From contig NZ_LT635539.1 of the NCBI RefSeq assembly GCF_900120195.1, positions 1,411,257 to 1,475,256 on the forward strand: a stretch of 64,000 nucleotides of DNA, given 5' to 3'. Positions 1 to 64,000 of the stretch are shown here, in pieces. This DNA is from Blautia sp. Marseille-P3087. GTDB taxonomy: Bacteria > Bacillota > Clostridia > Lachnospirales > Lachnospiraceae. Each line of letters starts with the position of its first letter. Position 1 is the first letter of the stretch. The notes below the pieces were generated by a model that saw nothing but the letters and a program-made list of their open reading frames with translations, was not told where the DNA came from and did no database searches. A program made the position numbers and the translations under genes.

Positions 1-28
1 ATCTGTGCGAGTATCTTCCAGCGAAGAA

Positions 29-1015
29 TTAAAGAAGATGTTTTCTTAATTCTGCACCATCAAGTGCACTTAAATATGCCGGTGCAACATCAAATACAGT
101 CTTGCATCCCTTCTGTCCTTCCTGACTCATGCGATATGCAGCTCTTGCATAAGCAACGATAACGGAAGAAGTAAATTCCGGATTGGAATCCAGTTTCAGG
201 CTGTACTCGATCACATGGTTATTTTCATCGTTCCAGCCGGTCTTGCCGGTACGGATTACGAATCCACCGTGCGGGATACCACTGTGATCACGTTTCAGTT
301 CTTCTTCGGAAATGAAATGTACGGTTGTGTCATATTCGTCGAAGTAGTTCGGCATGGTCTTGATCTCTTGCTCGATGCGTGCGAGATCTGCGCCTTCTTC
401 TGCTACTACGAAGCATTCTCTTGTATGTTTCTGTCTGGTAGTCAGCTCCGGATTCTTTCCGCTTCTGACTGCTTCCAGTGCTGCTTCAACCGGAACAGTG
501 TACTGTTTGCCGTCTTTGACACCATCAATACGACGGATTGCATCAGAATGTCCCTGGCTCACGCCTTTGCCCCAGAATGTATAATCTTTACCGTTTGTCA
601 GGATTGCATTTGCATACATTCTGTTGAGGGAGAACATTCCCGGATCCCAGCCTACAGAAATAATTCCGACATGATCACTCTCGGAAGCTGCTTTGTCTAC
701 ATTTGCAAAATGCTCCGGAATTCTTGCATGGGTATCAAAGCTGTCAACAACATTGAACCACTGTGCATATTTCGGTGTCTGAACCGGAAGGTCTGTAGCG
801 CTTCCTCCACAGAGAATCAGAACATCGATTTTATCTTTCATTTTTTCCGCTTCATCTACATGATATACTTTTGCTGTATCTGTAAGAATCTTTACTGATG
901 CAGGATCACGACGTGTAAATACGGCAACAAGCTCCAGATCCGGATTGTGTTTGACTGCACATTCTACTCCTCTTCCAAGGTTGCCATATCCTAAAATACC
1001 AATACGAATACTCAT
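29..1015 (-). CDS. ddh: meso-diaminopimelate dehydrogenase
   Basis: This 328-residue protein matches the NADP-dependent enzyme that reductively aminates tetrahydrodipicolinate to meso-diaminopimelate in one step, feeding lysine and peptidoglycan synthesis in the cytoplasm. The N-terminal Rossmann motif GILGYGNLGRG is at residues 6-16, and family segments such as VDSFDTH, SVGWDPGMFS and KGVSQGHSDAIRRIDGV are visible. Length is normal for the family. An SD-like AGGAGG lies just before the ATG, and a promoter with TTGACA is found about 80 bases upstream. The gene appears to be transcribed alone, and the window ends 28 bases beyond its stop. The assignment is secure from sequence recognition. Confidence 0.95.
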   Translation of the reverse strand: MSIRIGILGYGNLGRGVECAVKHNPDLELVAVFTRRDPASVKILTDTAKVYHVDEAEKMKDKIDVLILCGGSATDLPVQTPKYAQWFNVVDSFDTHARIPEHFANVDKAASESDHVGIISVGWDPGMFSLNRMYANAILTNGKDYTFWGKGVSQGHSDAIRRIDGVKDGKQYTVPVEAALEAVRSGKNPELTTRQKHTRECFVVAEEGADLARIEQEIKTMPNYFDEYDTTVHFISEEELKRDHSGIPHGGFVIRTGKTGWNDENNHVIEYSLKLDSNPEFTSSVIVAYARAAYRMSQEGQKGCKTVFDVAPAYLSALDGAELRKHLL

Positions 1016-1091
1016 TATGATTTCCTCCTGTAATTATCTTCCCTTACTGTCCTTTGATGCAATAGCACTTTAGTACAGCAATACATTCATT

Positions 1092-1120
1092 ATAATAATA
1101 TCACTCTTATGAAATGTCAA
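1092..1120 (-). promoter_or_regulatory. promoter of ddh
   Basis: Read on the minus strand, TTGACA (1115-1120) is followed after 17 bases by TATTAT (1092-1097). A TATAAT also sits three bases further on. It lies upstream of ddh with no other gene between. No lysine riboswitch-like structure is seen in the short leader. Confidence 0.6.
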
Positions 1121-1176
1121 TTTTTTTATGGCAGGATTTTGACCAGGTTGCCGCGAACGAAGTCAACAGTAACTGA

Positions 1177-1815
1177 TCAGCAGCAAAATATACCACTGCC
1201 CGGGCAGCACATACCACAGAACATATTTGCAAGACACAGCTTCATGCAGTAATCACTTCCATCCACCGGCATTCCGCCGAATGGATTCTGCTGTTCCTGA
1301 TACCAGCTTCCTCCGCCTTCCAGTCTCTGAAGAAGCATCCGGTACTGCATATTATCCGGCTCCATATTGACTGCCGTACGTGCATCGTTCATTGCATTTA
1401 CATTATTACCAAGCCCCATATTCGCCATTGCCGACAGATAATACCACTGCCCGTTTCTCTGACTCAGGGAAGAAAGTACGTTCATTGCCTCCTGAAAATG
1501 CTGACTCTGGATGTAGTTTGCCGCTGCCTGTCTGCGAATGGCTTCTTCATCCTGATACGTACTCTGGCTCTGACCGCCAAAGCCGCCGAATCCCCCATAG
1601 GAATTGTAATTTCCGGAAGTCCCGTACTCCTTTTCTTTCATGATCTGCTCGTAAGCCTGCTGTACTTCTTTAAATTTCTCTTCCGCCTGCGCCTTGTTCG
1701 GGTTGTTGATATTCGCATCCGGATGGTATTTGCGGCTGAGTTTACGATATGCTTTTTTTATTTCTTCATCTGAGGCATCTCTGGAAATACCCAGCACACT
1801 ATATGGATCAAACAT
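1177..1815 (-). CDS. J-domain protein with cysteine-rich tail
   Basis: The first 65 residues form a DnaJ J domain (DPYSVLGI start, HPD motif in YHPDAN), which stimulates Hsp70 ATPase activity. A Gly/Tyr/Gln-rich linker follows, then helical repeats resembling a TPR ([28 protein letters not shown] region), and a C-terminus with eight Cys in about 25 residues. There is no DnaJ zinc-finger domain, so this is a specialised J protein rather than DnaJ itself. The ATG at 1815, preceded by CAGGAG, is preferred over an in-frame start 45 bases upstream because the peptide begins exactly at the J domain. It overlaps the upstream DUF5685 gene by 8 bases, so the two are probably co-translated. The client is unknown. 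Confidence 0.85.
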
Positions 1816-2653
1816 GTTCTTTCTCCTGTTCTTTCTTCCGCTTCCCGGAAACGGTCTCAAATCTGCACCACACTCCGGAATACAGGATATTCCGAAGAAT
1901 ATCGGTATATTTTATAATAGGAAGTTTCTCGAATTCCCGGCAGGTTTCTGCCATCATCATCATAAGCATATTCTTTACCCGGTCATCGAACCCCTTTATT
2001 ATATAATCTTTCGAAAATGGATTGTAATTTCCTTTTTTGACATCCTCTTCCACGTCATCATAGGCATCCAGCAAATAAATGAACTTGCCGAAATAAAATC
2101 CCATACGTCGAAGAGTCGGTTCCCAGACATCTTCTCTGTATGCAAAGATTTCTGCCATGATCCTGCCAAAACAGCCGGACACACGATCGATATCTGTCGC
2201 ATTTTCTTTTTCGAGCGCAGACAGTTCATCCAGACAGGACACAATCGTCTGCACCTTTTTGCCCCAGAGTTTTTCGCTCTTCTTTTCTTTGCCTTCCAGC
2301 AGTTTGCCGAAAGCAAATCCCGGAATACTTCTTTCGTCATTCCAGTCATCTTTGCATTTGTAATAAGTCAGAAAAATATTCATATCCGCGGCATATTCAG
2401 TAATCGCATTTTTTCTGACCGGCTGTCTGCGCACCGGATGTACAATGCAGCGCGTCGATCCTTTCTTTGTCGGCGGCTCATAAAGTCCGCTGAGCAGAAG
2501 AATCACAAAGGTCATATCATAGGTTAAAGTAATCTGTCCGCTGAGACCGTAACGCTCTTTCAGCTCCCGGCACAGTCCGCAGTAAAAAGAACGGTACATA
2601 TCAAAATCTTTGAATTTGATTTCCGGTTTGTTCATTACCACATATCCAAACAC
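1808..2653 (-). CDS. DUF5685 family protein
   Basis: The 281-residue protein matches the DUF5685 family, common in Lachnospiraceae and of unknown function. It starts [16 protein letters not shown] and has a Cys pair in [12 protein letters not shown], near residues 25-28, and a further conserved Cys in TRCIVHPV, which could bind metal. It is rich in aromatic residues and mostly helical, without a signal peptide or clear membrane segments. The start codon is GTG with GGGAGGAG five to six bases before it. It lies between a zinc-ribbon membrane gene and a J-domain gene in one operon, suggesting a shared role in protein handling; this is inference only. Confidence 0.8.
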
Positions 2654-2688
2654 TGTGTCTCCTCCCTCTGTCGCGCCGACCTGCTTTG

Positions 2689-3099
2689 TTAGCTTCTTTT
2701 AACAAATTTCGTGTGGCATTTCGGGCATTCGATCTCAATCTTGCCCTTACCTCTCGGTATACGGATCTTCTGACCGCATCCCGGACATGAATAAATATGA
2801 TGTGTCTTTCTCTGATTCATCATACTCTTTTCTCTGTTGAAACGCTGTCTGATTTTTGCAGTTGCAGCAAGATACTTTTCATTTTCCTGATATCTTTTCT
2901 GGATATCTCTGGAAAGCATGCGGTAATATGTATACAGCAGAACAAGAAGTCCTACCGTATCAAGAAGTGCCCCCATTCTGCTTCCGCTGCGGAAAAAAAT
3001 CGAAAGGATGATCGCAACAAGTGCCACACCCATCGTAAAACGTGCAAACGCATCTACTCCATAGCGCCCCTGCATAAATCTGTTAAACTTATCTCTCAT
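2689..3099 (-). CDS. small membrane protein with C-terminal zinc ribbon
   Basis: The 136-residue product has two closely spaced hydrophobic segments (about residues 20-37 and 43-58), a basic helical stretch, and a C-terminal zinc ribbon with CPGCG and CPKCH pairs separated by 16 residues. The ribbon probably faces the cytoplasm. No enzymatic motif is visible. SD AGAAGGA precedes the ATG. It is 35 bases upstream of the DUF5685 gene and 66 bases downstream of the rRNA methyltransferase gene, all on the same strand. The function is not recognised. Confidence 0.75.
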   Translation of the reverse strand: MRDKFNRFMQGRYGVDAFARFTMGVALVAIILSIFFRSGSRMGALLDTVGLLVLLYTYYRMLSRDIQKRYQENEKYLAATAKIRQRFNREKSMMNQRKTHHIYSCPGCGQKIRIPRGKGKIEIECPKCHTKFVKRS

Positions 3100-3165
3100 G
3101 TAAGTCCTTCTTTCTTATATTCTTTTGCCTTTATGTGATCTGTTTCTACTTTATATTTTCTCTGA

Positions 3166-4368
3166 TTATTTCTCATCACATACCTGGAAGATATAGAATT
3201 TCAGGTAATAGGATTCGTCGGAAGACCACAAGATCGGATGATCCGGTGCCTGTGTACGGTATTCTACCTGACGAAGTCTCTTGTGTGCACTTCTCGCCGC
3301 CTGGCCGATTGTTTTTGTAAACAGCTCATATTCCATAAAATGGGAACAGGAACAGGTCGCAAGGAACCCACCGTCTTTTACCAGTTTCATTCCACGAAGG
3401 TTGATCTCACGGTAACCTTTGACTGCATTCTTGACAGAACTGCGGGATTTCGTAAATGCCGGTGGATCAAGAATGACCACATCATACTTTTCTTCCTGCT
3501 CTTCAAGCTTCGGAAGCAATTCAAAGACATCCTCGCATATAAATTTCACGGTTTTGTCCAGACCGTTCAGTTTCGCATTTTCCTGTGCCTGGTGAACAGC
3601 AAGCTCAGATGCATCTACTCCGGTCACTTCTTTCGCGCCGGCGATTCCTGCATTCAGTGCAAAGGAACCGGTATGTGTGAAGCAGTCCAGTACTCGCGCA
3701 CCTTTACACAGCTTCTGGATCGCAAGACGATTATATTTCTGATCAAGGAAAAATCCTGTCTTCTGTCCGTCTTTGACATCGACCTGATATCTGACACCGT
3801 TTTCCTGAATCTCGACAAGTGTCGGAAATTCTTCTCCGATAAATCCCTTGTACAGTTCCATACCTTCCTGTTTACGGACTTTTGCATCGCTTCGCTCATA
3901 AACACCACGAATTGTAATACCGTCCTCAGAGAGAACTTTCTTAATAAGATCCAGAATCAGTTCTTTCCAGCGGTCTATTCCGAGTGCAAGAGACTGCACG
4001 ACCAGCACATCCTCAAACTTATCAACGACAAGTCCCGGGAAAAAGTCTGCCTCGCCAAAAATTACACGGCAGCTTGAAGTATCCGTAACTTTTTTGCGGT
4101 ATTCCCACGCATCGCGTACACGTTTCTCAAAGAAGTCTTCATCAATCTTCTGGTTTTCATTTCTTGTCAGAAGGCGAATGGTAATCTTGGAATTTCTGTT
4201 GATAAACCCTCTGCCGAGCGGATAACCGTCAAAATCATGTACAAGCACAATATCTCCGTTTACAAAGCTTCCCATGACTGATGCGATCTCATTGTCAAAT
4301 ACCCACATTCCGCCGGACTTCAAAAAACGTCCTTCTCCTTTTTTCAGTGTAACCACTGCCAGACTCAT
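3166..4368 (-). CDS. class I rRNA methyltransferase, RlmI/RlmK family
   Basis: The 400-residue protein has an N-terminal PUA domain (about 1-80; GRGFINRNSKITIRLL), a central EEHEE-like domain and a C-terminal Rossmann methyltransferase domain. The SAM-binding motif DCFTHTGSFAL is near residue 228, DVFELLP follows, and the catalytic-type motif DPPAFTKS lies near 305. A Cys in CSCSHFM is placed as in cytosine-C5 methyltransferases of this family. The E. coli member RlmI methylates 23S rRNA C1962; the exact target here is not provable from sequence. SD AAAGGAGATA lies just before the ATG. Structured repeat copy A sits about 130 bases upstream. Confidence 0.9.
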   Translation of the reverse strand: MSLAVVTLKKGEGRFLKSGGMWVFDNEIASVMGSFVNGDIVLVHDFDGYPLGRGFINRNSKITIRLLTRNENQKIDEDFFEKRVRDAWEYRKKVTDTSSCRVIFGEADFFPGLVVDKFEDVLVVQSLALGIDRWKELILDLIKKVLSEDGITIRGVYERSDAKVRKQEGMELYKGFIGEEFPTLVEIQENGVRYQVDVKDGQKTGFFLDQKYNRLAIQKLCKGARVLDCFTHTGSFALNAGIAGAKEVTGVDASELAVHQAQENAKLNGLDKTVKFICEDVFELLPKLEEQEEKYDVVILDPPAFTKSRSSVKNAVKGYREINLRGMKLVKDGGFLATCSCSHFMEYELFTKTIGQAARSAHKRLRQVEYRTQAPDHPILWSSDESYYLKFYIFQVCDEK

Positions 4369-4495
4369 ATCGTATCTCCTTTCGGAACTTTTCTTCCTTT
4401 TACATCCATTTATACCTGTTTAAGATAAAAACTTCTTCTATTTTACCACAACCAGACAGGAATTTCCACTTTTTCACAGTCTGTTCATAGAAGAG

Positions 4496-4678
4496 AACAA
4501 AGCGGACAAGTCCCCTTCAAACTCCCTGCATCCCTCAATCTTTGATGGACTTGTTACGCTTTGCGTGCCAGATGCAGTCTGCTTTAGCAGACATATTCCT
4601 CTTGCATCTGGTCACATCCTCGCGGAGCGTTTTTGCTTTATTGGAAAATTACAGAGTAATTTCCTATAAAGCAAAAAA
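4496..4678 (-). repeat. dispersed structured repeat, copy A plus distal hairpin
   Basis: The 133-base core (4496-4629) has a first stem AAGCGGACAAGTCC/GGACTTGT..CGCTT, and a second composite stem: GTG (4565-4567) and CCAGATGCA (4568-4576) pairing with TGCATCTGG (4603-4611) and CAC (4613-4615), enclosing a perfect GTCTGCT-TT-AGCAGAC hairpin (4577-4592). It closes with CCTCGCGGAGCG. A long imperfect hairpin follows at 4631-4676. It is about 70-85 per cent identical by eye to copies at 18274 and 54140, with compensatory changes in the stems. It fills most of the 357-base gap between the DUF1002 gene and the rRNA methyltransferase gene. Strand is given relative to the flanking genes. Confidence 0.85.
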
Positions 4679-4702
4679 AGGATGCCGAAGCATCCTTTTT
4701 GC
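4674..4702 (-). terminator. intrinsic terminator of the DUF1002 gene
   Basis: The stem GGATGC-CGAA-GCATCC (4680-4695) is flanked by an A tract on the left and a T tract on the right, so it could act in both directions. On the minus strand it lies 25-50 bases after the stop codon of the DUF1002 gene. Confidence 0.85.
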
Positions 4703-4726
4703 ATTGACCTGTAAGATCAGCCAGAT

Positions 4727-6403
4727 TTATTCTGTATAATCCTCAGTGTATTCTTCTGTATTCTCCCCGGAAGCAGTATCTTCAGACACATTCTGCGTAT
4801 CTGTACTCTCTGTCTGAACATCTTCTCCATAAAGTTTTACGAAGAAATTCAGTGTATCGTCATACATCTTCTGTCGCACTTCCGGATCTACGCTGTAGAG
4901 AATATCATCTTCTGCCGGATCTGTCTCCGTGCTGAAGATCGTCTTTAATTCCTTATTCATCATATTAAGCTCAGTGGACAGATAAACTTCTGTTCCATCC
5001 GGTACATAGGTAGCGCCTGCATCTTTCAGAATATTCAGATAAGTTTCCAGAACCTTCTGGCTGAGTTTTTCTGCAACATCCTGATCCAGTGTTACCGGCG
5101 GCTCTGTCACATTCTCTACTACAGACTGAAGTACTGCAAGATCGCCTTCATACTCACCCTTGCAGAAGAGTTTCGCCTGGTCAAATTTTGCCTTGCTTTC
5201 TTCGGAAAGATCATCTGTATTTAAAGTATCTTCTGTATTGTCTGCCGTTTCATCTGTACCTTCACCGGATTCGTCTGTTCCTGCGTCTGTTCCATCACCT
5301 GTTGCTTCCGGAATGCCATCTGTAGAACTGTCTGTATTTTCTTCAGATCCATCCGGGGTTTCCTGCGGTGTCTCTTCTGTGGTTCCGTCCTCAGTTGTTC
5401 CATCGCCTGTTGCTTCCGGAATATTATAATCTCCGCTGTCATCGGAAGGATCTGTATTCTCGGTCTGGTTGGTATCTGCACCTGTATCTTTTGCAAGATT
5501 AGCATCCTCTGTGGAAGTCTGTTTAACATCATCGCCAAGTGCCCCGCTGTCAACGTCCTGTGTAATGTCCTCTCCTTCATCCACTGCATCGTCATCAGAA
5601 CTGTCATCAGAAGAAGTTCCGTTCTTGCTGTCTTCAAGATTCTGCTGGATATCTTCCAGAGTTTTCTTCATTTCCTGAATGTCATAGTTCTGCTGTGCGA
5701 TCTGCTGCAGAAGGGAAACGATCGTGTCAAGCTCATCCTGGCTTAAAGTGATTCCGTTCTGAACAGCAATGTTGTTTACAATGTTGTAGATTTCATCAGC
5801 ATTCTGAATATTGTCACCGATGATCTGCATTTTCGCCTGATTGATGATATTGGTTGCATTGTCCTGGCCAACCTGCTGTCCGACATTTCCTGTAACAACG
5901 ACTTCTTTCGCAGCCAGGTCTTTCTTTGTGGAATCCAGAGCCTGTCCGCTTGCAGATTCGTATGCTTTCATGACACCGGTAAGCGCACCTGTACCAGATA
6001 CTTCGTACGGGCATGCCGCAACAACTTCACAGTTGTTAACACCTGCTGTAGAAAGTGCTGTCGCGATCATATTACAGGTTACGTAATTGAGGTTCGCGGT
6101 ACGAACCTTGATACCGCCTGACTGGGTAGGTTTTACGTAAGCACAGCTTAAAGTTCTTGTTCCGATCTGTTCACTCGGAACATAATTACCGAGAAGATCG
6201 CGCTCATCCTGATTTGTAACAGTGATGACCTGTACCTGACTGGAATCTGCCTTAAAGTAGTTCATCATTGTATTCTTCTGATCCTGTGTAAGGTCTGCAC
6301 CAAGCGTTACGACCTTCGTGCCGTCAGCCATTGCCGGGACAGGAGAGCTGACTGCCAGACACATGCTGCAAAGTAACGCAACCATTAAGTTTCTTTTCTT
6401 CAT
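4727..6403 (-). CDS. secreted DUF1002 domain protein with acidic tail
   Basis: The product (558 residues from the ATG at 6403) begins with a Sec signal peptide, MKKRNLMVALLC to about PAMADG. The DUF1002 domain occupies roughly residues 30-260 (GADLTQDQKNTMMNYF, related to B. subtilis YpuA of unknown function). A 150-residue Asp/Glu/Ser/Thr/Gly-rich stretch follows, with two copies of IPEATGDGT, and then a helical C-terminal region. GGAGG seven to eight bases before MKKRN decides the start; an upstream in-frame codon would put residues before the signal peptide. It is probably exported and either released or held at the wall; no sorting motif is seen. A weak promoter and a clear terminator make it monocistronic. 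Confidence 0.85.
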   Translation of the reverse strand: MKKRNLMVALLCSMCLAVSSPVPAMADGTKVVTLGADLTQDQKNTMMNYFKADSSQVQVITVTNQDERDLLGNYVPSEQIGTRTLSCAYVKPTQSGGIKVRTANLNYVTCNMIATALSTAGVNNCEVVAACPYEVSGTGALTGVMKAYESASGQALDSTKKDLAAKEVVVTGNVGQQVGQDNATNIINQAKMQIIGDNIQNADEIYNIVNNIAVQNGITLSQDELDTIVSLLQQIAQQNYDIQEMKKTLEDIQQNLEDSKNGTSSDDSSDDDAVDEGEDITQDVDSGALGDDVKQTSTEDANLAKDTGADTNQTENTDPSDDSGDYNIPEATGDGTTEDGTTEETPQETPDGSEENTDSSTDGIPEATGDGTDAGTDESGEGTDETADNTEDTLNTDDLSEESKAKFDQAKLFCKGEYEGDLAVLQSVVENVTEPPVTLDQDVAEKLSQKVLETYLNILKDAGATYVPDGTEVYLSTELNMMNKELKTIFSTETDPAEDDILYSVDPEVRQKMYDDTLNFFVKLYGEDVQTESTDTQNVSEDTASGENTEEYTEDYTE

Positions 6404-6485
6404 ATCTTCATCCTCCATATTCTCTTCACAGGAAAATATCTTCTGCTTTCCCTGCGATTACGTATCTCTTTTATTGAATACATGT

Positions 6486-6514
6486 ATTATAGCACAGTTC
6501 TGTATATAGTTGTA
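6486..6514 (-). promoter_or_regulatory. possible promoter of the DUF1002 gene
   Basis: A consensus TATAAT (6486-6491, minus strand) stands 17 bases after a weak -35 TACAAC. It is about 80 bases before the start codon. Confidence 0.45.
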
Positions 6515-6560
6515 TTTTAAATTTTATTATTTTCGAACAAATGTTTCGCCTCAAAGAAAT

Positions 6561-7595
6561 CTACAGAACTTCCAGAAATACCTGTATGGCACCGCCGCAG
6601 ACAAGCCCCTCTTCCTCTGCCTCGGAAACGGTCATATCTACTTTAAAGATTCTTCCTTTTCTGTCTCCGTCATGAATAAGGCGCAGACACTGATGCTGCA
6701 CTTCGCTCTCCATACAGCCGCCGCCGATCGTGCCGATGAGCGTTCCATCGGCAAGGACCAGCATCTTTGTCCCGATTTCCCTCGGTGCCGATCCCCGTCT
6801 TTCAATGATCGTTGCAAGTGCCATTCCGTTTTCTGCTTTCTTTCTTCCGGTCAGGTATTCCATCAGGTCTTTTTTGTATCCGCTTGTTTTGCGAAGACTG
6901 TTCTTTTCATGAATGAGTTCAGATACGATAGATATCGCAATCTCTTCGGGTGTCTCGGCATTAATCGGCATACCTACCGGCGTATGGATTCCATCCAGCA
7001 GTTTCCTGTCGATACCTTCTTCTTCCATCTGTTTCTTAAGAAGTGCCGCACGTCCACGGCTCGCCATCATACCAACATAGCAGTGTGGTTTTTTCAATAT
7101 AATGTCCAGACATTCCTTATCATACCGGTGTCCTCTGGTCACAACCAGGAAATACGTATCTTCTCTGTCCGGAATCTGATCAAGTCCATGCTCAAAACTG
7201 TCGCAGATCACTCGATCCGCCCCCATTCTTCTTGCTTCTCCGGCAAAACTCGGACGGTCTTCCAGTACTGTCACATGAAAACCGACTTTGGCTGCAAGCA
7301 GGATCACCTGCTGCGATACATGTCCTGCCCCACAGATCACCAGATGCGCCGGCTGTTTCAATGCTTCCACAAATACTTTCTGACCATCAGCCTCTGTGAT
7401 CCGGCTCTGCTGTGCCTGTGCGATCTCTTTTAATTGTTCATCCGGGATCGCACCGTCACCGTACACTGTGATAAGGTCTCCCTTTGAAAAGAAATAGCGG
7501 CTTCCGCTGTTTTCCCCTTCAAGCACCGTAGCCAGAATATTGTTTTTCTGATTCTGATATTCTTCTATTTTATTATAAAATTCAAAAAGCTCCAT
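6561..7595 (-). CDS. XdhC-family protein with Rossmann domain before the XdhC/CoxI domain
   Basis: XdhC proteins bind and mature the molybdenum cofactor for xanthine dehydrogenase-type hydroxylases. In this 344-residue protein the NAD-type Rossmann fold (CGAGHVSQQV at 88-97, TPVGMPINAETPEEIAISI at 205-223) precedes the XdhC/CoxI domain (ATIIERRGSAP at 261-271, GTIGGGCMESEV at 288-299). The usual order is the reverse. Residues 1-80 look like a decayed extra XdhC/CoxI domain (ILATVLEGENSGSRYFFSKG). The metal-site-like GGGC is kept. SD GGGGGG precedes the ATG. No molybdenum hydroxylase or cofactor gene is nearby, so the partner is unknown. Confidence 0.85.
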   Translation of the reverse strand: MELFEFYNKIEEYQNQKNNILATVLEGENSGSRYFFSKGDLITVYGDGAIPDEQLKEIAQAQQSRITEADGQKVFVEALKQPAHLVICGAGHVSQQVILLAAKVGFHVTVLEDRPSFAGEARRMGADRVICDSFEHGLDQIPDREDTYFLVVTRGHRYDKECLDIILKKPHCYVGMMASRGRAALLKKQMEEEGIDRKLLDGIHTPVGMPINAETPEEIAISIVSELIHEKNSLRKTSGYKKDLMEYLTGRKKAENGMALATIIERRGSAPREIGTKMLVLADGTLIGTIGGGCMESEVQHQCLRLIHDGDRKGRIFKVDMTVSEAEEEGLVCGGAIQVFLEVL

Positions 7596-7695
7596 GTTTT
7601 CCCCCCTGTGAACTTTTTTCTGTTTCTTTTATCCACAAAAGTATAACACTTCCCATGTCTTTCCTGCAAGGACAAAACCGGAGATCTGCTTTTTT

Positions 7696-7741
7696 ACAAC
7701 AAAACATGCAGATACATCTCACATGAAATATACCTGCATGT
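7696..7741 (-). terminator. terminator after the alcohol dehydrogenase gene
   Basis: The arms ACATGCAGATA (7704-7714) and TACCTGCATGT (7731-7741) pair with one mismatch. On the minus strand they are followed by TTTTGTT. It lies just after the stop of the alcohol dehydrogenase gene and separates it from the xdhC gene. Confidence 0.6.
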
Positions 7742-7763
7742 CATAAAAAAATTCTTCTTTCTA

Positions 7764-8948
7764 TTATATTGCTTTGTGATAAAGTTCTACAATATCACGC
7801 TTCTGAGAAGATCTTGGATTGACGGCAATGTTTCCGCTCTTCATCGCATCATCTGCCATGGCATCGATCTTGCTTTCGATTTCTTCATCAGAAACTTCTC
7901 TGCCTTTTGCCGCCTGACGGATCGCTGTTGTCAGATCCTCCGGAATTCCGATATCTTCATTCAGTTCACGGATTGCATCTACTAGCATCAACGGCTCAAA
8001 TTCATCCTCATATGCCGGAATCGGACTGATATAATTATAGATGGTCAGATATCTGCCATGATCTGCCAGTGCATTGTATTCTGCGATCACCGGAAGCAGT
8101 ACTGCGTTTGCCACTCCATGTGGTACATCAAAGAAAGCACTTACCGGATGGCTCATTGCATGTACATTTCCAAGACGTGCAAAGGAAAAAGCAATTCCGG
8201 CAAAAAGTGAACCGGTCAGCATTGCCTCTGCTGCCTCCAGATCCGTACGTCTTGCGACAAACCGGCGGATATTTTTACCGATCAGTTCCATCGCTTTCTC
8301 AGCCATGGCATCCGAAAACGGAGAGGCTGCTGTAGAAACATATGCCTCTTCTGCATGAATAAATGCGTCGATTCCACATACTGCCGCCACAGAGGCCGGC
8401 GCAGATGTCAGAAGCTCCGGATCCAGTATTGCATAAGAAGGAAAAAGTTCATAACTGAATACTGTCAGTTTATAATCTCTGCTGTGATCTGTGATAACCG
8501 AAAACGCAGTGACCTCTGAACCGGTGCCTGCTGTCGTCGGGATCGCAATGAGTGGGATAATTTTTCCAGGTACTTTATGTGCCCCTTCATATTCTGTAAT
8601 GCTGCCACCGTATTTTGCGGTTACACCGACAGCCTTGGCAACATCCATTGGAGAGCCGCCGCCCAGCGCCACAATAAAATCTGCCCCGGCTTCTTTAAAT
8701 GCAGTTGTTGCCTTTTCTACAGTCGTTACTGACGGGTTTGCTTCTATTTCCGTAAAGATATCCACCTTCATGCCGGCATCTTCGAGATATTTTGCTGCTT
8801 TATCCACAATTCCCATCTTACGAAGTGTCGGTCCTGACAGCAGCATGGCATGGGTTCCTCCCAGTTTCTGTGCACATTCCGGAAGCCGCACAAGCGTACC
8901 TGCCCCAACGATAATATTCTGTGGTATAAAAAATTCAAACGGATTCAT
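7764..8948 (-). CDS. iron-containing alcohol dehydrogenase
   Basis: The 394-residue protein is a group III NAD(P)-dependent alcohol dehydrogenase. It shows the nucleotide site GGGSPMDVAKA (near 96-106), TTAGTGSEVT, and the metal ligands Asp and His in GIDAFIHAEEAY and two His in GNVHAMSHPVSAFFDVPHG. The substrate cannot be told from sequence. It follows an APC permease gene by 42 bases, with an aminotransferase gene further upstream, which fits reduction of an aldehyde made from an amine or amino acid. SD AGAGGCAG is before the ATG. Confidence 0.9.
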   Translation of the reverse strand: MNPFEFFIPQNIIVGAGTLVRLPECAQKLGGTHAMLLSGPTLRKMGIVDKAAKYLEDAGMKVDIFTEIEANPSVTTVEKATTAFKEAGADFIVALGGGSPMDVAKAVGVTAKYGGSITEYEGAHKVPGKIIPLIAIPTTAGTGSEVTAFSVITDHSRDYKLTVFSYELFPSYAILDPELLTSAPASVAAVCGIDAFIHAEEAYVSTAASPFSDAMAEKAMELIGKNIRRFVARRTDLEAAEAMLTGSLFAGIAFSFARLGNVHAMSHPVSAFFDVPHGVANAVLLPVIAEYNALADHGRYLTIYNYISPIPAYEDEFEPLMLVDAIRELNEDIGIPEDLTTAIRQAAKGREVSDEEIESKIDAMADDAMKSGNIAVNPRSSQKRDIVELYHKAI

Positions 8949-8990
8949 AATCTGCCTCTTTTCTCATTTTATATCTATTTTTATCTGACG

Positions 8991-10514
8991 TCATGCCGGC
9001 ATTCTCGAGAGTACACGATCAATTGCTGCATCAATAACCAGATCAAGTTCTTTATCATCAGCCTCCGGCATCAGAGATGCTGCATCCTCATCAGAAATGA
9101 TCTCAATAAGACTGCCGAATTTTTCTTTATATTTCAGTTTGCAGACTGCAAAGAACACAATTCCGAGCAGGCTCCACGCACCAACCATCATCCATTCCTG
9201 CATGATCAGAGTACCGCCGGAACCAGGAATACAGTATACGAGTACCATACATCCAGAAAGGAGCACTGCCATGGTTCCGACAAATTTGTACGCCGGAACA
9301 CGGTAAGGTCTTGGCATATCCGGTTCTTTTTTTCGAAGAATCAGGAATGAAATCGAAACCATACAGTATGCAAGACAGCAGCCGAAGTTTCCTGCGTCAC
9401 AGATCCACACCATCATGACACGTCCTGCAAAAGGAGCAAGCATGGTAAGAATACCGATCAGAATCAGTGCATTTACCGGTGTTTTGTGCTTCGGATGAAG
9501 TTTTGCAAACACCTTCGGAATCATGTAGGATTCTGCCATGGAGTATAAAGCACGGGAACCACCGATCATAAAGGAGTTCCATGAAGTCACGATACCACAC
9601 ATACCGCCTACAATGATGACTTTCGCCATCACGGATGTTCCAAAAGCTTTCGCCATGGCATCCGCGGTAACAAGGCCTGTCGTACTCTGGGAAAGTGCTA
9701 TTTCCGCCGGGTTCAGGACATATCCTACAGATAAGATTACGAAAGAATAAAATACAACTGCCAGTACAACAGACAGGATCATCATCTTACCTATCTTTTT
9801 AAGCGGTACATTGATTTCTTCTGCCGCCTGCGGGATAACATCAAAACCAATAAAGAAAAACGGTGTGATAACGGCAACTTTCAATACATTTTTTACCATT
9901 GTTCCCGTTGTTTCACCCATAAACATCTGTCCCTGCAGATTGTCCACATTACCGTTAATCACTGATGCTACGATCAGAAGGATTCCTGCGCCACCGATTA
10001 TGCAGGTCAGAACAGTCTGGAGTACTGCTGCTGTTTTTGCCCCCAGGATATTGATCATCATAATGAAAAACGCTACGATAATTGCCACGATCAGCCAGGA
10101 TGCATAAATATCAAATCCTGCTACCGTATAAAGATAACCTTTGAGGAATCCCGGCCACAGATAGGTAATGATCGTCGGAAATGCACATGCCTCAAAACAG
10201 GTAACACCGACATATCCGAGAACGATTGCCCATGTACAGATAAAAGAACCCGTCGCCCCCATTGCCTTGTAACTGAATACATGTTCCCCGCCACACTGTG
10301 GCATGGCAGCCGTCAGTTCTGCGTATGTAAGACCGACAAAAAAGATCATGACACCACCGATCGCAAATGCAAGTGCTGCACCGACAACACCGCCTGCATC
10401 GATCCATGTTCCGGAAGATACGACCCAGCCCCAGCCGATCATAGCTCCGAAAGCGATCACAAGAATATCCCATGCACTGAATACTTTATCAAATTCTGAT
10501 TTTTTCTGTCCCAT
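8991..10514 (-). CDS. APC-superfamily amino acid or amine permease
   Basis: This integral membrane protein (507 residues from the ATG at 10514) has about 12 hydrophobic segments. The APC substrate-binding glycine motif in helix 1, GAMIGWGW, is near residue 22, and the conserved GFDVIPQAAEEINVP loop is present. The substrate is not deducible; the linked aminotransferase and alcohol dehydrogenase suggest an amino acid or polyamine. The ATG at 10514 is chosen because GGGGAGGA is spaced properly before it, and because the alternative start 39 bases upstream would overlap the preceding gene. It begins five bases after the stop codon of the cytidylate-kinase-like gene. Confidence 0.88.
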   Translation of the reverse strand: MGQKKSEFDKVFSAWDILVIAFGAMIGWGWVVSSGTWIDAGGVVGAALAFAIGGVMIFFVGLTYAELTAAMPQCGGEHVFSYKAMGATGSFICTWAIVLGYVGVTCFEACAFPTIITYLWPGFLKGYLYTVAGFDIYASWLIVAIIVAFFIMMINILGAKTAAVLQTVLTCIIGGAGILLIVASVINGNVDNLQGQMFMGETTGTMVKNVLKVAVITPFFFIGFDVIPQAAEEINVPLKKIGKMMILSVVLAVVFYSFVILSVGYVLNPAEIALSQSTTGLVTADAMAKAFGTSVMAKVIIVGGMCGIVTSWNSFMIGGSRALYSMAESYMIPKVFAKLHPKHKTPVNALILIGILTMLAPFAGRVMMVWICDAGNFGCCLAYCMVSISFLILRKKEPDMPRPYRVPAYKFVGTMAVLLSGCMVLVYCIPGSGGTLIMQEWMMVGAWSLLGIVFFAVCKLKYKEKFGSLIEIISDEDAASLMPEADDKELDLVIDAAIDRVLSRMPA

Positions 10515-10518
10515 AGAC

Positions 10519-11139
10519 TCATTCCTCCCCGCTTCCGAATTTTCTTCTGACAAGTTCCTCGATGTAATCTGCTGTTCCCTCTATCCCAAGATAAGAGCTG
10601 TCAATCAGGATATTTCGATTGTGACGGTCACCACGGTTGCTTCCTGTCAGTGCCAGATGACGTTTGTGATATCGTTTATCTTTTTCCAGAAGCAGAATTC
10701 TGGCATCCTTCTCTGTAAGATTATGGCTCTCCATAATGTTGTGAATTCTTACATCATCCGGAGCATAGATAAATGCCCTCAGAAGATTGATCTTATCGGA
10801 ATCTTTGAGAATATAATCCGCAGAACGTCCGATGATCACACAGGATTCTTTCTCTGCCAGTTTGCGGATAATCTGCTTCTGCACATGAATCGCACGATCT
10901 GTCAGATCCGCATATTTTGAAAAGGATCCTCTGACATCACCCTCTGCACCTTTACCTGCGATCGTGCCGCCTTCTTCAACTTTTTCCATAATTTCTTTTG
11001 GTATTCCGACCTCTTCGATGATCTCGTCCACGAGTTCACGATTATAAAATTTGATATTGAGGTCTTCTGCTATTTTTCTGCCTATGGCATTACCTTTGGC
11101 GCCGTATTCACAGCCAATCGTTATTACCAGATGTCTCAT
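10519..11139 (-). CDS. cytidylate kinase-like family protein, paralogue 1
   Basis: The 206-residue protein belongs to the cytidylate-kinase-like P-loop family (AAA_26 type). The N-terminus ITIGCEYGAKGNAIGRKIAE aligns with the phosphate-binding segment of paralogue 2 at 33943 (ITIARQYGSGGRTVGK), followed by FYNRELV and VIIGRSADYIL. These proteins lack the CMP-binding insert of true Cmk and their substrate is not known. The GAKGNAIG loop deviates from a normal Walker A. It sits directly before the APC permease gene (five-base spacing), implying co-translation. A 108-base gap with a terminator separates it from the aminotransferase gene. Confidence 0.8.
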   Translation of the reverse strand: MRHLVITIGCEYGAKGNAIGRKIAEDLNIKFYNRELVDEIIEEVGIPKEIMEKVEEGGTIAGKGAEGDVRGSFSKYADLTDRAIHVQKQIIRKLAEKESCVIIGRSADYILKDSDKINLLRAFIYAPDDVRIHNIMESHNLTEKDARILLLEKDKRYHKRHLALTGSNRGDRHNRNILIDSSYLGIEGTADYIEELVRRKFGSGEE

Positions 11140-11186
11140 ACCGATTTCCTCTCACACGAATTTTGTTATTCATTTCCTCTTAATAG

Positions 11187-11224
11187 AAAAAAGCGCGCGA
11201 ACCACTTATAATGATCCGCGACGC
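11187..11224 (-). terminator. terminator after the aminotransferase gene
   Basis: On the minus strand a GC-rich imperfect stem (arms 11212-11224 and 11193-11204) is followed by six T. It lies 25-60 bases after the aminotransferase stop codon, between it and the cytidylate-kinase-like gene. Confidence 0.65.
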
Positions 11225-11247
11225 CCTTGTCACTTTTTCGTTCTTAT

Positions 11248-12465
11248 TTATTTTTCCAGGGATTTGATCGTATCTTCAATGATCGCAACTGCTTTGTCGC
11301 AGTCTTCTTCTGTCACGATAAGCGGTGGAATCATACGGATGATATGTGCTCCGATTGCTGTGATCAGAAGTTTGCGATCCAGGCAGCCGTGTTTTACATC
11401 TACACCACCGATTGTATCATCAAATTCCACACCAACCAGAAGTCCCTGATGTCTTACTTCTTTTACATGTGGAAGTTTTTCCAGTTTGGATGCAAAGTAG
11501 TCACCGACTTTTTTCGCATTTCCTGCAAGATCTCTGTCAAGAAGTTCGTTAACTTCTGCAAGTGCTGCCGCACAGCTTACCGGATGTCCGCCGAATGTAG
11601 TTCCGTGGGAACCTGCCGAAAATGCTTTTGCAACTTCTGCTGTCGCACAGATCGCACCGATCGGCATGCCGCCGCCAAGTGCTTTCGCCATGGAAACGAT
11701 ATCTGGTTTGATTCCGTAGTTCATATAAGACATTACTGCACCGGTTCTGCACCATCCGGTCTGTACCTCATCGATCAGAAGAAGCATATCATTCTCATCA
11801 CAGAATTTACGAAGTCCCTGCATAAATTCCATTGTTGCAGGATGTACACCGCCTTCTCCCTGTACCGGCTCAACCATGATTGCAATGGTGTTTTCGGTAC
11901 ATGCATCTTTAAATGCCTGCAGATCATTATACGGTGCATAGGAGAATCCGTATGTCATCGGTCCGAAACCAACCTGACATCCGTTTCCCGGCTGACCGGT
12001 TGCGGACATGGCACCGAAGGTTCTTCCATGGAAGCCCATCTTTGCAGTTACGATATGGTAACGGTTCGGTCCGTATTTTTCTATGCCATATTTACGTGCC
12101 ATTTTGATCATCGCTTCGTTTGCTTCTGTACCGGAGTTCTGATAAAAGATCTTGTCCATGCCGATCGTCTCGCACACTTTCTCGGCAAGTAATGCCTGCG
12201 GAATCGTGTATGGATAGTTGAATGTATGCATGATGTCTTCTACCTGGTCTTTTACCGCTGCCACTACTTTCGGGTTACAGTTTCCTGCACTGTTTACTGC
12301 AATACCTGCATAAAAGTCAAGATATGGTGTTCCGTTCTCATCATAGATATACATGCCTTCTGCTGTTTCAGCAAGAAAATCAAAACGCTCATAAGTCTCG
12401 ATCATATACTTGTTTACTTTGTCTTTGATGTCCTGAAAAGTTAATCCTGTGTCTTTTAATTTCAT
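11248..12465 (-). CDS. class III PLP-dependent aminotransferase
   Basis: The 405-residue enzyme matches the acetylornithine/putrescine/4-aminobutyrate aminotransferase group. Visible motifs are NSGTEANEAMIKMAR for cofactor phosphate binding, FHGRTFGAMSATGQ, EPVQGEGG, LLIDEVQTGWCRTG, the PLP lysine in SMAKALGGGMPIGA, and GTTFGGHPVSCAAAL. No arginine-synthesis genes are nearby; the linked permease and alcohol dehydrogenase favour a degradative role on an amine or omega-amino acid. The start has SD GGGAGGA. A terminator-like hairpin lies in the short leader between promoter and ATG, suggesting attenuation. Confidence 0.88.
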   Translation of the reverse strand: MKLKDTGLTFQDIKDKVNKYMIETYERFDFLAETAEGMYIYDENGTPYLDFYAGIAVNSAGNCNPKVVAAVKDQVEDIMHTFNYPYTIPQALLAEKVCETIGMDKIFYQNSGTEANEAMIKMARKYGIEKYGPNRYHIVTAKMGFHGRTFGAMSATGQPGNGCQVGFGPMTYGFSYAPYNDLQAFKDACTENTIAIMVEPVQGEGGVHPATMEFMQGLRKFCDENDMLLLIDEVQTGWCRTGAVMSYMNYGIKPDIVSMAKALGGGMPIGAICATAEVAKAFSAGSHGTTFGGHPVSCAAALAEVNELLDRDLAGNAKKVGDYFASKLEKLPHVKEVRHQGLLVGVEFDDTIGGVDVKHGCLDRKLLITAIGAHIIRMIPPLIVTEEDCDKAVAIIEDTIKSLEK

Positions 12466-12491
12466 GGCTGATTCCTCCCTGTATCCTTAAA

Positions 12492-12537
12492 ATAAAAAAA
12501 GCAAAGGCAGATTTCCGTTTCCGGTAAGCGCCTTTGC
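12492..12537 (-). promoter_or_regulatory. terminator-like hairpin in the aminotransferase leader
   Basis: GCAAAGGC (12501-12508) pairs perfectly with GCCTTTGC (12530-12537), with an inner CCG-GAAA-CGG hairpin. On the minus strand it is followed by seven T and lies 27 bases before the start codon, downstream of the promoter at 12570-12598. It would end transcription before the gene unless read through. It does not match a riboswitch class I know. Confidence 0.6.
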
Positions 12538-12569
12538 TTAATTTTTCGTGTATTATTTTGTACAACATT

Positions 12570-12598
12570 ACAATATCACTGACAGTATTGTTTGTCAA
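12570..12598 (-). promoter_or_regulatory. promoter of the aminotransferase gene
   Basis: On the minus strand TTGACA (12593-12598) is 17 bases before TATTGT (12570-12575). A leader of about 95 bases containing the hairpin at 12492-12537 follows. Confidence 0.65.
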
Positions 12599-12677
12599 TA
12601 GTATTTTTACAAAAAAGATTTTTGCTGATTTTAAAAGACTTTTTGAATTTTCAGGTTATATTTACAGCCATTCATTC

Positions 12678-12695
12678 TGTGCATTATATTGCACA
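12678..12695. repeat. short inverted repeat after the HAD hydrolase gene
   Basis: TGTGCA and TGCACA are separated by six bases, 50 bases after the HAD stop codon. It lacks a clear T tract, so it could be a weak terminator or a binding site. The rest of the 280-base gap holds the aminotransferase promoter and leader. Confidence 0.3.
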
Positions 12696-12745
12696 AAACG
12701 TTTTTCTATATTATTCCATTTTCTTTTCCCGACCATTCTGCACTC

Positions 12746-13444
12746 TTATTGCTGCGTAAGGAAATCATCCACATTAATTTCTGTAAATGAGCGCAGTGTC
12801 GGGAAATATCTGCGTTCCGTTGGTTCTTTTTCCTGCGTATACCAGATACCTCTAAGGCCGCTCTCCCATGCACCTTCTATGTCTTTCTTCACATTATCTC
12901 CGATGAATACACACTCTTCCGCCCGGACACCTGCTTTTTCCACGCAGAGTTCAAATAAATGATAATGTGGTTTCTCCACACCAGCTTCTTCACTGGTAAC
13001 CATAAAATCAATATAGACCTCCGCACCGATTGCTTCGAGTTTTTTGTACTGGATATAGGCTGTCATATCTGTACCGATTCCGATGCGTATCTTTCTTTTT
13101 CTGAGTTCCATAAGGAAATCCAGGACTCCCGGATTTGGTTCTATATGCTGAAGAAATGCATCCCAGTAAATATGGTACATCTTCTGTACATGCGGAAAAA
13201 GAGGCTTTTCCAGCAGTTCCATCATACATTGCAGACGCAGCATACGGCTGTGGATCGCAGCGGTATCTGTACCGATCCTGTTCGCCATAATATATCCGGC
13301 TTTTCTGTAATATTCACGCGTCTCCTCTTCAGTTATGCCGAATGTTTCCCTGCAGTAGCCTGCCAGTGCTTCCATACCGTAAATATGATTCGCATCATAG
13401 CTGTATAATGTATTATCCAGATCAAATATAACTGCTTTTATCAT
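12746..13444 (-). CDS. HAD-superfamily hydrolase (pyrimidine nucleotidase-like)
   Basis: The 232-residue protein has HAD motif I FDLDNTLYSYD at residues 7-17, motif II Thr in IGIGTDMTAYIQ, motif III Lys in GVEKPHYHLF, and motif IV FIGDNVKKDIEGA. The helical cap between motifs I and II resembles the YjjG/5-prime-nucleotidase subgroup. The substrate is undetermined. It lies 63 bases after the XRE-cupin gene on the same strand. SD AAAAGGGG precedes the ATG. Confidence 0.88.
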   Translation of the reverse strand: MIKAVIFDLDNTLYSYDANHIYGMEALAGYCRETFGITEEETREYYRKAGYIMANRIGTDTAAIHSRMLRLQCMMELLEKPLFPHVQKMYHIYWDAFLQHIEPNPGVLDFLMELRKRKIRIGIGTDMTAYIQYKKLEAIGAEVYIDFMVTSEEAGVEKPHYHLFELCVEKAGVRAEECVFIGDNVKKDIEGAWESGLRGIWYTQEKEPTERRYFPTLRSFTEINVDDFLTQQ

Positions 13445-13507
13445 ATGCTGTCCCCTTTTCTGTTCTGATGTTTCTTTCGGACATAAATAACCTTCCGGTG
13501 CTTTCTT

Positions 13508-14068
13508 CTATTTTCCATGATAATCAAGGAAAAAGCAAGTGCAACAGGCTTTCTCGCTGCCTGTATTTTTATATACATGCTCCTGGTCGGTCTCAAATTT
13601 AAATATCTGGTCTTTATGAATGCAATAACTCTGCCCGTGGCATTCCACTGTCAGTTCTCCTTCCGTGACCGCCAGATACTCCCGTGTCTTTTCGCCATGG
13701 CTTCCGCTGACATAAACCCCGCCCGGCTCCACTTCGATCCGGTATACCTCTACAAGTCTTGTGTCTTCATACGGCAGACAGGTCCATACCCGGTATTGCC
13801 CTTCCAGCTCTTTGGTCGGCAGCAGTTCCTGTGGAGTTACAAGGAGACAGTCTTCCCGGGGCGGCTGTATCAACTCCTGAAATTCGATTCGAAGTCCACT
13901 TGTGACCTTTCCGAGTACGCCAAGAGAGGGATTGGCAGTCCCTCTCTCTATCTGTGCAAGCATGCTTTTGCTGACTCCGGTCTGTTCTGCGGTCTGGTCC
14001 AGACTCATGCATTTTGACTTTCTTATTCTTTTTAAATTTGCCGCTACATTCTTTGACAAATAATCCAT
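13508..14068 (-). CDS. XRE-family regulator with cupin domain
   Basis: The 186-residue protein has an N-terminal helix-turn-helix (MSLDQTAEQTGVSKSMLAQIERG, about 18-40) and a C-terminal cupin domain (GGVYVSGSHGEKTREYLAVTEGEL; the HGE and YLAVTEG segments form the usual barrel). Such proteins usually sense a small molecule through the cupin and repress nearby genes. It begins three bases after the ArsR-family gene and so is the last gene of the metal-efflux operon. That linkage suggests a part in metal or thiol stress, but this is unproven. Confidence 0.88.
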   Translation of the reverse strand: MDYLSKNVAANLKRIRKSKCMSLDQTAEQTGVSKSMLAQIERGTANPSLGVLGKVTSGLRIEFQELIQPPREDCLLVTPQELLPTKELEGQYRVWTCLPYEDTRLVEVYRIEVEPGGVYVSGSHGEKTREYLAVTEGELTVECHGQSYCIHKDQIFKFETDQEHVYKNTGSEKACCTCFFLDYHGK

Positions 14069-14071
14069 ACT

Positions 14072-14434
14072 TTACTCCAGAATATGTTCTCTTCCCATTG
14101 AGATGATCGTTCGTACATGATCATCTGCAAGGGAATAAAAAATAGATTTTCCTTCTCTGCGGTTCTTCACCAGCTTGTTCTGCTTCAGGATGCGAAGCTG
14201 ATGGGAAACTGCAGACTGTGTCATATTCAGGACTTTCGCAAGATCGCAGACACACACTTCTGATTCAAATAACACGAACAGAATGCGGATACGGGTAGAG
14301 TCTGCAAATACCTTGAACAGATCTGCCAGATCATACAATTCTTCCTCGTCCGGCATGGTCTCATTTACGATCTTCAGAAGGTCTTCATGGATTTCCTGAC
14401 ATTCACAGCTTAATTCTTCTCTTTCTTCTGTCAT
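14072..14434 (-). CDS. ArsR/SmtB-family metal-sensing repressor
   Basis: The 120-residue repressor has a winged helix (LNMTQSAVSHQLRILKQNKLV). It shows two metal sites: CVCDL in the alpha-3 helix with an N-terminal CEC pair, as in CadC, and DDH...H..E (DDHVRTIISMGREHILE) in the alpha-5 helix, as in SmtB/CzrA. It probably senses Cd/Pb and Zn and releases the operator at 16690-16711. The ATG at 14434 with SD GAAAGAGAG is chosen over a TTG 21 bases upstream. It lies 41 bases after the P-type ATPase gene, forming an autoregulated operon. Confidence 0.92.
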   Translation of the reverse strand: MTEEREELSCECQEIHEDLLKIVNETMPDEEELYDLADLFKVFADSTRIRILFVLFESEVCVCDLAKVLNMTQSAVSHQLRILKQNKLVKNRREGKSIFYSLADDHVRTIISMGREHILE

Positions 14435-14475
14435 ATATATCTCTCTTTCTTTCAACCCATCTTTGTAACCTGTAG

Positions 14476-16362
14476 TTACAATTTCTTTACAAAAAGGGTT
14501 CTTATCGCGTTCAGGACAGCAATTACCATAACTCCGACATCAGCAAAGATTGCAACCCACATGTTGGCAATACCAACTGCGCCGAGAATCAGGCAGATAA
14601 CCTTGATACCGATTGCAAAGTAAATATTTTCATAAACAATACGCATGCATTTCTTCGCAATGCGGATTGCTTTGACGATTTTTTGCGGATCATCATCCAT
14701 CAGGACGACATCAGCGGCTTCGATCGCAGCATCTGAGCCAAGCGCTCCCATCGCAATACCGATATCGGCTCTGGAAAGTACCGGTGCATCGTTGATACCG
14801 TCACCAACAAAGGCAAGTTTTTCTTTCGCTGTCTTTTTTGCAAGGAGTTCTTCTACCTTTGTTACTTTATCAGCCGGCAGAAGTTCACTGTATACACGGT
14901 CCACGCCCAGTTCACCGGCTACCTGCTGTGCAACTTTATCGATATCTCCGGTCAGCATGACTGTCTCTTTGATGCCGTGTTTCTTAAGATTTGCAATTGC
15001 CTCTTTTGATGTCGGTTTCGGCACATCAGCGATCAGGATATGTCCTGCATAAGCACCGTTGATTGCCACATGAATGACCGTTCCTACCTGATGACATTCG
15101 ACTGCTTCTACTCCGATACGTTTCATCAGTTTTGCATTGCCGACTGCCACAGAAACTCCGTCTACTTTTGCGGTAACACCATTTCCACTGATTTCTTCTA
15201 CATCTGTTACACGATTCTGATCAATTTCTTTGCCATAAGCAGTTTTCAGGCTGCGGCTGATCGGATGTGTGGAAAAGCTTTCTGCAAGTGCGGCATATTC
15301 AAGGATTTTTGCTTCTTCCATAGTATTGTGATGCACACCGGCAACTTCAAACACACCTTTTGTCAGAGTACCTGTCTTGTCAAATACAACATATTTTGTC
15401 TGTGCCAGTGTTTCCAGATAGTTTGATCCTTTGACCAGGACACCGGCATTGCTTGCACCACCGATTCCTGCAAAGAAACTGAGCGGAATACTGATAACAA
15501 GTGCACACGGGCAGCTGATTACCAGGAAGGTCAGCGCACGATAGACCCACTGTCCCCACTGCGCAGGATTGTGGAGGAAAAGAAGATTTACAATCGGCGG
15601 CAGTAACGCAAGGGCAAGCGCACCATAGCAGACTGCCGGCGTATAATATCGTGCAAATTTTGAAATAAAGTTTTCGGATCTGGATTTACGGGAACTGGAA
15701 TTCTCGACAAGTTCCAGAATCCTGGATACAGTAGATTCACCAAACTCTTTTGTAGTACGGATTCTCAGCACACCTGTCATATTGATACATCCGCTGATGA
15801 TCTCATCTCCCGGTTTTGCATTTCTCGGAAGACTCTCACCGGTCAGGGCACTTGTATTCAGAGTTGTACTTCCTTCAATGATCACACCGTCGATCGGAAC
15901 TTTTTCACCCGGCTGTACTACGATCATGGAACCAATCTCGACTTCATCCGGATCAACCTGTTCCAGTTTGCCGTCTTTTTCGATATTTGCATAATCCGGA
16001 CGGATATCCATCAGTTCACTGATGTTGCGACGGCTTTTGCCTACTGCATAGCTCTGGAAGAGTTCACCTATCTGGTAAAAAAGCATAACGGCGATTGCCT
16101 CATTATAATCTCCACTCTTCTCATAAACTGCCAGTCCGAAAGCACCGACTGTGGCAATCGCCATCAGGAAGTTTTCGTCAAACACCTGACCGTTTTTGAT
16201 TCCCTTGAAAGCTTTTTTCAAAATATCATATCCGATTTCCAGATAAATCGCCAGATAACAGATGAATCTCGGAATTCCTGTAATCGGAATGAAATGCAGA
16301 ACGATCAGCAGTGCCGCTGCTATGATAATACGTGTCATCATTTTTTTCTGCTTTTTATTCAT
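14476..16362 (-). CDS. heavy-metal translocating P1B-type ATPase (Zn/Cd/Pb efflux)
   Basis: This membrane pump (628 residues from the ATG at 16362) exports divalent heavy metals. It has the actuator TGES motif, the transmembrane metal site SCPCALVISIP, the phosphorylation motif DKTGTLT, the P1B HP signature in STHPISRSL, and GDGINDAPVLSRADIGIAMG. It has no N-terminal metal-binding domain; that is supplied by the separate HMA gene just upstream. GGAGAG before MNKKQKK sets the start; the longer frame would translate an intergenic hairpin. CadA/ZntA-like specificity is inferred from the linked CadC-like repressor. Confidence 0.92.
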   Translation of the reverse strand: MNKKQKKMMTRIIIAAALLIVLHFIPITGIPRFICYLAIYLEIGYDILKKAFKGIKNGQVFDENFLMAIATVGAFGLAVYEKSGDYNEAIAVMLFYQIGELFQSYAVGKSRRNISELMDIRPDYANIEKDGKLEQVDPDEVEIGSMIVVQPGEKVPIDGVIIEGSTTLNTSALTGESLPRNAKPGDEIISGCINMTGVLRIRTTKEFGESTVSRILELVENSSSRKSRSENFISKFARYYTPAVCYGALALALLPPIVNLLFLHNPAQWGQWVYRALTFLVISCPCALVISIPLSFFAGIGGASNAGVLVKGSNYLETLAQTKYVVFDKTGTLTKGVFEVAGVHHNTMEEAKILEYAALAESFSTHPISRSLKTAYGKEIDQNRVTDVEEISGNGVTAKVDGVSVAVGNAKLMKRIGVEAVECHQVGTVIHVAINGAYAGHILIADVPKPTSKEAIANLKKHGIKETVMLTGDIDKVAQQVAGELGVDRVYSELLPADKVTKVEELLAKKTAKEKLAFVGDGINDAPVLSRADIGIAMGALGSDAAIEAADVVLMDDDPQKIVKAIRIAKKCMRIVYENIYFAIGIKVICLILGAVGIANMWVAIFADVGVMVIAVLNAIRTLFVKKL

Positions 16363-16386
16363 TTCTTTTCTCTCCTTTTTGAAAAT

Positions 16387-16410
16387 CGCTCTGCCGCAGC
16401 CGCAGCAGAG
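16387..16410. repeat. GC-rich intercistronic hairpin
   Basis: The sequence between the HMA and ATPase genes forms a stem of GCTCTGCTGC/GCGGCAGAGC with a four-base loop and one mismatch. On the minus strand it is followed by ATTTTC, so it could partly terminate or protect the upstream mRNA end, raising HMA protein relative to the pump. Confidence 0.6.
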
Positions 16411-16425
16411 CAATCAGGTTCATTC

Positions 16426-16644
16426 TTATAAATAAATTTCGCAGTCGTCTTCAACCTTCTTGCAATTCTTGAGGACTTCTTTCATAACACTCTTCGGATC
16501 CTGTCCTTCTTCGAATTCTACGTTCATTTTCAGCATCATAAAGTTTACGGCTGCATCCTTAACACCTGCAGTGTTCTTTGCTGCTTCTTCCATTTTGTTT
16601 GCACAGTTTGCACAGTCAACTTCGATTTTGTAAGATTTCTTCAT
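16426..16644 (-). CDS. HMA-domain metal-binding protein
   Basis: The 72-residue protein is a single heavy-metal-associated domain with a ferredoxin-like fold and a DCANCANK metal loop (residues 10-17), CxxC type. It is the first gene of the efflux operon and probably delivers metal to the ATPase or replaces the pump's missing N-terminal domain. The C-terminus carries two more Cys (NCKKVEDDCEIYL). SD AAGGAGA precedes the ATG. Confidence 0.9.
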   Translation of the reverse strand: MKKSYKIEVDCANCANKMEEAAKNTAGVKDAAVNFMMLKMNVEFEEGQDPKSVMKEVLKNCKKVEDDCEIYL

Positions 16645-16689
16645 AGTGGGATTCTCCTTTTATATGCTTATTCTTTTCTTTCGCTCTTT

Positions 16690-16711
16690 CATATGAACAA
16701 TCATTCATATG
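16690..16711. promoter_or_regulatory. SmtB/ArsR-type operator
   Basis: CATATGAA and TTCATATG arms surround a six-base centre, an imperfect palindrome with the TGAA..TTCA core typical of SmtB/CzrA operators. It lies just downstream of the -10 box, over the transcription start of the efflux operon, where a bound repressor would block initiation. Confidence 0.7.
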
Positions 16712-16720
16712 TTTGATTGT

Positions 16721-16748
16721 ATTATAACATTCCGGTCACATATGTCAA
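16721..16748 (-). promoter_or_regulatory. promoter of the metal-efflux operon
   Basis: On the minus strand consensus TTGACA (16743-16748) and TATAAT (16721-16726) are separated by 16 bases. The operator at 16690-16711 follows within ten bases. Confidence 0.8.
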
Positions 16749-16788
16749 TATATTTCCGATAAATTTTCAAGAATTTTATCAGATATTT

Positions 16789-16820
16789 GGTTACGTAATA
16801 ATTTCCTATAACGTAAAAAT
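16789..16820 (-). repeat. probable remnant of the structured repeat's distal hairpin
   Basis: TTACGTAATAATTTCCTATA followed by ACGTAAAAA resembles the 3-prime half of the distal hairpins at 4631-4676 and 54274-54322 (shared TAATTTCCTAT core preceded by TTACG). It forms its own palindrome TTACGT/ACGTAA. It lies between the rlmD terminator and the efflux promoter. Confidence 0.45.
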
Positions 16821-16856
16821 TCCCGGAATACCATCCAGATACTCCGGGAATTTTTC
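16814..16856 (-). terminator. terminator of rlmD
   Basis: A 12-base stem AATTCCCGGAGT/ACCATTCCGGGAATT-like (arms about 16818-16833 and 16838-16855) is flanked by A and T tracts. It begins just past the rlmD stop codon. Confidence 0.8.
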
Positions 16857-16859
16857 TTT

Positions 16860-18248
16860 TTATTCTTTAACAAGCAGGGCTACTGCCTCTGTCCATACGG
16901 TTTCGCAGAACTGATCTACGCAGCATGCCTTTTCCAGACGGTAGCCTGCTGCAAGAAATGCCTCCAGGTCACGTGCAAGACTGGTCGCCTTACAGGAAAC
17001 ATATACGATACGGTTCACACCGTAGGAAAGGATCTTCGGCAGTGCTTTCGGATGAATACCATCACGCGGCGGATCCAGCACGATCACATCCGGCTTTTCC
17101 GTCAGGTCATCCAGAACTTTCAGAACATCGCCTGCAATGAAACGGCAATTATCCAGCCCGTTCAGCTTTGCATTTTCTCTTGCAGCTTCCACTGCATCCT
17201 CTACGATTTCTACTCCGATCACCTCTTTTGCCACCGGCGCAAGAAGCTGTGCGATCGTACCGGTACCACTGTAAAGGTCAAATACCTCCATACCGCTGGT
17301 ATTCTGAATGTATTCTCTTACAATATTATAAAGTACTTCCGCCGCCAGGGAATTCGGCTGGAAGAAAGAAAAGGTACTGATTCGGAATTTCAGTCCGAGC
17401 AGCGTCTCGTAGAAATAGTCCTGTCCATAAAGAATTCTTGTCTCATCGCTCTGCACGACATCTGATAGAGAATCATTGAGAATGTGCATGATCCCGACGA
17501 TTTTTCCTTCCAGCGGAAGGGCCAAAAGCTGTTCTTTCAGTGGTTCCAGATCATATTCCTCCTGCGTGGTCGTAACAAGATGTACAAGAATCTCACCTGA
17601 TGTTACACCACGGCGCAGCATCAGATGTCGGAGATAGCCTGTGTGCTGCAGTTTTCTGTAATAAGAAGCTCCTTTTTCTCTGAAAAACTCACGTACGCAG
17701 ATCAGAATATCGGTCATATCCTTATGCACCAATTTACAGTCATCCGTATTTAAGATGTCGTAAGTACTGCCCTTCTTGTGCAGTCCCAGAGAAAGTGGAC
17801 CGTCTTTGTACTCATCTCCAAAAGAGAATTCCATCTTGTTACGATAGCCGAACTCAATCGGACTTCCATGGATGCCTTCCCATTCGAAATCCGCCAGACC
17901 GTTCTCATCTACCTGACCACCCTGTACCAGTGCATCCTCCAGCAGTTCTTTTATCTGTGTTTCTTTCATTGCCAGCTGATTCTCATAAGACATCGTCTGA
18001 TACATGCAGCCGCCACATGCCGGAAAATTGCTGCACACCGCCTCTCTTGTCTCAAGAGGAGATTTTTCCAGAACTTCAAGGATTCGTCCCTGTGCTCTGC
18101 CGGAACGTTTTTTCTGGATCATAAAGCGTACCTTCTGTCCCGGAATTCCGTTTTTGATCAGCACTTTCTGATCGTCGATACAGACATAACCTTTATTCGG
18201 AAAGTCCACCTTTTCTATTACACCTTCGTAAATTTCACCTTTTTTCAT
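16860..18248 (-). CDS. rlmD: 23S rRNA (uracil-5-)-methyltransferase, RlmD type
   Basis: The 462-residue protein has an N-terminal TRAM domain (about 5-60; IEKVDFPNKGYVCIDD), an iron-sulfur Cys cluster (CSNFPACGGCMYQ, about 72-84), the SAM motif FDLYSGTGTIAQLLA, and the RumA-type active site DPPRDGIHPKAL with CKATSLARDL (catalytic Cys in VSCKATS). The family makes m5U in 23S rRNA; in Firmicutes a single enzyme may make one or two of these sites, so the exact position is uncertain. SD GAGGAAT precedes the ATG. Structured repeat copy B ends only 25 bases upstream of the start codon. Confidence 0.92.
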   Translation of the reverse strand: MKKGEIYEGVIEKVDFPNKGYVCIDDQKVLIKNGIPGQKVRFMIQKKRSGRAQGRILEVLEKSPLETREAVCSNFPACGGCMYQTMSYENQLAMKETQIKELLEDALVQGGQVDENGLADFEWEGIHGSPIEFGYRNKMEFSFGDEYKDGPLSLGLHKKGSTYDILNTDDCKLVHKDMTDILICVREFFREKGASYYRKLQHTGYLRHLMLRRGVTSGEILVHLVTTTQEEYDLEPLKEQLLALPLEGKIVGIMHILNDSLSDVVQSDETRILYGQDYFYETLLGLKFRISTFSFFQPNSLAAEVLYNIVREYIQNTSGMEVFDLYSGTGTIAQLLAPVAKEVIGVEIVEDAVEAARENAKLNGLDNCRFIAGDVLKVLDDLTEKPDVIVLDPPRDGIHPKALPKILSYGVNRIVYVSCKATSLARDLEAFLAAGYRLEKACCVDQFCETVWTEAVALLVKE

Positions 18249-18273
18249 TTCAATTATTCCTCATCTATTTTAA

Positions 18274-18430
18274 ATCAAAGCAGACAAGTCTCCTCAAACT
18301 ACACAACTACTTCAATCTTTGAGTGACTTGTTATGCTTTGCGCGCTAGATGCAGTCTGCTTTAGCAGACATATTCCACTTGCATCTAGTCGCATCCTCGC
18401 GGAGCGTGCTGCTCTGTCTTTGACAGAGCA
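18274..18430 (-). repeat. dispersed structured repeat, copy B plus distal hairpin
   Basis: The core (18274-18406) keeps the layout of copies A and C: AAGCA-ACAAGTC paired with GACTTGT-TGCTT, then GCG+CTAGATGCA (18342-18353) paired with TGCATCTAG+CGC (18380-18392) around GTCTGCT/AGCAGAC. Where A and C have C-G pairs at two stem positions, B has T-A, so pairing is preserved. The distal hairpin CTGCTCTGTC-TTT-GACAGAGCAG (18408-18430) is unrelated in sequence to those of A and C. It occupies nearly all of the gap before rlmD. Confidence 0.85.
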
Positions 18431-18432
18431 GT

Positions 18433-18464
18433 AAAACAGCCCCGGTTATCTGCCGGAGCTGCTG
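18433..18464 (-). terminator. terminator of the small membrane protein gene
   Basis: CAGCCCCGG (18437-18445) and CCGGAGCTG (18453-18461) pair; on the minus strand TTTTAC follows. It lies 15 bases after the stop codon at 18478. Confidence 0.75.
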
Positions 18465-18477
18465 ATTCATGCTACTC

Positions 18478-18720
18478 TTACTTTTCCTCGTCTTCGAAAT
18501 AATCATCAAAATCATCATCGAAATCTTCTTCAAAATCTTCCAGATAATCCGGAGCGAAGAAACGATATACTGCAAACGCAATACCTGCTACTGCTGCAAC
18601 AGCACCGATGATCGCCAGTACCCAAAGGACTGTATTTTTGTCTTTTTCGTCCTCTTTTTTCTTTAAGGCAGCAAGTAAATCTTCAATTTTTTCGTTCTGT
18701 AATAAATGATTCAGATTCAT
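18478..18720 (-). CDS. small single-pass membrane protein with acidic tail
   Basis: The 80-residue product has a short charged N-terminal helix (LNHLLQNEKIEDLLAALKKKEDEKDK), one transmembrane segment (about 32-54) and a C-terminal tail of almost only Asp, Glu, Phe and Tyr. The ATG at 18720 follows AGGAAGG; an in-frame start 30 bases earlier lacks a better site. I do not recognise a family; similar short proteins are common in Lachnospiraceae. It has its own terminator and lies downstream of psd. Confidence 0.7.
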   Translation of the reverse strand: MNLNHLLQNEKIEDLLAALKKKEDEKDKNTVLWVLAIIGAVAAVAGIAFAVYRFFAPDYLEDFEEDFDDDFDDYFEDEEK

Positions 18721-18797
18721 GATGGGCACCTTCCTCTCGTTCAAACTCATTTATAGGTCATAGTATACCACGAATTCCTTCATTTTACCATATCTTC

Positions 18798-19703
18798 TCA
18801 TAAATTTTCGCCGATGTAACCACCATCATCTTTTACTTCTGATACACCGATTTTTTCTCCCAGATGTACTCTTGTTTCGATTCCTTTTTCGGAATTCAGG
18901 AAAATATCTGGATCCGGCAATACACGATCCTTCTGCGTCATCAATACGATCGTAGAACCTCCGAAAGCAAAATTGCCTTTTTCTTTACCACGCTTCACTC
19001 TGCCCCGAAGCGGAACATTCTCGATTCTGCCAACCATCAGGGCACCCACTTCCATCATAAGGACCGTGCCGAAATTGACAGTTTTAAGCAGCGCATATTC
19101 TCTTGTATTTTCTTTATAGATCGGATAAACATCGTTTGCCACCGGATTGACGGTGTGCAACGCACCATCAATGTGCACTCTCCTTGATTCAAAACCATCA
19201 TCAATATAAATATATCGATGGTAATCATCTACACAGAGTCGAAATACCCAGAGATAACCGCCCTCGTAACGCTTCGCAAGTACCGGATTCTTCAGAAGTT
19301 CCGCAACCGTATACGGGGTGTGTTTAATTTTCACCCGGCAATTTTCATCAATCGGATAGACGCTTATCCGGCTGTCACACGGACTTACAAAATGCTCCGG
19401 TACCATACTGACCGGCCTCGCACCCTCGCGGATCCTTCTTGTAAAGAAGTCATTGTACGACCGGAACTTTCTCTTTTCATAATCCCGCATGTCGATTCCG
19501 GCATGACGGATAAATGCCGGTACTGCCAGAGCCGAAAGACGCGAATCAAGAATCCTGCCGCCAAGCTCAGATAAAACCGGATTTACCAGTGGCTTTAATA
19601 CTGCCCTGCCAGGTGCACAGCCGTACATCTTCTCAAGAAGGCGGTCCTGCCCGGAATCATTTTTACAGATATGTCCCTGTCTGTCTGCTGTATAGCTGCT
19701 CAC
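18798..19703 (-). CDS. psd: phosphatidylserine decarboxylase proenzyme
   Basis: The 301-residue protein makes phosphatidylethanolamine from phosphatidylserine. FNDFF-type motif SYNDFFTRRIREGARP, the conserved His in VDDYHRY, and the self-cleavage site FGGSTIVLM near the C-terminus (Gly-Ser cleavage makes the pyruvoyl subunit) are visible. The GTG at 19703 is the likely start: AAGGAG lies seven bases before it and GTGA overlaps the TGA of pssA, so translation is coupled. Longer in-frame starts would run into pssA. Confidence 0.92.
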   Translation of the reverse strand: MSSYTADRQGHICKNDSGQDRLLEKMYGCAPGRAVLKPLVNPVLSELGGRILDSRLSALAVPAFIRHAGIDMRDYEKRKFRSYNDFFTRRIREGARPVSMVPEHFVSPCDSRISVYPIDENCRVKIKHTPYTVAELLKNPVLAKRYEGGYLWVFRLCVDDYHRYIYIDDGFESRRVHIDGALHTVNPVANDVYPIYKENTREYALLKTVNFGTVLMMEVGALMVGRIENVPLRGRVKRGKEKGNFAFGGSTIVLMTQKDRVLPDPDIFLNSEKGIETRVHLGEKIGVSEVKDDGGYIGENL

Positions 19704-20377
19704 GGAGCCACTCCTTTCAGTTTTGTCACAACACCATGACGAGCCCACCATGCTTCCTTATAGAAAAGAATAAAGAAGACTGCTACTGCCACAACCGAAA
19801 CCAGAACAACCAGTTCTTTATTTGTCGGTTTACGGAAACGGAAATTAAGTATAAACAAAAATCCAACGATCAGCATTGCAGCATGGAGCAATCCTACAAA
19901 ATAACGGAATCCCGGAAAAAACATAGATGCCACAAACAGAAACGGCATGATCACAGCCATCGAGGTGATCGGAAGTCCCTGATAATATTTACGGTTTTCG
20001 CTTGTCTCACTCTGTCTCTTTGCTTCCATTACATTAAAATATGCCAGACGGATCACGCCTGCCAGACCATAGAACGCAAGTATAACAATGCTGTAAAGCT
20101 TGCACATGCCAAGTTTGTATCCAAGGATGATCGGAAAAATTCCGAAACAGACAATATCACACAGAGAATCTATCTGAATGCCAAAGGATTTCTCGTCGTC
20201 TGTCCTGTCTTTCTTTGTTCTCGCTATTTTTCCGTCAAACATATCACACAGTCCGGAGAATGCCAGACAGAAAACTGCCACCGTAAGTTTCCCATCGATT
20301 GCACAGAACATACCCACTATCGAAGAAACAAGACTGATATATGTAACCACTACCGTATAATCATAAAATCCTATCAT
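19700..20377 (-). CDS. pssA: CDP-diacylglycerol-serine O-phosphatidyltransferase
   Basis: This 225-residue membrane enzyme makes phosphatidylserine from CDP-diacylglycerol and serine. The CDP-alcohol phosphotransferase motif is seen as DMFDGKIAR, eleven residues, then GIQIDSLCD. Several hydrophobic helices follow. It overlaps the upstream membrane-protein gene by four bases (ATGA) and psd by four (GTGA), so the three form a coupled operon. Phosphatidylserine synthase rather than another CDP-alcohol transferase is inferred from psd directly downstream. Confidence 0.9.
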   Translation of the reverse strand: MIGFYDYTVVVTYISLVSSIVGMFCAIDGKLTVAVFCLAFSGLCDMFDGKIARTKKDRTDDEKSFGIQIDSLCDIVCFGIFPIILGYKLGMCKLYSIVILAFYGLAGVIRLAYFNVMEAKRQSETSENRKYYQGLPITSMAVIMPFLFVASMFFPGFRYFVGLLHAAMLIVGFLFILNFRFRKPTNKELVVLVSVVAVAVFFILFYKEAWWARHGVVTKLKGVAP

Positions 20378-21420
20378 TCGTAACTCTCCTTCTCTTTGCT
20401 GTCATGCTCCTGTCCGATCGTAAGCTGTGCCACGATGGTAAAAAGAGCACTGATCAAAAGCTCCCCATAATATCCAAGTCCTCTGCTGAGAACCATTCCC
20501 GGTAAAAGCAGTGTTCCAAAAACCGGTGTAAAAATCGTCAGAAACAGTGTTTCACTGATTCCCATGCCACCCGGAAGAGGAAGCATATCAACAGAAACAG
20601 AAATCACCGCCTGCAGAAACAGCACCGTCCAGAATCCTGTTCCCGACAGCGAAAAGGATCTGTATACAAACCAGGTCACCGCAAACATTGCCATTCTCTG
20701 TACAAAGGTAATCCCAATTACGTTTGCGATCACTTTTGAATGAGTTTTGAGATACGCCGCCGTATCTCTGTATGCATCCATAGAGTCTTCCAGCTTCTTA
20801 AGTCTTCCGTCTTTCCTGCGGAGAATGTGAAGCTTTTCCAGTATCTTAAGTCCCCATACCATAAAGCTTCTTGCAAGGAGCGGATGAAATACCAGTATTG
20901 TCATAAAAGTCACACAGAAAATATTCAGCGCAAGTCCAAGATAAAATACCGGAAGTATCCCTTCAAGATACTGATGTAAAAATCCTCTTCCAAATACCGC
21001 CACGCCGATTCCGATCACAACAAGCACCAGTTTGTATGTAATCGTAATTATCATAAGAATCACGGCGGATACCGGTATGGGTATATTTTTCTTTTTCATG
21101 TAGTATGCCTGCATCGGCTGTCCGCCACTTGCAGACGGTGTGATACAACTGAAGAAAAAACCCACCGATGAAAAAAGAAAGCATGTTTTCTTTTTTACTT
21201 TGATTCCATACGAACGCATCATATACCATATAATGATCGATTCACCCCAGATAAAAAATGCGACCAGCGCAAGCCCGGGTGCAAGCCAGCGCTTATCTGC
21301 ACTGCGTATGGCATCCATCATAGATTCAAGATCTTCTCCATGAAATACTCCGTAGATGGTAAGTGCAAATACAGTCACCAGAAAGACCCCGTTGAAGATC
21401 ACTTTTTTATTTTTTTTCAT
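20374..21420 (-). CDS. lysylphosphatidylglycerol synthase-like/UPF0104 membrane protein
   Basis: The 348-residue protein has about eight transmembrane helices and the family segments SVGFFFSCITPSASGGQPMQAYYM and LPLPGGMGISETLF. It matches the transmembrane (flippase-like) part of MprF and the AglD/UPF0104 family, without the cytoplasmic aminoacyl transferase domain. A role in lipid translocation or modification is inferred from its place inside the phosphatidylethanolamine operon. It starts seven bases after the PAP2 gene. Confidence 0.85.
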   Translation of the reverse strand: MKKNKKVIFNGVFLVTVFALTIYGVFHGEDLESMMDAIRSADKRWLAPGLALVAFFIWGESIIIWYMMRSYGIKVKKKTCFLFSSVGFFFSCITPSASGGQPMQAYYMKKKNIPIPVSAVILMIITITYKLVLVVIGIGVAVFGRGFLHQYLEGILPVFYLGLALNIFCVTFMTILVFHPLLARSFMVWGLKILEKLHILRRKDGRLKKLEDSMDAYRDTAAYLKTHSKVIANVIGITFVQRMAMFAVTWFVYRSFSLSGTGFWTVLFLQAVISVSVDMLPLPGGMGISETLFLTIFTPVFGTLLLPGMVLSRGLGYYGELLISALFTIVAQLTIGQEHDSKEKESYE

Positions 21421-21427
21421 AAGTAGC

Positions 21428-22120
21428 TCACCCTTCTGTCAGCCTGCGAATTTTCTGTTCGATCCTGCTGCCGAATCTTTCGTATATCCTGTAGAGATCT
21501 GTCTTTCTTCCGATGAAGAAACAGGATTCAGCAAGAAGGATTCCTCCTGCCACGTCTACGATCACATGCTGTTTCGTAAGAAGTGTGGATACAAATACCA
21601 GAATCGCAATTACCATGGACACGCTCTGATACCAGCGCGGAATTTCTTTCCTGCCACGGATTCCCAGATAACAGAACCAACTTACCAGACAGTGGATGGA
21701 CGGAAACAGATTGTCTGCCGCGTCAATCGAATACAGCCACAGAGCTGCCTGATTCCACAAACCGCCCCCTGTGATCACCGGTCTTGTATTTGTCGTTGGA
21801 AATGCAAGAAAAAACACAAGGCAGATACATCTCGATATAAAATCTCCTGTAAAAAACTGATAGACACTGCGCCGATCCTGCCTTGCAATAAGAATGTAAT
21901 TGACAGCCCAGAAGACATAACAGCCAAAATAGATCACCAGAAACTCCGGGACAAAAGGAAATCTTCTGTCCACGCCTGTCTCGATATTGTGATGATACCA
22001 TCCGCCTGCGATCATCCTTGAACCTGAATAGACAAGACAATTAAATACAAAAGAAAATATAACCGGAAAAACTCCATAAGCAGGGAGTATTCTCGTAAGA
22101 CCTTTTAAAAGCTTTTGCAT
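21428..22120 (-). CDS. PAP2-family membrane phosphatase
   Basis: The 230-residue protein has several membrane helices. The PAP2 motifs are recognisable as NLFPSIHCLVSWFCYLG (SxxHC, here PSIHC) and a later KQHVIVDVAGGI (xxxHxxxD). The first KxxxxxxRP motif appears as NTRPVITGGG, partly degenerate. It is the first gene of the phospholipid operon and may dephosphorylate phosphatidic acid, phosphatidylglycerophosphate or undecaprenyl diphosphate. SD GAAGGGAG precedes the ATG. Confidence 0.85.
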   Translation of the reverse strand: MQKLLKGLTRILPAYGVFPVIFSFVFNCLVYSGSRMIAGGWYHHNIETGVDRRFPFVPEFLVIYFGCYVFWAVNYILIARQDRRSVYQFFTGDFISRCICLVFFLAFPTTNTRPVITGGGLWNQAALWLYSIDAADNLFPSIHCLVSWFCYLGIRGRKEIPRWYQSVSMVIAILVFVSTLLTKQHVIVDVAGGILLAESCFFIGRKTDLYRIYERFGSRIEQKIRRLTEG

Positions 22121-22150
22121 AATGTACTCCCTTCGTTTTTCATATAAAAC

Positions 22151-22179
22151 AGTATAGCATTCCCTGACAGGTGAGGCAA
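22151..22179 (-). promoter_or_regulatory. promoter of the phospholipid operon
   Basis: On the minus strand TTGCCT (22174-22179) is 17 bases before TATACT (22151-22156), about 30 bases before the PAP2 start. Upstream, at 22194-22211, is the AT palindrome TTAAGAATTCTTAA just after the helicase stop codon. Confidence 0.6.
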
Positions 22180-22217
22180 CTAAAGTACGAAAACATTAAG
22201 AATTCTTAAGAAAAAAG

Positions 22218-24452
22218 TTATATTCTTTTCAGCTTTGCAAATGCTGCAAACATTTTTTTTGTACCAAAGCGGTCAAAATCTACGGTAACCTCATAATCTC
22301 TGCCGCCTTCTACGATATCTTTAACGATGCCAACACCGAATTTGACATGGCGCACGGTATCACCGACTCCGTAATCAAGGGAATCCGCTTTGGTCACTTT
22401 GAAGTTCTGTGGCTGAAATGCCTTCGTATGGAAATTCTTCTTCATCTGAAGATAACTGTTCAGTGAAGATTTCGTCTCCGGCATCTTCGGTTTGCGCTCC
22501 TGCACAGTATTTCCGAGTTCTACCAGTTCACGCGGAATCTCCCTCACAAACCTGGATACACGGTTATACTGCGTCTCCCCACGTACCATACGCTGCTGCG
22601 CGCTGGTCAGTGTCAGTTCTTTCATTGCACGGGTAATACCTACATAGCACAGGCGACGCTCTTCTTCCATGTCGGAAGGATCTCCCGAAAAGATACTCAT
22701 GCTGCCCGGAAACATCCCGTCTTCCATACCGGCAAGATAAACATACGGAAACTCCAGTCCCTTTGCACTGTGAAGGGTCATCAGAATCACATAATCCTGA
22801 TTTTCATCAACTGAATCAATCTCCGCTATCAGGGCAATTTCCTCAAGGAAGCCGGACAGAGTCGCTTCGCGTTCTTCATCCTTCATGGCTTCTTCATAAG
22901 AAACCGTCTTGGAAATCAGTTCATCAATATTTTCGATTCTTGCTCTTGCCTCATCAGTATCCTCGGCTTTGAGTTCATCCACATAACCAGTCAGGTCAAT
23001 GATCTCTTCAAGAAGTTCTGACACAGAATATGCCTGTGCTTTGCTCTTTAATGACTGAATAAAAGTCACAAAGCCCTCGATCTTTGACAGGCTTCTTCCG
23101 ATTGACGGAACCTCCTCCGCCACACGAAGGGCATCATAAAAACTGATATTCATCATATCCGCATAATCCTGCACCCTGCCGACAGTCGTTGCACCGATGC
23201 CACGCTTCGGTACATTTAAGATACGTCGTGCGGCAAGATCATCCGCTGCATTGTCTACAGTCTTTAAATAACACAGAAGATCTTTGATTTCTTTTCGTGC
23301 ATAGAAATTCACACCACCGACGATCTTGTACGGAATATTGGCAAGCAGACATTTTTCTTCAAAAAGTCGTGACTGGGCATTTGTACGGTAAAGTACTGCA
23401 CAGTCATGGTAATCTGCCGTACCGTCACGGTGGCGCTTCGCAATATCACCCACAACATATTCTGCTTCTTCATAGCCGTTCATAAACTGACGGAAATGTA
23501 TCTTCTCCCCTTCCGGATTCTCCGTCCAGAGAGTCTTTTCTTTACGCTCAGTATTGTTGGAGATCACACCGTTTGCCGCATTAAGAATATTCTGTGTGGA
23601 ACGATAATTCTGCTCAAGACGGATGACTTTTGCATTCGGAAATACTCTCTCGAATCCCAGAATGTTGCCGATATTGGCTCCGCGGAACTTGTAAATAGAC
23701 TGGTCATCATCACCTACTACACAAAGATTTTCATATCTGGATGCAAGAAGGCTTACAAACTTAAACTGTGCAGTATTCGTGTCCTGATACTCATCAACCA
23801 TGATATATCGGAACCGCTCCTGATAAGTCTGCAGTACATCATCGCAGTTCTGAAACAGCTCAACAGTTTTTACGATCAGATCATCAAAATCGAGCGCATT
23901 ATTTCTTCGAAGCGCCGCCTGATATTCACGATAAACCTGCGCAGCTCTTTTCTGATTAAAATCTGCTCCGGCATTCATCTCCATCTCATCCGGATTCAGA
24001 AGCTCATCCTTCGCATGGGAAATCTGCGCCAGAAGTGCGCGTTCCTTAACTTTCTTTGTGTCGATGTTCATCTTGCGGCAGATTTCTTTCATCAGGGTTT
24101 TCTGGTCATCTGCATCATAGATCGTAAAATTATTATCATAACCAAGGCGATCGATGTGACGTCTCAGAATGCGCACACATGTAGAATGGAAAGTGGATAC
24201 CCACACACTGCCTCCACCGACGTTGCCTGCGATCCGGTCGACACGCTCACGCATTTCGTGCGCAGCCTTATTTGTGAATGTGATCGCAAGTATATTCCAC
24301 GGATTGATTCCTTTCTCCACAATCAGATATGCGATCCTGTGTGTCAGTACTCTGGTCTTTCCTGACCCTGCTCCTGCAAGAATCAGAAGCGGTCCTTCTG
24401 TATAGAAAACCGCCTCCCTCTGGCGGTCATTTAATGTATCATATATGCTCAT
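22218..24452 (-). CDS. pcrA: ATP-dependent DNA helicase PcrA/UvrD
   Basis: The 744-residue superfamily 1A helicase unwinds DNA 3-prime to 5-prime in repair and replication restart. Seen: Walker A LAGAGSGKTRVL, FTNKAAHEMRERV, Walker B VDEYQDTN, DDDQSIYKFRGA, LEQNYRST, TLHSAKGLEFPYVYLAG and GITRA. The C-terminus VRHVKFGVGIVKDI is the PcrA tudor-like RNA-polymerase-binding region. The ATG at 24452 is set by AGGAGA, and length is normal. A possible LexA box lies in the leader. Confidence 0.95.
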   Translation of the reverse strand: MSIYDTLNDRQREAVFYTEGPLLILAGAGSGKTRVLTHRIAYLIVEKGINPWNILAITFTNKAAHEMRERVDRIAGNVGGGSVWVSTFHSTCVRILRRHIDRLGYDNNFTIYDADDQKTLMKEICRKMNIDTKKVKERALLAQISHAKDELLNPDEMEMNAGADFNQKRAAQVYREYQAALRRNNALDFDDLIVKTVELFQNCDDVLQTYQERFRYIMVDEYQDTNTAQFKFVSLLASRYENLCVVGDDDQSIYKFRGANIGNILGFERVFPNAKVIRLEQNYRSTQNILNAANGVISNNTERKEKTLWTENPEGEKIHFRQFMNGYEEAEYVVGDIAKRHRDGTADYHDCAVLYRTNAQSRLFEEKCLLANIPYKIVGGVNFYARKEIKDLLCYLKTVDNAADDLAARRILNVPKRGIGATTVGRVQDYADMMNISFYDALRVAEEVPSIGRSLSKIEGFVTFIQSLKSKAQAYSVSELLEEIIDLTGYVDELKAEDTDEARARIENIDELISKTVSYEEAMKDEEREATLSGFLEEIALIAEIDSVDENQDYVILMTLHSAKGLEFPYVYLAGMEDGMFPGSMSIFSGDPSDMEEERRLCYVGITRAMKELTLTSAQQRMVRGETQYNRVSRFVREIPRELVELGNTVQERKPKMPETKSSLNSYLQMKKNFHTKAFQPQNFKVTKADSLDYGVGDTVRHVKFGVGIVKDIVEGGRDYEVTVDFDRFGTKKMFAAFAKLKRI

Positions 24453-24490
24453 CAGATTTCTCCTGTCTCTCATTGGTCAGTTCAGTATGT

Positions 24491-24504
24491 CGAACTGATG
24501 TTTT
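24491..24504. promoter_or_regulatory. possible LexA (SOS) box before pcrA
   Basis: CGAACTGATGTTTT matches 8 of the 10 fixed positions of the Firmicute SOS box CGAAC-N4-GTTCG. It lies about 14 bases downstream of the -10 box of pcrA, a usual LexA position. Confidence 0.35.
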
Positions 24505-24517
24505 CATGTCTTTTGTT

Positions 24518-24546
24518 ATTATACATGAAAGCCCTCACGGGGTAAA
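24518..24546 (-). promoter_or_regulatory. promoter of pcrA
   Basis: On the minus strand TTTACC (24541-24546) is 17 bases before consensus TATAAT (24518-24523). Confidence 0.6.
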
Positions 24547-24564
24547 GGAATTTTAAAAAAACCA

Positions 24565-24593
24565 TTTACAAGTAGTATTTAAAACTATATAAT
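24565..24593 (+). promoter_or_regulatory. promoter of the DUF1836 gene
   Basis: TTTACA (24565-24570) and TATAAT (24588-24593) are separated by 17 bases on the plus strand, 60 bases before the start codon and divergent from the pcrA promoter. Confidence 0.7.
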
Positions 24594-24653
24594 AAAGCCT
24601 ATAGGTGATGAATCAACATTCTGCCTGCTCATCCAGGCAAAGGAGATGAATAT

Positions 24654-25277
24654 ATGTCAGTAACTACAGAATCTATGATTCGCAATATTCTGGAACGCGT
24701 TTCCGGAATCGGCTATGTGAAGCCAGAGGACATTCCGAATATAGATCTTTATATGGATCAGGTAACCACCTTTATGGAAGCACAGCTTGCACATTCAAAG
24801 CGTTATAAAGACGACAAAATCCTCACCAAGACCATGATCAACAACTACGCAAAGAATAATCTGCTCCCTTCCCCCGAGAAGAAGCGTTATTCCAAAGAGC
24901 ATCTGCTGGTCCTGATCTTTATCTACTACTTTAAAAACATTCTGTCGATCAACGATATCCAGACACTGCTCGGACCGCTGACCGACAAATACTTTAAATC
25001 AGAAGGAAACATGGATCTTACTTCTATTTACACAGAAGTATTCAGCATGGAAAAAGGCCAGATTGAGGCCCTCCAAAAAGAGCTGCTGGAACGTTATGAG
25101 ATTGCACAGGAGACTTTTGAGGATGCGCCGGAAGAAGACAAAGATTTTCTTAAATTATTTTCCTTTATCTGTCTCTTAAGCTTTGACGTTTATGTCAAAA
25201 AGATGCTCATTGAACAGATGATCGACGATCTTCGTGCTTCGACGGATCATGATCCGAAACACAAATCCAAGAAATAA
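24654..25277 (+). CDS. DUF1836 domain protein, putative MerR-like regulator
   Basis: The 207-residue protein matches DUF1836. The segment TKTMINNYAKNNLLPSP followed by KKRYSKEHLLVLIFIYYFKN and ILSINDIQTLL (about 57-106) has the layout of a MerR-type winged helix, so DNA binding is likely. The C-terminal half is helical with no known effector domain. SD AAAGGAGAT precedes the ATG. It stands alone, divergent from pcrA, and ends at a bidirectional terminator. Its targets are unknown. Confidence 0.8.
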   Translation: MSVTTESMIRNILERVSGIGYVKPEDIPNIDLYMDQVTTFMEAQLAHSKRYKDDKILTKTMINNYAKNNLLPSPEKKRYSKEHLLVLIFIYYFKNILSINDIQTLLGPLTDKYFKSEGNMDLTSIYTEVFSMEKGQIEALQKELLERYEIAQETFEDAPEEDKDFLKLFSFICLLSFDVYVKKMLIEQMIDDLRASTDHDPKHKSKK

Positions 25278-25307
25278 TATGCAGAACTTAACTTTCCTGC
25301 TTTCTGC

Positions 25308-25340
25308 AAAAAATTACCTGCATCACTGCAGGTAATTTTT
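25308..25340 (+). terminator. bidirectional terminator overlapping a stop codon
   Basis: AAATTACCTGCA-TCAC-TGCAGGTAATTT is a perfect stem flanked by A and T tracts. It ends the plus-strand DUF1836 gene. Its loop holds the stop codon of the convergent SH3b gene, so one arm also encodes that protein's last residues. Confidence 0.9.
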
Positions 25341-26060
25341 ATTTACGTAACCAAATTTTCCAAGTCGTTCAGAGTACACTCTCCAGTAAGTACTGTCACT
25401 GGAATCTGCAATCTGTACGATATCACCGGTGTTCAGTCTGCCGATTTCATTCTCGTCATCATATGCCATCTCACTTCGAAGAGCAAGATATCCGCTCGTT
25501 ACCTTAACGGTCTTACGGATCACACTGACTGCGTCAACAAGATAATCCTTATTCACATATCCACCCTTGCCAAGTCCGGGTGCATATACCAGCCAGTAGG
25601 AACTATCACTGGAATCCGCAATCTGTACAGTATCTCCGGTATACAGCTTCCCGATCTCGTTAGAAGATTTGAACGCTTTTTCTGTACGAAGTGCCAGATA
25701 ACCGCTCTGTACACGGACATTACATTCGTATGCAGAATTTGCAAGATAATTACAGTTCGTATAACCATACTTATCAAGCTTCGGAGAATAAACATACCAG
25801 TAAGTACTGTCACTTGCATTCATCACATCTACCGTGTCTCCGCTGTACAGTTTCCCGATCTCATTGGCATCGTTATATGCCTGTGCATTACGAAGTGCCA
25901 GATAACCGCTCGCAACAGCAACCGAATACGTATTCATATCTTCTGCACAATAGTCAACTGCTTTTGCCTCTGCCATAACCGGTACTGCCAGAACAAATGT
26001 AAGCATCAGCACCAGCAGAGATCTCACTGCCTGTTTCATCCATTTACGATTCTTCCTCAT
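25323..26060 (-). CDS. secreted protein with three SH3b repeats
   Basis: The 245-residue protein has a signal peptide (KQAVRSLLVLMLTFVLAVPVMAEA, cleavage near residue 32) and three bacterial SH3 repeats of about 65 residues, each with SGYLALR, a NEIGKLYSGDTV-like strand, SDSTYWYVYS and a GYVNKNYL-like end. SH3b domains bind peptidoglycan, so wall targeting is likely. No catalytic domain is present. SD AAGGGGG precedes the ATG. It diverges from the amidase/serine hydrolase gene, also a wall protein. Confidence 0.9.
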   Translation of the reverse strand: MRKNRKWMKQAVRSLLVLMLTFVLAVPVMAEAKAVDYCAEDMNTYSVAVASGYLALRNAQAYNDANEIGKLYSGDTVDVMNASDSTYWYVYSPKLDKYGYTNCNYLANSAYECNVRVQSGYLALRTEKAFKSSNEIGKLYTGDTVQIADSSDSSYWLVYAPGLGKGGYVNKDYLVDAVSVIRKTVKVTSGYLALRSEMAYDDENEIGRLNTGDIVQIADSSDSTYWRVYSERLGKFGYVNKNYLQ

Positions 26061-26103
26061 AGTATAGCCCCCTTTTTTCTTTCGACAAACGCTTAACTGT
26101 TCT

Positions 26104-26132
26104 TGTCAAATTTTTTATTATATTATATCATA
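26104..26132 (+). promoter_or_regulatory. possible promoter of the amidase gene
   Basis: TTGTCA (26104-26109) and TATCAT (26127-26132) are separated by 17 bases of mostly A/T, about 45 bases before the start codon. Confidence 0.5.
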
Positions 26133-26178
26133 TATGAAACTACTTTCTGTAAAATTAATTCATCAGGAGGATACAAAA

Positions 26179-27894
26179 ATGCGAAAATTTTTATCCCTTT
26201 TTCTCGCCGGATGCCTGATTTTTCTGCTTCCGGCTACGATCTGGGCTTCAGCAGAAACTACTTATGAAAGTGAGCAGGGACAGGCTATGATCAAAGCTCC
26301 CTCTTCATCTGTGTTTGGCAGCGGAGATTCCACTGATTCAACCGATGATGCGGACAGTTCGGATTCTGACAGTTCAGAAGGCGACGAAGATACTGTTTCT
26401 TCCGGAATTGACTGGTCAGCCGCAAATACAGCCTCCCGCGCCACTTCCGATAACTCAGGCTTTACCGTATGTATCGATCCGGGACATCAGGGCAGCTGGG
26501 TCGACATGAGCGCACAGGAACCGATGGCTCCCGGCTCTTCCCAGACCAAAAACAAAGCGACGACCGGCACCACCGGCAACTATTCCAAAGTTCCGGAATA
26601 CGAAGTAAATCTACAGGTATCTCTGGTTCTTGAAAAGGAACTGACTTCCCGCGGATATAAAGTCGTCATGACACGAGAAGACAACGATAAAGCGATCAGC
26701 AACAAAGAACGTGCGGAATTTGCCACCTCTGAGGGTGCAGATATTACCGTCCGCATCCATGCAAACAGCGACAACAGCGCATCCGCTGCCGGAGCACTTA
26801 CTATGGCACCGACCAGCGCCAACCAGTATCTTGATACAGACCTTATCGAAAAAAGTAATACTCTGGCCGAATGTGTCATAAACAGCTACTGTTCTGCCAC
26901 CGGACTTGCCAACAAAGGCGTGATCTCTGCTGACAATATGACCGGTACCAACTGGAGTACTGTACCTGTTGCGATCCTGGAAATGGGATTTATGAGCAAT
27001 GAAAGTGATGACATGTATATCACCGATACTTCCCACCACGAAACAATGGCAAAAGGAATCGCCGACGGAATTGATGAGTACTTCAACATCGTTGCATCTG
27101 ATCTCACCGGATCAGGAAAACATCTTTCCGATCTGACCGATACACTTGAAAAGACTTATGTCGATCCACTTGAAGCAGCTAATGAAACCTGGGCAATTGC
27201 TGCCATGGATCTGAGCGACCATGCTTACAGTACTGTAAATGCAGAAGTATCCATGCAGTCTGCCAGTGTGATCAAAGCTTTCATCATGGCTGCTGTCTTC
27301 GATAAACTTGTTTACACTGACGGAGCGACGGAACCTTCTTCTGATTATGAAAACAGTCTGAAATCTCTCCTGACCCAGATGATCACGGTCAGTGACAACG
27401 ACGCCGCAAATGAGCTTGCACGCAGACTTGGCGGCGGGGATTTCCAGAAAGGCGCATCTGTCTTAAATGAATTCTGTCAGGAACACGGATATGCATCTAC
27501 ACATCTCGGGCGGGAATTTCTGGCTTCCAACCCGACCGATGACAATTATACAAGTGCCTCCGACTGCTGCCGTCTCCTGTCTGACATTTACAGCGGAAGC
27601 ATGGTAAACGCAGATGCTTCCTCCGACATGCTGACACTTCTGAAAGCTCAGACACGCACCGGCAAAATCCCATCCGGCATTCCGTCCGGTGTGGAAACCG
27701 CCAACAAAACCGGTGAACTTTCTGCAGGTGACGGTCTCGGTGTAGTCGAAAACGACATTGCGATTGTTTTTGACAAGGAGCATCCCTATGTCATCTGTGT
27801 ACTCTCAAACAACATCCGGAACAATTCAAGCGCACAGGAAACCATCCAAAAGATTTCCGCGGATGTCTATCAGTATATGACCTCCCGGAAATAA
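26179..27894 (+). CDS. secreted N-acetylmuramoyl-L-alanine amidase fused to a serine beta-lactamase-like domain
   Basis: The 571-residue protein has a signal peptide (1-25), an acidic Ser/Asp linker (45-75), and an amidase_3 domain (95-303) with zinc ligands His in DPGHQ (103), Glu near 140-142 and His in RIHAN (194), plus catalytic Glu in ILEMGF (268). A second domain (about 320-570) has the serine hydrolase motifs SVIK (363-366), SDN (405-407) and KTG (510-512), as in class A beta-lactamases, but no clear ExxLN motif. It therefore may act on peptidoglycan peptides rather than antibiotics. CAGGAGG before MRKFL sets the start. Confidence 0.9.
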   Translation: MRKFLSLFLAGCLIFLLPATIWASAETTYESEQGQAMIKAPSSSVFGSGDSTDSTDDADSSDSDSSEGDEDTVSSGIDWSAANTASRATSDNSGFTVCIDPGHQGSWVDMSAQEPMAPGSSQTKNKATTGTTGNYSKVPEYEVNLQVSLVLEKELTSRGYKVVMTREDNDKAISNKERAEFATSEGADITVRIHANSDNSASAAGALTMAPTSANQYLDTDLIEKSNTLAECVINSYCSATGLANKGVISADNMTGTNWSTVPVAILEMGFMSNESDDMYITDTSHHETMAKGIADGIDEYFNIVASDLTGSGKHLSDLTDTLEKTYVDPLEAANETWAIAAMDLSDHAYSTVNAEVSMQSASVIKAFIMAAVFDKLVYTDGATEPSSDYENSLKSLLTQMITVSDNDAANELARRLGGGDFQKGASVLNEFCQEHGYASTHLGREFLASNPTDDNYTSASDCCRLLSDIYSGSMVNADASSDMLTLLKAQTRTGKIPSGIPSGVETANKTGELSAGDGLGVVENDIAIVFDKEHPYVICVLSNNIRNNSSAQETIQKISADVYQYMTSRK

Positions 27895-27930
27895 AACAAC
27901 TTCTGAACAGTTCAGACAGACAATAGAAAA

Positions 27931-27980
27931 GGAACAGATTATCGGAGTTTACATTGCTCCATAATCTGTTCCTCTTTTTC
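27931..27980 (+). terminator. terminator of the amidase gene
   Basis: GGAACAGATTAT pairs with ATAATCTGTTCC, with an inner GGAG/CTCC stem, followed by CTTTTTCTT on the plus strand. Confidence 0.85.
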
Positions 27981-28008
27981 TTATGTGATCTTTCTTTGAT
28001 TATGTCGT

Positions 28009-28323
28009 TTATTCTTCTGTCTTGCCTTCTGCTTCTTTTTCTTTCATTCTGGCAAATACCATCTCATAACCGTCGTTTCCGTAATTCAAAGAACGGTTTA
28101 CACGGCTGATCGTCGCGGTAGAAGCACCGGTCTTTTCAGAAATATCCAGATATGTGCGCTTGTCTGTCAGCATCTTTGCAACTTCAAAACGCTGTGACAG
28201 AGAAAGAAGCTCGTTAATCGTACATACATCCTCAAAAAATGTATAACACTCTTCTTTATTCTTCAGACAAAGGATTGCTTCAAATAAATGGTCAACCTCT
28301 TCTGTTCTGATTTTTTTACCCAT
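28009..28323 (-). CDS. YerC/YecD family TrpR-related protein
   Basis: The 104-residue protein matches the TrpR-like YerC/YecD family. A helix-turn-helix is seen at about residues 58-80 (TYLDISEKTGASTATISRVNRSLNYG), preceded by ECYTFFEDVCTINELLSLSQRFEVAKML. TrpR-type repressors bind DNA as dimers, but the ligand and targets of this family are not established. SD AAAGGAGAAG precedes the ATG, and it has its own promoter. Confidence 0.88.
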   Translation of the reverse strand: MGKKIRTEEVDHLFEAILCLKNKEECYTFFEDVCTINELLSLSQRFEVAKMLTDKRTYLDISEKTGASTATISRVNRSLNYGNDGYEMVFARMKEKEAEGKTEE

Positions 28324-28394
28324 GATCCCTTCTCCTTTAGTTCCATTTTGTTTTAGTCTTGTTTTCTGTTTTGTGTCTTATTCATATACATCGT

Positions 28395-28423
28395 ATTTTA
28401 ACACTTTAACATACGAAAAGCAA
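28395..28423 (-). promoter_or_regulatory. promoter of the YerC-family gene
   Basis: On the minus strand TTGCTT (28418-28423) is 17 bases before TAAAAT (28395-28400). Confidence 0.5.
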
Positions 28424-28426
28424 GGA

Positions 28427-29149
28427 CTATTTTAACGCATTAATATATCCCCTCAATGCATTCACAGAACGATTCACAACCAGCTCCTCCGGAAAATCCA
28501 GTTCTTCCAGAAGTCCCCTTGCCGCATCAAATTCCGCAATGTGTGTGTCAAAATGTGCATCACTGTCCATCACGACCGGGACCTGATATTTCATACAGAA
28601 TTTAAGCATCTTTACATCGTTTTCCCTTGCATTCTGCCGAAATGAAGTCGGTACAAGTGAATGATTGTTTACTTCCAGAATCTTACCATATTCCTTTGCC
28701 CCCTGTACAAGAGCTTCATAATCCACTTCATAGCGCCCGTCATCCGGATGTCCGATAATATTGACATATGGATTCTTCATCACATTCAGATAGGCACTTG
28801 TATTCTCTTCACGTGAGCCCGGTTTCATACACGGCAGATGAAGACTGGCGATTCCGATGTCTATTCCCCGAAGTTCCTCTTCCTTCAGATCAACCTCTCC
28901 TTGTGGATTCAGGATATTAAGCTCCGCTCCCAGCAAAAGTCGTATTCCGTAAAGTTCCCTCGGAACTGTCTTCAGATTATGAAAATAATAATTATAGCAG
29001 GTTCCCGGCATCATCGGCGCATGTTCTGTAATTCCCAGAATCTCAAGTCCCCTGTCTGCTGCTGCTTTTGCCATTTCGCGCAGCGTATTATATGCGTGAC
29101 CGCTTGCAATTGTATGTGTATGCAGATCCATCACGGTTTCGTATCTCAT
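28427..29149 (-). CDS. PHP-domain phosphatase, YcdX type
   Basis: The 240-residue protein has the PHP metal-binding motifs DLHTHTIASGHAYNT (8-22), ITEHAPMMPG, GAELNI, ASLH, IIGHPDDGRYEVDY, LEVNNHSL and DSDAH near the C-terminus, forming the trinuclear metal site of the YcdX subfamily. Members hydrolyse phosphate esters; the substrate is unknown. SD ACGAGGA precedes the ATG. It diverges from rarA. Confidence 0.88.
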   Translation of the reverse strand: MRYETVMDLHTHTIASGHAYNTLREMAKAAADRGLEILGITEHAPMMPGTCYNYYFHNLKTVPRELYGIRLLLGAELNILNPQGEVDLKEEELRGIDIGIASLHLPCMKPGSREENTSAYLNVMKNPYVNIIGHPDDGRYEVDYEALVQGAKEYGKILEVNNHSLVPTSFRQNARENDVKMLKFCMKYQVPVVMDSDAHFDTHIAEFDAARGLLEELDFPEELVVNRSVNALRGYINALK

Positions 29150-29231
29150 TTCATCTGTCCTCGTCTTTCTTGTATGCTGTCTGTAAACACTAACCAGTAT
29201 ACTACCTTTTTTTCATTTTGTAGATACTCTG

Positions 29232-29260
29232 TTGAATTTTTTATCAGTCTAAAGTATAAT
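29232..29260 (+). promoter_or_regulatory. promoter of rarA
   Basis: TTGAAT (29232-29237) and TATAAT (29255-29260) are separated by 17 bases on the plus strand, 45 bases before the start codon. Confidence 0.7.
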
Positions 29261-29261
29261 A

Positions 29262-29275
29262 AGAACAAATGTACG
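29262..29275. promoter_or_regulatory. possible LexA (SOS) box before rarA
   Basis: AGAACAAATGTACG matches 8 of 10 fixed positions of CGAAC-N4-GTTCG. It lies immediately downstream of the -10 box, over the transcription start. Confidence 0.35.
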
Positions 29276-29304
29276 CATTTATGTAATAGAATGGAGGATC
29301 TCTT

Positions 29305-30624
29305 ATGGATCTGTTTGAATATGCCAAATCAAAAACCCTTGACCGTGAATCACCTCTGGCTTCCCGTCTTCGTCCGACGACGCTGGATGAAGTGGTCGGC
29401 CAGGAACATATCGTCGGCAAAGACAAATTATTATACCGTGCTATCAAAGCCGATAAGCTGACTTCTGTCATCTTTTACGGCCCGCCCGGCACAGGCAAGA
29501 CAACCCTCGCCAAAGTCATTGCCAATACGACCAGTGCCAATTTTACCCAGATCAATGCCACCGTTGCCGGCAAGAAAGACATGGAGCAGGTCGTACAGGA
29601 AGCGCAGAATAATCTTGGGATGTACGGACGCAAGACCATCCTTTTTATCGATGAGATCCACCGCTTCAATAAGGGACAGCAGGATTATCTTCTTCCTTTT
29701 GTAGAGGACGGAACAATCATTCTCATCGGGGCTACGACCGAAAATCCATACTTTGAGGTCAACGGGGCTCTTCTTTCCCGTTCCATCATCTTTGAACTGA
29801 AAGCCCTGAGTACCGAAAATATCCGTACGCTGCTTCTCCGTGCAGTCAACGACTGTGAGAGGGGCATGGGCAATTACGGTGCTGTGATCGACAATGATGC
29901 TCTTGATTTTCTCGCCGATATGGCAGGTGGTGATGCAAGAAGCGCATTAAACGCTGTTGAGCTTGGTATCCTCACCACCCCGAAGAGTACTGACGGACAT
30001 ATCCACCTGACACTGGAAGTTGCTTCGGAATGTATCCAGAAGCGCGTTGTCCAGTATGATAAAAAAGGTGATAACCACTACGACATCATTTCCGCCTTTA
30101 TCAAGAGTATGCGTGGTTCCGATCCGGATGCTGCAGTTTACTATCTTGCCAAAATGCTCTACGCCGGCGAAGATATCAAGTTTATTGCACGGCGTATCAT
30201 GATCCTTGCCTCCGAAGATATCGGAAACGCAGACCCGCAGGCGCTTTCTGTCGCAGTTGCCGCAGCACAGGCCGTTGAGCGTGTCGGTATGCCGGAATCA
30301 CAGATCATTCTCTCTCAGGCAGTCACCTATATGGCATGCGCCCCGAAGAGTAATTCCGCAGTCAATGCGATCTTTGCCGCAATGGATTCCGTAAAACGCA
30401 CACGCACCACTGTACCGGTTCACTTGCAGGATGCACATTACGGCGGGCACGAAAAACTCGGCAAAGGTATCGGTTATAAATATGCCCACAGCTATCCGAA
30501 CCACTATGTCGAACAGCAGTATCTCCCGGACGAAATCCAGGGAGAGCGTTTCTATGAACCGGGAGACCTCGGCTATGAGAAAGAGATCAAGGCTTATATG
30601 CACAGAATTAAAGGCAGGGAATGA
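29305..30624 (+). CDS. rarA: replication-associated recombination protein A (RarA/MgsA)
   Basis: The 439-residue AAA+ ATPase acts at stalled replication forks. Seen: LRPTTLDEVVGQEHIVG, Walker A FYGPPGTGKTTLAK, Walker B ILFIDEIHRFNKGQQD, sensor 1 GATTENP, sensor 2 GGDARSALNAVEL, and the C-terminal tetramerisation region GSDPDAAVYYLAKMLYAGEDIKFIARR and HYGGHEKLGKGIGYKYAH. SD GGAGGATC precedes the ATG. It is monocistronic, and its stop codon lies inside its terminator. Confidence 0.95.
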   Translation: MDLFEYAKSKTLDRESPLASRLRPTTLDEVVGQEHIVGKDKLLYRAIKADKLTSVIFYGPPGTGKTTLAKVIANTTSANFTQINATVAGKKDMEQVVQEAQNNLGMYGRKTILFIDEIHRFNKGQQDYLLPFVEDGTIILIGATTENPYFEVNGALLSRSIIFELKALSTENIRTLLLRAVNDCERGMGNYGAVIDNDALDFLADMAGGDARSALNAVELGILTTPKSTDGHIHLTLEVASECIQKRVVQYDKKGDNHYDIISAFIKSMRGSDPDAAVYYLAKMLYAGEDIKFIARRIMILASEDIGNADPQALSVAVAAAQAVERVGMPESQIILSQAVTYMACAPKSNSAVNAIFAAMDSVKRTRTTVPVHLQDAHYGGHEKLGKGIGYKYAHSYPNHYVEQQYLPDEIQGERFYEPGDLGYEKEIKAYMHRIKGRE

Positions 30625-30642
30625 ATTCCCCGCCTTTTGCTT
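30613..30642 (+). terminator. terminator of rarA containing its stop codon
   Basis: GGCAGGGAAT-GA-ATTCCCCGCC forms a strong stem with one mismatch followed by TTTT. The TGA stop (30622-30624) falls at the loop. Confidence 0.85.
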
Positions 30643-30675
30643 ATCATTATTTACCTTTCTCATTGCCTGAGAAGC

Positions 30676-31188
30676 TCAGATCAGCTCGCCCATCAGGTTC
30701 TCATAAATCTCCTGACTCTTTTTCGGCCAGTTACTGCAGATGGCCTGTGCCGCTTCTTTTCCCGGAGCTACCAGTGTCAGATCCAGAACCGTCGATTCTT
30801 TCTCAATGATCTGACAGCGCACTGCATGTGCGCCCTGTGGTGTCGTATAATAATCTGCCGGTGTCAGGATGCGTTCCTGCCTCTGTCCGCCATGACTTTG
30901 CAGATATTCTTTTATTTCATTTTTAATTTCTCCGGACAGCTCCTTCTCAAAATAAGAAAGTGTCTTCGCTCCTTCTTCCGTCAGTTCGTAATAGGAGCTA
31001 TTGGAGATTGTACGTTTCCGGAGTAATTCTGTTTCGGTCAGCTCCGAAAGCACCTTTTGCAGTTGAAAATAATCCGTGTATTCACGGTCAAGTATAAATT
31101 CTGAAATCTGAGAATTTGTCAGTGTTTCCTTTGCATGTTTCGCCATATATAAGACGATCAGCTTGTACGTTGTGAATGGTTCTGCCAT
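30676..31188 (-). CDS. DUF4364 family protein
   Basis: The 170-residue protein matches DUF4364, a family common in Clostridia. The N-terminal part (KLIVLYMAKHAKETLTNSQISEFILDREYTDYFQLQKVLSELTETELL) is a winged helix resembling PadR-type regulators, so DNA binding is likely. The ATG at 31188 with GAGGTG six bases before it is preferred to a GTG nine bases upstream. It is the last gene of the YesL/radical SAM operon. Its target is unknown. Confidence 0.82.
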   Translation of the reverse strand: MAEPFTTYKLIVLYMAKHAKETLTNSQISEFILDREYTDYFQLQKVLSELTETELLRKRTISNSSYYELTEEGAKTLSYFEKELSGEIKNEIKEYLQSHGGQRQERILTPADYYTTPQGAHAVRCQIIEKESTVLDLTLVAPGKEAAQAICSNWPKKSQEIYENLMGELI

Positions 31189-31213
31189 TTCAGTCACCTC
31201 TTTCTCATACTTC

Positions 31214-32179
31214 TCATACTGTCTGATGTCTGAACTGTCTGCCCTGCCAGTTTCCCCGTATCTTCATCTCATGATGCAGAAGATTCAAAACTTCTCTCTT
31301 ACGGCTTGCCCACAGAGGCGCAATCAGAAGATCCGCCGGTCCGTCTCCCGTCATCCTGTGAATCACGATCGAAGGATCCAGATGTTCCAGACACTCAATC
31401 AGCAGATTCAGATATTCTTCTCTTTCGTAAACATGAAACTTCCCGGCGAGATAATCATCCGCCAGATCCGTCCCACGAAGTACATGCAGCAGCTGCAGCT
31501 TGATACCCTGTATATCCCTTCCGTTCAGATAGTCCATCGTCTCGAGGATATCTGCATCAGATTCTCCCGGAAGTCCCAGTATCGTATGAACAATAACCTG
31601 TATTCCATGTGATCTGAGCCGATGTACTGTCTCCTCAAAACAGGAAAGCGGGTATCCTCTTCGGATATAAGCGGCAGTCCGCTCATGTATCGTCTGAAGT
31701 CCCAGTTCGATCCACACCGGCTTGATCTGATTAAGCTCATCCAGAAGGGCAAGAACCTCATCTCCGATGCAGTCCGGTCTTGTCCCGATGGACAATGCTA
31801 CTACGGAAGGATGCCGGATTGCCTCCGTAAAAATCTTTCGAAGGTATACGACCGGTGCATACGTATTCGTGTATGCCTGAAAATAAGCAATATATTTGTG
31901 AATCGGACGTTTCGCACGAAGCATCTCGATCTGGCTGTCAATCTGATCGGTTATGGAAAACGCCGGATCTGCTGCAAAATCGCCGCTTCCTCCGGCACTG
32001 CAGAAAATACAGCCCCGGCTTCCCAGCTTACCGTCCCGGTTCGGACAGGACATGCCGCCATTCAGAGTAACTTTGTAGACTTTTTCGCCAAACGTCTGCT
32101 TAAGCATATAGTCCAGATAATGATACGGCTTGCCGTTCCAGTTTTTTATACTCTGCCCTGCAACCGTCTTTTCACTCAT
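31214..32179 (-). CDS. TIGR01212 family radical SAM protein (YhcC-like)
   Basis: The 321-residue protein has the atypical radical SAM cluster motif CPNRDGKLGSRGCIFC (spacing C-x11-C-x2-C) near residues 45-60, followed by SAGGSGDFA and SIGTRPDCI. This fits the YhcC/TIGR01212 group, homologous in part to Elp3, whose substrate is unresolved. It overlaps the upstream YesL gene by four bases (ATGA). Confidence 0.92.
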   Translation of the reverse strand: MSEKTVAGQSIKNWNGKPYHYLDYMLKQTFGEKVYKVTLNGGMSCPNRDGKLGSRGCIFCSAGGSGDFAADPAFSITDQIDSQIEMLRAKRPIHKYIAYFQAYTNTYAPVVYLRKIFTEAIRHPSVVALSIGTRPDCIGDEVLALLDELNQIKPVWIELGLQTIHERTAAYIRRGYPLSCFEETVHRLRSHGIQVIVHTILGLPGESDADILETMDYLNGRDIQGIKLQLLHVLRGTDLADDYLAGKFHVYEREEYLNLLIECLEHLDPSIVIHRMTGDGPADLLIAPLWASRKREVLNLLHHEMKIRGNWQGRQFRHQTV

Positions 32180-32841
32180 ACAGACTCGCCTGCACTTTCC
32201 TGCCCGGCTTCTTCTTTTGGCATATAGTTGTCAAAAATCTTCGCAAGGAAATAGGAATTACAATATGCGATCAGTGCAAATCCCATAAGCAGAAACAGCA
32301 CAAACAGTGTCGACTGTATCTGATAACTTTTCACAAGCAGAAGTAACAGCGGGCATACAGCAATAATTACCATGACAACCGTATACGGAAAATGTCGGAT
32401 TGCCATAAACAAAGCATTTTTGATCGTATTTTTGATCGTGTTATAAAATCTGGCAAGCACCGGATATACATACAAAAACAGGATAAAATAAATCAGCACA
32501 AATGCCATAAAGATAATTTGAAAGATCTGTCCGGCTCCTCCCTGCATTGCTTTTGACACATTCAGGTCTACATAAAGGACCACACCGATCAGCAGCATGA
32601 TCAGATTAATGATCGTTGCCTGTTTGAAATTCTGCTTAAAAGATTTAAAAAAGCTTCTTAAAATGTACGCTTCTTCATTACGTACCATTTTCAGTGTCAC
32701 ATAGTACATGGCTGTAATCGATGCACCTGCGGTAATGACCGGAATACAACAGACCACACAGATAATATTCAGAATACACAGATCCGCCACCTTACTCATA
32801 AACCTGAAAAATTTATTGTCCATATCAAAAATACGTCCCAT
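32176..32841 (-). CDS. YesL/DUF624 family membrane protein
   Basis: The 221-residue protein has about five transmembrane helices and the YesL-family start MGRIFDMDNKFFRFMSKVADLCILN. B. subtilis YesL lies among carbohydrate uptake genes, but no sugar genes are seen here, so the function is open. The ATG at 32841 with AAGGAGCG is preferred over an upstream codon that would add 26 residues inside the promoter region. It is the first gene of a three-gene operon. Confidence 0.85.
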   Translation of the reverse strand: MGRIFDMDNKFFRFMSKVADLCILNIICVVCCIPVITAGASITAMYYVTLKMVRNEEAYILRSFFKSFKQNFKQATIINLIMLLIGVVLYVDLNVSKAMQGGAGQIFQIIFMAFVLIYFILFLYVYPVLARFYNTIKNTIKNALFMAIRHFPYTVVMVIIAVCPLLLLLVKSYQIQSTLFVLFLLMGFALIAYCNSYFLAKIFDNYMPKEEAGQESAGESV

Positions 32842-32890
32842 GTGTATCGCTCCTTTTTTCTTCCCCGGATAACACCGGTCTCTGATAAAC

Positions 32891-32919
32891 AGTATAACGA
32901 AAATCTCCACAAAAAGCAA
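32891..32919 (-). promoter_or_regulatory. promoter of the yesL operon
   Basis: On the minus strand TTGCTT (32914-32919) is 17 bases before TATACT (32891-32896), 50 bases before the YesL start. Confidence 0.65.
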
Positions 32920-32964
32920 TCAAAACCCAAACAGTTGTTTTCTGTCTATAATATTCTCAGGAAG

Positions 32965-33684
32965 CTACGGCATAATCAGCTCATCTACCTTGACAAGCTC
33001 ATACCCTTTTTCTTTCAGACTGTCCGCAAGTCTGAGTGCTGCTTCTACTGTCGTCTTATATTCATCATGCATCAGAATGATAGAACCATCTTTTATCTTT
33101 TCCTCTACAGTCTTTATGATCTGTTCAGTATTCTGTACCTTCCAGTCCAGCGTGTCAATCGTCCAGAATACTGGCATCATCTCCACACGCAATTCCAGAT
33201 TCTTTTTCCACGCGCCGAACGGAGGTCGCATATACTGCGGATATCTTCCCGTTGTTTCATAGATCAGGTTGTTCGTCTTTAAGATTTCTTCTCTCGCTTT
33301 TGCATCACTCAGTTTATCAAGCTGAACGTGATGATAAGTATGATTTCCGACCAGATGTCCCTCCTCCTGCATACGTCTGACCAGATCCGGATTCTGCTCT
33401 ACCTTTTCACCCAGAAGAAAAAATGAGACTTTTATATTTCTTGCGCGCAGTCCGTCAAGCAGCACGCTGGTATACCGTGCATCCGGTCCGTCATCAAAGG
33501 TCAGTGCGGCTTTTGGATGTTCCACGGACTGTTCTACCAGCCCGAGCATCCCCTGACCTGCTATATTTTCTGCGATCGCTTTTCCGGAAGTACGCCGAAC
33601 TTCCGGATCTGTACGCTTCCAGCCGACAGCAAGCACAAATACCACTATCAAAATCAGTAAAACACATACTTTTCTTTTTTTCAT
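32965..33684 (-). CDS. polysaccharide deacetylase
   Basis: The 239-residue protein has an N-terminal signal anchor (KKRKVCVLLILIVVFVLAVGW) and an NodB-type carbohydrate esterase 4 domain. Motif 1 is LTFDDGPDARYT, motif 2 GNHTYHHVQ, motif 3 RPPFGAW, then DTLDWK and ILMHDEY. It probably deacetylates peptidoglycan or another surface glycan outside the membrane. The start at 33684 is chosen because the only longer start lies inside a terminator; its SD is weak. Confidence 0.88.
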   Translation of the reverse strand: MKKRKVCVLLILIVVFVLAVGWKRTDPEVRRTSGKAIAENIAGQGMLGLVEQSVEHPKAALTFDDGPDARYTSVLLDGLRARNIKVSFFLLGEKVEQNPDLVRRMQEEGHLVGNHTYHHVQLDKLSDAKAREEILKTNNLIYETTGRYPQYMRPPFGAWKKNLELRVEMMPVFWTIDTLDWKVQNTEQIIKTVEEKIKDGSIILMHDEYKTTVEAALRLADSLKEKGYELVKVDELIMP

Positions 33685-33746
33685 TAAGGTTCCCGGGCTT
33701 TCTTTGATTTTCAGATTCAGGCTCTGTTCAGTATATGAAAGAATGC

Positions 33747-33783
33747 ACAAAAAAAGCACCGGAAGATAAAAAACCTCCAGTGC
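33747..33783 (-). terminator. terminator of the liv operon and cytidylate-kinase-like gene
   Basis: GCACCGGAAG (33756-33765) pairs with CCTCCAGTGC (33774-33783), and seven T follow on the minus strand. It ends transcription before the polysaccharide deacetylase gene. Confidence 0.85.
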
Positions 33784-33800
33784 CATTTTCTTTATTTATT

Positions 33801-33943
33801 GTAACTGTTCAGTACCCTCACAGTTACGAGTCAAAATGCATTCCAAATCACCTTCGGTGATGGCATTTTGCCTTATAGGTCTCGGGATTTTGGCAAAAAA
33901 CATGCCAAAACACCTCGCGGGATACTACCTTCTGAATAGTTAC
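33801..33943. repeat. structured 143-bp intergenic element with terminal inverted repeats
   Basis: Termini GTAACTGTTCAG (33801-33812) and CTGAATAGTTAC (33932-33943) are inverted repeats with one mismatch. Inside are GTAACTGT/ACAGTTAC, CAAAATGC/GCATTTTG enclosing the perfect hairpin ATCACC-TTC-GGTGAT, and TTTTGGCA/TGCCAAAA. It contains no reading frame. It abuts the stop codon of the cytidylate-kinase-like gene. It looks like a MITE or a structured RNA element; only one copy is in this window. Confidence 0.65.
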
Positions 33944-34569
33944 TATTTATTCAACATAATCTTAAGCTGTGCCTCGATCGCATCCACACATTTCTCAAAT
34001 CCAAGCTTTCCGCTGTTCAGACAGAGATCGTAGTTTGTCGCATCGTTCCAGATACCGCCCGCAAACTTACGGTAGTAATCCTGTTTGCGTTTGTCATCTT
34101 TGAGAAGGAATTTCTCGACATCTTCTCTTGATCCGGAAATCTTCTCAGAAGCCTTCTCCACACGAAATTCCCAGGGCGCATGGATGAATACGCGTAATGT
34201 ATTCGGACGATCTTTAAATACATAGTTTACGCAGCGTCCTACGATAACGTAGGATTCTTTTTCCGCAAGATCATTCACTACCTTCGCCTGATAATTAAAC
34301 AGGTTTTCATCAGAGATGAAATCCTTGCTGCCCGGCTGATGCAGCCCACCTTTGTAAATGCTGTCTTTACTTCCGAAAAGAGAACTTTTGACTTTGTCTC
34401 CGGCCTCAACTTTTCCAAAAAGCTTCACGTCTATTCCGCTCTCATCAGATGCCATCTGAATGATCTGTTTGTCATAAAAAGATATTCCCAGACGTTCTGC
34501 CAGCATTTTACCAACGGTACGTCCACCGCTTCCGTACTGTCTTGCAATTGTGATTACAACCTGATCCAT
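33943..34569 (-). CDS. cytidylate kinase-like family protein, paralogue 2
   Basis: The 208-residue P-loop protein has ITIARQYGSGGRTVGKMLAERLGISFYDKQII at its N-terminus, LAEKESYVIVGRCVNYVF, and a C-terminal KDDKRKQDYYRKFAG segment. It is the usual length of the cytidylate-kinase-like (AAA_26) family, whose physiological substrate is not established. It lies 12 bases after livF and is the last gene of the branched-chain amino acid transporter operon. Paralogue 1 at 10519 sits beside an amino acid permease. Confidence 0.82.
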   Translation of the reverse strand: MDQVVITIARQYGSGGRTVGKMLAERLGISFYDKQIIQMASDESGIDVKLFGKVEAGDKVKSSLFGSKDSIYKGGLHQPGSKDFISDENLFNYQAKVVNDLAEKESYVIVGRCVNYVFKDRPNTLRVFIHAPWEFRVEKASEKISGSREDVEKFLLKDDKRKQDYYRKFAGGIWNDATNYDLCLNSGKLGFEKCVDAIEAQLKIMLNK

Positions 34570-34581
34570 ATCGATTCCTCC

Positions 34582-35292
34582 TTATTCTCCCAGATATGCT
34601 TTCTGGACAGATTCATCATGAAGCAGATCATCTGCTTTTCCTTCCAGAGTGATACTTCCTGTCTCAAGAACATACGCTCTGTCAGCAATGGAAAGGGCTT
34701 TCTTTGCGTTCTGCTCAACCAGAAGAACGGTTGTGCCACTTTCACTTACTTCTTTGATAATATCAAAGATCTCATTTACAAAGATCGGGGACAGACCCAT
34801 GGATGGCTCATCCATCAGAATGATCTTTGGTTTGCTCATCAGAGCACGTCCCATAGCCAGCATCTGCTGTTCACCACCGGAAAGTGTACCGGCACGCTGT
34901 CCTGTACGTTCTTTCAGACGTGGGAATCTCTTGTATACCATTTCAAGACTCTGTGCAATCTCATTTCTATCTTTTCTTGTGTAGGCTCCCATCAGAAGGT
35001 TTTCGTATACAGACATATCTGCAAAGACACGTCTTCCTTCCGGTACGTGTGCCATACCCATCTCAACAATCTTATGTGCAGGTGTCTTTGTAAGGTCTTT
35101 GCCTCCAAAGCTGATGCTTCCTGCTTTTGCCGGAATGATTCCGGTCAGTGTCTGCAGTGTCGTTGTTTTACCTGCTCCGTTTGCACCGATCAGTGCGATA
35201 ACTTCTCCCTGTTCTACATGAAAGGAAATCCCCTTCAATGCCTGAATGACACCATAATAAACCTGGAGATCTTTTACTTCCAACATTGACAT
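34582..35292 (-). CDS. livF: branched-chain amino acid ABC transporter ATP-binding protein LivF
   Basis: The 236-residue ATPase has Walker A GANGAGKTTTLQ, Q-loop region, signature LSGGEQQMLAMGRAL and Walker B ILMDEPSMGLSP, with the LivF-type N-terminus LEVKDLQVYYGVIQALKGISF. It pairs with LivG to drive the LivHM channel. SD AGGAAGAT precedes the ATG; livG ends 12 bases upstream. Confidence 0.93.
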   Translation of the reverse strand: MSMLEVKDLQVYYGVIQALKGISFHVEQGEVIALIGANGAGKTTTLQTLTGIIPAKAGSISFGGKDLTKTPAHKIVEMGMAHVPEGRRVFADMSVYENLLMGAYTRKDRNEIAQSLEMVYKRFPRLKERTGQRAGTLSGGEQQMLAMGRALMSKPKIILMDEPSMGLSPIFVNEIFDIIKEVSESGTTVLLVEQNAKKALSIADRAYVLETGSITLEGKADDLLHDESVQKAYLGE

Positions 35293-35304
35293 TTGATCTT
35301 CCTC

Positions 35305-36063
35305 CTATTCTCCCAGATATGCAGTAACAACTGCCGGATCTTTCAGAACCTTCAGTGTTTCGCCCTGTGCAAGCACCTGTCCGAAGTTCAGTACGGTTAC
35401 TTCTTCACAGATACCTCCAACCAGTTTCATATCATGCTCGATCAGAAGAATGGTCATACCAAAATGTTTCTGTACAAAACGGATAGTATCCATCAGTTCC
35501 TGTGTTTCATTCGGGTTCATACCTGCTGCCGGCTCATCCAGCAGAAGAAGCTTCGGATTGGTAGCCAGCGCCCTGGCGATTTCGAGCTTACGCTGCTTAC
35601 CATATGGAAGGTTTCCTGCAAGTGTATCCGCTTCTTTGTCGAGATCAAATACCTTAAGAATCTCCATTGCTTTTTCGTTCATTTCTTTTTCTACTTTGTG
35701 GTATTTCGGAAGTCTTAAGATTCCGGTCAGTGTAGAGTACGAATGATGGTTATGAAGTCCGACCTTAACATTGTCAAGAACCGGCATATCCTTAAACAGG
35801 CGGATGTTCTGGAAAGTACGCGCGATACCGGCTTTGTTGATCTCGATCGTACTCTTTCCTGTGATATCCTGTCCGTCAAGCTTGATGATACCTTCTGTCG
35901 GTTTGTACACACCTGTAAGAAGGTTGAAAATTGTTGTTTTACCGGCACCGTTCGGTCCGATCAGACCATACAGCTGACCTTTTTCGATGGATACATTAAA
36001 TCCGTCAACTGCACGAAGACCGCCGAACTGGATAGCCAGATGATTTACCTCTAACATTGCCAT
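35305..36063 (-). CDS. livG: branched-chain amino acid ABC transporter ATP-binding protein LivG
   Basis: The 252-residue ATPase has Walker A GPNGAGKTTIFNLLTG, the LivG phrase GIARTFQNIRLF, signature LPYGKQRKLEIARAL and Walker B LLLDEPAAGMNPNE. The C-terminal VTVLNFGQVLAQG is also typical. SD GGAGGCAGC is inside the end of livM, and the start follows within two bases of that gene's stop. Confidence 0.93.
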   Translation of the reverse strand: MAMLEVNHLAIQFGGLRAVDGFNVSIEKGQLYGLIGPNGAGKTTIFNLLTGVYKPTEGIIKLDGQDITGKSTIEINKAGIARTFQNIRLFKDMPVLDNVKVGLHNHHSYSTLTGILRLPKYHKVEKEMNEKAMEILKVFDLDKEADTLAGNLPYGKQRKLEIARALATNPKLLLLDEPAAGMNPNETQELMDTIRFVQKHFGMTILLIEHDMKLVGGICEEVTVLNFGQVLAQGETLKVLKDPAVVTAYLGE

Positions 36064-36065
36064 AG

Positions 36066-37136
36066 TTAAGCTGCCTCCTTTTTATTCTTAGTGCCTCTGA
36101 TTTTTTCCATGACACGTGCTCTCCAGTTTCTTGCTGCCGGTGCCCAGTTAAAGAGCATCATAACGATCAGGACAATCGCATAGATCAGCATACGGTAGTT
36201 TGCAAATCCACGGAGAAGTTCCGGAAGTGCATAGAGGATGATCGCTGCGATCATAGAACCTCTTAAGTTTCCGATTCCACCAAGCACGACATATACCAGA
36301 ATCAGGATAGACATATTGTAGTCAAATCCGGATACCTTTAACATAGAAAGGTTATGTGCATACAGTACGCCTGCAACACCTGCAAGAGCTGCTGAAATAG
36401 TAAATGCAAGAAGTTTGAACTTCGTCACATCAATACCTACAGATTCTGCCGCAATACGGTTATCTCTGGTTGCCATGATCGCACGTCCGCTTCTGGAGTT
36501 TACCAGGTTCTGTACGATAAACAGCGTAAGCAATACCAAAATGATTCCGATCGGGAAGAAATAATGCTTTACGTCTTTATAAAGAGCACCTGTTCCTGAA
36601 ATACCAAGTGCACCTTTGAGGATCTGTTTGCCGCCTGCTGCAAGCTTGAGATTTGCAGAACTTGTTGCAACATGAAGTCCGTTTTCATCAAAACCGACAT
36701 ACAGGATATTGATCAGATTTTTGATAATCTCGCCGAATGCCAGCGTTACGATTGCGAGGTAGTCACCACGAAGGCGAAGTACCGGGATACCGATGATCAC
36801 ACCAAACACTGCTGCTACTGCTGCACCGATCAGAATTGCAAGGATAAATCTCGGCACCTGCGGGATATCACTTGCAATGTGAGAAAATAATGCACTGGAA
36901 TATGCACCAACGCACATGAATCCTGCATGGCCAAGGCTCAGCTCACCGGAAAAACCTACAATCAGGTTCAGAGAGATTGCCGCAATCGTATAAACGCAAA
37001 GCGGAACCAGCAGACCTGTAAGAAGTCTTGAGAGGTTTCCTGTTCCGGAAAGGATCTCTACAATCACAAAAATTGCGATTACAATTCCATAGTTGATAAA
37101 ATTGTTTTTTGTTGTTTTGTTCATTGTTTTTTTCAT
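36066..37136 (-). CDS. livM: branched-chain amino acid ABC transporter permease LivM
   Basis: The 356-residue permease has 8-10 transmembrane helices and the LivM motifs SLNLIVGFSGELSLGHAGFMCVGAY, LRLRGDYLAIVTLAFGEIIKNL and GIDVTKFKLLAFTISAALAGVAG. The ATG at 37136 with AGGGGTG is preferred over a GTG nine bases upstream. It lies 12 bases after livH. Confidence 0.92.
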   Translation of the reverse strand: MKKTMNKTTKNNFINYGIVIAIFVIVEILSGTGNLSRLLTGLLVPLCVYTIAAISLNLIVGFSGELSLGHAGFMCVGAYSSALFSHIASDIPQVPRFILAILIGAAVAAVFGVIIGIPVLRLRGDYLAIVTLAFGEIIKNLINILYVGFDENGLHVATSSANLKLAAGGKQILKGALGISGTGALYKDVKHYFFPIGIILVLLTLFIVQNLVNSRSGRAIMATRDNRIAAESVGIDVTKFKLLAFTISAALAGVAGVLYAHNLSMLKVSGFDYNMSILILVYVVLGGIGNLRGSMIAAIILYALPELLRGFANYRMLIYAIVLIVMMLFNWAPAARNWRARVMEKIRGTKNKKEAA

Positions 37137-37148
37137 TCTGACCACCCC

Positions 37149-38033
37149 TTATACTTTCTCCTGGATGTTCTTTCCGAACAGTCCGGTAGGTTTTACAAGA
37201 AGTACCACGATCAGAACCGCAAAACAGATCGCATCTGCAACCTGAGAAGAAATATAGGCTTTACCGAAGATTTCGATCACGCCGAGAAGAATACCGCCGA
37301 CCATGGCTCCCGGAATGGATCCTATACCACCAAATACGGCTGCTACGAATGCCTTGATACCAGGCATGGCGCCTGTATACGGAGTCAGTGTCGGATAGGT
37401 CTGACAGAGAAGAAGTCCTGCGATTGCTGCAAGTCCGGAACCGATTGCAAATGTCATCGAAATTGTCGCATTGACATTGACACCCATGAGCTGTGCTGCG
37501 TCACGGTCTTCAGAAACGGCCTGCATGGCACGTCCCGGTTTTGTCTTCTGTACAAAAAGCATCAGACCGGCCATAATCACAATACAACTCAGGATTGTTA
37601 CAATCGTAATTCCCTTAATAACAAGCTGTCCGTCAAATAAAGACACCGACGGTACATCAATAACAGTTACAAAACTCTTGGCATCTGCACCGAAGATCAA
37701 AAGTGCCAGGTTCTGAAGCAAATAGCTGACACCAATCGCTGTGATCAGTACAGCCAGGTTGGATGACGCCTTACGAAGCGGACTGTACGCTACTTTCTCG
37801 ATCACCATACCAAGAACGGTACAGAAGATTACAGAAAGTGCAACGGCCAGCACCGGAGACATGCCTCCTCTGGTAACAGCGGTAAGGATCACATATGCAC
37901 CGACCATGATGACATCACCATGAGCGAAGTTCAGCATTTTAGCGATACCGTATACCATTGTATACCCCAGGGCAATAATCGCATAGATACTGCCCAGGCT
38001 GATTCCATCTTTTAAATAGGATAAAAAACTCAT
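37149..38033 (-). CDS. livH: branched-chain amino acid ABC transporter permease LivH
   Basis: The 294-residue permease has about eight transmembrane helices and the LivH motifs DGISLGSIYAIIALGYTMVYGIAKMLNFAHGDV and MGVNVNATISMTFAIGSGLAAIAG. SD GAGGTG precedes the ATG. The 104-base gap to livK holds a strong hairpin. Confidence 0.92.
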   Translation of the reverse strand: MSFLSYLKDGISLGSIYAIIALGYTMVYGIAKMLNFAHGDVIMVGAYVILTAVTRGGMSPVLAVALSVIFCTVLGMVIEKVAYSPLRKASSNLAVLITAIGVSYLLQNLALLIFGADAKSFVTVIDVPSVSLFDGQLVIKGITIVTILSCIVIMAGLMLFVQKTKPGRAMQAVSEDRDAAQLMGVNVNATISMTFAIGSGLAAIAGLLLCQTYPTLTPYTGAMPGIKAFVAAVFGGIGSIPGAMVGGILLGVIEIFGKAYISSQVADAICFAVLIVVLLVKPTGLFGKNIQEKV

Positions 38034-38067
38034 AATGCACCTCTTTAAATAGTTGTCATATTAGCGC

Positions 38068-38109
38068 AAGAAAGGGGGACCGTCCTGTGATAACAGGCAA
38101 CCGTCCCCC
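38068..38109 (-). terminator. hairpin between livK and livH, probable partial terminator
   Basis: GGGGGAC (38074-38080) pairs with GTCCCCC (38103-38109), with an inner CCTGT/ACAGG stem. On the minus strand only TTTCTT follows, so termination is probably partial. This would give more binding protein than permease, as often seen in ABC operons. Confidence 0.7.
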
Positions 38110-38137
38110 GTCCTCTGATTACATTATTTTAATCTGA

Positions 38138-39298
38138 TTATTCCATTTCTACGTAAGCGCCGTCCTGGATTTCGAAAGCTTTTGGCTCTTTATCGCACTC
38201 GCCGTCTTCTGTCCATTTTGCTTTACCTGTAAGACCATCAAGCTCAACACTCAGCATTGCCTCAGACATAGCTGCGCTGATGTCTTCGTTGGACATATCA
38301 GGTGTGATCTCAGCAGCATCTGCTGCTGCTTTCATTGCATAGAGTACATCATATGTATCTGCTGCAAACTGGTTCGGAACCTCATCCTTGTTAGCATCTT
38401 CGTATGCTTTAACGAATGCCTGAGATTTCTCATCTTCTGATGTAGCAGAGAATGGTGTCAGAAGCATAACGCCTTCTGCAAGAGATGTATCGAAGTTTTC
38501 TACTCCGAGGATACCGTCCATACCGTCTACACCGAATTTCTTAACGTCGTCCATACCTGCATCATGTGCCTGCTGAAGAATCAGAGCATTGTCTGCATAG
38601 TAGTTAGGAAGGAACAGAAGTTCTGCACCGCTGTCTTTGATTTTCTTAAGCTGTACAGAGAAATCTGTGTTGCTGTCTGCTGTGTATGCTTCATCAGCTA
38701 CAATTTCCAGACCGTTTTCTTCTGCTGCTGCAACGAACGCATCGTTGATACCTGAGTTGTAGTCTGCGGATGAATCATAGAGAACTGCTACCTTTGTAGC
38801 AAGACTATGCTCACCGATGTACTGTGCGGATTTTGTTCCCTGTGCAGGGTCTGTGAAGCACATACGGAATTCGTTGCTTCCTGCTGTAATACTGTCCACT
38901 GCTGTTGCAGATGGTGTAAACATGAATGTGCTTTCTGCTGCTTCTGCTCCGACTGCAATACAGGAACCGGATGTTACAGTTCCGCAAAGCATCTGCATTC
39001 CTTTGTCAAGAAGGTCATTGTATGCATTTACTGCCTTCTCCGGGTCAGCCTGATCATCACCTGCGTCAAGAATTTCTACGTTGTATCCGTTGAATCCACC
39101 GTTTGCGTTGATTTCCTCTGCTGCAACCTGTGCTGCGTGGTATACACCAAGACCATACTGTGCGTTGTCACCTGTCATAGGTCCGATTACACCGATCTTG
39201 AATGTCTCCGCATCATCCGCAAATACAGCCGTCGGCATCATTGTTGCTGTCATGGCTACTGCTGCTGTTACAGCAAGTACTTTTTTCATATTTTTCAT
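38138..39298 (-). CDS. livK: branched-chain amino acid ABC transporter substrate-binding protein
   Basis: The 386-residue periplasmic-binding-type protein starts with a signal peptide (MKNMKKVLAVTAAVAMTATM to TAVFA, cleavage near residue 27) and continues with FKIGVIGPMTGDNAQYG, as in Leu/Ile/Val-binding proteins. Unlike most Gram-positive binding proteins it shows no lipobox Cys at the cleavage site, so how it stays at the cell is unclear. It is the first gene of the operon, with SD AGGAGG and a good promoter. Confidence 0.92.
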   Translation of the reverse strand: MKNMKKVLAVTAAVAMTATMMPTAVFADDAETFKIGVIGPMTGDNAQYGLGVYHAAQVAAEEINANGGFNGYNVEILDAGDDQADPEKAVNAYNDLLDKGMQMLCGTVTSGSCIAVGAEAAESTFMFTPSATAVDSITAGSNEFRMCFTDPAQGTKSAQYIGEHSLATKVAVLYDSSADYNSGINDAFVAAAEENGLEIVADEAYTADSNTDFSVQLKKIKDSGAELLFLPNYYADNALILQQAHDAGMDDVKKFGVDGMDGILGVENFDTSLAEGVMLLTPFSATSEDEKSQAFVKAYEDANKDEVPNQFAADTYDVLYAMKAAADAAEITPDMSNEDISAAMSEAMLSVELDGLTGKAKWTEDGECDKEPKAFEIQDGAYVEME

Positions 39299-39364
39299 AA
39301 TAAGATCCTCCTATCTTATAATCAGCTCGCTTTACTTTCATTTGCTAAAGCTTTAATGTAGTTG

Positions 39365-39393
39365 ATTATAGCATTCAGTTTCTACGATTGCAA
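39365..39393 (-). promoter_or_regulatory. promoter of the liv operon
   Basis: On the minus strand TTGCAA (39388-39393) is 17 bases before consensus TATAAT (39365-39370). The 65-base leader includes AAGCTTTAGCAAATGAAAGT, with an AAAGC/GCTTT pairing that may be chance. Confidence 0.7.
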
Positions 39394-39470
39394 GCAAAAT
39401 TTTAGAATTTCTTTAGGATTTGTTTATTCAGCAAAAACTACTGTCTTTCTTATACGGACATTTTAGCTAT

Positions 39471-39510
39471 AAAAAAGACCGCAGCCCGATCGCGGCGCTA
39501 CGGTCTTTTA
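39471..39510 (-). terminator. terminator of the infC-rpmI-rplT operon
   Basis: GACCGCAGC pairs with GCTACGGTC across a short GC-rich loop; on the minus strand six T follow. It lies 17 bases past the rplT stop. Confidence 0.9.
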
Positions 39511-39526
39511 TTCATATAATCAGCTA

Positions 39527-39883
39527 TTATGCAACTGCTTTTTTAGCAATTTCAGCAAGTGCTGCAAATCCTTCTGCATCGTTTACTGCAAGTTCTGCAA
39601 GCATTTTTCTGTTGATGTCAACGTTTGCAACTTTCAGTCCGTGCATCATTTTGCTGTAGGAAAGTCCGTTCATTCTTGCTGCTGCGTTGATACGAGCGAT
39701 CCAGAGCTGTCTGAACTGACGTTTTTTCTGTTTACGTCCTGCATAGGAGCTTGCAAGTGCTCTCATTACAGACTGTTTTGCTACTCTATACTGTTTGGAA
39801 CGGGCTCCTCTGTAACCCTTTGCCAGTTTTAATGTACGGTTATGTCTTTTCTTTGCGTTTAATCCGCCTTTAATTCTTGCCAT
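39527..39883 (-). CDS. rplT: 50S ribosomal protein L20
   Basis: The 118-residue basic protein begins [24 protein letters not shown] and has the L20 segments [23 protein letters not shown] and [13 protein letters not shown]. It binds 23S rRNA early in assembly and usually represses its own operon through the leader. SD AGGAGG precedes the ATG. Confidence 0.97.
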
Positions 39884-39928
39884 TTCTTATTTTCCTCCTG
39901 TTCGTCTTCCGATATCGTCTGCTGCTTA

Positions 39929-40126
39929 TTATAAATAAGGCAGTGCTTTCTTAATGTTCTTAAGGTTTGTAGAATCTACAACAGTAGCTTTTCTCAGATT
40001 TCTCTTTCTCTTCTGAGATTTCTTTGTTAAGATATGGCTCTTGTAAGCTTTATTTCTCATGATTTTTCCGGTTCCGGTTTTTTTGAAACGTTTTGCTGCT
40101 GCTCTACAGGTTTTAATCTTAGGCAT
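39929..40126 (-). CDS. rpmI: 50S ribosomal protein L35
   Basis: The 65-residue protein matches L35: [21 protein letters not shown] start, and [21 protein letters not shown]. It lies between infC and rplT as usual. SD AAGGAGG precedes the ATG. Confidence 0.97.
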
Positions 40127-40213
40127 AATAAAATCCTCCTTAATTCGTGGTTCTGTTTTTTATTTTATATTATCATAAATATGTGTGTGAAACACGTTAT
40201 CTCTGATAACTGC

Positions 40214-40708
40214 TTAACGCTTTTCACTGAGGAACATGGTCATGCTTCTTCCTTCGATCTTCGGAGCTTTCTCTACGACTGCGATGTCTGTGAGAAGTTC
40301 TGCAAAATCATCCAGAACATGTTTGCTGCTTGACATATGTGCCATCTCTCTTCCGCGGAAACGTAATGTGACTTTTACGCGGTCGCCCTTGGAGAGAAAT
40401 TTTCTCGCTGCATTGACTTTTGTCTTCAGGTCATTTGTATCAATGTTAGGAGAAAGACGTACTTCCTTGATGTCGATTGTTTTCTGTTTTTTCTTAGCTT
40501 CTTTTTCCTTACGGGAAAGCTCATAACGATATTTACCGTAGTCGATAATCTTGCACACCGGTGGTTTTGCCTGTGGCGCGATCTTTACAAGATCCAGTCC
40601 GGCCTCCTGTGCCTTTGCAAATGCTTCTCTGGAAGACACGATACCGAGCTGTGCTCCGTCCGGTCCGATCAAACGTACTTCTTTGTCTCTGATCTGTTCG
40701 TTAATCAT
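40214..40708 (-). CDS. infC: translation initiation factor IF-3
   Basis: The 164-residue factor starts MINEQIRDKEVRLIGPDGAQLG, with the linker REAFAKAQEAGLDLVKIAP and the C-domain KEVRLSPNIDTNDLKTK and VTLRFRGREMAH. It prevents subunit joining and checks initiator tRNA. The start is ATG rather than the AUU of enterobacteria; SD GGAGGTG lies rather far (about 20 bases) upstream, so initiation may be weak. It is the first gene after the L20-type leader. Confidence 0.96.
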   Translation of the reverse strand: MINEQIRDKEVRLIGPDGAQLGIVSSREAFAKAQEAGLDLVKIAPQAKPPVCKIIDYGKYRYELSRKEKEAKKKQKTIDIKEVRLSPNIDTNDLKTKVNAARKFLSKGDRVKVTLRFRGREMAHMSSSKHVLDDFAELLTDIAVVEKAPKIEGRSMTMFLSEKR

Positions 40709-40787
40709 TAAATTGCTAATTGTAGTACACCTCCATACCTGTAAATGATAAACCTGACTCTCAAGTCACCCTCTGCGTTTGCGAAAA

Positions 40788-40950
40788 CAAAAAAGAGTAT
40801 GGACAGACTCCACACTCTACTATATCCAGACGCACAAAAAATCATGTGACGTCTACAGCATTAACTGCTGTGCTGCGATATATAAACCCGAGCCGCATCA
40901 ACACGTGCGCTGAGGTGAGAGTGTAACTCTGCTTTGTTTTCTCCACGTAC
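40788..40950 (-). promoter_or_regulatory. L20-type ribosomal protein leader with attenuator
   Basis: The leader runs from the promoter to a terminator-like hairpin on the minus strand, GAGTGTGGA-GTCTG-TCCATACTC, followed by six T (40788-40817), about 80 bases before infC. Further stems, including CAGCA/TGCTG (near 40855-40880) lie upstream. Position and layout match the infC-rpmI-rplT leaders of Firmicutes, where L20 binding favours termination. Confidence 0.8.
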
Positions 40951-40956
40951 TTGTAT

Positions 40957-40985
40957 AAGATATCATGTCTTTTATATGATGTCAA
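40957..40985 (-). promoter_or_regulatory. promoter of the infC operon
   Basis: On the minus strand consensus TTGACA (40980-40985) is 17 bases before TATCTT (40957-40962). Confidence 0.7.
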
Positions 40986-41093
40986 GTTTTTTATTATATT
41001 ATTTTTTGTATATTTTTCTTCGACCTGCAAATACTACTTTTTGCATGGATCTTTATGATTATGTTATTTTATCTGATCAAGGAGGTTACAAAC

Positions 41094-41417
41094 ATGACTA
41101 TTCTGAACTGTTCTGCAACAAAATGTATCTACAACGACAACAAACTCTGTTCCCGCGGTGATATCGAAATCACCGGTGACAACGCACACCGTGCTGATGA
41201 AACAAGCTGCGGAAGCTTCCGCGACCGTACGACAGCTGCCATGCAAAACAGCGGTGCCGAACACTGCGGCTGCGAAAAGATCAACATTGACTGCAAAGCA
41301 CAGGAATGCACCTACAACAACAAATGTAACTGCACCGCCTCCGCCATTGATGTAACGGGATGCAGTACCGATGGCTGTAACGAAACAAAATGCAGCACCT
41401 TTGCCTGTAAATGCTGA
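41094..41417 (+). CDS. DUF1540 domain protein, cysteine-rich
   Basis: The 107-residue protein has two DUF1540 units, each with a spaced set of Cys: NCSATKCIYNDNKLC..SCGSF and DCKAQECTYNNKCNC..KCSTF, 16 Cys in all. The repeated C-x4-C-x-Y-N pattern suggests metal binding; the function is unknown, and a metallothionein-like or spore-associated role is only a guess. AAGGAGG before MTILNC sets the start. It is divergent from the infC operon and monocistronic. Confidence 0.88.
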   Translation: MTILNCSATKCIYNDNKLCSRGDIEITGDNAHRADETSCGSFRDRTTAAMQNSGAEHCGCEKINIDCKAQECTYNNKCNCTASAIDVTGCSTDGCNETKCSTFACKC

Positions 41418-41442
41418 AAATCAAATACCATGATGTAATGCC

Positions 41443-41477
41443 AAAAAAAGAGACGCTGTTGATACAGCGTCTCTTTG
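41443..41477 (+). terminator. bidirectional terminator between DUF1540 and ftsZ genes
   Basis: AGAGACGCTGT pairs with ACAGCGTCTCT with a four- to five-base loop; A and T tracts flank it, so it can serve both convergent genes. Confidence 0.9.
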
Positions 41478-41491
41478 TCTGTCGAATTGAT

Positions 41492-42655
41492 TTATCTGTT
41501 TCTTAAGAAATCCGGGATCTGGATGTCCTTTTTCTGTACAGTGCTGGTCGGGACTTTACCTGTGTAAGAACCACTGTTCATAGTCGGAAGGCTGAAGCTT
41601 GGCATAGTCATATTGCCAGCCGGAGCTGCAGAACCTGTTGTGGATTTACGTACGGTAAATGGTGTCGTATTACTTCTGCTTCCAAATGGAGTTGCCTTTG
41701 CTGTTGTATCGGATAATCCGGTAGCAATAACTGTGATTCTTGCATAATCTGCAACAGAATCATCATACATAGCACCAAAGATGATGTTTGCATCTTCACC
41801 TGTCAGTTCCTGTACATAGCTTGCTGCATCGTTTGCATCCATAAGAGAAATATCACCGGAAATATTGATGATAACATGAGTTGCTCCCTTGATGGTTGTC
41901 TCAAGAAGCGGGGAAGCTACTGCCTGCTGAACAGCTTCCATGGCTTTGTCGTCTCCTCTTGCTTCTCCGATACCGATATGTGCAATACCTTTATCTGTCA
42001 TAACTGTCTGTACATCGGCAAAGTCAAGGTTGATCAGTGCCGGCAGATTGATCAGGTCTGTGATGCCCTGAACTGCCTGCTGCAGAACTTCGTCTGCTTT
42101 GCGCAGTGCTTCCGGCATCGTTGTACGACGATCTACGATCTCCAGTAATTTGTCATTCGGGATGACGATCAGTGTATCAACAGCTTTCTTCAGATTTTCG
42201 ATTCCGGAAAGAGCATTGTTCATACGTGTCTTTGCTTCGAAACGGAAAGGTTTCGTAACAACACCTACGGTGAGGATTCCCATTTCTTTGGCTGCTGCTG
42301 CGATTACCGGAGCAGCACCTGTACCGGTACCACCGCCCATACCACAGGTAACGAATACCATGTCAGCGCCTTCAATCAACTGTTTAACTTCTTCTATGCT
42401 CTCCTCGGCTGCCTTCTGGCCAACTTCCGGCTGTGCGCCTGCGCCGAGACCCTTTGTAATCTTTTCACCAATCTGAAGTACTGTTGGAGCCTTGCAAAGT
42501 GTCAGAGCCTGTTTATCAGTGTTTACACCAACAAATTCAACTCCTCCGATGGCTTCTTCAACCATTCTGTTTACTGCATTATTTCCAGCTCCGCCCACGC
42601 CGATTACAATAATCTTAGCGGAGGACTCAGCTTCATTCGACATAATCTCTAACAA
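41492..42655 (-). CDS. ftsZ: cell division protein FtsZ
   Basis: The 387-residue tubulin homologue forms the division ring. Seen: [13 protein letters not shown], the tubulin signature [27 protein letters not shown], and the C-terminal partner-binding peptide [10 protein letters not shown]. The start is TTG with GGAGG seven bases before it; the next ATG would remove conserved MLEI. It lies last in the dcw cluster, 134 bases after ftsQ, with a possible promoter of its own. Confidence 0.96.
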
Positions 42656-42709
42656 TGTACTTCCTCCTTTATTTTCCTGACATTAGCGTATCAGGCTACA
42701 TATAGATAT

Positions 42710-42738
42710 ATCATATATTTTTTTTTTGAATTAATCAA
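42710..42738 (-). promoter_or_regulatory. possible promoter of ftsZ
   Basis: On the minus strand TTGATT (42733-42738) is 17 bases, including a ten-base A run, before TATGAT (42710-42715). Confidence 0.5.
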
Positions 42739-42789
42739 CCACTATTTTGGTTTTTTTATACTTTTTTCACGATTATTCGCCATGTACGG

Positions 42790-44034
42790 CTATTCGTAAT
42801 CACTTTCATCTGAGTATCCGGAATCCCATCCATCATATTCTCCATCCGATTCATCACTGTAGCTGTCATCTTCCGAATAATCCCGGTCTTCATCCGAGTT
42901 ATCGCTTTCAGCCTCATCAGAACTGTCTGTGGAATCCGTACCGCTGCTTCCCGCATTGTCCGGCATCGGTCCTACATAATTGCCCTCCCGGTCATACTCG
43001 CTGACACCGTCGAAGCCGCCGGATTCGTTGTAGCCGCCCTTCCAGTCTCCGAAACTGTCGATCAGTTCCTGTGTCGGTTCTGCGCCAACGTAGTTCAGAT
43101 CCGCGTCATATTCACCGGAACCTGTATAATCACCTTCTTCATCATAGCCGCCGATCCAGTTTTCTTTTGCATAATCGAGCTCCGTCTTCGGTTTCGCTCC
43201 GACGTATTTGCCATTCTCATCATATTCACCGTCACCGGTATAATCGCCATTCTCGTCGTAACCACCTGTCCAGTTCTCGGCTGTCACTTCTTCCTCTTCC
43301 TTCTCAAAGGTAACGGTCTTGGAAGATTCCGTGATATTCTCCATATGAAGGATTCCCTTCTCGCCGGTGATCTGCGGAAGGATCGCGATCGTTCGGTTCA
43401 TCTTATCTTCCAGATAGCGGTCCTTTCCCAGTTTTACCGTAATGTCGCCGTATATCAGATTAAGCGAGTAATCTTCATCCAGCTCAATGTAATCCGGTGT
43501 CATATCATTTTTTGCAAAGATCGTAGATAACGCAACTGCTGTATTCAATACCGCATCCTTGATCGGAAGTTTCTCATTCATAACAGTTTTCTTGACGGTA
43601 ATGCCCTCGAAATACGGCACATCTTCATCTCTCGTCCTGCTGCTTTCGATAAATTTGCCATTACGGTCAAAATAAATATAACTGTCAAGATACGGAATAC
43701 AGCCGACCACATTTTTTTCTTTTACACCGATCACGATGGAATTTCTTCCGGAACGGCTGACGGAATACGATTCCACATACGGCACATTCTCCACTTTTGC
43801 TTTGGAACATGTAATCGGTGCCAGTATCGAATTCGAGGAAAAAGCCCCTGTCAGAATCATTTTTTTCAGCTCTTTCTTACTGTAGTGGGTATTTTCCATA
43901 ACTTCGACATGCGTTACATGAAAAAAAGAAAAGAAAAAAATAATCCCGGCGAGCAGAATTGCCCCAACTGCCAGCCCGGTCTTTTTCGCTGCACTTTTTG
44001 TGAATTTAATTTTTTTATAATTGGATGTTCTCAT
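42790..44034 (-). CDS. ftsQ: cell division protein FtsQ/DivIB with long repeat tail
   Basis: The 414-residue bitopic protein has a basic cytoplasmic N-terminus, a transmembrane helix (about 20-42), a POTRA domain (FHVTHVEVMENTHYSKKELKK, about 45-115) and the FtsQ/DivIB beta domain to about 250. Residues 254-360 hold two and a half to three 38-residue repeats of the form GGYDENGDYTG..EYDENGKYVG, and 361-414 is a Ser/Asp/Tyr-rich acidic tail. The tail is extracytoplasmic and not part of the usual protein. It overlaps murA by 20 bases, and its SD is weak. Confidence 0.88.
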   Translation of the reverse strand: MRTSNYKKIKFTKSAAKKTGLAVGAILLAGIIFFFSFFHVTHVEVMENTHYSKKELKKMILTGAFSSNSILAPITCSKAKVENVPYVESYSVSRSGRNSIVIGVKEKNVVGCIPYLDSYIYFDRNGKFIESSRTRDEDVPYFEGITVKKTVMNEKLPIKDAVLNTAVALSTIFAKNDMTPDYIELDEDYSLNLIYGDITVKLGKDRYLEDKMNRTIAILPQITGEKGILHMENITESSKTVTFEKEEEEVTAENWTGGYDENGDYTGDGEYDENGKYVGAKPKTELDYAKENWIGGYDEEGDYTGSGEYDADLNYVGAEPTQELIDSFGDWKGGYNESGGFDGVSEYDREGNYVGPMPDNAGSSGTDSTDSSDEAESDNSDEDRDYSEDDSYSDESDGEYDGWDSGYSDESDYE

Positions 44035-45295
44035 AAAAAACAGTACCTGTATCCTCTGTTATCAAACCGCCTAATTTCTTAAGGTCGCCGCCTATGTCCT
44101 CATATCCGCGCCGGATAAAAGAACATCCGCGTATCACAGAACTTCCCTCTGCTGCAAGCGCCGCCACCAGAAGTGCCGCGCCTCCTCTGAGTTCCTCTGC
44201 ATAAACACAGTTTCCATGCAGTCTTCCTCCACAGACAACTGCTGTGTTTCCGTCCACCCGAATATCTGCGCCCATTTTGCATAGTTCATTGCAGACCTTA
44301 AAACGATTTTCAAATATATTTTCTTTTATTATGCTTTTACCGGGAACAGTTGCCAGAACCGCCAGAAGCGGTGACTGCAGATCTGTGGGAAATCCCGGAT
44401 AGACCTCTGTCTCCAGAAACGGAAGGGAAAAACATACCCGGCTTCCGTCCGCTATTAGTTTACCACTGTTCCATTCATATTGTCCACCCATTTTCCGATA
44501 TACTTGAAGGAAGGCATCCAGTTCCCCCTCCGGTGCATTCTCGATCACGATGTGTCCTCTGGTAGCGGCAGCTGCACAGAGATACGTACCGGTCACGATC
44601 CGGTCCGCCGGAATCTGCATCTTCGTACCACAAAGTTTTTCTGTTCCCTCGATGCAGATACAATCCTCTCCTGCTCCTTCGATCTTTGCCCCCATTGCAT
44701 TCAGAAAACGGCAGAGCCATACGATTTCCGGCTCTCTGGCACAGTTTCGAAGCGTGGTAGTACCTTTTGAAAGCGTCGCACACAGAATCGCCTGTTCTGT
44801 TGCCCCGACACTCCTTTTCGAAAAAACGATTTCCGTCCCGCAAAGCTTTTTACAGGAGACCGTTATTTTTTTCTCTTCTTCTTTTATTTCCGCCCCAAAA
44901 CGCCTTAATACATAAAGATGAAGATCCACCGGTCGCTTCCCGATCACACAGCCGCCCGGATAGCCTATCTCCGCCTGCTGATTTCTGGCAAGAATCGGTC
45001 CCAGAAGAATGATTGAACTGCGCATCCTGCCGCTGTATATTTCCGGCACATGACTTCCGTCTGCATGGGTACAGTCCAGATACAAATCATGATCTTCCCA
45101 CCATGTTTCCGCCCCCAGCGCGCGTAAAATTTCTTCCATATAAAAAACATCCGTAATTCGCGGACAGGCTTTCAGTACATTGATGCCACGATAAAGAAGC
45201 GCTCCCGCCATCAACGGCAGCACCGTATTTTTAGAACCCTGAACGGTTATATTTCCATGAAGACAGTTTCCCCCGATTACGTGAATTTCATCCAA
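44015..45295 (-). CDS. murA: UDP-N-acetylglucosamine 1-carboxyvinyltransferase
   Basis: The 426-residue EPSP-synthase-fold enzyme adds enolpyruvate to UDP-GlcNAc, the first committed step of peptidoglycan synthesis. Seen: VQGSKNTVLPLMA with the conserved KN, and the catalytic Cys loop YPGGCVIGKRPVDLHL, GPVDLH-type, plus PEGELDAFLQVYRKMG and GFPTDLQSP. The TTG at 45295 (GGAG eight bases before) begins at the conserved MDEIHVIGG; the longer frame would start in a -10-like TATAAT. Having a conserved Cys, it should be fosfomycin-sensitive. Confidence 0.9.
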   Translation of the reverse strand: MDEIHVIGGNCLHGNITVQGSKNTVLPLMAGALLYRGINVLKACPRITDVFYMEEILRALGAETWWEDHDLYLDCTHADGSHVPEIYSGRMRSSIILLGPILARNQQAEIGYPGGCVIGKRPVDLHLYVLRRFGAEIKEEEKKITVSCKKLCGTEIVFSKRSVGATEQAILCATLSKGTTTLRNCAREPEIVWLCRFLNAMGAKIEGAGEDCICIEGTEKLCGTKMQIPADRIVTGTYLCAAAATRGHIVIENAPEGELDAFLQVYRKMGGQYEWNSGKLIADGSRVCFSLPFLETEVYPGFPTDLQSPLLAVLATVPGKSIIKENIFENRFKVCNELCKMGADIRVDGNTAVVCGGRLHGNCVYAEELRGGAALLVAALAAEGSSVIRGCSFIRRGYEDIGGDLKKLGGLITEDTGTVFYENIQL

Positions 45296-45334
45296 ACATT
45301 CCACTCCCTCAGGGACTCTTGCTGTTATTATATG

Positions 45335-45378
45335 CAAAAGACCAGATCCCGTTCATTTCCAAGCGGAATCTGGTCTTA
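45335..45378 (-). terminator. terminator between murD and murA
   Basis: On the minus strand GACCAGATTCCGCTT pairs with AACGGGATCTGGTC, followed by TTTTGC. It ends the mraY-murD transcript; TATAAT just downstream (about 45325-45333) may start murA. Confidence 0.8.
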
Positions 45379-45410
45379 TGAAATCAATATTTATTGCCCT
45401 GCCACAGCGA

Positions 45411-46766
45411 TTACAGGTTTCTGACATATTCTTTAAACATATCTCCGCGCTGTTCATAGTTGTCAAACTGTCCCCAGCTTGCACATGCCGGTGAAAGAAG
45501 AACGGCATCTCCCGGATTTGCCTTTTCTGCACATACCTTTACTGCCTCTTCAAGGTTTTCACATAAGATGCACGGACATACACCGAGGCGCTCTGCTGCC
45601 TCTTTGATCTTGTCGCGTGTCTGGCCGATCAATACCAGATAACGTACTTTGCCATCGAAGGCATTCAGCCATTCATCATAGCTGGAACCTTTGTCATAAC
45701 CGCCGCCGATCAGAAGTGTCGGACGGTTCATTGCCTGAATGCCTTTGATTGCAGCATCCGGATTGGTTCCCTTGGAATCGTTATAATATGCAACACCATT
45801 TTTCTCTGTTACATATTCGATACGATGCTCCACTGCAGTAAATTCACAGATGCTCTTACGGATGCTCTCCACCGGAACACCTGCATAATATGCCATTGCA
45901 GATGCAGCCATGACGTTTTCGAAATTGTGCTGTCCGAGAAGTTTGAGTTCTCCGGTATGCACCAGCGGAATCTCTTCTTCATAAGTTTTCAAGATGATCT
46001 GATCACCATCCAGATAAATTCCCTCTTCAAGCTTACGTACACTTGAGAAATATACAACCTTCGGAGTAATATTCTGACCAAACTCACGAAGGACCGGATC
46101 TTCATAGTTCAGGATACAGAAATCATCCGCTGTCTGGTTCTTAACGATCAGTTCTTTTACACGGATATATTCTTCCATCGTATGATGTCTGTTCAGATGG
46201 TCTTCGGTGATATTAAGGATTGCGCTGACCTTCGGTGCAAATTCTTCGATTGTCTCAAGCTGAAAACTGCTGATCTCCGCTACTGTCGTAGTATTATCCT
46301 GCATCTCCAGTGCTTTGGAAGTATATGGAGTACCGATGTTTCCGACAACAAAAACAGAATCTTCTGCATCTCTCATGATCTTACCAAGCAGTGCAGTTGT
46401 CGTTGTCTTACCGTTTGTTCCGGTAATTGCAAGCACTCTTCCCTTACCTGTGCGATAAGCAAGCTCGACTTCTCCCCAGACCGGAAGCCCCTGCTCATAA
46501 AAGCTCTTTACGATCGGGATATCAGTCGGTACACCGGGACTTAATACAACCAGATCCAGTGCTTTTCTTACTTCTTCCGGAAGCTCTCCCGCATATACGC
46601 TGATATCTTTACAGTGTTTTACTTTATGTACTACAGCCTCTTTGTCGAGATCTGCATTTCCATCATAGATGATCGGCTCTGCACCAACCTGTCCGAGAAG
46701 CTCGGCTGCACCGATCCCGCTTTTGCCGGAACCGAATACAAGCACCTTTTTTCCCTGTAAATTCAT
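45411..46766 (-). CDS. murD: UDP-N-acetylmuramoyl-L-alanine-D-glutamate ligase
   Basis: The 451-residue Mur ligase adds D-Glu to UDP-MurNAc-Ala. Seen: GSGKSGIGAAELL at the N-terminus, ATP loop AITGTNGKTTTTALLG, NITEDHLNRHHTMEEY, EHRIEYV, NDSKGTNPDAAIKGI and LLSPACASWGQFDNYEQRGDMFKE. AAGGAGG before MNLQGKK sets the start. It lies 21 bases after mraY. Confidence 0.96.
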   Translation of the reverse strand: MNLQGKKVLVFGSGKSGIGAAELLGQVGAEPIIYDGNADLDKEAVVHKVKHCKDISVYAGELPEEVRKALDLVVLSPGVPTDIPIVKSFYEQGLPVWGEVELAYRTGKGRVLAITGTNGKTTTTALLGKIMRDAEDSVFVVGNIGTPYTSKALEMQDNTTTVAEISSFQLETIEEFAPKVSAILNITEDHLNRHHTMEEYIRVKELIVKNQTADDFCILNYEDPVLREFGQNITPKVVYFSSVRKLEEGIYLDGDQIILKTYEEEIPLVHTGELKLLGQHNFENVMAASAMAYYAGVPVESIRKSICEFTAVEHRIEYVTEKNGVAYYNDSKGTNPDAAIKGIQAMNRPTLLIGGGYDKGSSYDEWLNAFDGKVRYLVLIGQTRDKIKEAAERLGVCPCILCENLEEAVKVCAEKANPGDAVLLSPACASWGQFDNYEQRGDMFKEYVRNL

Positions 46767-46787
46767 AATAATTCCTCCTTGTGACAT

Positions 46788-47744
46788 TTACATTGCCAGA
46801 AGTGCGATCAGACACATAACTGCGGTGATCACAGAAAATACGGCAACAATTCTTGTCTCTGACCATCCACACAATTCAAAGTGATGATGGATCGGCGCCA
46901 TCTTAAAGATACGTTTTCCGTGAGTTGCCTTAAAATACGTAACCTGAATCATAACAGACAACACTTCTACAAGATAGATCAGTCCGATCAGCAGAATAAA
47001 CAACGGCATCTGCATCATGTAAGCAGCACCTGCAACAAATCCGCCCAAAGCCAGAGATCCTGTATCACCCATAAAAACTCTTGCCGGATATACATTGAAC
47101 AGAAGGAATCCCATCAGTCCTCCGACTACCGCTCCTGTCACCGGCTCGATACCACTTCCCATACCAATGGAAACAACAGTAAAGAAAACTGCCACGATCA
47201 GCGTTACGCTGGATGCCAGACCGTCAAGTCCGTCTGTAAAGTTTACACCGTTTACGGTACCGATCACAGCAAAGAAAAGAACCGGGATCGCCAGCCAGCC
47301 AAGATTCAGATAATGATTCGGCCAGAACGGGATACGCATCGCAAGATCCACATTTGTATAGTTCAGTATATAATATACAAAGATTCCGGTTACAACAACC
47401 TGAAGACCGAATTTCTGCCATGCCAGAAGACCATCAGAACGTCTCAGTACTACCTTGAGATAATCATCCAGAAAACCGATGATACCAAATCCCAGTGTCA
47501 GAAACAGTACCGGAATCACGTTCGGATAATCTTTTGCATAAAAAAGGGTCGTCACCACGGCTGCGATCAGGAAGATCACACCTCCCATGGTCGGAGTACC
47601 TGCCTTCTTTAAATGTGACTGTACACCTTCTACACGCTCTGTCTGTCCCATCTTGAGTCTTCTCAGAAACGGGATGACGATCGGTCCCAGAATCACACTG
47701 ATTGCAAATGAGATCAGTACCGGGAATACAACTTGAATATTCAT
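46788..47744 (-). CDS. mraY: phospho-N-acetylmuramoyl-pentapeptide transferase
   Basis: This 319-residue ten-helix membrane enzyme makes lipid I. Seen: GTPTMGGVIFL, the active-site LDDYLKV, NFTDGLDGLA, FLLFNVYPARVFMGDTGSLALGG and the His loop APIHHHFELCGW. The ATG at 47744 with AGAGGTG is preferred over one 36 bases upstream. Confidence 0.95.
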   Translation of the reverse strand: MNIQVVFPVLISFAISVILGPIVIPFLRRLKMGQTERVEGVQSHLKKAGTPTMGGVIFLIAAVVTTLFYAKDYPNVIPVLFLTLGFGIIGFLDDYLKVVLRRSDGLLAWQKFGLQVVVTGIFVYYILNYTNVDLAMRIPFWPNHYLNLGWLAIPVLFFAVIGTVNGVNFTDGLDGLASSVTLIVAVFFTVVSIGMGSGIEPVTGAVVGGLMGFLLFNVYPARVFMGDTGSLALGGFVAGAAYMMQMPLFILLIGLIYLVEVLSVMIQVTYFKATHGKRIFKMAPIHHHFELCGWSETRIVAVFSVITAVMCLIALLAM

Positions 47745-47810
47745 CCTCACACCTCTTATCATTCTTTCGTTTTTTATCACGTTTGATTATACGGCTTTTA
47801 CGTAGATTTA

Positions 47811-49598
47811 TCAACCCTCACGTGCCGGACTGTCTGTGATTTCCACTGTTTTTTGCCGTTCGATTCCAAGATATGGAAGTACATTTTCAAAAATGCTCTG
47901 GACGACCGGTGCCGCGATCGTGCCTCCATAATAGATTCCCTGCGGATCATGGATAATGCAGAGTGCCAGCACCTTCGGATCATCGACAGGTGCAAATCCG
48001 AGAAATGAGGAAATATAACGGTTTGCGCTTCGTGGAAGTGTCTGGGAAGTTGCAGTTTTACCCCCGATCCGGTACCCCTCAATTGCAGCATTTTTGCCTG
48101 AACCTTCGGATACGACTTTTTCCAGTATCATACGCACAGTTGCCGAAATATCTTCCGGAAGGATTCCTGTCTCCACCGGGTATTCAAGTTCTCTGACTGT
48201 TTCTCCACCGGGATTCTCAACTGCCACTCCAAAATGCGGAGTGATGCGGCGTCCTCCGTTGATCAGGGAGCATACGGTTGTTGCAAGCTGGATAGGTGTG
48301 ATCTGAAATGACTGACCAAAAGAAACCGTTGCCAGTTCCACCTCTCCCATATTTTCCATCTTATGCATAATCGTTCCCGCTTCACCCGGAAGGTCAATGC
48401 CAGTTTTCTTCAAAAGACCAAACTGTCGGAAATAGCTGTAGTATCTTTCTGCTCCGAGGCGCAGTCCCACTTCAATAAACACAGGATTACAGGAATTTTC
48501 CGCTCCCTGTATGAAGTTCTGTGCTCCGTGCCCCCGCCGGTTTGCACAATGGATTCGCCGGTCTTCTACCAGCTTATAGCCCGGGCAGTAAAAAGAATCA
48601 TTGACAGAAACGACACCTGCTGCAAGTCCGGCAGACATCGTGATGATCTTAAATGTGGAACCCGGCTCATACGTATCGTTCAGACATGGATTCCTCCACA
48701 TCTGATTGAGCAGATCCTGTTTTTCTTTCTCACTCATTCTATCAGTACTGACATCTGTATTCAGTGTAAACGGCTCATTCAGGTCAAACTCCGGCACATT
48801 GACACAGGCATAAATTTCTCCATTTTGCGGATTCATAAGCAGAATAGAAACGCGCTCTGCCTGTTTTTCTTCCATAACTTTTTTTGCTGCCTGTTCCGTA
48901 TATTCCTGAATACATGCATCCAGGCTGATCCGAAGATTGTATCCCTGCTGTGGCTCTTCTCTGTTTTCACCGATTCCGTCCAGTTCAATCCCTCTGGCAT
49001 CTGTTGTCGTCAGAATCTTGCCTGCTTCTCCTTTCAGGATTTCATCATACTCTGCTTCCAGTCCGATAATGCCCTGATTATCACCGCCGGTAAATCCCAA
49101 TACCTTGGACGCCAGATCCCCAAGCGGATAATAACGCTTATAGTCTTCATCCACTTTTATCCCGGCAAGTCCGGCATTTCGGATTTCATCACCGGTCTCT
49201 TTCTCCACATTTGTTTTGATCCGCTCGATGGAAGAAACTTTTTCCACCCTTTTGCGTACAGTTTCTTCCGATATCCCCAGTTTTTCCGTAAGCAGGTGGA
49301 TGATTTTTTCCGGCTCTTTTATCTGACTGTGTATCACCGAGACCGTACATACAGTTTTGTTCGCCGCAAGTACTTTTCCGGTCGTATCCAGGATCTTTCC
49401 TCTTGCAGCCTTGATGTCACGCTCCCTCTCATGCAGATTCTCTGCTTTTTCATAATAATAATCCGATCGGAATCCCATCAGATAGACCAGCCTTCCAATG
49501 AGTCCCGCCGTCATCGCCATGCAAAGTAAAAAGACGATCCATACTTTTCTTTTGTGAAACGTATAATTTCTTTTATAAAATGCATTCTTTTTTTGCAC
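47811..49598 (-). CDS. class B penicillin-binding protein, second dcw copy (SpoVD/FtsI type)
   Basis: The 595-residue transpeptidase has a transmembrane anchor (KVWIVFLLCMAMTAGLIGRLVYL), the dimerisation domain RGKILDTTGKVLA, and the transpeptidase motifs EPGSTFKI (SxxK), NSCNP (SxN) and GGKTATS (KTG form KTA). No PASTA domains are present. The likely start is GTG at 49598; its SD (GGGGGA) lies inside the terminator hairpin at 49599-49650, and an in-frame ATG 24 bases earlier lies in the loop. It may be the sporulation paralogue SpoVD, but this is uncertain. Confidence 0.85.
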   Translation of the reverse strand: MQKKNAFYKRNYTFHKRKVWIVFLLCMAMTAGLIGRLVYLMGFRSDYYYEKAENLHERERDIKAARGKILDTTGKVLAANKTVCTVSVIHSQIKEPEKIIHLLTEKLGISEETVRKRVEKVSSIERIKTNVEKETGDEIRNAGLAGIKVDEDYKRYYPLGDLASKVLGFTGGDNQGIIGLEAEYDEILKGEAGKILTTTDARGIELDGIGENREEPQQGYNLRISLDACIQEYTEQAAKKVMEEKQAERVSILLMNPQNGEIYACVNVPEFDLNEPFTLNTDVSTDRMSEKEKQDLLNQMWRNPCLNDTYEPGSTFKIITMSAGLAAGVVSVNDSFYCPGYKLVEDRRIHCANRRGHGAQNFIQGAENSCNPVFIEVGLRLGAERYYSYFRQFGLLKKTGIDLPGEAGTIMHKMENMGEVELATVSFGQSFQITPIQLATTVCSLINGGRRITPHFGVAVENPGGETVRELEYPVETGILPEDISATVRMILEKVVSEGSGKNAAIEGYRIGGKTATSQTLPRSANRYISSFLGFAPVDDPKVLALCIIHDPQGIYYGGTIAAPVVQSIFENVLPYLGIERQKTVEITDSPAREG

Positions 49599-49650
49599 AA
49601 AAAATCCCCCGGGCAATGTCATAATAATATATGACGCGTTCCCGGAGGAT
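49599..49650 (-). terminator. terminator hairpin overlapping the ribosome-binding site of the second PBP gene
   Basis: On the minus strand ATCCTCCGGG (49641-49650) pairs with CCCGGGGGAT (49604-49613), followed by six T and then directly GTG. The 27-base loop holds GTCATATAT-like inner symmetry and an ATG. The 3-prime arm contains the only SD-like sequence for the next gene. Confidence 0.75.
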
Positions 49651-49666
49651 ACTTCTGTTATTTTAT

Positions 49667-51913
49667 TTAGTCAAGTCCGGCCTCTTCGTTGGTAATTCCT
49701 TCACTTTCCATATCATTGTTCTCTGTTGTTTCGGACTCATCCTCTTCCGGAGGGGCCGGTACATTTGTATCGGAAATTGCCTCTTTCAGTGTGTCTCCGG
49801 ACGATGAATCGCCCGTCGATGTGATAATGTGTGTAGATAAAATATACTCGCCGTTATCGTCAAGCTTATGTTCTCCGTTGTCATCCAACAGATAGCCATT
49901 CTCATCGATACGGTTGCCTTCCAGATCCACACGGTTTCCGTTTCCGTCTACGAGATTCCCCTGTTCATCTACACTGCTTCCGGATACATCTACCAGATTT
50001 CCTTTGAATTTTTCCCAAAGTTCTGTCTCCGGTACACTTCCGTCTTCGGATTCATCCGGAGCGACATTCAGGTACGGAAGAAGTTCTGAAAGAATACCCT
50101 GTGCGATATACTGTGGATATTTACTGTCTGCCTGATCTTCTGTATTTGGTTCATCTACAACGACATAGAGAAGTACCTGCGGATCATCTACCGGTGCAAA
50201 TGTAATAAAAGAAACCAGATATTTGCCGTTGCCTCGCGGAAGTTTTTCTGCTGTACCGGTCTTACCACCTGAACTGTATCCCTCTACCTTAGACGTACGG
50301 CTGGTACCTTCCTGCACACTGGCTTCCATGTAAGAACGGATATCTGCGGAAATCTCAGAAGATACAGTCTGTTTCATCAAAATCGGATCGATCTTTTTGA
50401 CCGTGGAACCGCTGCTGTCACGAATTTCTGTCACGAGATGCGGCTGATAATAGGAACCGCCGTTAATAACCGAACACATCGCATTGATCTCCTGGAGCAT
50501 CGTACAGGTAAATCCCTGTCCAAATGCAGAGCAGGCAAGCTCGGTCTCTCCCATTGTCTCTTCTGTATGAATTACACCGGAACCTTCATTTGGAAGATCG
50601 ATACCGGTACGGGATCCGAAATTAAATAACGTCTGCGCTTTCAGGAACTGTTCCGTTCCCATTTTGGCTGCGATCTGCATCATTGCATCATTACAGGAGT
50701 TCGCGATTACATCACGAAGCGCTTCTGTACCATGCGCATCCGGCCATACCGCACACTTGATGTACGTATCACCATTTGCACCAAATGTCTGTCCACCGTC
50801 ACAGTTGAATGTATCTGACTCAGAAATTCTACCCTTTTCAAGCGCCCCTGCCATGACGATCGGTTTTACTACAGATCCGGGCTCATAGGTTTCGGTAATG
50901 CAGAAATTGCTCCACATGGAGTTCAGCGCTTCTACCGTCTCCTCATCATTCATCGCGGCGATTTCTTCTTCACTGTGTTTACCGGACAGATCACGCGGAT
51001 TATTCAGATCATAACGGTCACCGCCATCCATGGCAATGATTTCACCCGTCGAAGGCTTCATTGCGATCACACCGATATTCTTAGCTCCCATTGCAGTTTT
51101 AAATCCATTGACATATTTTTCAACAATCTGCTGTGCACCGACATCCAGTGAAGTGACTATACTCTGTCCGTCTTTTGGATCGATGATTGTCTGCTCTACA
51201 TCGGAATTGTCATTGATATATCCATACTGGCGGCCATCAGCGCCCATCAGAGTACTGTTATAGTAGCTTTCCAGACCTACATCGGCGGTGTCACGTGCCA
51301 GAGTAAATCCTACTGTATCGCATGCAAGATCATTAAAAGGATAAGTACGAAGATAATCTTCTTCAAACCATACGCCCTTGACATTGCTACGCTCTGCTTT
51401 CTGTGCATCTGAGAGTTCGCTGTCCTCTCCCGGTGTCTGATAATCTTCAAATGCTTTCTTTTCATCCATGGAAATCTGTTTTTTGATTATCTGGTACTGG
51501 CTGTTTTTTGTATCTTCTGCCGAAAGCTTCGAACGAATATCTTTTTCGTCCAGCCCAAGAACATCCACCAGCGCCCTCACAGTAGGCTCTACATAATCCT
51601 CATCGGAATTGACGGTTTTGCAATCCAGAATCACATTGTAAACCTTCTGGCTCGTTGCAAGAATGTTGCCGTTCCGGTCGTAAATATCACCACGTTTGGC
51701 CGGAAGCACATTGCTCTCGTATTTCTGCTGCGCCTGTGTCAGCACCTGTTTCTTGTATTTTTGCCCGCTTATGGCATTGATGTATGTGATTCGCCCCAGC
51801 AAACAAACTAAAGCTAGTAACACTACTGCAAATAGTCCTACTAGCTTTCCTCTCATCAAGTGATTAATTTTTTTCTGAGGTTTCCTGTGATTCCTCTGTC
51901 TGGTATTACTCAA
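49667..51913 (-). CDS. class B penicillin-binding protein (divisome transpeptidase) with repeat tail
   Basis: The 748-residue protein has a basic cytoplasmic start, a transmembrane helix (about 25-47), the PBP dimer domain (PAKRGDIYDRNGNILATS), and the transpeptidase motifs EPGSVVKP, ANSCNDAM and SGGKTGTAEK. The catalytic domain ends near 625. Residues 641-690 are seven heptads of the form [VIL]DxxG[NE]x, then an acidic Ser/Glu tail. PASTA domains are absent. The start is TTG with GAGGTG five bases before it. By position it is the FtsI/PbpB equivalent of the cluster. Confidence 0.9.
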   Translation of the reverse strand: MSNTRQRNHRKPQKKINHLMRGKLVGLFAVVLLALVCLLGRITYINAISGQKYKKQVLTQAQQKYESNVLPAKRGDIYDRNGNILATSQKVYNVILDCKTVNSDEDYVEPTVRALVDVLGLDEKDIRSKLSAEDTKNSQYQIIKKQISMDEKKAFEDYQTPGEDSELSDAQKAERSNVKGVWFEEDYLRTYPFNDLACDTVGFTLARDTADVGLESYYNSTLMGADGRQYGYINDNSDVEQTIIDPKDGQSIVTSLDVGAQQIVEKYVNGFKTAMGAKNIGVIAMKPSTGEIIAMDGGDRYDLNNPRDLSGKHSEEEIAAMNDEETVEALNSMWSNFCITETYEPGSVVKPIVMAGALEKGRISESDTFNCDGGQTFGANGDTYIKCAVWPDAHGTEALRDVIANSCNDAMMQIAAKMGTEQFLKAQTLFNFGSRTGIDLPNEGSGVIHTEETMGETELACSAFGQGFTCTMLQEINAMCSVINGGSYYQPHLVTEIRDSSGSTVKKIDPILMKQTVSSEISADIRSYMEASVQEGTSRTSKVEGYSSGGKTGTAEKLPRGNGKYLVSFITFAPVDDPQVLLYVVVDEPNTEDQADSKYPQYIAQGILSELLPYLNVAPDESEDGSVPETELWEKFKGNLVDVSGSSVDEQGNLVDGNGNRVDLEGNRIDENGYLLDDNGEHKLDDNGEYILSTHIITSTGDSSSGDTLKEAISDTNVPAPPEEDESETTENNDMESEGITNEEAGLD

Positions 51914-51928
51914 ATTCTCACCTCTTGT

Positions 51929-52471
51929 TTAATGCACATCCTGATACTGTCTTACATAACTGTTACTCGGCATGCTGTATGTCTTTTTCTGGTCATCTGT
52001 CGGATAATTCATACCCAGACGACCGATTGCGAGTTTTTTGATGGTGTTCAGGTCTACATCAGAAGTCACCTGACTTTCGTATGCATTGTTATCTTCTTTT
52101 ACCTGAGATAATTCTGTCTCCAGAACTGCGACAGTCTTCATTTTGCCTGTAAGATCTGATTTGAGCTGCAGATAATTCACACAGCAAAAAAGTACTGCCA
52201 CACTGACAACTGCAAGGAACAGTACAAAACCACGTCCCATACTCTTTGCTTTCTCTCTGTTTCTCTGTGTCTCCCGGCTGAGCTGACGGGATTTCTCTGC
52301 TGCGCGTTCCTCGCGGACACGTTTGGCTGTCTGCACTCCTGCTGTCTGATATTTTCTTGCAGGTACTTCCTGAAGTCTCCGTGCGGCATTTCCGTCCACG
52401 TACATTCCGCGGACATTTCCTGCGTTTGTTCTGTTTTTTCTGGATGTGACCGCTCTGTTTGTCCTCTCCAT
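51929..52471 (-). CDS. ftsL: FtsL-like cell division protein
   Basis: The 180-residue bitopic protein has a long basic cytoplasmic region (1-75, rich in Arg and Gln), one transmembrane helix (GFVLFLAVVSVAVLFCCVNYL, about 80-100), and a coiled coil (LKSDLTGKMKTVAVLETELSQVKEDNNAYESQV) with a C-terminal LNTIKKLAIGRLGM motif as in FtsL/DivIC. The place between rsmH and pbp supports ftsL. The start has only a weak SD. Confidence 0.85.
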   Translation of the reverse strand: MERTNRAVTSRKNRTNAGNVRGMYVDGNAARRLQEVPARKYQTAGVQTAKRVREERAAEKSRQLSRETQRNREKAKSMGRGFVLFLAVVSVAVLFCCVNYLQLKSDLTGKMKTVAVLETELSQVKEDNNAYESQVTSDVDLNTIKKLAIGRLGMNYPTDDQKKTYSMPSNSYVRQYQDVH

Positions 52472-52510
52472 CTCTGACTCACAACTTTCTATCTAAATTA
52501 CTTCTTAGTT

Positions 52511-53455
52511 CTATTTCTTATATCTTCGCTCAAAAATTCTCAGCTTTGCACTTTTTGATCGCGGATTTTCTTCCATCTCGACCTTACTTGGCAGGATTGG
52601 TTTTCTTGTAATGACTTTTCCTTTGGATTCCTTACCACATACACATACCGGGAAATCCGGCGGACATGTGCACGGGTTTTCATTTTTGCGGAAAATCGTC
52701 TTTACGATCCTGTCCTCCAGTGAATGGAAAGTGATGATGCAGATTCTTCCGCCATCATCAAGCAGATCAATCATACCATCCAGGGATTCTCGAAGGACAT
52801 CCAGTTCACGGTTCAGTTCGATTCGGATTGCCTGGAAAGTTCTCTTTGCAGGATGCCCTCCGGTCGCCTGAATCTTCATCGGAATGGACTGACGGATAAT
52901 CTCTGTCAGTTCTCCGGTTGTCTGAATCGGTGCCTTTGCTCTCGCAGCCACAATATGCTTCGCAATATTTTTTGCAAATTTATCTTCTCCGTAATCACGA
53001 ATGATCCGGTAAAGTTCTTTTTCGTCGTAGCCATTGACAATGTCAGCAGCTGTGCGACTCTGTCTCTGATCCATTCTCATGTCAAGCGGTGCATCTACCC
53101 TGTAGGTAAAGCCACGTTCTTCGTTATCCAGCTGATAAGATGAAACTCCCAGATCAAGAACGATTCCATCGACTTTCTGAATGCCCAGATTCTTAAGTTC
53201 ATTTACCATGTAACAATAATTGCTGCGAATGATCGTCACTCTGTCCTCATAGGCAGCCAGTCTTTCACTCGCAGCAATTATCGCATCTTGGTCCTGATCT
53301 ATGCCAATAAATCTCCCCTTGGCAGAAAGTCTCTGACACACTTCACTTGCGTGCCCCGCTCCTCCCAGAGTTCCATCCACGTAGATGCCATCTGGTCTGA
53401 TACTCAGACCTTCAATGGTTTCATCCAGTAATACAGATTTGTGTTTAAATTCCAT
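52511..53455 (-). CDS. rsmH: 16S rRNA (cytosine(1402)-N4)-methyltransferase
   Basis: The 314-residue enzyme methylates N4 of C1402 in the 16S rRNA decoding site. Seen: [16 protein letters not shown] motif [51 protein letters not shown] and [13 protein letters not shown] cysteine group [12 protein letters not shown] near residue 275 is usual in Firmicute members. SD AGGAGAC precedes the ATG. Confidence 0.96.
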
Positions 53456-53491
53456 ATCCGTCTCCTGTGGGATTTCTTTCCGGCGTAATGC

Positions 53492-53923
53492 TTAGATGAT
53501 GATACCCATATCCTGCATTCCCTCTGCGATACTGTCCATATCATCATAATCGCAGTTCTCGCTCCACTTTTCTTTGCTCCAAACTTCAATGCGGTTCAGA
53601 TTTCCGGTAAGTACAACGTCTTTTTCCAGACCAGCAAATTCCCGTAACGTCTGTGGTACAAGGATTCTCCCCTGCTTGTCCAGTTCACAGTTTGTCGCAC
53701 CTGCTACAAAGAAACGTGTGAAGGTTCTGGCGTTTTTATTTGTAAGTGGTAAGGCTCTGAGTTTTTCTTCAAAGGCTTTCCATTCGTCCATCGGATAAAT
53801 AGAAAGACAACCATCAAGTCCCTTGGTCAGTACGAACTCTTCTCCCAGGAGTTCCCTGAACTTGGAAGGGATGATCAGACGCCCCTTCGCGTCGATTGTA
53901 TGATTGTATTCGCCCATGAACAT
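53492..53923 (-). CDS. mraZ: transcriptional regulator MraZ
   Basis: The 143-residue protein has two AbrB-like SpoVT folds: [24 protein letters not shown] and [22 protein letters not shown]. MraZ binds direct repeats before its own gene and represses the dcw cluster; such repeats are present at 53991-54036. The ATG at 53923 gives the canonical MFMGEY start with GGTGAG before it; a GTG nine bases upstream is rejected. Confidence 0.95.
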
Positions 53924-53990
53924 TTTACTCACCTACTCTCTCAGATACGATTCTCCCCTTCGTATCCTCGGATGGAAACGGTGGAATCTG

Positions 53991-54036
53991 CCACATTCCC
54001 TCCATCTGCCACCACTATTCACCACTTTCTACCACT
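53991..54036. promoter_or_regulatory. MraZ-binding direct repeats
   Basis: On the minus strand three AGTGGT units start exactly ten bases apart (54036, 54026, 54016), followed by weaker ATGG and TGTGG units at 10-11 base steps. This matches the spaced GTGG-type direct repeats bound by MraZ. They begin about ten bases after the -10 box. Confidence 0.75.
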
Positions 54037-54045
54037 TATATTGCC

Positions 54046-54074
54046 ATTCTACCCTATTTACCCCTAAATTACAA
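54046..54074 (-). promoter_or_regulatory. promoter of the dcw cluster
   Basis: On the minus strand TTGTAA (54069-54074) is 17 bases before TAGAAT (54046-54051), upstream of the MraZ repeats. Confidence 0.65.
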
Positions 54075-54139
54075 GTGGGAATCGTAGATTTTTTCCAAAC
54101 AATTCAGTACTTTGAAAGTATTATTTTGGTTCTGTTAGA

Positions 54140-54322
54140 ACAAAGCGGACAAGTCCGCTTCAAACTCCCTGAATCCCTCAATCTTTGAGGGACTTGCTAC
54201 GCTTTGCGCGCCAGATGCAGTCTGCTTTAGCAGACATATTCCTCATGCATCTGGTCGCATCCTCGCGGAGCGTTTTTGTGTAATAGGAACATTACGGAGT
54301 AATTTCCTATTACACAAAAAAA
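54140..54322 (-). repeat. dispersed structured repeat, copy C plus distal hairpin
   Basis: The core (54140-54273) shows AAGCGGACAAGTCC paired with GGACTTG..CGCTT, an alternative hairpin TCCCTCAA/TTGAGGGA, then GCG+CCAGATGCA (54209-54220) paired with TGCATCTGG+CGC (54247-54259) around GTCTGCT/AGCAGAC, and CCTCGCGGAGCG. The distal hairpin TGTGTAATAGGAA/TTCCTATTACACA (54278-54317) shares only its inner part with that of copy A. It lies between the lgt terminator and the dcw promoter. Confidence 0.85.
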
Positions 54323-54351
54323 GCTCCCCACGTCATAAACATGGAGAACCT
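54315..54351 (-). terminator. terminator of lgt
   Basis: On the minus strand GGTTCTCCATGT pairs with ACGTGGGGAGCT imperfectly around TTATG, followed by seven T. It lies about 15 bases past the lgt stop codon. Confidence 0.8.
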
Positions 54352-54360
54352 TTTGCTCAT

Positions 54361-55461
54361 TTATTCAGTTTGATCATGATCCGATCCAGTTTCCGGCTGA
54401 GCGGAAGCTGTTTCTGAAGATCCTTCCTGCTTTTGATCTTCCGGTTCAGTCTGCTCTGAAGGTGCCGAAGTCTCCGGCCTGTCCAGAATTTCTTTGAATT
54501 CATCCTGAACATTTTCAAAGTTCTGAACATTCCCGAGTCTGCTTCCATCTGTGTTTTCGTCCGGCACATATGCCTCCTCTCTCCTGCGGCTGCGAAGTGC
54601 ATTTCGTTTTCTGGAGAGGATATGACGTACCGAAGCCGTCACTCCACAGACCAGAAAGAGCACTGCAGATACAAGAAGGGAAACGGATATTTTAGTTCCC
54701 GGAATATACAGGCTGTCCGTGCGGAGCCACTCGATTCCACATTTACCCAGTCCGTATCCGGCAAGATAACGAAGAAAAATTTCTCCCTGAAAACTTTTTC
54801 TTCTGCCAAGGATCAAAAGAACGATCAGCAGAAGAAGGCACCAGATACTCTCATAGAGAAACAGCGGATGTACCTGTATAAAAGGTTCATCAAGTACCAT
54901 CACCAGATTGTCCCTCATCTGTTTGGTCACTGCGCTGCTGTGGACCGATTCCAGTGGAATCTGCATTGCAAACAGACTGTCTGTGTACTCACCAAAGGCC
55001 TCTCTGTTAAATGCATTTCCCCATACACCTATTATCTGCCCTGTCAGCAATCCTATACTGACAGTATCTGCCATTTGCCCAAAAGAAACTTTACGTATCT
55101 TACAGTAAATAAATCCTGCCAGCGCGCCGCCGAAGATTCCTCCATATATTGCAAGTCCGCCCCCACGGATATTGATGAGTTCTGTCCATGGCTTTCCGCT
55201 GAAAGACTCCCACGAAAATGCAAGATAATACAATCTTGCACCGATCAACCCGCCGATCAGTGAGATAAGTACCATTCCCAGATAGAGATTCGGGTTTTCT
55301 TTATGCTTTCTGACCTGAAGCATTATAACTGCAAGTCCGAAAAGCATTCCAACCGCTACCAGTATCCCATATACTGTGATCTCAAATCCGAAAACCGTAA
55401 ACGACTTATTCATCCCCTCAAAATAAGCACTGATATTAGGAAATCGAATTGAAAGATTCAT
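54361..55461 (-). CDS. lgt: prolipoprotein diacylglyceryl transferase
   Basis: The 366-residue membrane enzyme attaches diacylglycerol to lipobox Cys. It has seven or so helices with the Lgt signatures GARLYYLAFSWE, RGGGLAIYGGIFGGALAGF, GNAFNREAFGEYT and HPLFLYESIWCL. After residue 285 comes a hydrophilic, Glu/Ser/Gln-rich tail of about 80 residues, longer than in the core enzyme. The ATG at 55461 with GGGAAGGTG is preferred to one 33 bases upstream. It follows ychF by 53 bases. Confidence 0.92.
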   Translation of the reverse strand: MNLSIRFPNISAYFEGMNKSFTVFGFEITVYGILVAVGMLFGLAVIMLQVRKHKENPNLYLGMVLISLIGGLIGARLYYLAFSWESFSGKPWTELINIRGGGLAIYGGIFGGALAGFIYCKIRKVSFGQMADTVSIGLLTGQIIGVWGNAFNREAFGEYTDSLFAMQIPLESVHSSAVTKQMRDNLVMVLDEPFIQVHPLFLYESIWCLLLLIVLLILGRRKSFQGEIFLRYLAGYGLGKCGIEWLRTDSLYIPGTKISVSLLVSAVLFLVCGVTASVRHILSRKRNALRSRRREEAYVPDENTDGSRLGNVQNFENVQDEFKEILDRPETSAPSEQTEPEDQKQEGSSETASAQPETGSDHDQTE

Positions 55462-55514
55462 AAAACACCTTCCCTTATTCCGGATCTTAACCAAGATCCT
55501 TTATCTGCAATCCA

Positions 55515-56612
55515 TTATACATTGAATCTGAACAGTATCACATCACCATCCTGCACGATGTATTCTTTACCTTCCATACGTACAAGACCTTTTTCTCTTG
55601 CACCTGCATAGGAACCACAGTCAAGAAGATCCTGATAATTGACAACTTCTGCCTTAATGAATCCTCTTTCAAAGTCTGTGTGGATCTTACCTGCTGCCTG
55701 AGGTGCTTTTGTTCCGGTTTTGATCGTCCACGCACGTGTCTCATCTTCTCCGGATGTCAGAAAGCTCATCAGTCCCAGAAGACTGTAGCTTGCTTTTACC
55801 AGCTTCTCAAGACCGGATTCTTTCAGTCCGAGATCCTCGAGAAACATTTTCTTTTCGTCATCATCCAGTTCGGAAATTTCTTCTTCGATCTCTGCACAGA
55901 TTACGAAAACTTCGCTCTTCTGCTCTGCTGCGTACTTTCTTACTGCCTGTACATAATCGTTGGACGCACCGTCATCTGCCAGATCATCTTCGCTTACATT
56001 TGCGGCATAGATCACCGGTTTCCATGTAAGAAGATTGTATGTTCCCATCCATCCTTCTTCATCCTCACTCTCAAGTTCCATAGTGATCGCCATATTACCG
56101 TCTTCCAGATGTTTCTTGACTTTCTGAAGGAAATCAAGCTCTTTGGCAGCTTCCTTATCCATACGTGCAGTCTTGGTTACTTTTGCAATTCTTCTTTCAA
56201 GAATTTCGATATCAGAGAAAATCAGCTCAAGATTGATCGTCTCGATGTCGCGAAGCGGATCAATACTTCCGTCTACGTGAATGACATTCGGATCTTCAAA
56301 GCAGCGCACTACATGTACGATTGCATCTACTTCACGGATATTTGCAAGGAACTGGTTGCCAAGACCCTCACCCTTGGATGCACCCTTTACCAGACCCGCG
56401 ATATCAACAAATTCGATAACAGCCGGTGTCACCTTCTTAGAGTGGTAAAAATCTCCGAGCAGTTTCAGTCTTTCGTCCGGAACAGTAACCACACCGACGT
56501 TTGGGTCGATGGTACAGAACGGATAGTTTGCGGATTCTGCTCCTGCTTTTGTCAGTGAATTAAACAGTGTACTTTTGCCTACGTTTGGCAGACCTACGAT
56601 TCCAAGTTTCAT
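55515..56612 (-). CDS. ychF: ribosome-binding ATPase YchF
   Basis: The 365-residue Obg-family P-loop protein hydrolyses ATP rather than GTP. Seen: G1 [21 protein letters not shown]3 [20 protein letters not shown], the NxxE-type specificity motif AANVSEDDL, and a C-terminal TGS domain ending [22 protein letters not shown] precedes the ATG. Confidence 0.95.
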
Positions 56613-56714
56613 TTTCTATATTTCTCCATTTCGTATTTTATTATTTGAAATTTATACTCACACAATTTTATCACACACCGGAAGAAAAGTCCATATCTCC
56701 CTCCTGTCCGGCTT

Positions 56715-57545
56715 TCAGTCTTCTCTCAGAATAAACTTACGTATGATCTCTGCCACACCATCATGATTATTGTCATGCTCAGTAACATAATTTCCATATT
56801 CTGCGATACCCGGATATGCATTACACATAACGGCTCCGACATGAGCAGCTTTCAGCATTTCAATGTCGTTCTGCGCATCTCCGGCTGCAACGGAATTTTC
56901 AATCGGTACGTCCACATAATCGCAGAACCATCTGACCGCAAAGCCTTTTGAAATACCTTCCGGGACAATCTCCTGATAACGGTCATTGGAAAAAAAGCTG
57001 TGCACTTCTCCTGTCAGCGGTTCAATTACTTCTCTCTGAAATTTCAGATTTTTAGCTCTTTCCTCTGCTCCTGAGGAAGAGATTGCAATAAGCTTATATG
57101 GATCTTTCGGTACCACTGCCGCCGCATCCGCCACAATTTTATATGGAAGGTGGTTCACAGCCGAATACTTTCTTAATTCCTCCGTATCCCGTACAGCAAG
57201 AATCTCTGTATCATTATACCCCTGAATGTGCAGGTCACGTTTCAGTGCCTCATTTATGATCTTTACTGCGATTTCTTTCGAAAAAGTCTTACCATAAACG
57301 TTTTTTTCATGATATGGATCATAAATCTGTCCGCCATTAAAACAGATCACATAACAGCCTTCTTTATCAAGTCCCGCCTTTGCAGCACAGACCTTGGCAC
57401 TTGCAAGCGGTCTTCCCGTGCAGACCACGATCTTGTGTCCCTTTGCGAGGGCCTCATCGATAGCCGCCTGATTTCCCGGGGTAACTTCTTTTGCATCGTT
57501 TAATAATGTTCCATCAAGATCTGTAAATAAAACTCTTACACTCAT
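56715..57545 (-). CDS. Cof-type HAD-IIB hydrolase
   Basis: The 276-residue protein has motif I FTDLDGTLLND, motif II in VVCTGRPLASAK, a Cof-type cap domain, and motifs III/IV in GISKGFAVRWFC and VAAGDAQNDIEMLKAAHVG. This family dephosphorylates sugar phosphates or flavin precursors. It overlaps the upstream CobW gene by four bases (ATGA). Confidence 0.92.
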   Translation of the reverse strand: MSVRVLFTDLDGTLLNDAKEVTPGNQAAIDEALAKGHKIVVCTGRPLASAKVCAAKAGLDKEGCYVICFNGGQIYDPYHEKNVYGKTFSKEIAVKIINEALKRDLHIQGYNDTEILAVRDTEELRKYSAVNHLPYKIVADAAAVVPKDPYKLIAISSSGAEERAKNLKFQREVIEPLTGEVHSFFSNDRYQEIVPEGISKGFAVRWFCDYVDVPIENSVAAGDAQNDIEMLKAAHVGAVMCNAYPGIAEYGNYVTEHDNNHDGVAEIIRKFILRED

Positions 57546-58474
57546 TTTTTCAAATATCCTCGTATCTTTTCTTCATTCATCTGTTCGCCTATGACAATCA
57601 GCACATCCTGCCCTGCTTCCAGCGGATGCATAGTCAGCTCATGGACTGTCGCATTCAGCTCCTGCCATACATTTCCGTCTTTCAAAAATCCCTTGATACG
57701 GAAGACTTGTCCGCATTCCGGGTCTCCAAAAATCTCCCTTACCGCCTCTTTGGCTTTCATTGGAGAAATTCCTTCGTCCATCAAAAACAGTGACTGGAAG
57801 ATCTCGTCCTGCTCTATATACATTTTTTCATAATCTTCGACCTGATAACCGGATTCCAAAATTTTTTTGTAATCTTTTTCGGAAAAATCTTCCCAGTCTC
57901 CACAGATCACTTCATCTTTCAAAGCTCTTTTGCAGTGAATTTTCTCTAAAGCGCGGTTGATATGCGCAACCGTTGCCTTTATCTGTCCCTCTGATGCCTG
58001 CTGCGTACGGCTCAGCAAAATGCAGCCCGCATTTGCCGCTTCCGATGCCAGAATATAGTCTGCACCTTCTGAAAGATTTTCTTCCAGACACGCATCCACC
58101 ACGGTAATGACATTTCCGATCTGATACCATTTATCAAGGGGTTCCTCGTTCAATGCGTCAAAAAAATCATCAACATCAAAAATCCCTGACGGTTCGATCA
58201 GCACACGGTCATATCCACACATTCCCATTGCAATAAGTTTTGTGCGAAAACGTCTCCGATAACAGTCTTTATCACATCCGCCCGCAACCATTTCCAGTTC
58301 GCAGTTCGCGCCTTCCAGTTCCCGGAGGAGCATCATATCTACATTGATCGCCCCGAAATCATTTTCCAGTATCCCGATATTCTGTCCCTGTTCCATCAGA
58401 TAGCTCGCATATTTTTTTATAAATGTTGTCTTTCCCGATCCGAGAAATCCTGTGATCAGATCTACCTTTACCAT
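57542..58474 (-). CDS. CobW/P47K family G3E GTPase
   Basis: The 310-residue protein has G1 ITGFLGSGKTTFIKKY, the ENDFGAINVD switch segment, G3-type LIEPSGIFD, and a C-terminal CobW domain. The usual metal-binding GGCxCC is replaced by GGCDKDCYRR, so metal handling may differ. Family members are metallochaperones for zinc or cobalt-dependent proteins. It sits between a GDSL hydrolase and a Cof hydrolase in one transcription direction. Confidence 0.85.
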   Translation of the reverse strand: MVKVDLITGFLGSGKTTFIKKYASYLMEQGQNIGILENDFGAINVDMMLLRELEGANCELEMVAGGCDKDCYRRRFRTKLIAMGMCGYDRVLIEPSGIFDVDDFFDALNEEPLDKWYQIGNVITVVDACLEENLSEGADYILASEAANAGCILLSRTQQASEGQIKATVAHINRALEKIHCKRALKDEVICGDWEDFSEKDYKKILESGYQVEDYEKMYIEQDEIFQSLFLMDEGISPMKAKEAVREIFGDPECGQVFRIKGFLKDGNVWQELNATVHELTMHPLEAGQDVLIVIGEQMNEEKIRGYLKK

Positions 58475-58501
58475 ACTGCTCCTCTTTCTCTGCTTTTCAT
58501 T

Positions 58502-59104
58502 TTATATCTTTATCTCCTCGCGGATCTTTTCGGCAAACATCCGGTGTCCTTCCTCCGTAAAATGCACTCCATCATAAATGGTCGGAATTTCCCACCCACT
58601 TGCATCTGTAAAAGCAACACCTACCCGGCGCGCGATCCTCTGATATTCTTTTCCGAGATTCCGGGATTCCGTAAGAAGTTCCGGCCGGTCCACCCACGCT
58701 CCTTCTTGCATCGCAGGAGGCGCAATCAGCCGGAGTTTCATTTTACGGCTTGCAAGCCCCGCTTCCTCCATAAGCCTTTTCAGGAAACGTTCCATACGTT
58801 TTGCCACATCTGCCGCTGTAAAATCCGGATTCTCAAGAAGATCATTTGTCCCGAGCATTACCCAGAGCCACACCGAATTCGGACGTCTGTGCCAGTCCCT
58901 TACCTGATCACAGGCAAACTTCACAGTGCTTACAGTATGTGGAATACTTCTTCCATTCACTCCGTGATTCTCAATCTTCCAGGATGTCTCCGTCTCAAGG
59001 ATTCCAGTCCAGCGGACATCCTTCGAATAGCGTCCTTCCATCTGATCATGTGGATCATAACCATACGTATTTGAATCTCCATAGCAGATAATTGTTCCCG
59101 GCAT
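58502..59104 (-). CDS. SGNH/GDSL-type esterase
   Basis: The 200-residue protein has block I YGDSNTYGY (Ser nucleophile at about residue 11), a Gly in the NHGVNGRS block, LGTNDLLE (block III Asn), and the catalytic DGVHFTEEGH near the C-terminus. There is no signal peptide, so it acts in the cytoplasm. The closest recognised group is arylesterase-like SGNH hydrolases; the substrate is unknown. SD AGAGGGAG precedes the ATG. Confidence 0.88.
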   Translation of the reverse strand: MPGTIICYGDSNTYGYDPHDQMEGRYSKDVRWTGILETETSWKIENHGVNGRSIPHTVSTVKFACDQVRDWHRRPNSVWLWVMLGTNDLLENPDFTAADVAKRMERFLKRLMEEAGLASRKMKLRLIAPPAMQEGAWVDRPELLTESRNLGKEYQRIARRVGVAFTDASGWEIPTIYDGVHFTEEGHRMFAEKIREEIKI

Positions 59105-59127
59105 ATTCTCCCTCTTTTCCTAATGGG

Positions 59128-59673
59128 TCATCCCAGTTGTCTTCCCAGTATTTTTAATTTTTCCCGCCGATCGCGGTAATCCGGCAGTTCTTTTTCGACT
59201 ACTGCCCAGAAACGCGGCGAGTGATTCATCTCTTTGCGGTGCGCAAGTTCATGAACAACTACATAATCCAGAAGTTCAGGCGGAATCAGAACCAGTTTCC
59301 AGTTAAAATTCAGATTTCCGGCTGAACTGCAGCTTCCCCACCGGGTCTTCTGCTCCCGGATCGTAATGCGGTTATACGTAACTCCCATACGCTTCGCAAA
59401 ATATGCCGTACGCTCCGGAAAAATTTTCTTTGCCCGTAGTATACCATTTTGCCGCTCTTCTTCTGTAATGATATGTATCTGTTCTCTGTATTTTTCAACC
59501 TTTTTCTGCTGCATCCGAATCCAGTCTTCATGCTCCGTTATAAATCTCTCTATCCGATATTTCGCCAGACGAAGCGGTGCCCGTACGATCACGCCGCCAT
59601 CCGGCTTTACCTGAATCGCCAGAGATTTTCTTCTGGAACGTATCAGCTCATATTCTGTCAAAGCTTTTTCCAC
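59128..59673 (-). CDS. YgjP/SprT-like zinc metallopeptidase (DUF45)
   Basis: The 181-residue protein has the zinc motif VVHELAHRKEMNHSPRFW (HExxH plus the downstream H) and the family segments LAIQVKPDGGVIVRAP and TRWGSCSSAGNLNFNWKL. Members are presumed small metalloproteases. The start is uncertain: a GTG at 59673 has SD almost touching it, while a TTG at 59661 has GGAG 11 bases before. It follows thiN by 12 bases. Confidence 0.88.
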   Translation of the reverse strand: MEKALTEYELIRSRRKSLAIQVKPDGGVIVRAPLRLAKYRIERFITEHEDWIRMQQKKVEKYREQIHIITEEERQNGILRAKKIFPERTAYFAKRMGVTYNRITIREQKTRWGSCSSAGNLNFNWKLVLIPPELLDYVVVHELAHRKEMNHSPRFWAVVEKELPDYRDRREKLKILGRQLG

Positions 59674-59685
59674 TCCGTTCTGTTG

Positions 59686-60345
59686 TCAGTCTCTTGTCAT
59701 CAGCATCAGAAGAGTTTTTCCATCAAATGACACGACTGCTTCTTCCGCTTCGATCTCATTGCTGACAGTCAGTCCACTGTCCGAGAATCTGAGATGATAG
59801 TGATTAAGCGGATACTTAAATCCCACAAGCGTCAGCCCCGGCATATCGCCCTCAAGAGAAAAAAATGACACATATTTTCCAAACTGCGTTTTCTTCTTAA
59901 GCACAGCGCCACTCTCTATCAGTTTCATATAATTCCACTGATCGATCAGCGTGATATCTGCGCCACGCTCTCTGCCAAGCACCAGCAGTCCGAAATTTGC
60001 AATCAGATGGTCGATGCGATTACCGGTTGCTCCAAAAATCGTGATGTTTTTCGCCCCTCTGTCAATTGCAAAGTTCACCGCAGACTGCGTATCAGAATCA
60101 TCTTTTTCCGGTTTCAGGCGTACGATTTCTGTTTCCTTCAAAGTATTCAGGTACTTCTCTCCGGCAGAAGAAAGACTGTCAAAATCTCCAACAGCTATAT
60201 CCGGCACCCAGTCTGTTCCGACAAAAAATTCCACACCTTTGTCTGCTGCAATCAGGCATGCATTTTCTTTTTTATTTTTCTGTAAAAAATCGAGGGCAAA
60301 ATCTCTCTGGATATTGCCCCCGCTTACGATGATCACATCTTTCAT
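59686..60345 (-). CDS. thiN: thiamine diphosphokinase
   Basis: The 219-residue enzyme transfers pyrophosphate from ATP to thiamine. Seen: LIAADKGVEFF, VGDFDSLS, the KPEKDDSDTQSAVNFA segment and FGATGNRIDHLIANFGLL (TGxRxDH). The ATG at 60345 with GAGG six bases before is preferred to an upstream TTG. It starts eight bases after the rpe stop, as in many Firmicutes. No thiamine riboswitch is present. Confidence 0.93.
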   Translation of the reverse strand: MKDVIIVSGGNIQRDFALDFLQKNKKENACLIAADKGVEFFVGTDWVPDIAVGDFDSLSSAGEKYLNTLKETEIVRLKPEKDDSDTQSAVNFAIDRGAKNITIFGATGNRIDHLIANFGLLVLGRERGADITLIDQWNYMKLIESGAVLKKKTQFGKYVSFFSLEGDMPGLTLVGFKYPLNHYHLRFSDSGLTVSNEIEAEEAVVSFDGKTLLMLMTRD

Positions 60346-60353
60346 ATTGTTCC

Positions 60354-61028
60354 TCAATCGATCTTTTCGCTGATCTCTTTCATTCTTTTCTGGATCTTAT
60401 GCACGTTGGACTCCAGATCACCGTTAAATACATAAGAACCTGCAACAAGAACATTTGCCCCTGCTTTCATAGCGGTTTCGATCGTTTCATCATTGATTCC
60501 GCCATCTACCTCTATGTCCACATTCAGCTCTTCTCTGTCAATAATTTCTTTCAGTTCTTCAATCTTTTCTGTACACTCCGTCAGATATTTCTGTCCACCG
60601 AATCCCGGCTGTACTGTCATAATCAGTACCATATCAACATCTTCCAGAAGGTGACTGATGTCATTAACCGGTGTAGCAGGCTTTATGGATACTCCGACTT
60701 TTACACCGGCATCCTTGATCAGTTCAATTGCCCTTTCAAGATCTTCACAGGCCTCTGCATGTACTGTGATAGAATCCGCTCCACATTCTACGAAATCCTG
60801 AATGTAGCGCTCCGGTGCAGAAACCATCAGATGTACATCAAAAAACATTCTGGATTCTTTGCGGATTGATTTGATCACCGGCATTCCGAATGAAATACTT
60901 GGTACAAAATCTCCATCCATTACATCAATGTGAAGCCATTTGACTCCGGCCCTTTCAAGAGTCTGAATCTGTTCTCCCAGGCGATTAAAGTCTGCGGACA
61001 AAATTGAGGGGCACAATCGATACTCCAT
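60354..61028 (-). CDS. rpe: ribulose-phosphate 3-epimerase
   Basis: The 224-residue TIM-barrel enzyme interconverts ribulose 5-phosphate and xylulose 5-phosphate. Seen: SILSADFNRLGEQI, LHIDVMDGDFVPSISFG, FFDVHLMVSAPERYI, MTVQPGFGGQKY and VDGGINDET. It begins immediately after rsgA, with SD GGAGATA inside that gene's last codons. Confidence 0.95.
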   Translation of the reverse strand: MEYRLCPSILSADFNRLGEQIQTLERAGVKWLHIDVMDGDFVPSISFGMPVIKSIRKESRMFFDVHLMVSAPERYIQDFVECGADSITVHAEACEDLERAIELIKDAGVKVGVSIKPATPVNDISHLLEDVDMVLIMTVQPGFGGQKYLTECTEKIEELKEIIDREELNVDIEVDGGINDETIETAMKAGANVLVAGSYVFNGDLESNVHKIQKRMKEISEKID

Positions 61029-61907
61029 TTAATATCTCCTTTTCTCTTTTAATTCTTCATATAAACTAAGATAATCTTCATATCGGATGCTGCTGATTTT
61101 TCCGTCCTCGAGTGCTTCTTTTACTCTGCATCCCGGTTCATGAATATGCCTGCATCCCTGAAATCTGCATTCTTCATCATATTTTCGAAACTCCGGAAAA
61201 TAATCTTTCAGATCCTGCTCTTCCATATCTGTCAGATACAGGGAAGAAAATCCCGGCGTATCCATAAGAAACGTATCTTCTCCGACAGGAATAACCTGCG
61301 AGTGGCGTGTCGTATGACGTCCCCTTTTCAGTTTCTTACTGATCTCACCCGTCTCCATCTGCACCTCTCCCTGTAAAAGATTGGTCAGTGATGATTTTCC
61401 GACTCCGGACGGCCCGGCAACTACAGTTGTCTTTCCTTTCAGAATCTCATGGATTTCCTCCAGCCCCTCCTTTTCGAGGGCACTGGACAGAATCACATGA
61501 TAACCACAGTTTTTGTAAGTTTCATAAAGCTCTGTCACTTCCTGCTCCGATGCAAGATCTTTTTTATTAAAACAGATCACTGCCGGAACATCTGACTGTT
61601 CCATCATGATCAGGAAACGGTCCAGAAGCATAAAATTCGGTTTTGGATTTTCCATTGCAAAGATCACAAATGCCTGATCCACATTTGCCACAGCCGGACG
61701 GATCAGCGAATTCTTACGTGGAAGAATCCTGATCAGATTTCCGGTGTGTTCCTGTTCATCAAGAACTGTAATCTCCACATTATCGCCTACCAGCGGTTTC
61801 TGGTTATCTTTACGGAAGATTCCTTTTGCCTTACATTCATAAAGCATCTCATCCTCTCCGTATACATAATAGAAACCGGCAATTCCTTTTATGATTTTTC
61901 CCTGCAT
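61029..61907 (-). CDS. rsgA: ribosome small subunit-dependent GTPase RsgA
   Basis: The 292-residue protein is a circularly permuted GTPase that helps mature the 30S subunit. An OB fold (about 1-70) is followed by G4 CFNKKDLAS, G1 VVAGPSGVGKSSLTN, G3 MDTPGFSSL, and a C-terminal zinc region CRFQGCRHIHEPGC. It starts three bases after the kinase gene. SD is weak, so translation is probably coupled. Confidence 0.95.
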   Translation of the reverse strand: MQGKIIKGIAGFYYVYGEDEMLYECKAKGIFRKDNQKPLVGDNVEITVLDEQEHTGNLIRILPRKNSLIRPAVANVDQAFVIFAMENPKPNFMLLDRFLIMMEQSDVPAVICFNKKDLASEQEVTELYETYKNCGYHVILSSALEKEGLEEIHEILKGKTTVVAGPSGVGKSSLTNLLQGEVQMETGEISKKLKRGRHTTRHSQVIPVGEDTFLMDTPGFSSLYLTDMEEQDLKDYFPEFRKYDEECRFQGCRHIHEPGCRVKEALEDGKISSIRYEDYLSLYEELKEKRRY

Positions 61908-61910
61908 GGA

Positions 61911-64000
61911 TTACTCGGCTTTCTGGAAAGTGATCGGGTACTGTCCAAGCTGCTGGTAGGTACCATTTATCTGTTCAGATACATACAATGTACCGGCACT
62001 GACTCCCGGTGCACCGGTGATATCCAGTGTATATGGGAAAGTAAGTTTTTCTCCGTCCACAACCTGTGTAGATGTCATCTCTCCATTTACTTCCTGAATC
62101 AGTTCCAGACGAATTGCTCCGCCCTTATAACCGGTTGGTGTATTTAAAGTCTGTGTACATTTCCATACTTCACCATTTGCCACAGCAGCACTCTGCTGTG
62201 CGCTTGTATCAGCTGCTGACTGTGTTGCTGCCGTATTATCTGTCTGAGTATCTGCTACAGAAGCTGTATTATCTGTCTGCGCTGCCGGTGCCTCATTACC
62301 ACTGCTGACTACGATTGTGATCGGCTGATCCGGATCTGCTGTCGTATCAGCTTCCGGATTCTGAGAAATAACTTCTCCTGCTGCCACATCTGTACTCTGC
62401 TGCTCTGTTACCTGAACATCGATCCATTTGCCAAGTGTAGTGATCGCATCGTTTTCTGTCATGCCGACAACACTCGGTACGGATACACTGTTGCCATAAT
62501 CAAGACCACGGCTGACAACCAGAGTTACTTCATCGCCTGCACTTACACTGCTTCCAGCTTCCGGTGTATAAGAATCTACATATCCCGGATTTACCAGCGG
62601 ATAACCACTTCCATCATCTTCACTGTATGCTTTCTGAATATTTACTTTAAGTCCGAGATCTTCCAGTGTCTGTTTCGCATCCACTCCGGTCTCTCCTGAA
62701 AGGTCAGGCATTGTAACAGTCTGCTGGCCCTTGCTGATGTAGTATTTCAGAGTTGTATACTGTCCAACCTTTGTTCCTGCTGCGATATTCTGAGAAGAGA
62801 TGCGTCCCTTTTCCTGTGTGGAGATTTCTTCTCCCATCATCTGCTTGCCGAGTTTTTCTTCTTCAAGAAGTGCAGTTGCTTCTTCCTCAGTCTTTCCTAC
62901 CAGATCCGGAACAACCACCATTCCTTCTTCCTCTGTCGAAGCATCGGTATTCTGTCCTGTCTGTGAAGTGTCTGCACTGCTGTCACCGCCAATGATACCG
63001 GCGGCTTTGCCGATAAAGAAGATTGCAGCAACCAGAACAGCCGCACCTGCAAGAAGTGCAAGAATCGTAAGACCGGTATTTGGTGCTTTATGTTTCTTCC
63101 TGGATTTCTTATCGGAGGAACGCTTACGGCGATAATCACCATCGTCATCATAATCATCTTCACCGTCATCATAATCGGTGTCGTATTCCTCATCTTCAAG
63201 CTGTGCGATATCTGATGTACGTTTCTTCGGACTGTGCTTGATCTCTCCAAGTTCTTCATCAGAAATCACAACAGTCTTTGCCTCATTATCTACAGAAGAT
63301 AATTTAACGAAATCTCCCTGCGGTTCGATCAGAGAATGCTTCAGGTCTGCAATCACATCTTCCATCTTGCCGTAACGACGGTTTACACTCTTCTGTGTAC
63401 ATTTAAGGATAATCTGCTCAAGGCTGTATGGCAGTTCTTCCGCATACACGCTCGGCGGAACCATTTCTTCCTGAAGATGTTTGATTGCGATTGCCACCGT
63501 TGTGTCTCCGTCAAACGGAACACGTCCGGTAACCATTTCATATAAAGTAATACCGAGTGAATAAATATCACTCTTTTCGTCACTATATCCGCCGCGTACC
63601 TGTTCTGGTGAGCTGTAATGTACAGACCCCATAACATTGGAACTGATGGTATTGGAGGACGCTGCTCTTGCAATTCCGAAATCAGTAACCTTGACTTTGC
63701 CATCTGTTGAAATAATGATATTCTGCGGTTTTACGTCACGATGTACAATTCCATGGTTATGCGCAGCTTCCAGTCCCATGGATACCTGAATGGCAATGCT
63801 GGTTGCTTCTTTAATAGAGAGTTTGCCTTTTTTTGCAATGTATTCTTTCAGAGTGATACCTTCAATAAGCTCCATTACAATGTAATAAACTCCCTCGTCA
63901 TCCCCTACATCAAACACATTGACAATATTCGGATGTGTCAGTCCTGCAGCTGCCTGCGCTTCACTGCGGAATTTACGGATAAATGTAGTATCCTCCCGAA
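61911..64000 (-). CDS. prkC: PASTA-domain Ser/Thr protein kinase, N-terminus beyond the window
   Basis: About 695 residues are visible; some 50 N-terminal residues with the glycine loop and Lys lie outside. Kinase motifs HRDVKPQNI, DFGIARA and SPEQVRGG are present. A basic/acidic juxtamembrane stretch and a transmembrane helix (NTGLTILALLAGAAVLVAAIFF) precede three PASTA domains (starts VVPDLVGKT, TMPDLSGET and SVPSVVGMT), a Gln/Ala/Thr/Asp linker and an unusual C-terminal beta-rich domain of about 85 residues. It senses muropeptides or lipid II and phosphorylates division and growth proteins. It leads the rsgA-rpe-thiN operon. Confidence 0.93.
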   Translation of the reverse strand, partial: REDTTFIRKFRSEAQAAAGLTHPNIVNVFDVGDDEGVYYIVMELIEGITLKEYIAKKGKLSIKEATSIAIQVSMGLEAAHNHGIVHRDVKPQNIIISTDGKVKVTDFGIARAASSNTISSNVMGSVHYSSPEQVRGGYSDEKSDIYSLGITLYEMVTGRVPFDGDTTVAIAIKHLQEEMVPPSVYAEELPYSLEQIILKCTQKSVNRRYGKMEDVIADLKHSLIEPQGDFVKLSSVDNEAKTVVISDEELGEIKHSPKKRTSDIAQLEDEEYDTDYDDGEDDYDDDGDYRRKRSSDKKSRKKHKAPNTGLTILALLAGAAVLVAAIFFIGKAAGIIGGDSSADTSQTGQNTDASTEEEGMVVVPDLVGKTEEEATALLEEEKLGKQMMGEEISTQEKGRISSQNIAAGTKVGQYTTLKYYISKGQQTVTMPDLSGETGVDAKQTLEDLGLKVNIQKAYSEDDGSGYPLVNPGYVDSYTPEAGSSVSAGDEVTLVVSRGLDYGNSVSVPSVVGMTENDAITTLGKWIDVQVTEQQSTDVAAGEVISQNPEADTTADPDQPITIVVSSGNEAPAAQTDNTASVADTQTDNTAATQSAADTSAQQSAAVANGEVWKCTQTLNTPTGYKGGAIRLELIQEVNGEMTSTQVVDGEKLTFPYTLDITGAPGVSAGTLYVSEQINGTYQQLGQYPITFQKAE

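Follow-up and report, generated by a model that had tools for sequence, protein, structure and literature searches.

Group IIC introns are several hundred nucleotides long or more, contain a domain V and encode an RT. REP repeats, for which the GTAG foot of the hairpin is a hallmark, make use of a Y1 enzyme. For BOX and RUP, we know of no placement at terminator ends. Group IIC introns are reported to insert at intrinsic terminators (PMC4424553). A survey of structured RNAs in the human microbiome gives 3161 candidates, 250 of them palindromic (PMC8040213); the family described below may be among them, unnamed, and its architecture and target are not described in the part of the survey covered. 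No description of such an element was found in the literature searched; most subscription journals lay outside the coverage, so its absence is not shown.

Here we analyse a 64,000-nucleotide stretch of DNA (the window) and three repeats within it, which likely belong to a non-autonomous mobile element of about 130–190 bp, an analogue in bacteria of MITEs or SINEs that inserts, in antisense orientation, where intrinsic terminators release the transcript. A first-pass annotation had reported three copies of a structured repeat, at 4496–4629, 18274–18406 and 54140–54273 (hereafter A, B and C), together with paired base changes among them. All three are present at those positions, and the letters bear out the changes: AAGCG/CGCTT versus AAGCA/TGCTT, CCAG/CTGG versus CTAG/CTAG, and GTG/CAC versus GCG/CGC. 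The unit of about 133 bases had been located correctly but drawn too short, since it measures about 185 bp in the window; P3 and the terminator at the right end had been overlooked. Copies A and C extend rightwards past 4629 and 54273, respectively, through T5, a third long hairpin (P3) and an A-tract, to right limits at about 4679 and about 54322.

4495–4679, plus strand: copy A, whole element, with left end GAACAAAG, P1, P2 core, T5, P3 and A-tract
4630–4679, plus strand: P3 end hairpin of copy A with T5 and A-tract, beyond the coordinates first annotated
4675–4700, minus strand: intrinsic terminator (stem-loop and T-tract) of the minus-strand ORF at 4727–6418, adjoining the P3 end of copy A (terminator scan)
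18276–18433, plus strand: copy B, diverged, with core to 18406 and then an unrelated hairpin at about 18407–18433 replacing P3
18436–18464, minus strand: terminator-like hairpin beside copy B (by eye)
54138–54322, plus strand: copy C, whole element
54143–54160, plus strand: P1 hairpin of copy C, stem AAGCGGA / TCCGCTT
54199–54272, plus strand: P2 core of copy C, with long stem, apical hairpin, 3′ internal loop ATATTCC and linker GCATCCTCGCGGAGCG
54273–54320, plus strand: P3 end hairpin of copy C, TTTTTGTGTAATAGGAA ... TTCCTATTACACAAAAA (palindrome)
54322–54349, minus strand: imperfect terminator-like hairpin after the minus-strand ORF at 54361–55494, adjoining P3 of copy C (ortholog comparison, L269)

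The copies have no coding frame in common, as had been noted at first pass: no listed ORF of at least 90 aa crosses copy A, and the ORFs over B (17778–18326) and C (53904–54188) enter from the flank. The absence of a shared frame and the strong structure together rule out a decayed coding gene. The minus-strand gene after copy C, at 53492–53932 of the window, resembles mraZ by eye, without a family search; a similar promoter-like stretch is present in relatives that lack the element. The inability of the first-pass annotation to name a family also persists. Rfam 15 gives no match in the window and none to the element in 41 distinct loci, in which only two T-boxes and three riboswitches, all beside elements, exceed the gathering score; five sub-threshold hits (microRNA, L20 leader) have E values of up to 1.

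On the element strand, the parts are arranged in the order left end ((G)AACAAAG, or an A-tract followed by G), P1 hairpin, P2 core, linker, T5, P3 hairpin and the A-tract of the target terminator. P2 consists of a long stem that is capped by an apical hairpin and interrupted by an internal loop on one side only, and it bears conserved unpaired motifs. The left end reads AACAAAG in 69 of 135 copies and as an A-run before G in 25, and is unrecognised in 41; a G precedes AACAAAG in 57 of the 69, with no other fixed left flank noticed. The best-conserved unpaired stretches include GCGCGCC, ATATTCC and GCATCC...CGGAGCG, and T5 and the TAGGA/TCCTA of P3 rank equally among the best-conserved parts. 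The 183-nt unit of copy C folds at −80.7 kcal/mol on the plus strand (shuffle mean −41.5) and at −83.8 kcal/mol on the minus strand (shuffle mean −46.9), with z-scores of −10.4 and −9.5 and with 0 of 200 shuffles as good on either strand. The outer stem AAGCG/CGCTT proposed at first pass exists in the letters, but its 3′ strand can alternatively pair with CGCGGAGCG, and the minimum-energy fold favours the latter. At two loci (L053:13449–13526 and L073:412–553), the apical part of P2 is swapped for a different hairpin and the left part is retained.

Base pairing is supported by covariation across the family. Among 90 aligned copies from 86 loci, 33 of 38 base pairs show double-sided changes and the loop motifs stay fixed; the cells with double changes number 666, versus 185 in shuffles, and the covariation score is 0.491, versus 0.132 for shuffled and at most 0.109 for slid alignments. 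The alignment was fitted to the model, which inflates the paired percentage, related sequences raise such counts, and the 86 loci were of our own choosing. RNAalifold applied to the first MAFFT alignment, in which the types were out of register, missed P2, and realigning to the model resolved this. Three near-identical copies alone could not have shown covariation. The covariance-model search suggested with the first-pass annotation finds further copies in the genome and in Lachnospiraceae, and these, with the strong covariation and the behaviour of a mobile element, support its inference of selection on structure in an RNA or mobile hairpin element.

For P3, covariation must be read with more care. 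In two loci (L069:620–689; L067:696–749, reverse strand), the P3 palindrome reaches into the host terminator at one of its sides and into the element at the opposite side. The arm match in these loci runs on into the host flank, which suggests correction by template switching at the DNA level, so that P3 covariation alone is no proof of RNA function; the matching of the arms may come partly from one arm having been copied from the other, and not from selection on RNA. A separate line of evidence is the strand of wobble pairs, as hairpins kept as RNA are expected to have their non-Watson–Crick pairs as G–U on the transcribed strand. In P3, 37 such pairs are G–U on the element (plus) strand and 7 on the minus strand, whereas the terminator control has 8 on plus and 72 on minus. 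The P3 wobbles thus run opposite to those of the terminators, and it is as a structure of the plus strand that P3 is maintained or copied. For the left half, taken as P1, P2 and up to 75 nt of sequence to their left, the wobbles favour the minus strand (21 plus, 41 minus; p = 0.015), and the whole element is therefore not one plus-strand structure; P2 alone is neutral (6 plus, 5 minus), and P1 alone (3 plus, 8 minus, from 50 distinct P1 hairpins) does not reach significance.

At its P3 end, the element borders directly on the T-tract of an opposite-strand intrinsic terminator and is thus antisense to the terminated gene. A hairpin with a score of at least 14, starting within 8 nt, is found in 118 of 135 right flanks, versus 24 of 135 far-left controls and 15 of 135 shuffled right flanks; the 135 are the usable, distinct right flanks out of 146 top-ranked matches. 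The other 17 have no clear terminator, and several of them show longer-loop hairpins by eye, including copy C (L003), whose hairpin was missed by the stricter terminator scan. That of copy A scored under the listing threshold in the ortholog comparison but was found by the stricter scan. The A-run at the junction is 6–7 nt long in 93 of 135 flanks, a length common for a single T-tract, and the A-tract therefore probably belongs to the target. Coding in the right flank is on the minus strand in 84 of 108 cases and on the plus strand in 22. An Rfam scan of 40 loci places T-box leaders 12–15 nt from the P3 end at two of them (L124, L078), a c-di-GMP-I riboswitch at 23 nt (L140), a TPP riboswitch at 28 nt (L139) and a cobalamin riboswitch at about 145 nt (L057). 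These attenuators beside elements indicate that the target is likely the terminator structure rather than the gene end. T-box contexts seen by eye at L071, L107, L114 and L136 fell below the Rfam gathering score and are not counted.

Terminator-like hairpins also occur without the element at orthologous positions. For locus C, such a hairpin follows the orthologous gene in 15 of 29 relatives, with no element in the 70 nt inspected; one (L298) has a P3-like sequence, and 13 have no stop or no clear terminator; for locus A, a terminator-like hairpin without the element is present in 8 of the 17 relatives examined, out of 29 fetched.

The three copies first reported are real, but the genome contains 25 recognisable copies, whole or partial. 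Of these places, 22 come from covariance model R1 (36 matches minus 14 reverse readings of the P3 palindrome) and 3 from BLAST only; R1 was built from 16 sequences and includes P3, not P1. Nine copies are complete, at 91–100% identity over 182–183 of the 183 query bases by BLAST, three have internal deletions with both ends retained (by eye), and copy B is diverged. Twelve lack the left part, five of them consisting of P3 alone; ten of the twelve were read, and two (at 1657830 and 3053440) were classed by their match alone. Every copy except B retains P3 or at least its last bases, and of the five P3-only copies, the four that were read all adjoin terminators. Orientation switches at 2.08 Mb: the 18 copies before this coordinate all lie on the plus strand, and the 7 beyond it all lie on the minus strand (orientation of P3-only copies was taken from the better match). 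GC skew, in 20 samples, changes from negative to positive near 2.08 Mb, as at an origin, and the elements therefore face against replication, as its direction is presumed, and against most genes. The 25 copies are also biased to the origin half, all lying within 1.08 Mb (p of about 2e-5 if uniform; Kolmogorov–Smirnov p = 0.002), a bias to be read with caution, since the low-coordinate region is partly masked (6100 of 12001 bases are N in one sample).

Beyond this genome, BLAST finds a match in 20 of 61 genomes (our own and 60 relatives), all in the same genus. Three other genomes hold full-length or near-full-length subfamilies at about 77–89% identity, and the subfamilies are species-specific. 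With the covariance model, 71 of 150 genomes match, one from each of 150 genera of the host family with our own included; six of the 71 have at least 24 scored matches, counting both readings of P3. Three close relatives have no model match, and in two of them BLAST detects a left-part fragment. Across the class, 11 of 391 genomes (own included) match at 1e-5, seven from the same family and four, weakly, from outside it. Two of the outside matches (L347, L348) have the same order of hairpins by eye, a third (L349) has a P3-like hairpin only, and the fourth was not read; the model may thus fall short of the true age and breadth of the family. L347 also ends, by eye, at a terminator-like hairpin.

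An exact 21-nt core pattern occurs in at least 119 stretches of named genomes. The 80 named records among the matches listed are all Lachnospiraceae or Clostridia, for which reason we take the host family to be Lachnospiraceae; named carriers among them are Coprococcus comes, Butyrivibrio, Blautia, [Clostridium] aminophilum, Oliverpabstia and Lachnospira. A complete copy is carried on a Roseburia plasmid. Viral contigs gave no match to one exact core pattern. Two human-gut records labelled ‘Bacteriophage sp.’ match in part, and may be bacterial because they are unannotated and one has a cobalamin riboswitch.

From these patterns we infer that the element is mobile. Insertion would take place just past the T-tract of an intrinsic terminator, whatever the terminator's sequence. 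P3 would be the active end, recognised by an enzyme that we suppose is supplied in trans, T5 before P3 could recognise the target by pairing with its A-tract on one single strand, and the intermediate would probably be single-stranded RNA or DNA. The role of P3 and the single-stranded intermediate are deduced from insertion at T-tract ends, from tandem copies (tandem or nested in L184, L192 and L054), from P3-only copies at terminators and from the plus-strand structure of P3. Five of 69 left ends follow a CCTAT end, and two of those five belong to another small repeat. No pair of occupied and cleanly empty sites documents an insertion, the [Clostridium] aminophilum comparison having yielded none; by eye, and without such an empty site, no target-site duplication was seen. 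Nor was a transposase recognised by eye in the 25 largest ORF clusters near elements (903 ORFs, 119 loci), of which the largest represents an ABC transporter; translated repeats account for some of the others. An autonomous version with a transposase near its ends was considered, and no such cluster is among those 25.

How such an element would move is less certain. A relationship to IS200/IS605 (Y1, HUH) or to REP is possible, if doubtful: the element would be a hairpin-ended single-stranded DNA mobilised by Y1/RAYT in trans, with T5 and A5 as guide and cleavage sequences. The hairpins at both ends, the strand specificity of P3, ends that are not inverted repeats of each other and the lack of a visible duplication would all fit. 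However, PF01797 (Y1 transposase, Y1_Tnp) has no match in this genome, although nine copies are 91–100% alike and 17 of 37 genomes were positive in the same search; the conserved flank of the element is, moreover, on the P3 side, whereas Y1 systems have their target 5′ of the left end. One further locus touches on this relationship. At L131:1501–1647, a second hairpin, CCCCCACC...GGTGGGGG, lies inside the P3 loop and matches three plasmids. The plasmid matches, 0.04–1.4 kb from TnpB genes, speak for an IS605 connection, and the inner hairpin is possibly an IS605-type end inside the element, but it occurs in one copy only.

Rather unlikely, in our assessment, is a SINE-like retroelement, in which a plus-strand RNA with P3 as its 3′ end would be copied by an RT, of group IIC type or other, primed at the T-tract, leaving left-truncated copies. 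Its target class would be that of group IIC introns (PMC4424553). The plus-strand structure of P3 and the 12 of 25 copies that lack the left part and, B excepted, keep P3 or its last bases agree with it, but left-truncated copies are easier to find because the model includes P3 and not P1, and BLAST alone shows no clear left/right asymmetry. The genome does have two RT frames, a short one of group II type and one of 346 aa (L148:1279–2319, YADD) that is retron-like by eye and not obviously linked to the element. Across genomes, a group II maturase (GIIM) matches in 31 of the 71 genomes with the element and in 22 of the 79 without it (p = 0.06); read the other way, the element is present in 31 of 53 maturase-positive versus 40 of 97 maturase-negative genomes, a weak association. 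No maturase match exists in 14 of the 22 genomes with at least 13 scored element matches, 20 of which had been used in computing the association. The minus-strand lean of the left half also counts against a SINE-like RNA, as does the absence of any group II RNA family (domain V) from Rfam scans of the window and 41 loci. On the plus strand, A and C each have a promoter-like site some 68 nt to their left, but it is weak (9 of 12), and such sites total 3 and 2 against 0.8 and 0.7 expected, not much more than chance. Quite unlikely, again, is a SINE-like retroposon that primes on the freshly released 3′ end of a transcript, or on the matching DNA 3′ end; P3 would form the 3′ end of its RNA and the oligo-U/T tract would serve as primer, which would make any terminator or attenuator in the cell a target.

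We regard as very unlikely that the element no longer moves and serves as a functional RNA or a double-terminator module after gene ends, insulating or regulating the next gene. Strong conservation of the structure and a near-constant position would suit such a module, and after P1 the opposite strand has a T-rich tail, with at least 5 T in 8 positions in 49 of 70 cases versus 4 of 68 control 8-mers. P1 on the opposite strand followed by this tract may, as a secondary guess, be a second terminator. That evidence is partly circular, as P1 was picked by its A-rich left end, and the terminator scan finds no P1 terminator at A or C. Absence of the element from orthologous genes in many relatives, tandem copies, species-specific subfamilies and placement after T-box and riboswitch attenuators are all difficult to reconcile with a fixed module. 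Least likely of all is an ordinary MITE of a DDE transposon with the P3 arms as terminal inverted repeats, since, for all that these arms form an inverted repeat with loops of variable length and that P3-only copies exist, the left end (AACAAAG and hairpin) and the right end (P3 and A-tract) are by eye not inverted repeats of each other, no duplication is seen and no full-length partner is seen near copies. At four loci from two genomes of the same genus (L050, L059, L060, L074), several copies have next to them, or directly at their left end, remnants whose ends resemble GGATTAAGGTGTC/GACACCTTAATCC; by eye, these are a different small transposon.

A mobile element at transcript ends remains our preferred reading. 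Its interest lies in the lack of any known repeat family found to match it and in a mode of movement still to be identified. Roughly half of the genera sampled from a major gut family carry it, and its position at the ends of transcripts would affect how 3′ ends are annotated, as well as antisense transcription and genes under attenuator control. Terminator targeting could be studied with it as a small natural system, and the identity of its enzyme would reveal whether bacteria have SINE-like parasites or another hairpin-based route of transposition. Were the retroposon primed by released 3′ ends real, the family would constitute a small retroelement of a class new to prokaryotes, and its copies would record naturally where transcripts end. 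It also carries a warning, in that covariation of base pairs does not suffice to prove an RNA function where the DNA is palindromic.

Compared with known systems, the element shares a terminator target with group IIC introns (118 of 135 right flanks), but is only 130–190 bp long, gives no group II match in Rfam and is found in many carriers without a maturase match. Like REP/BIME with RAYT (Y1), it is small, high-copy, intergenic, hairpin-forming and non-autonomous, whereas it sits at the terminator end and its host genome is without a Y1 match. BOX, RUP and similar repeats of Firmicutes are likewise small and interspersed, but differ in their hosts (sequences were not compared). Placement at the terminator end is the feature that we rate as setting this element apart from other small non-autonomous structured repeats.
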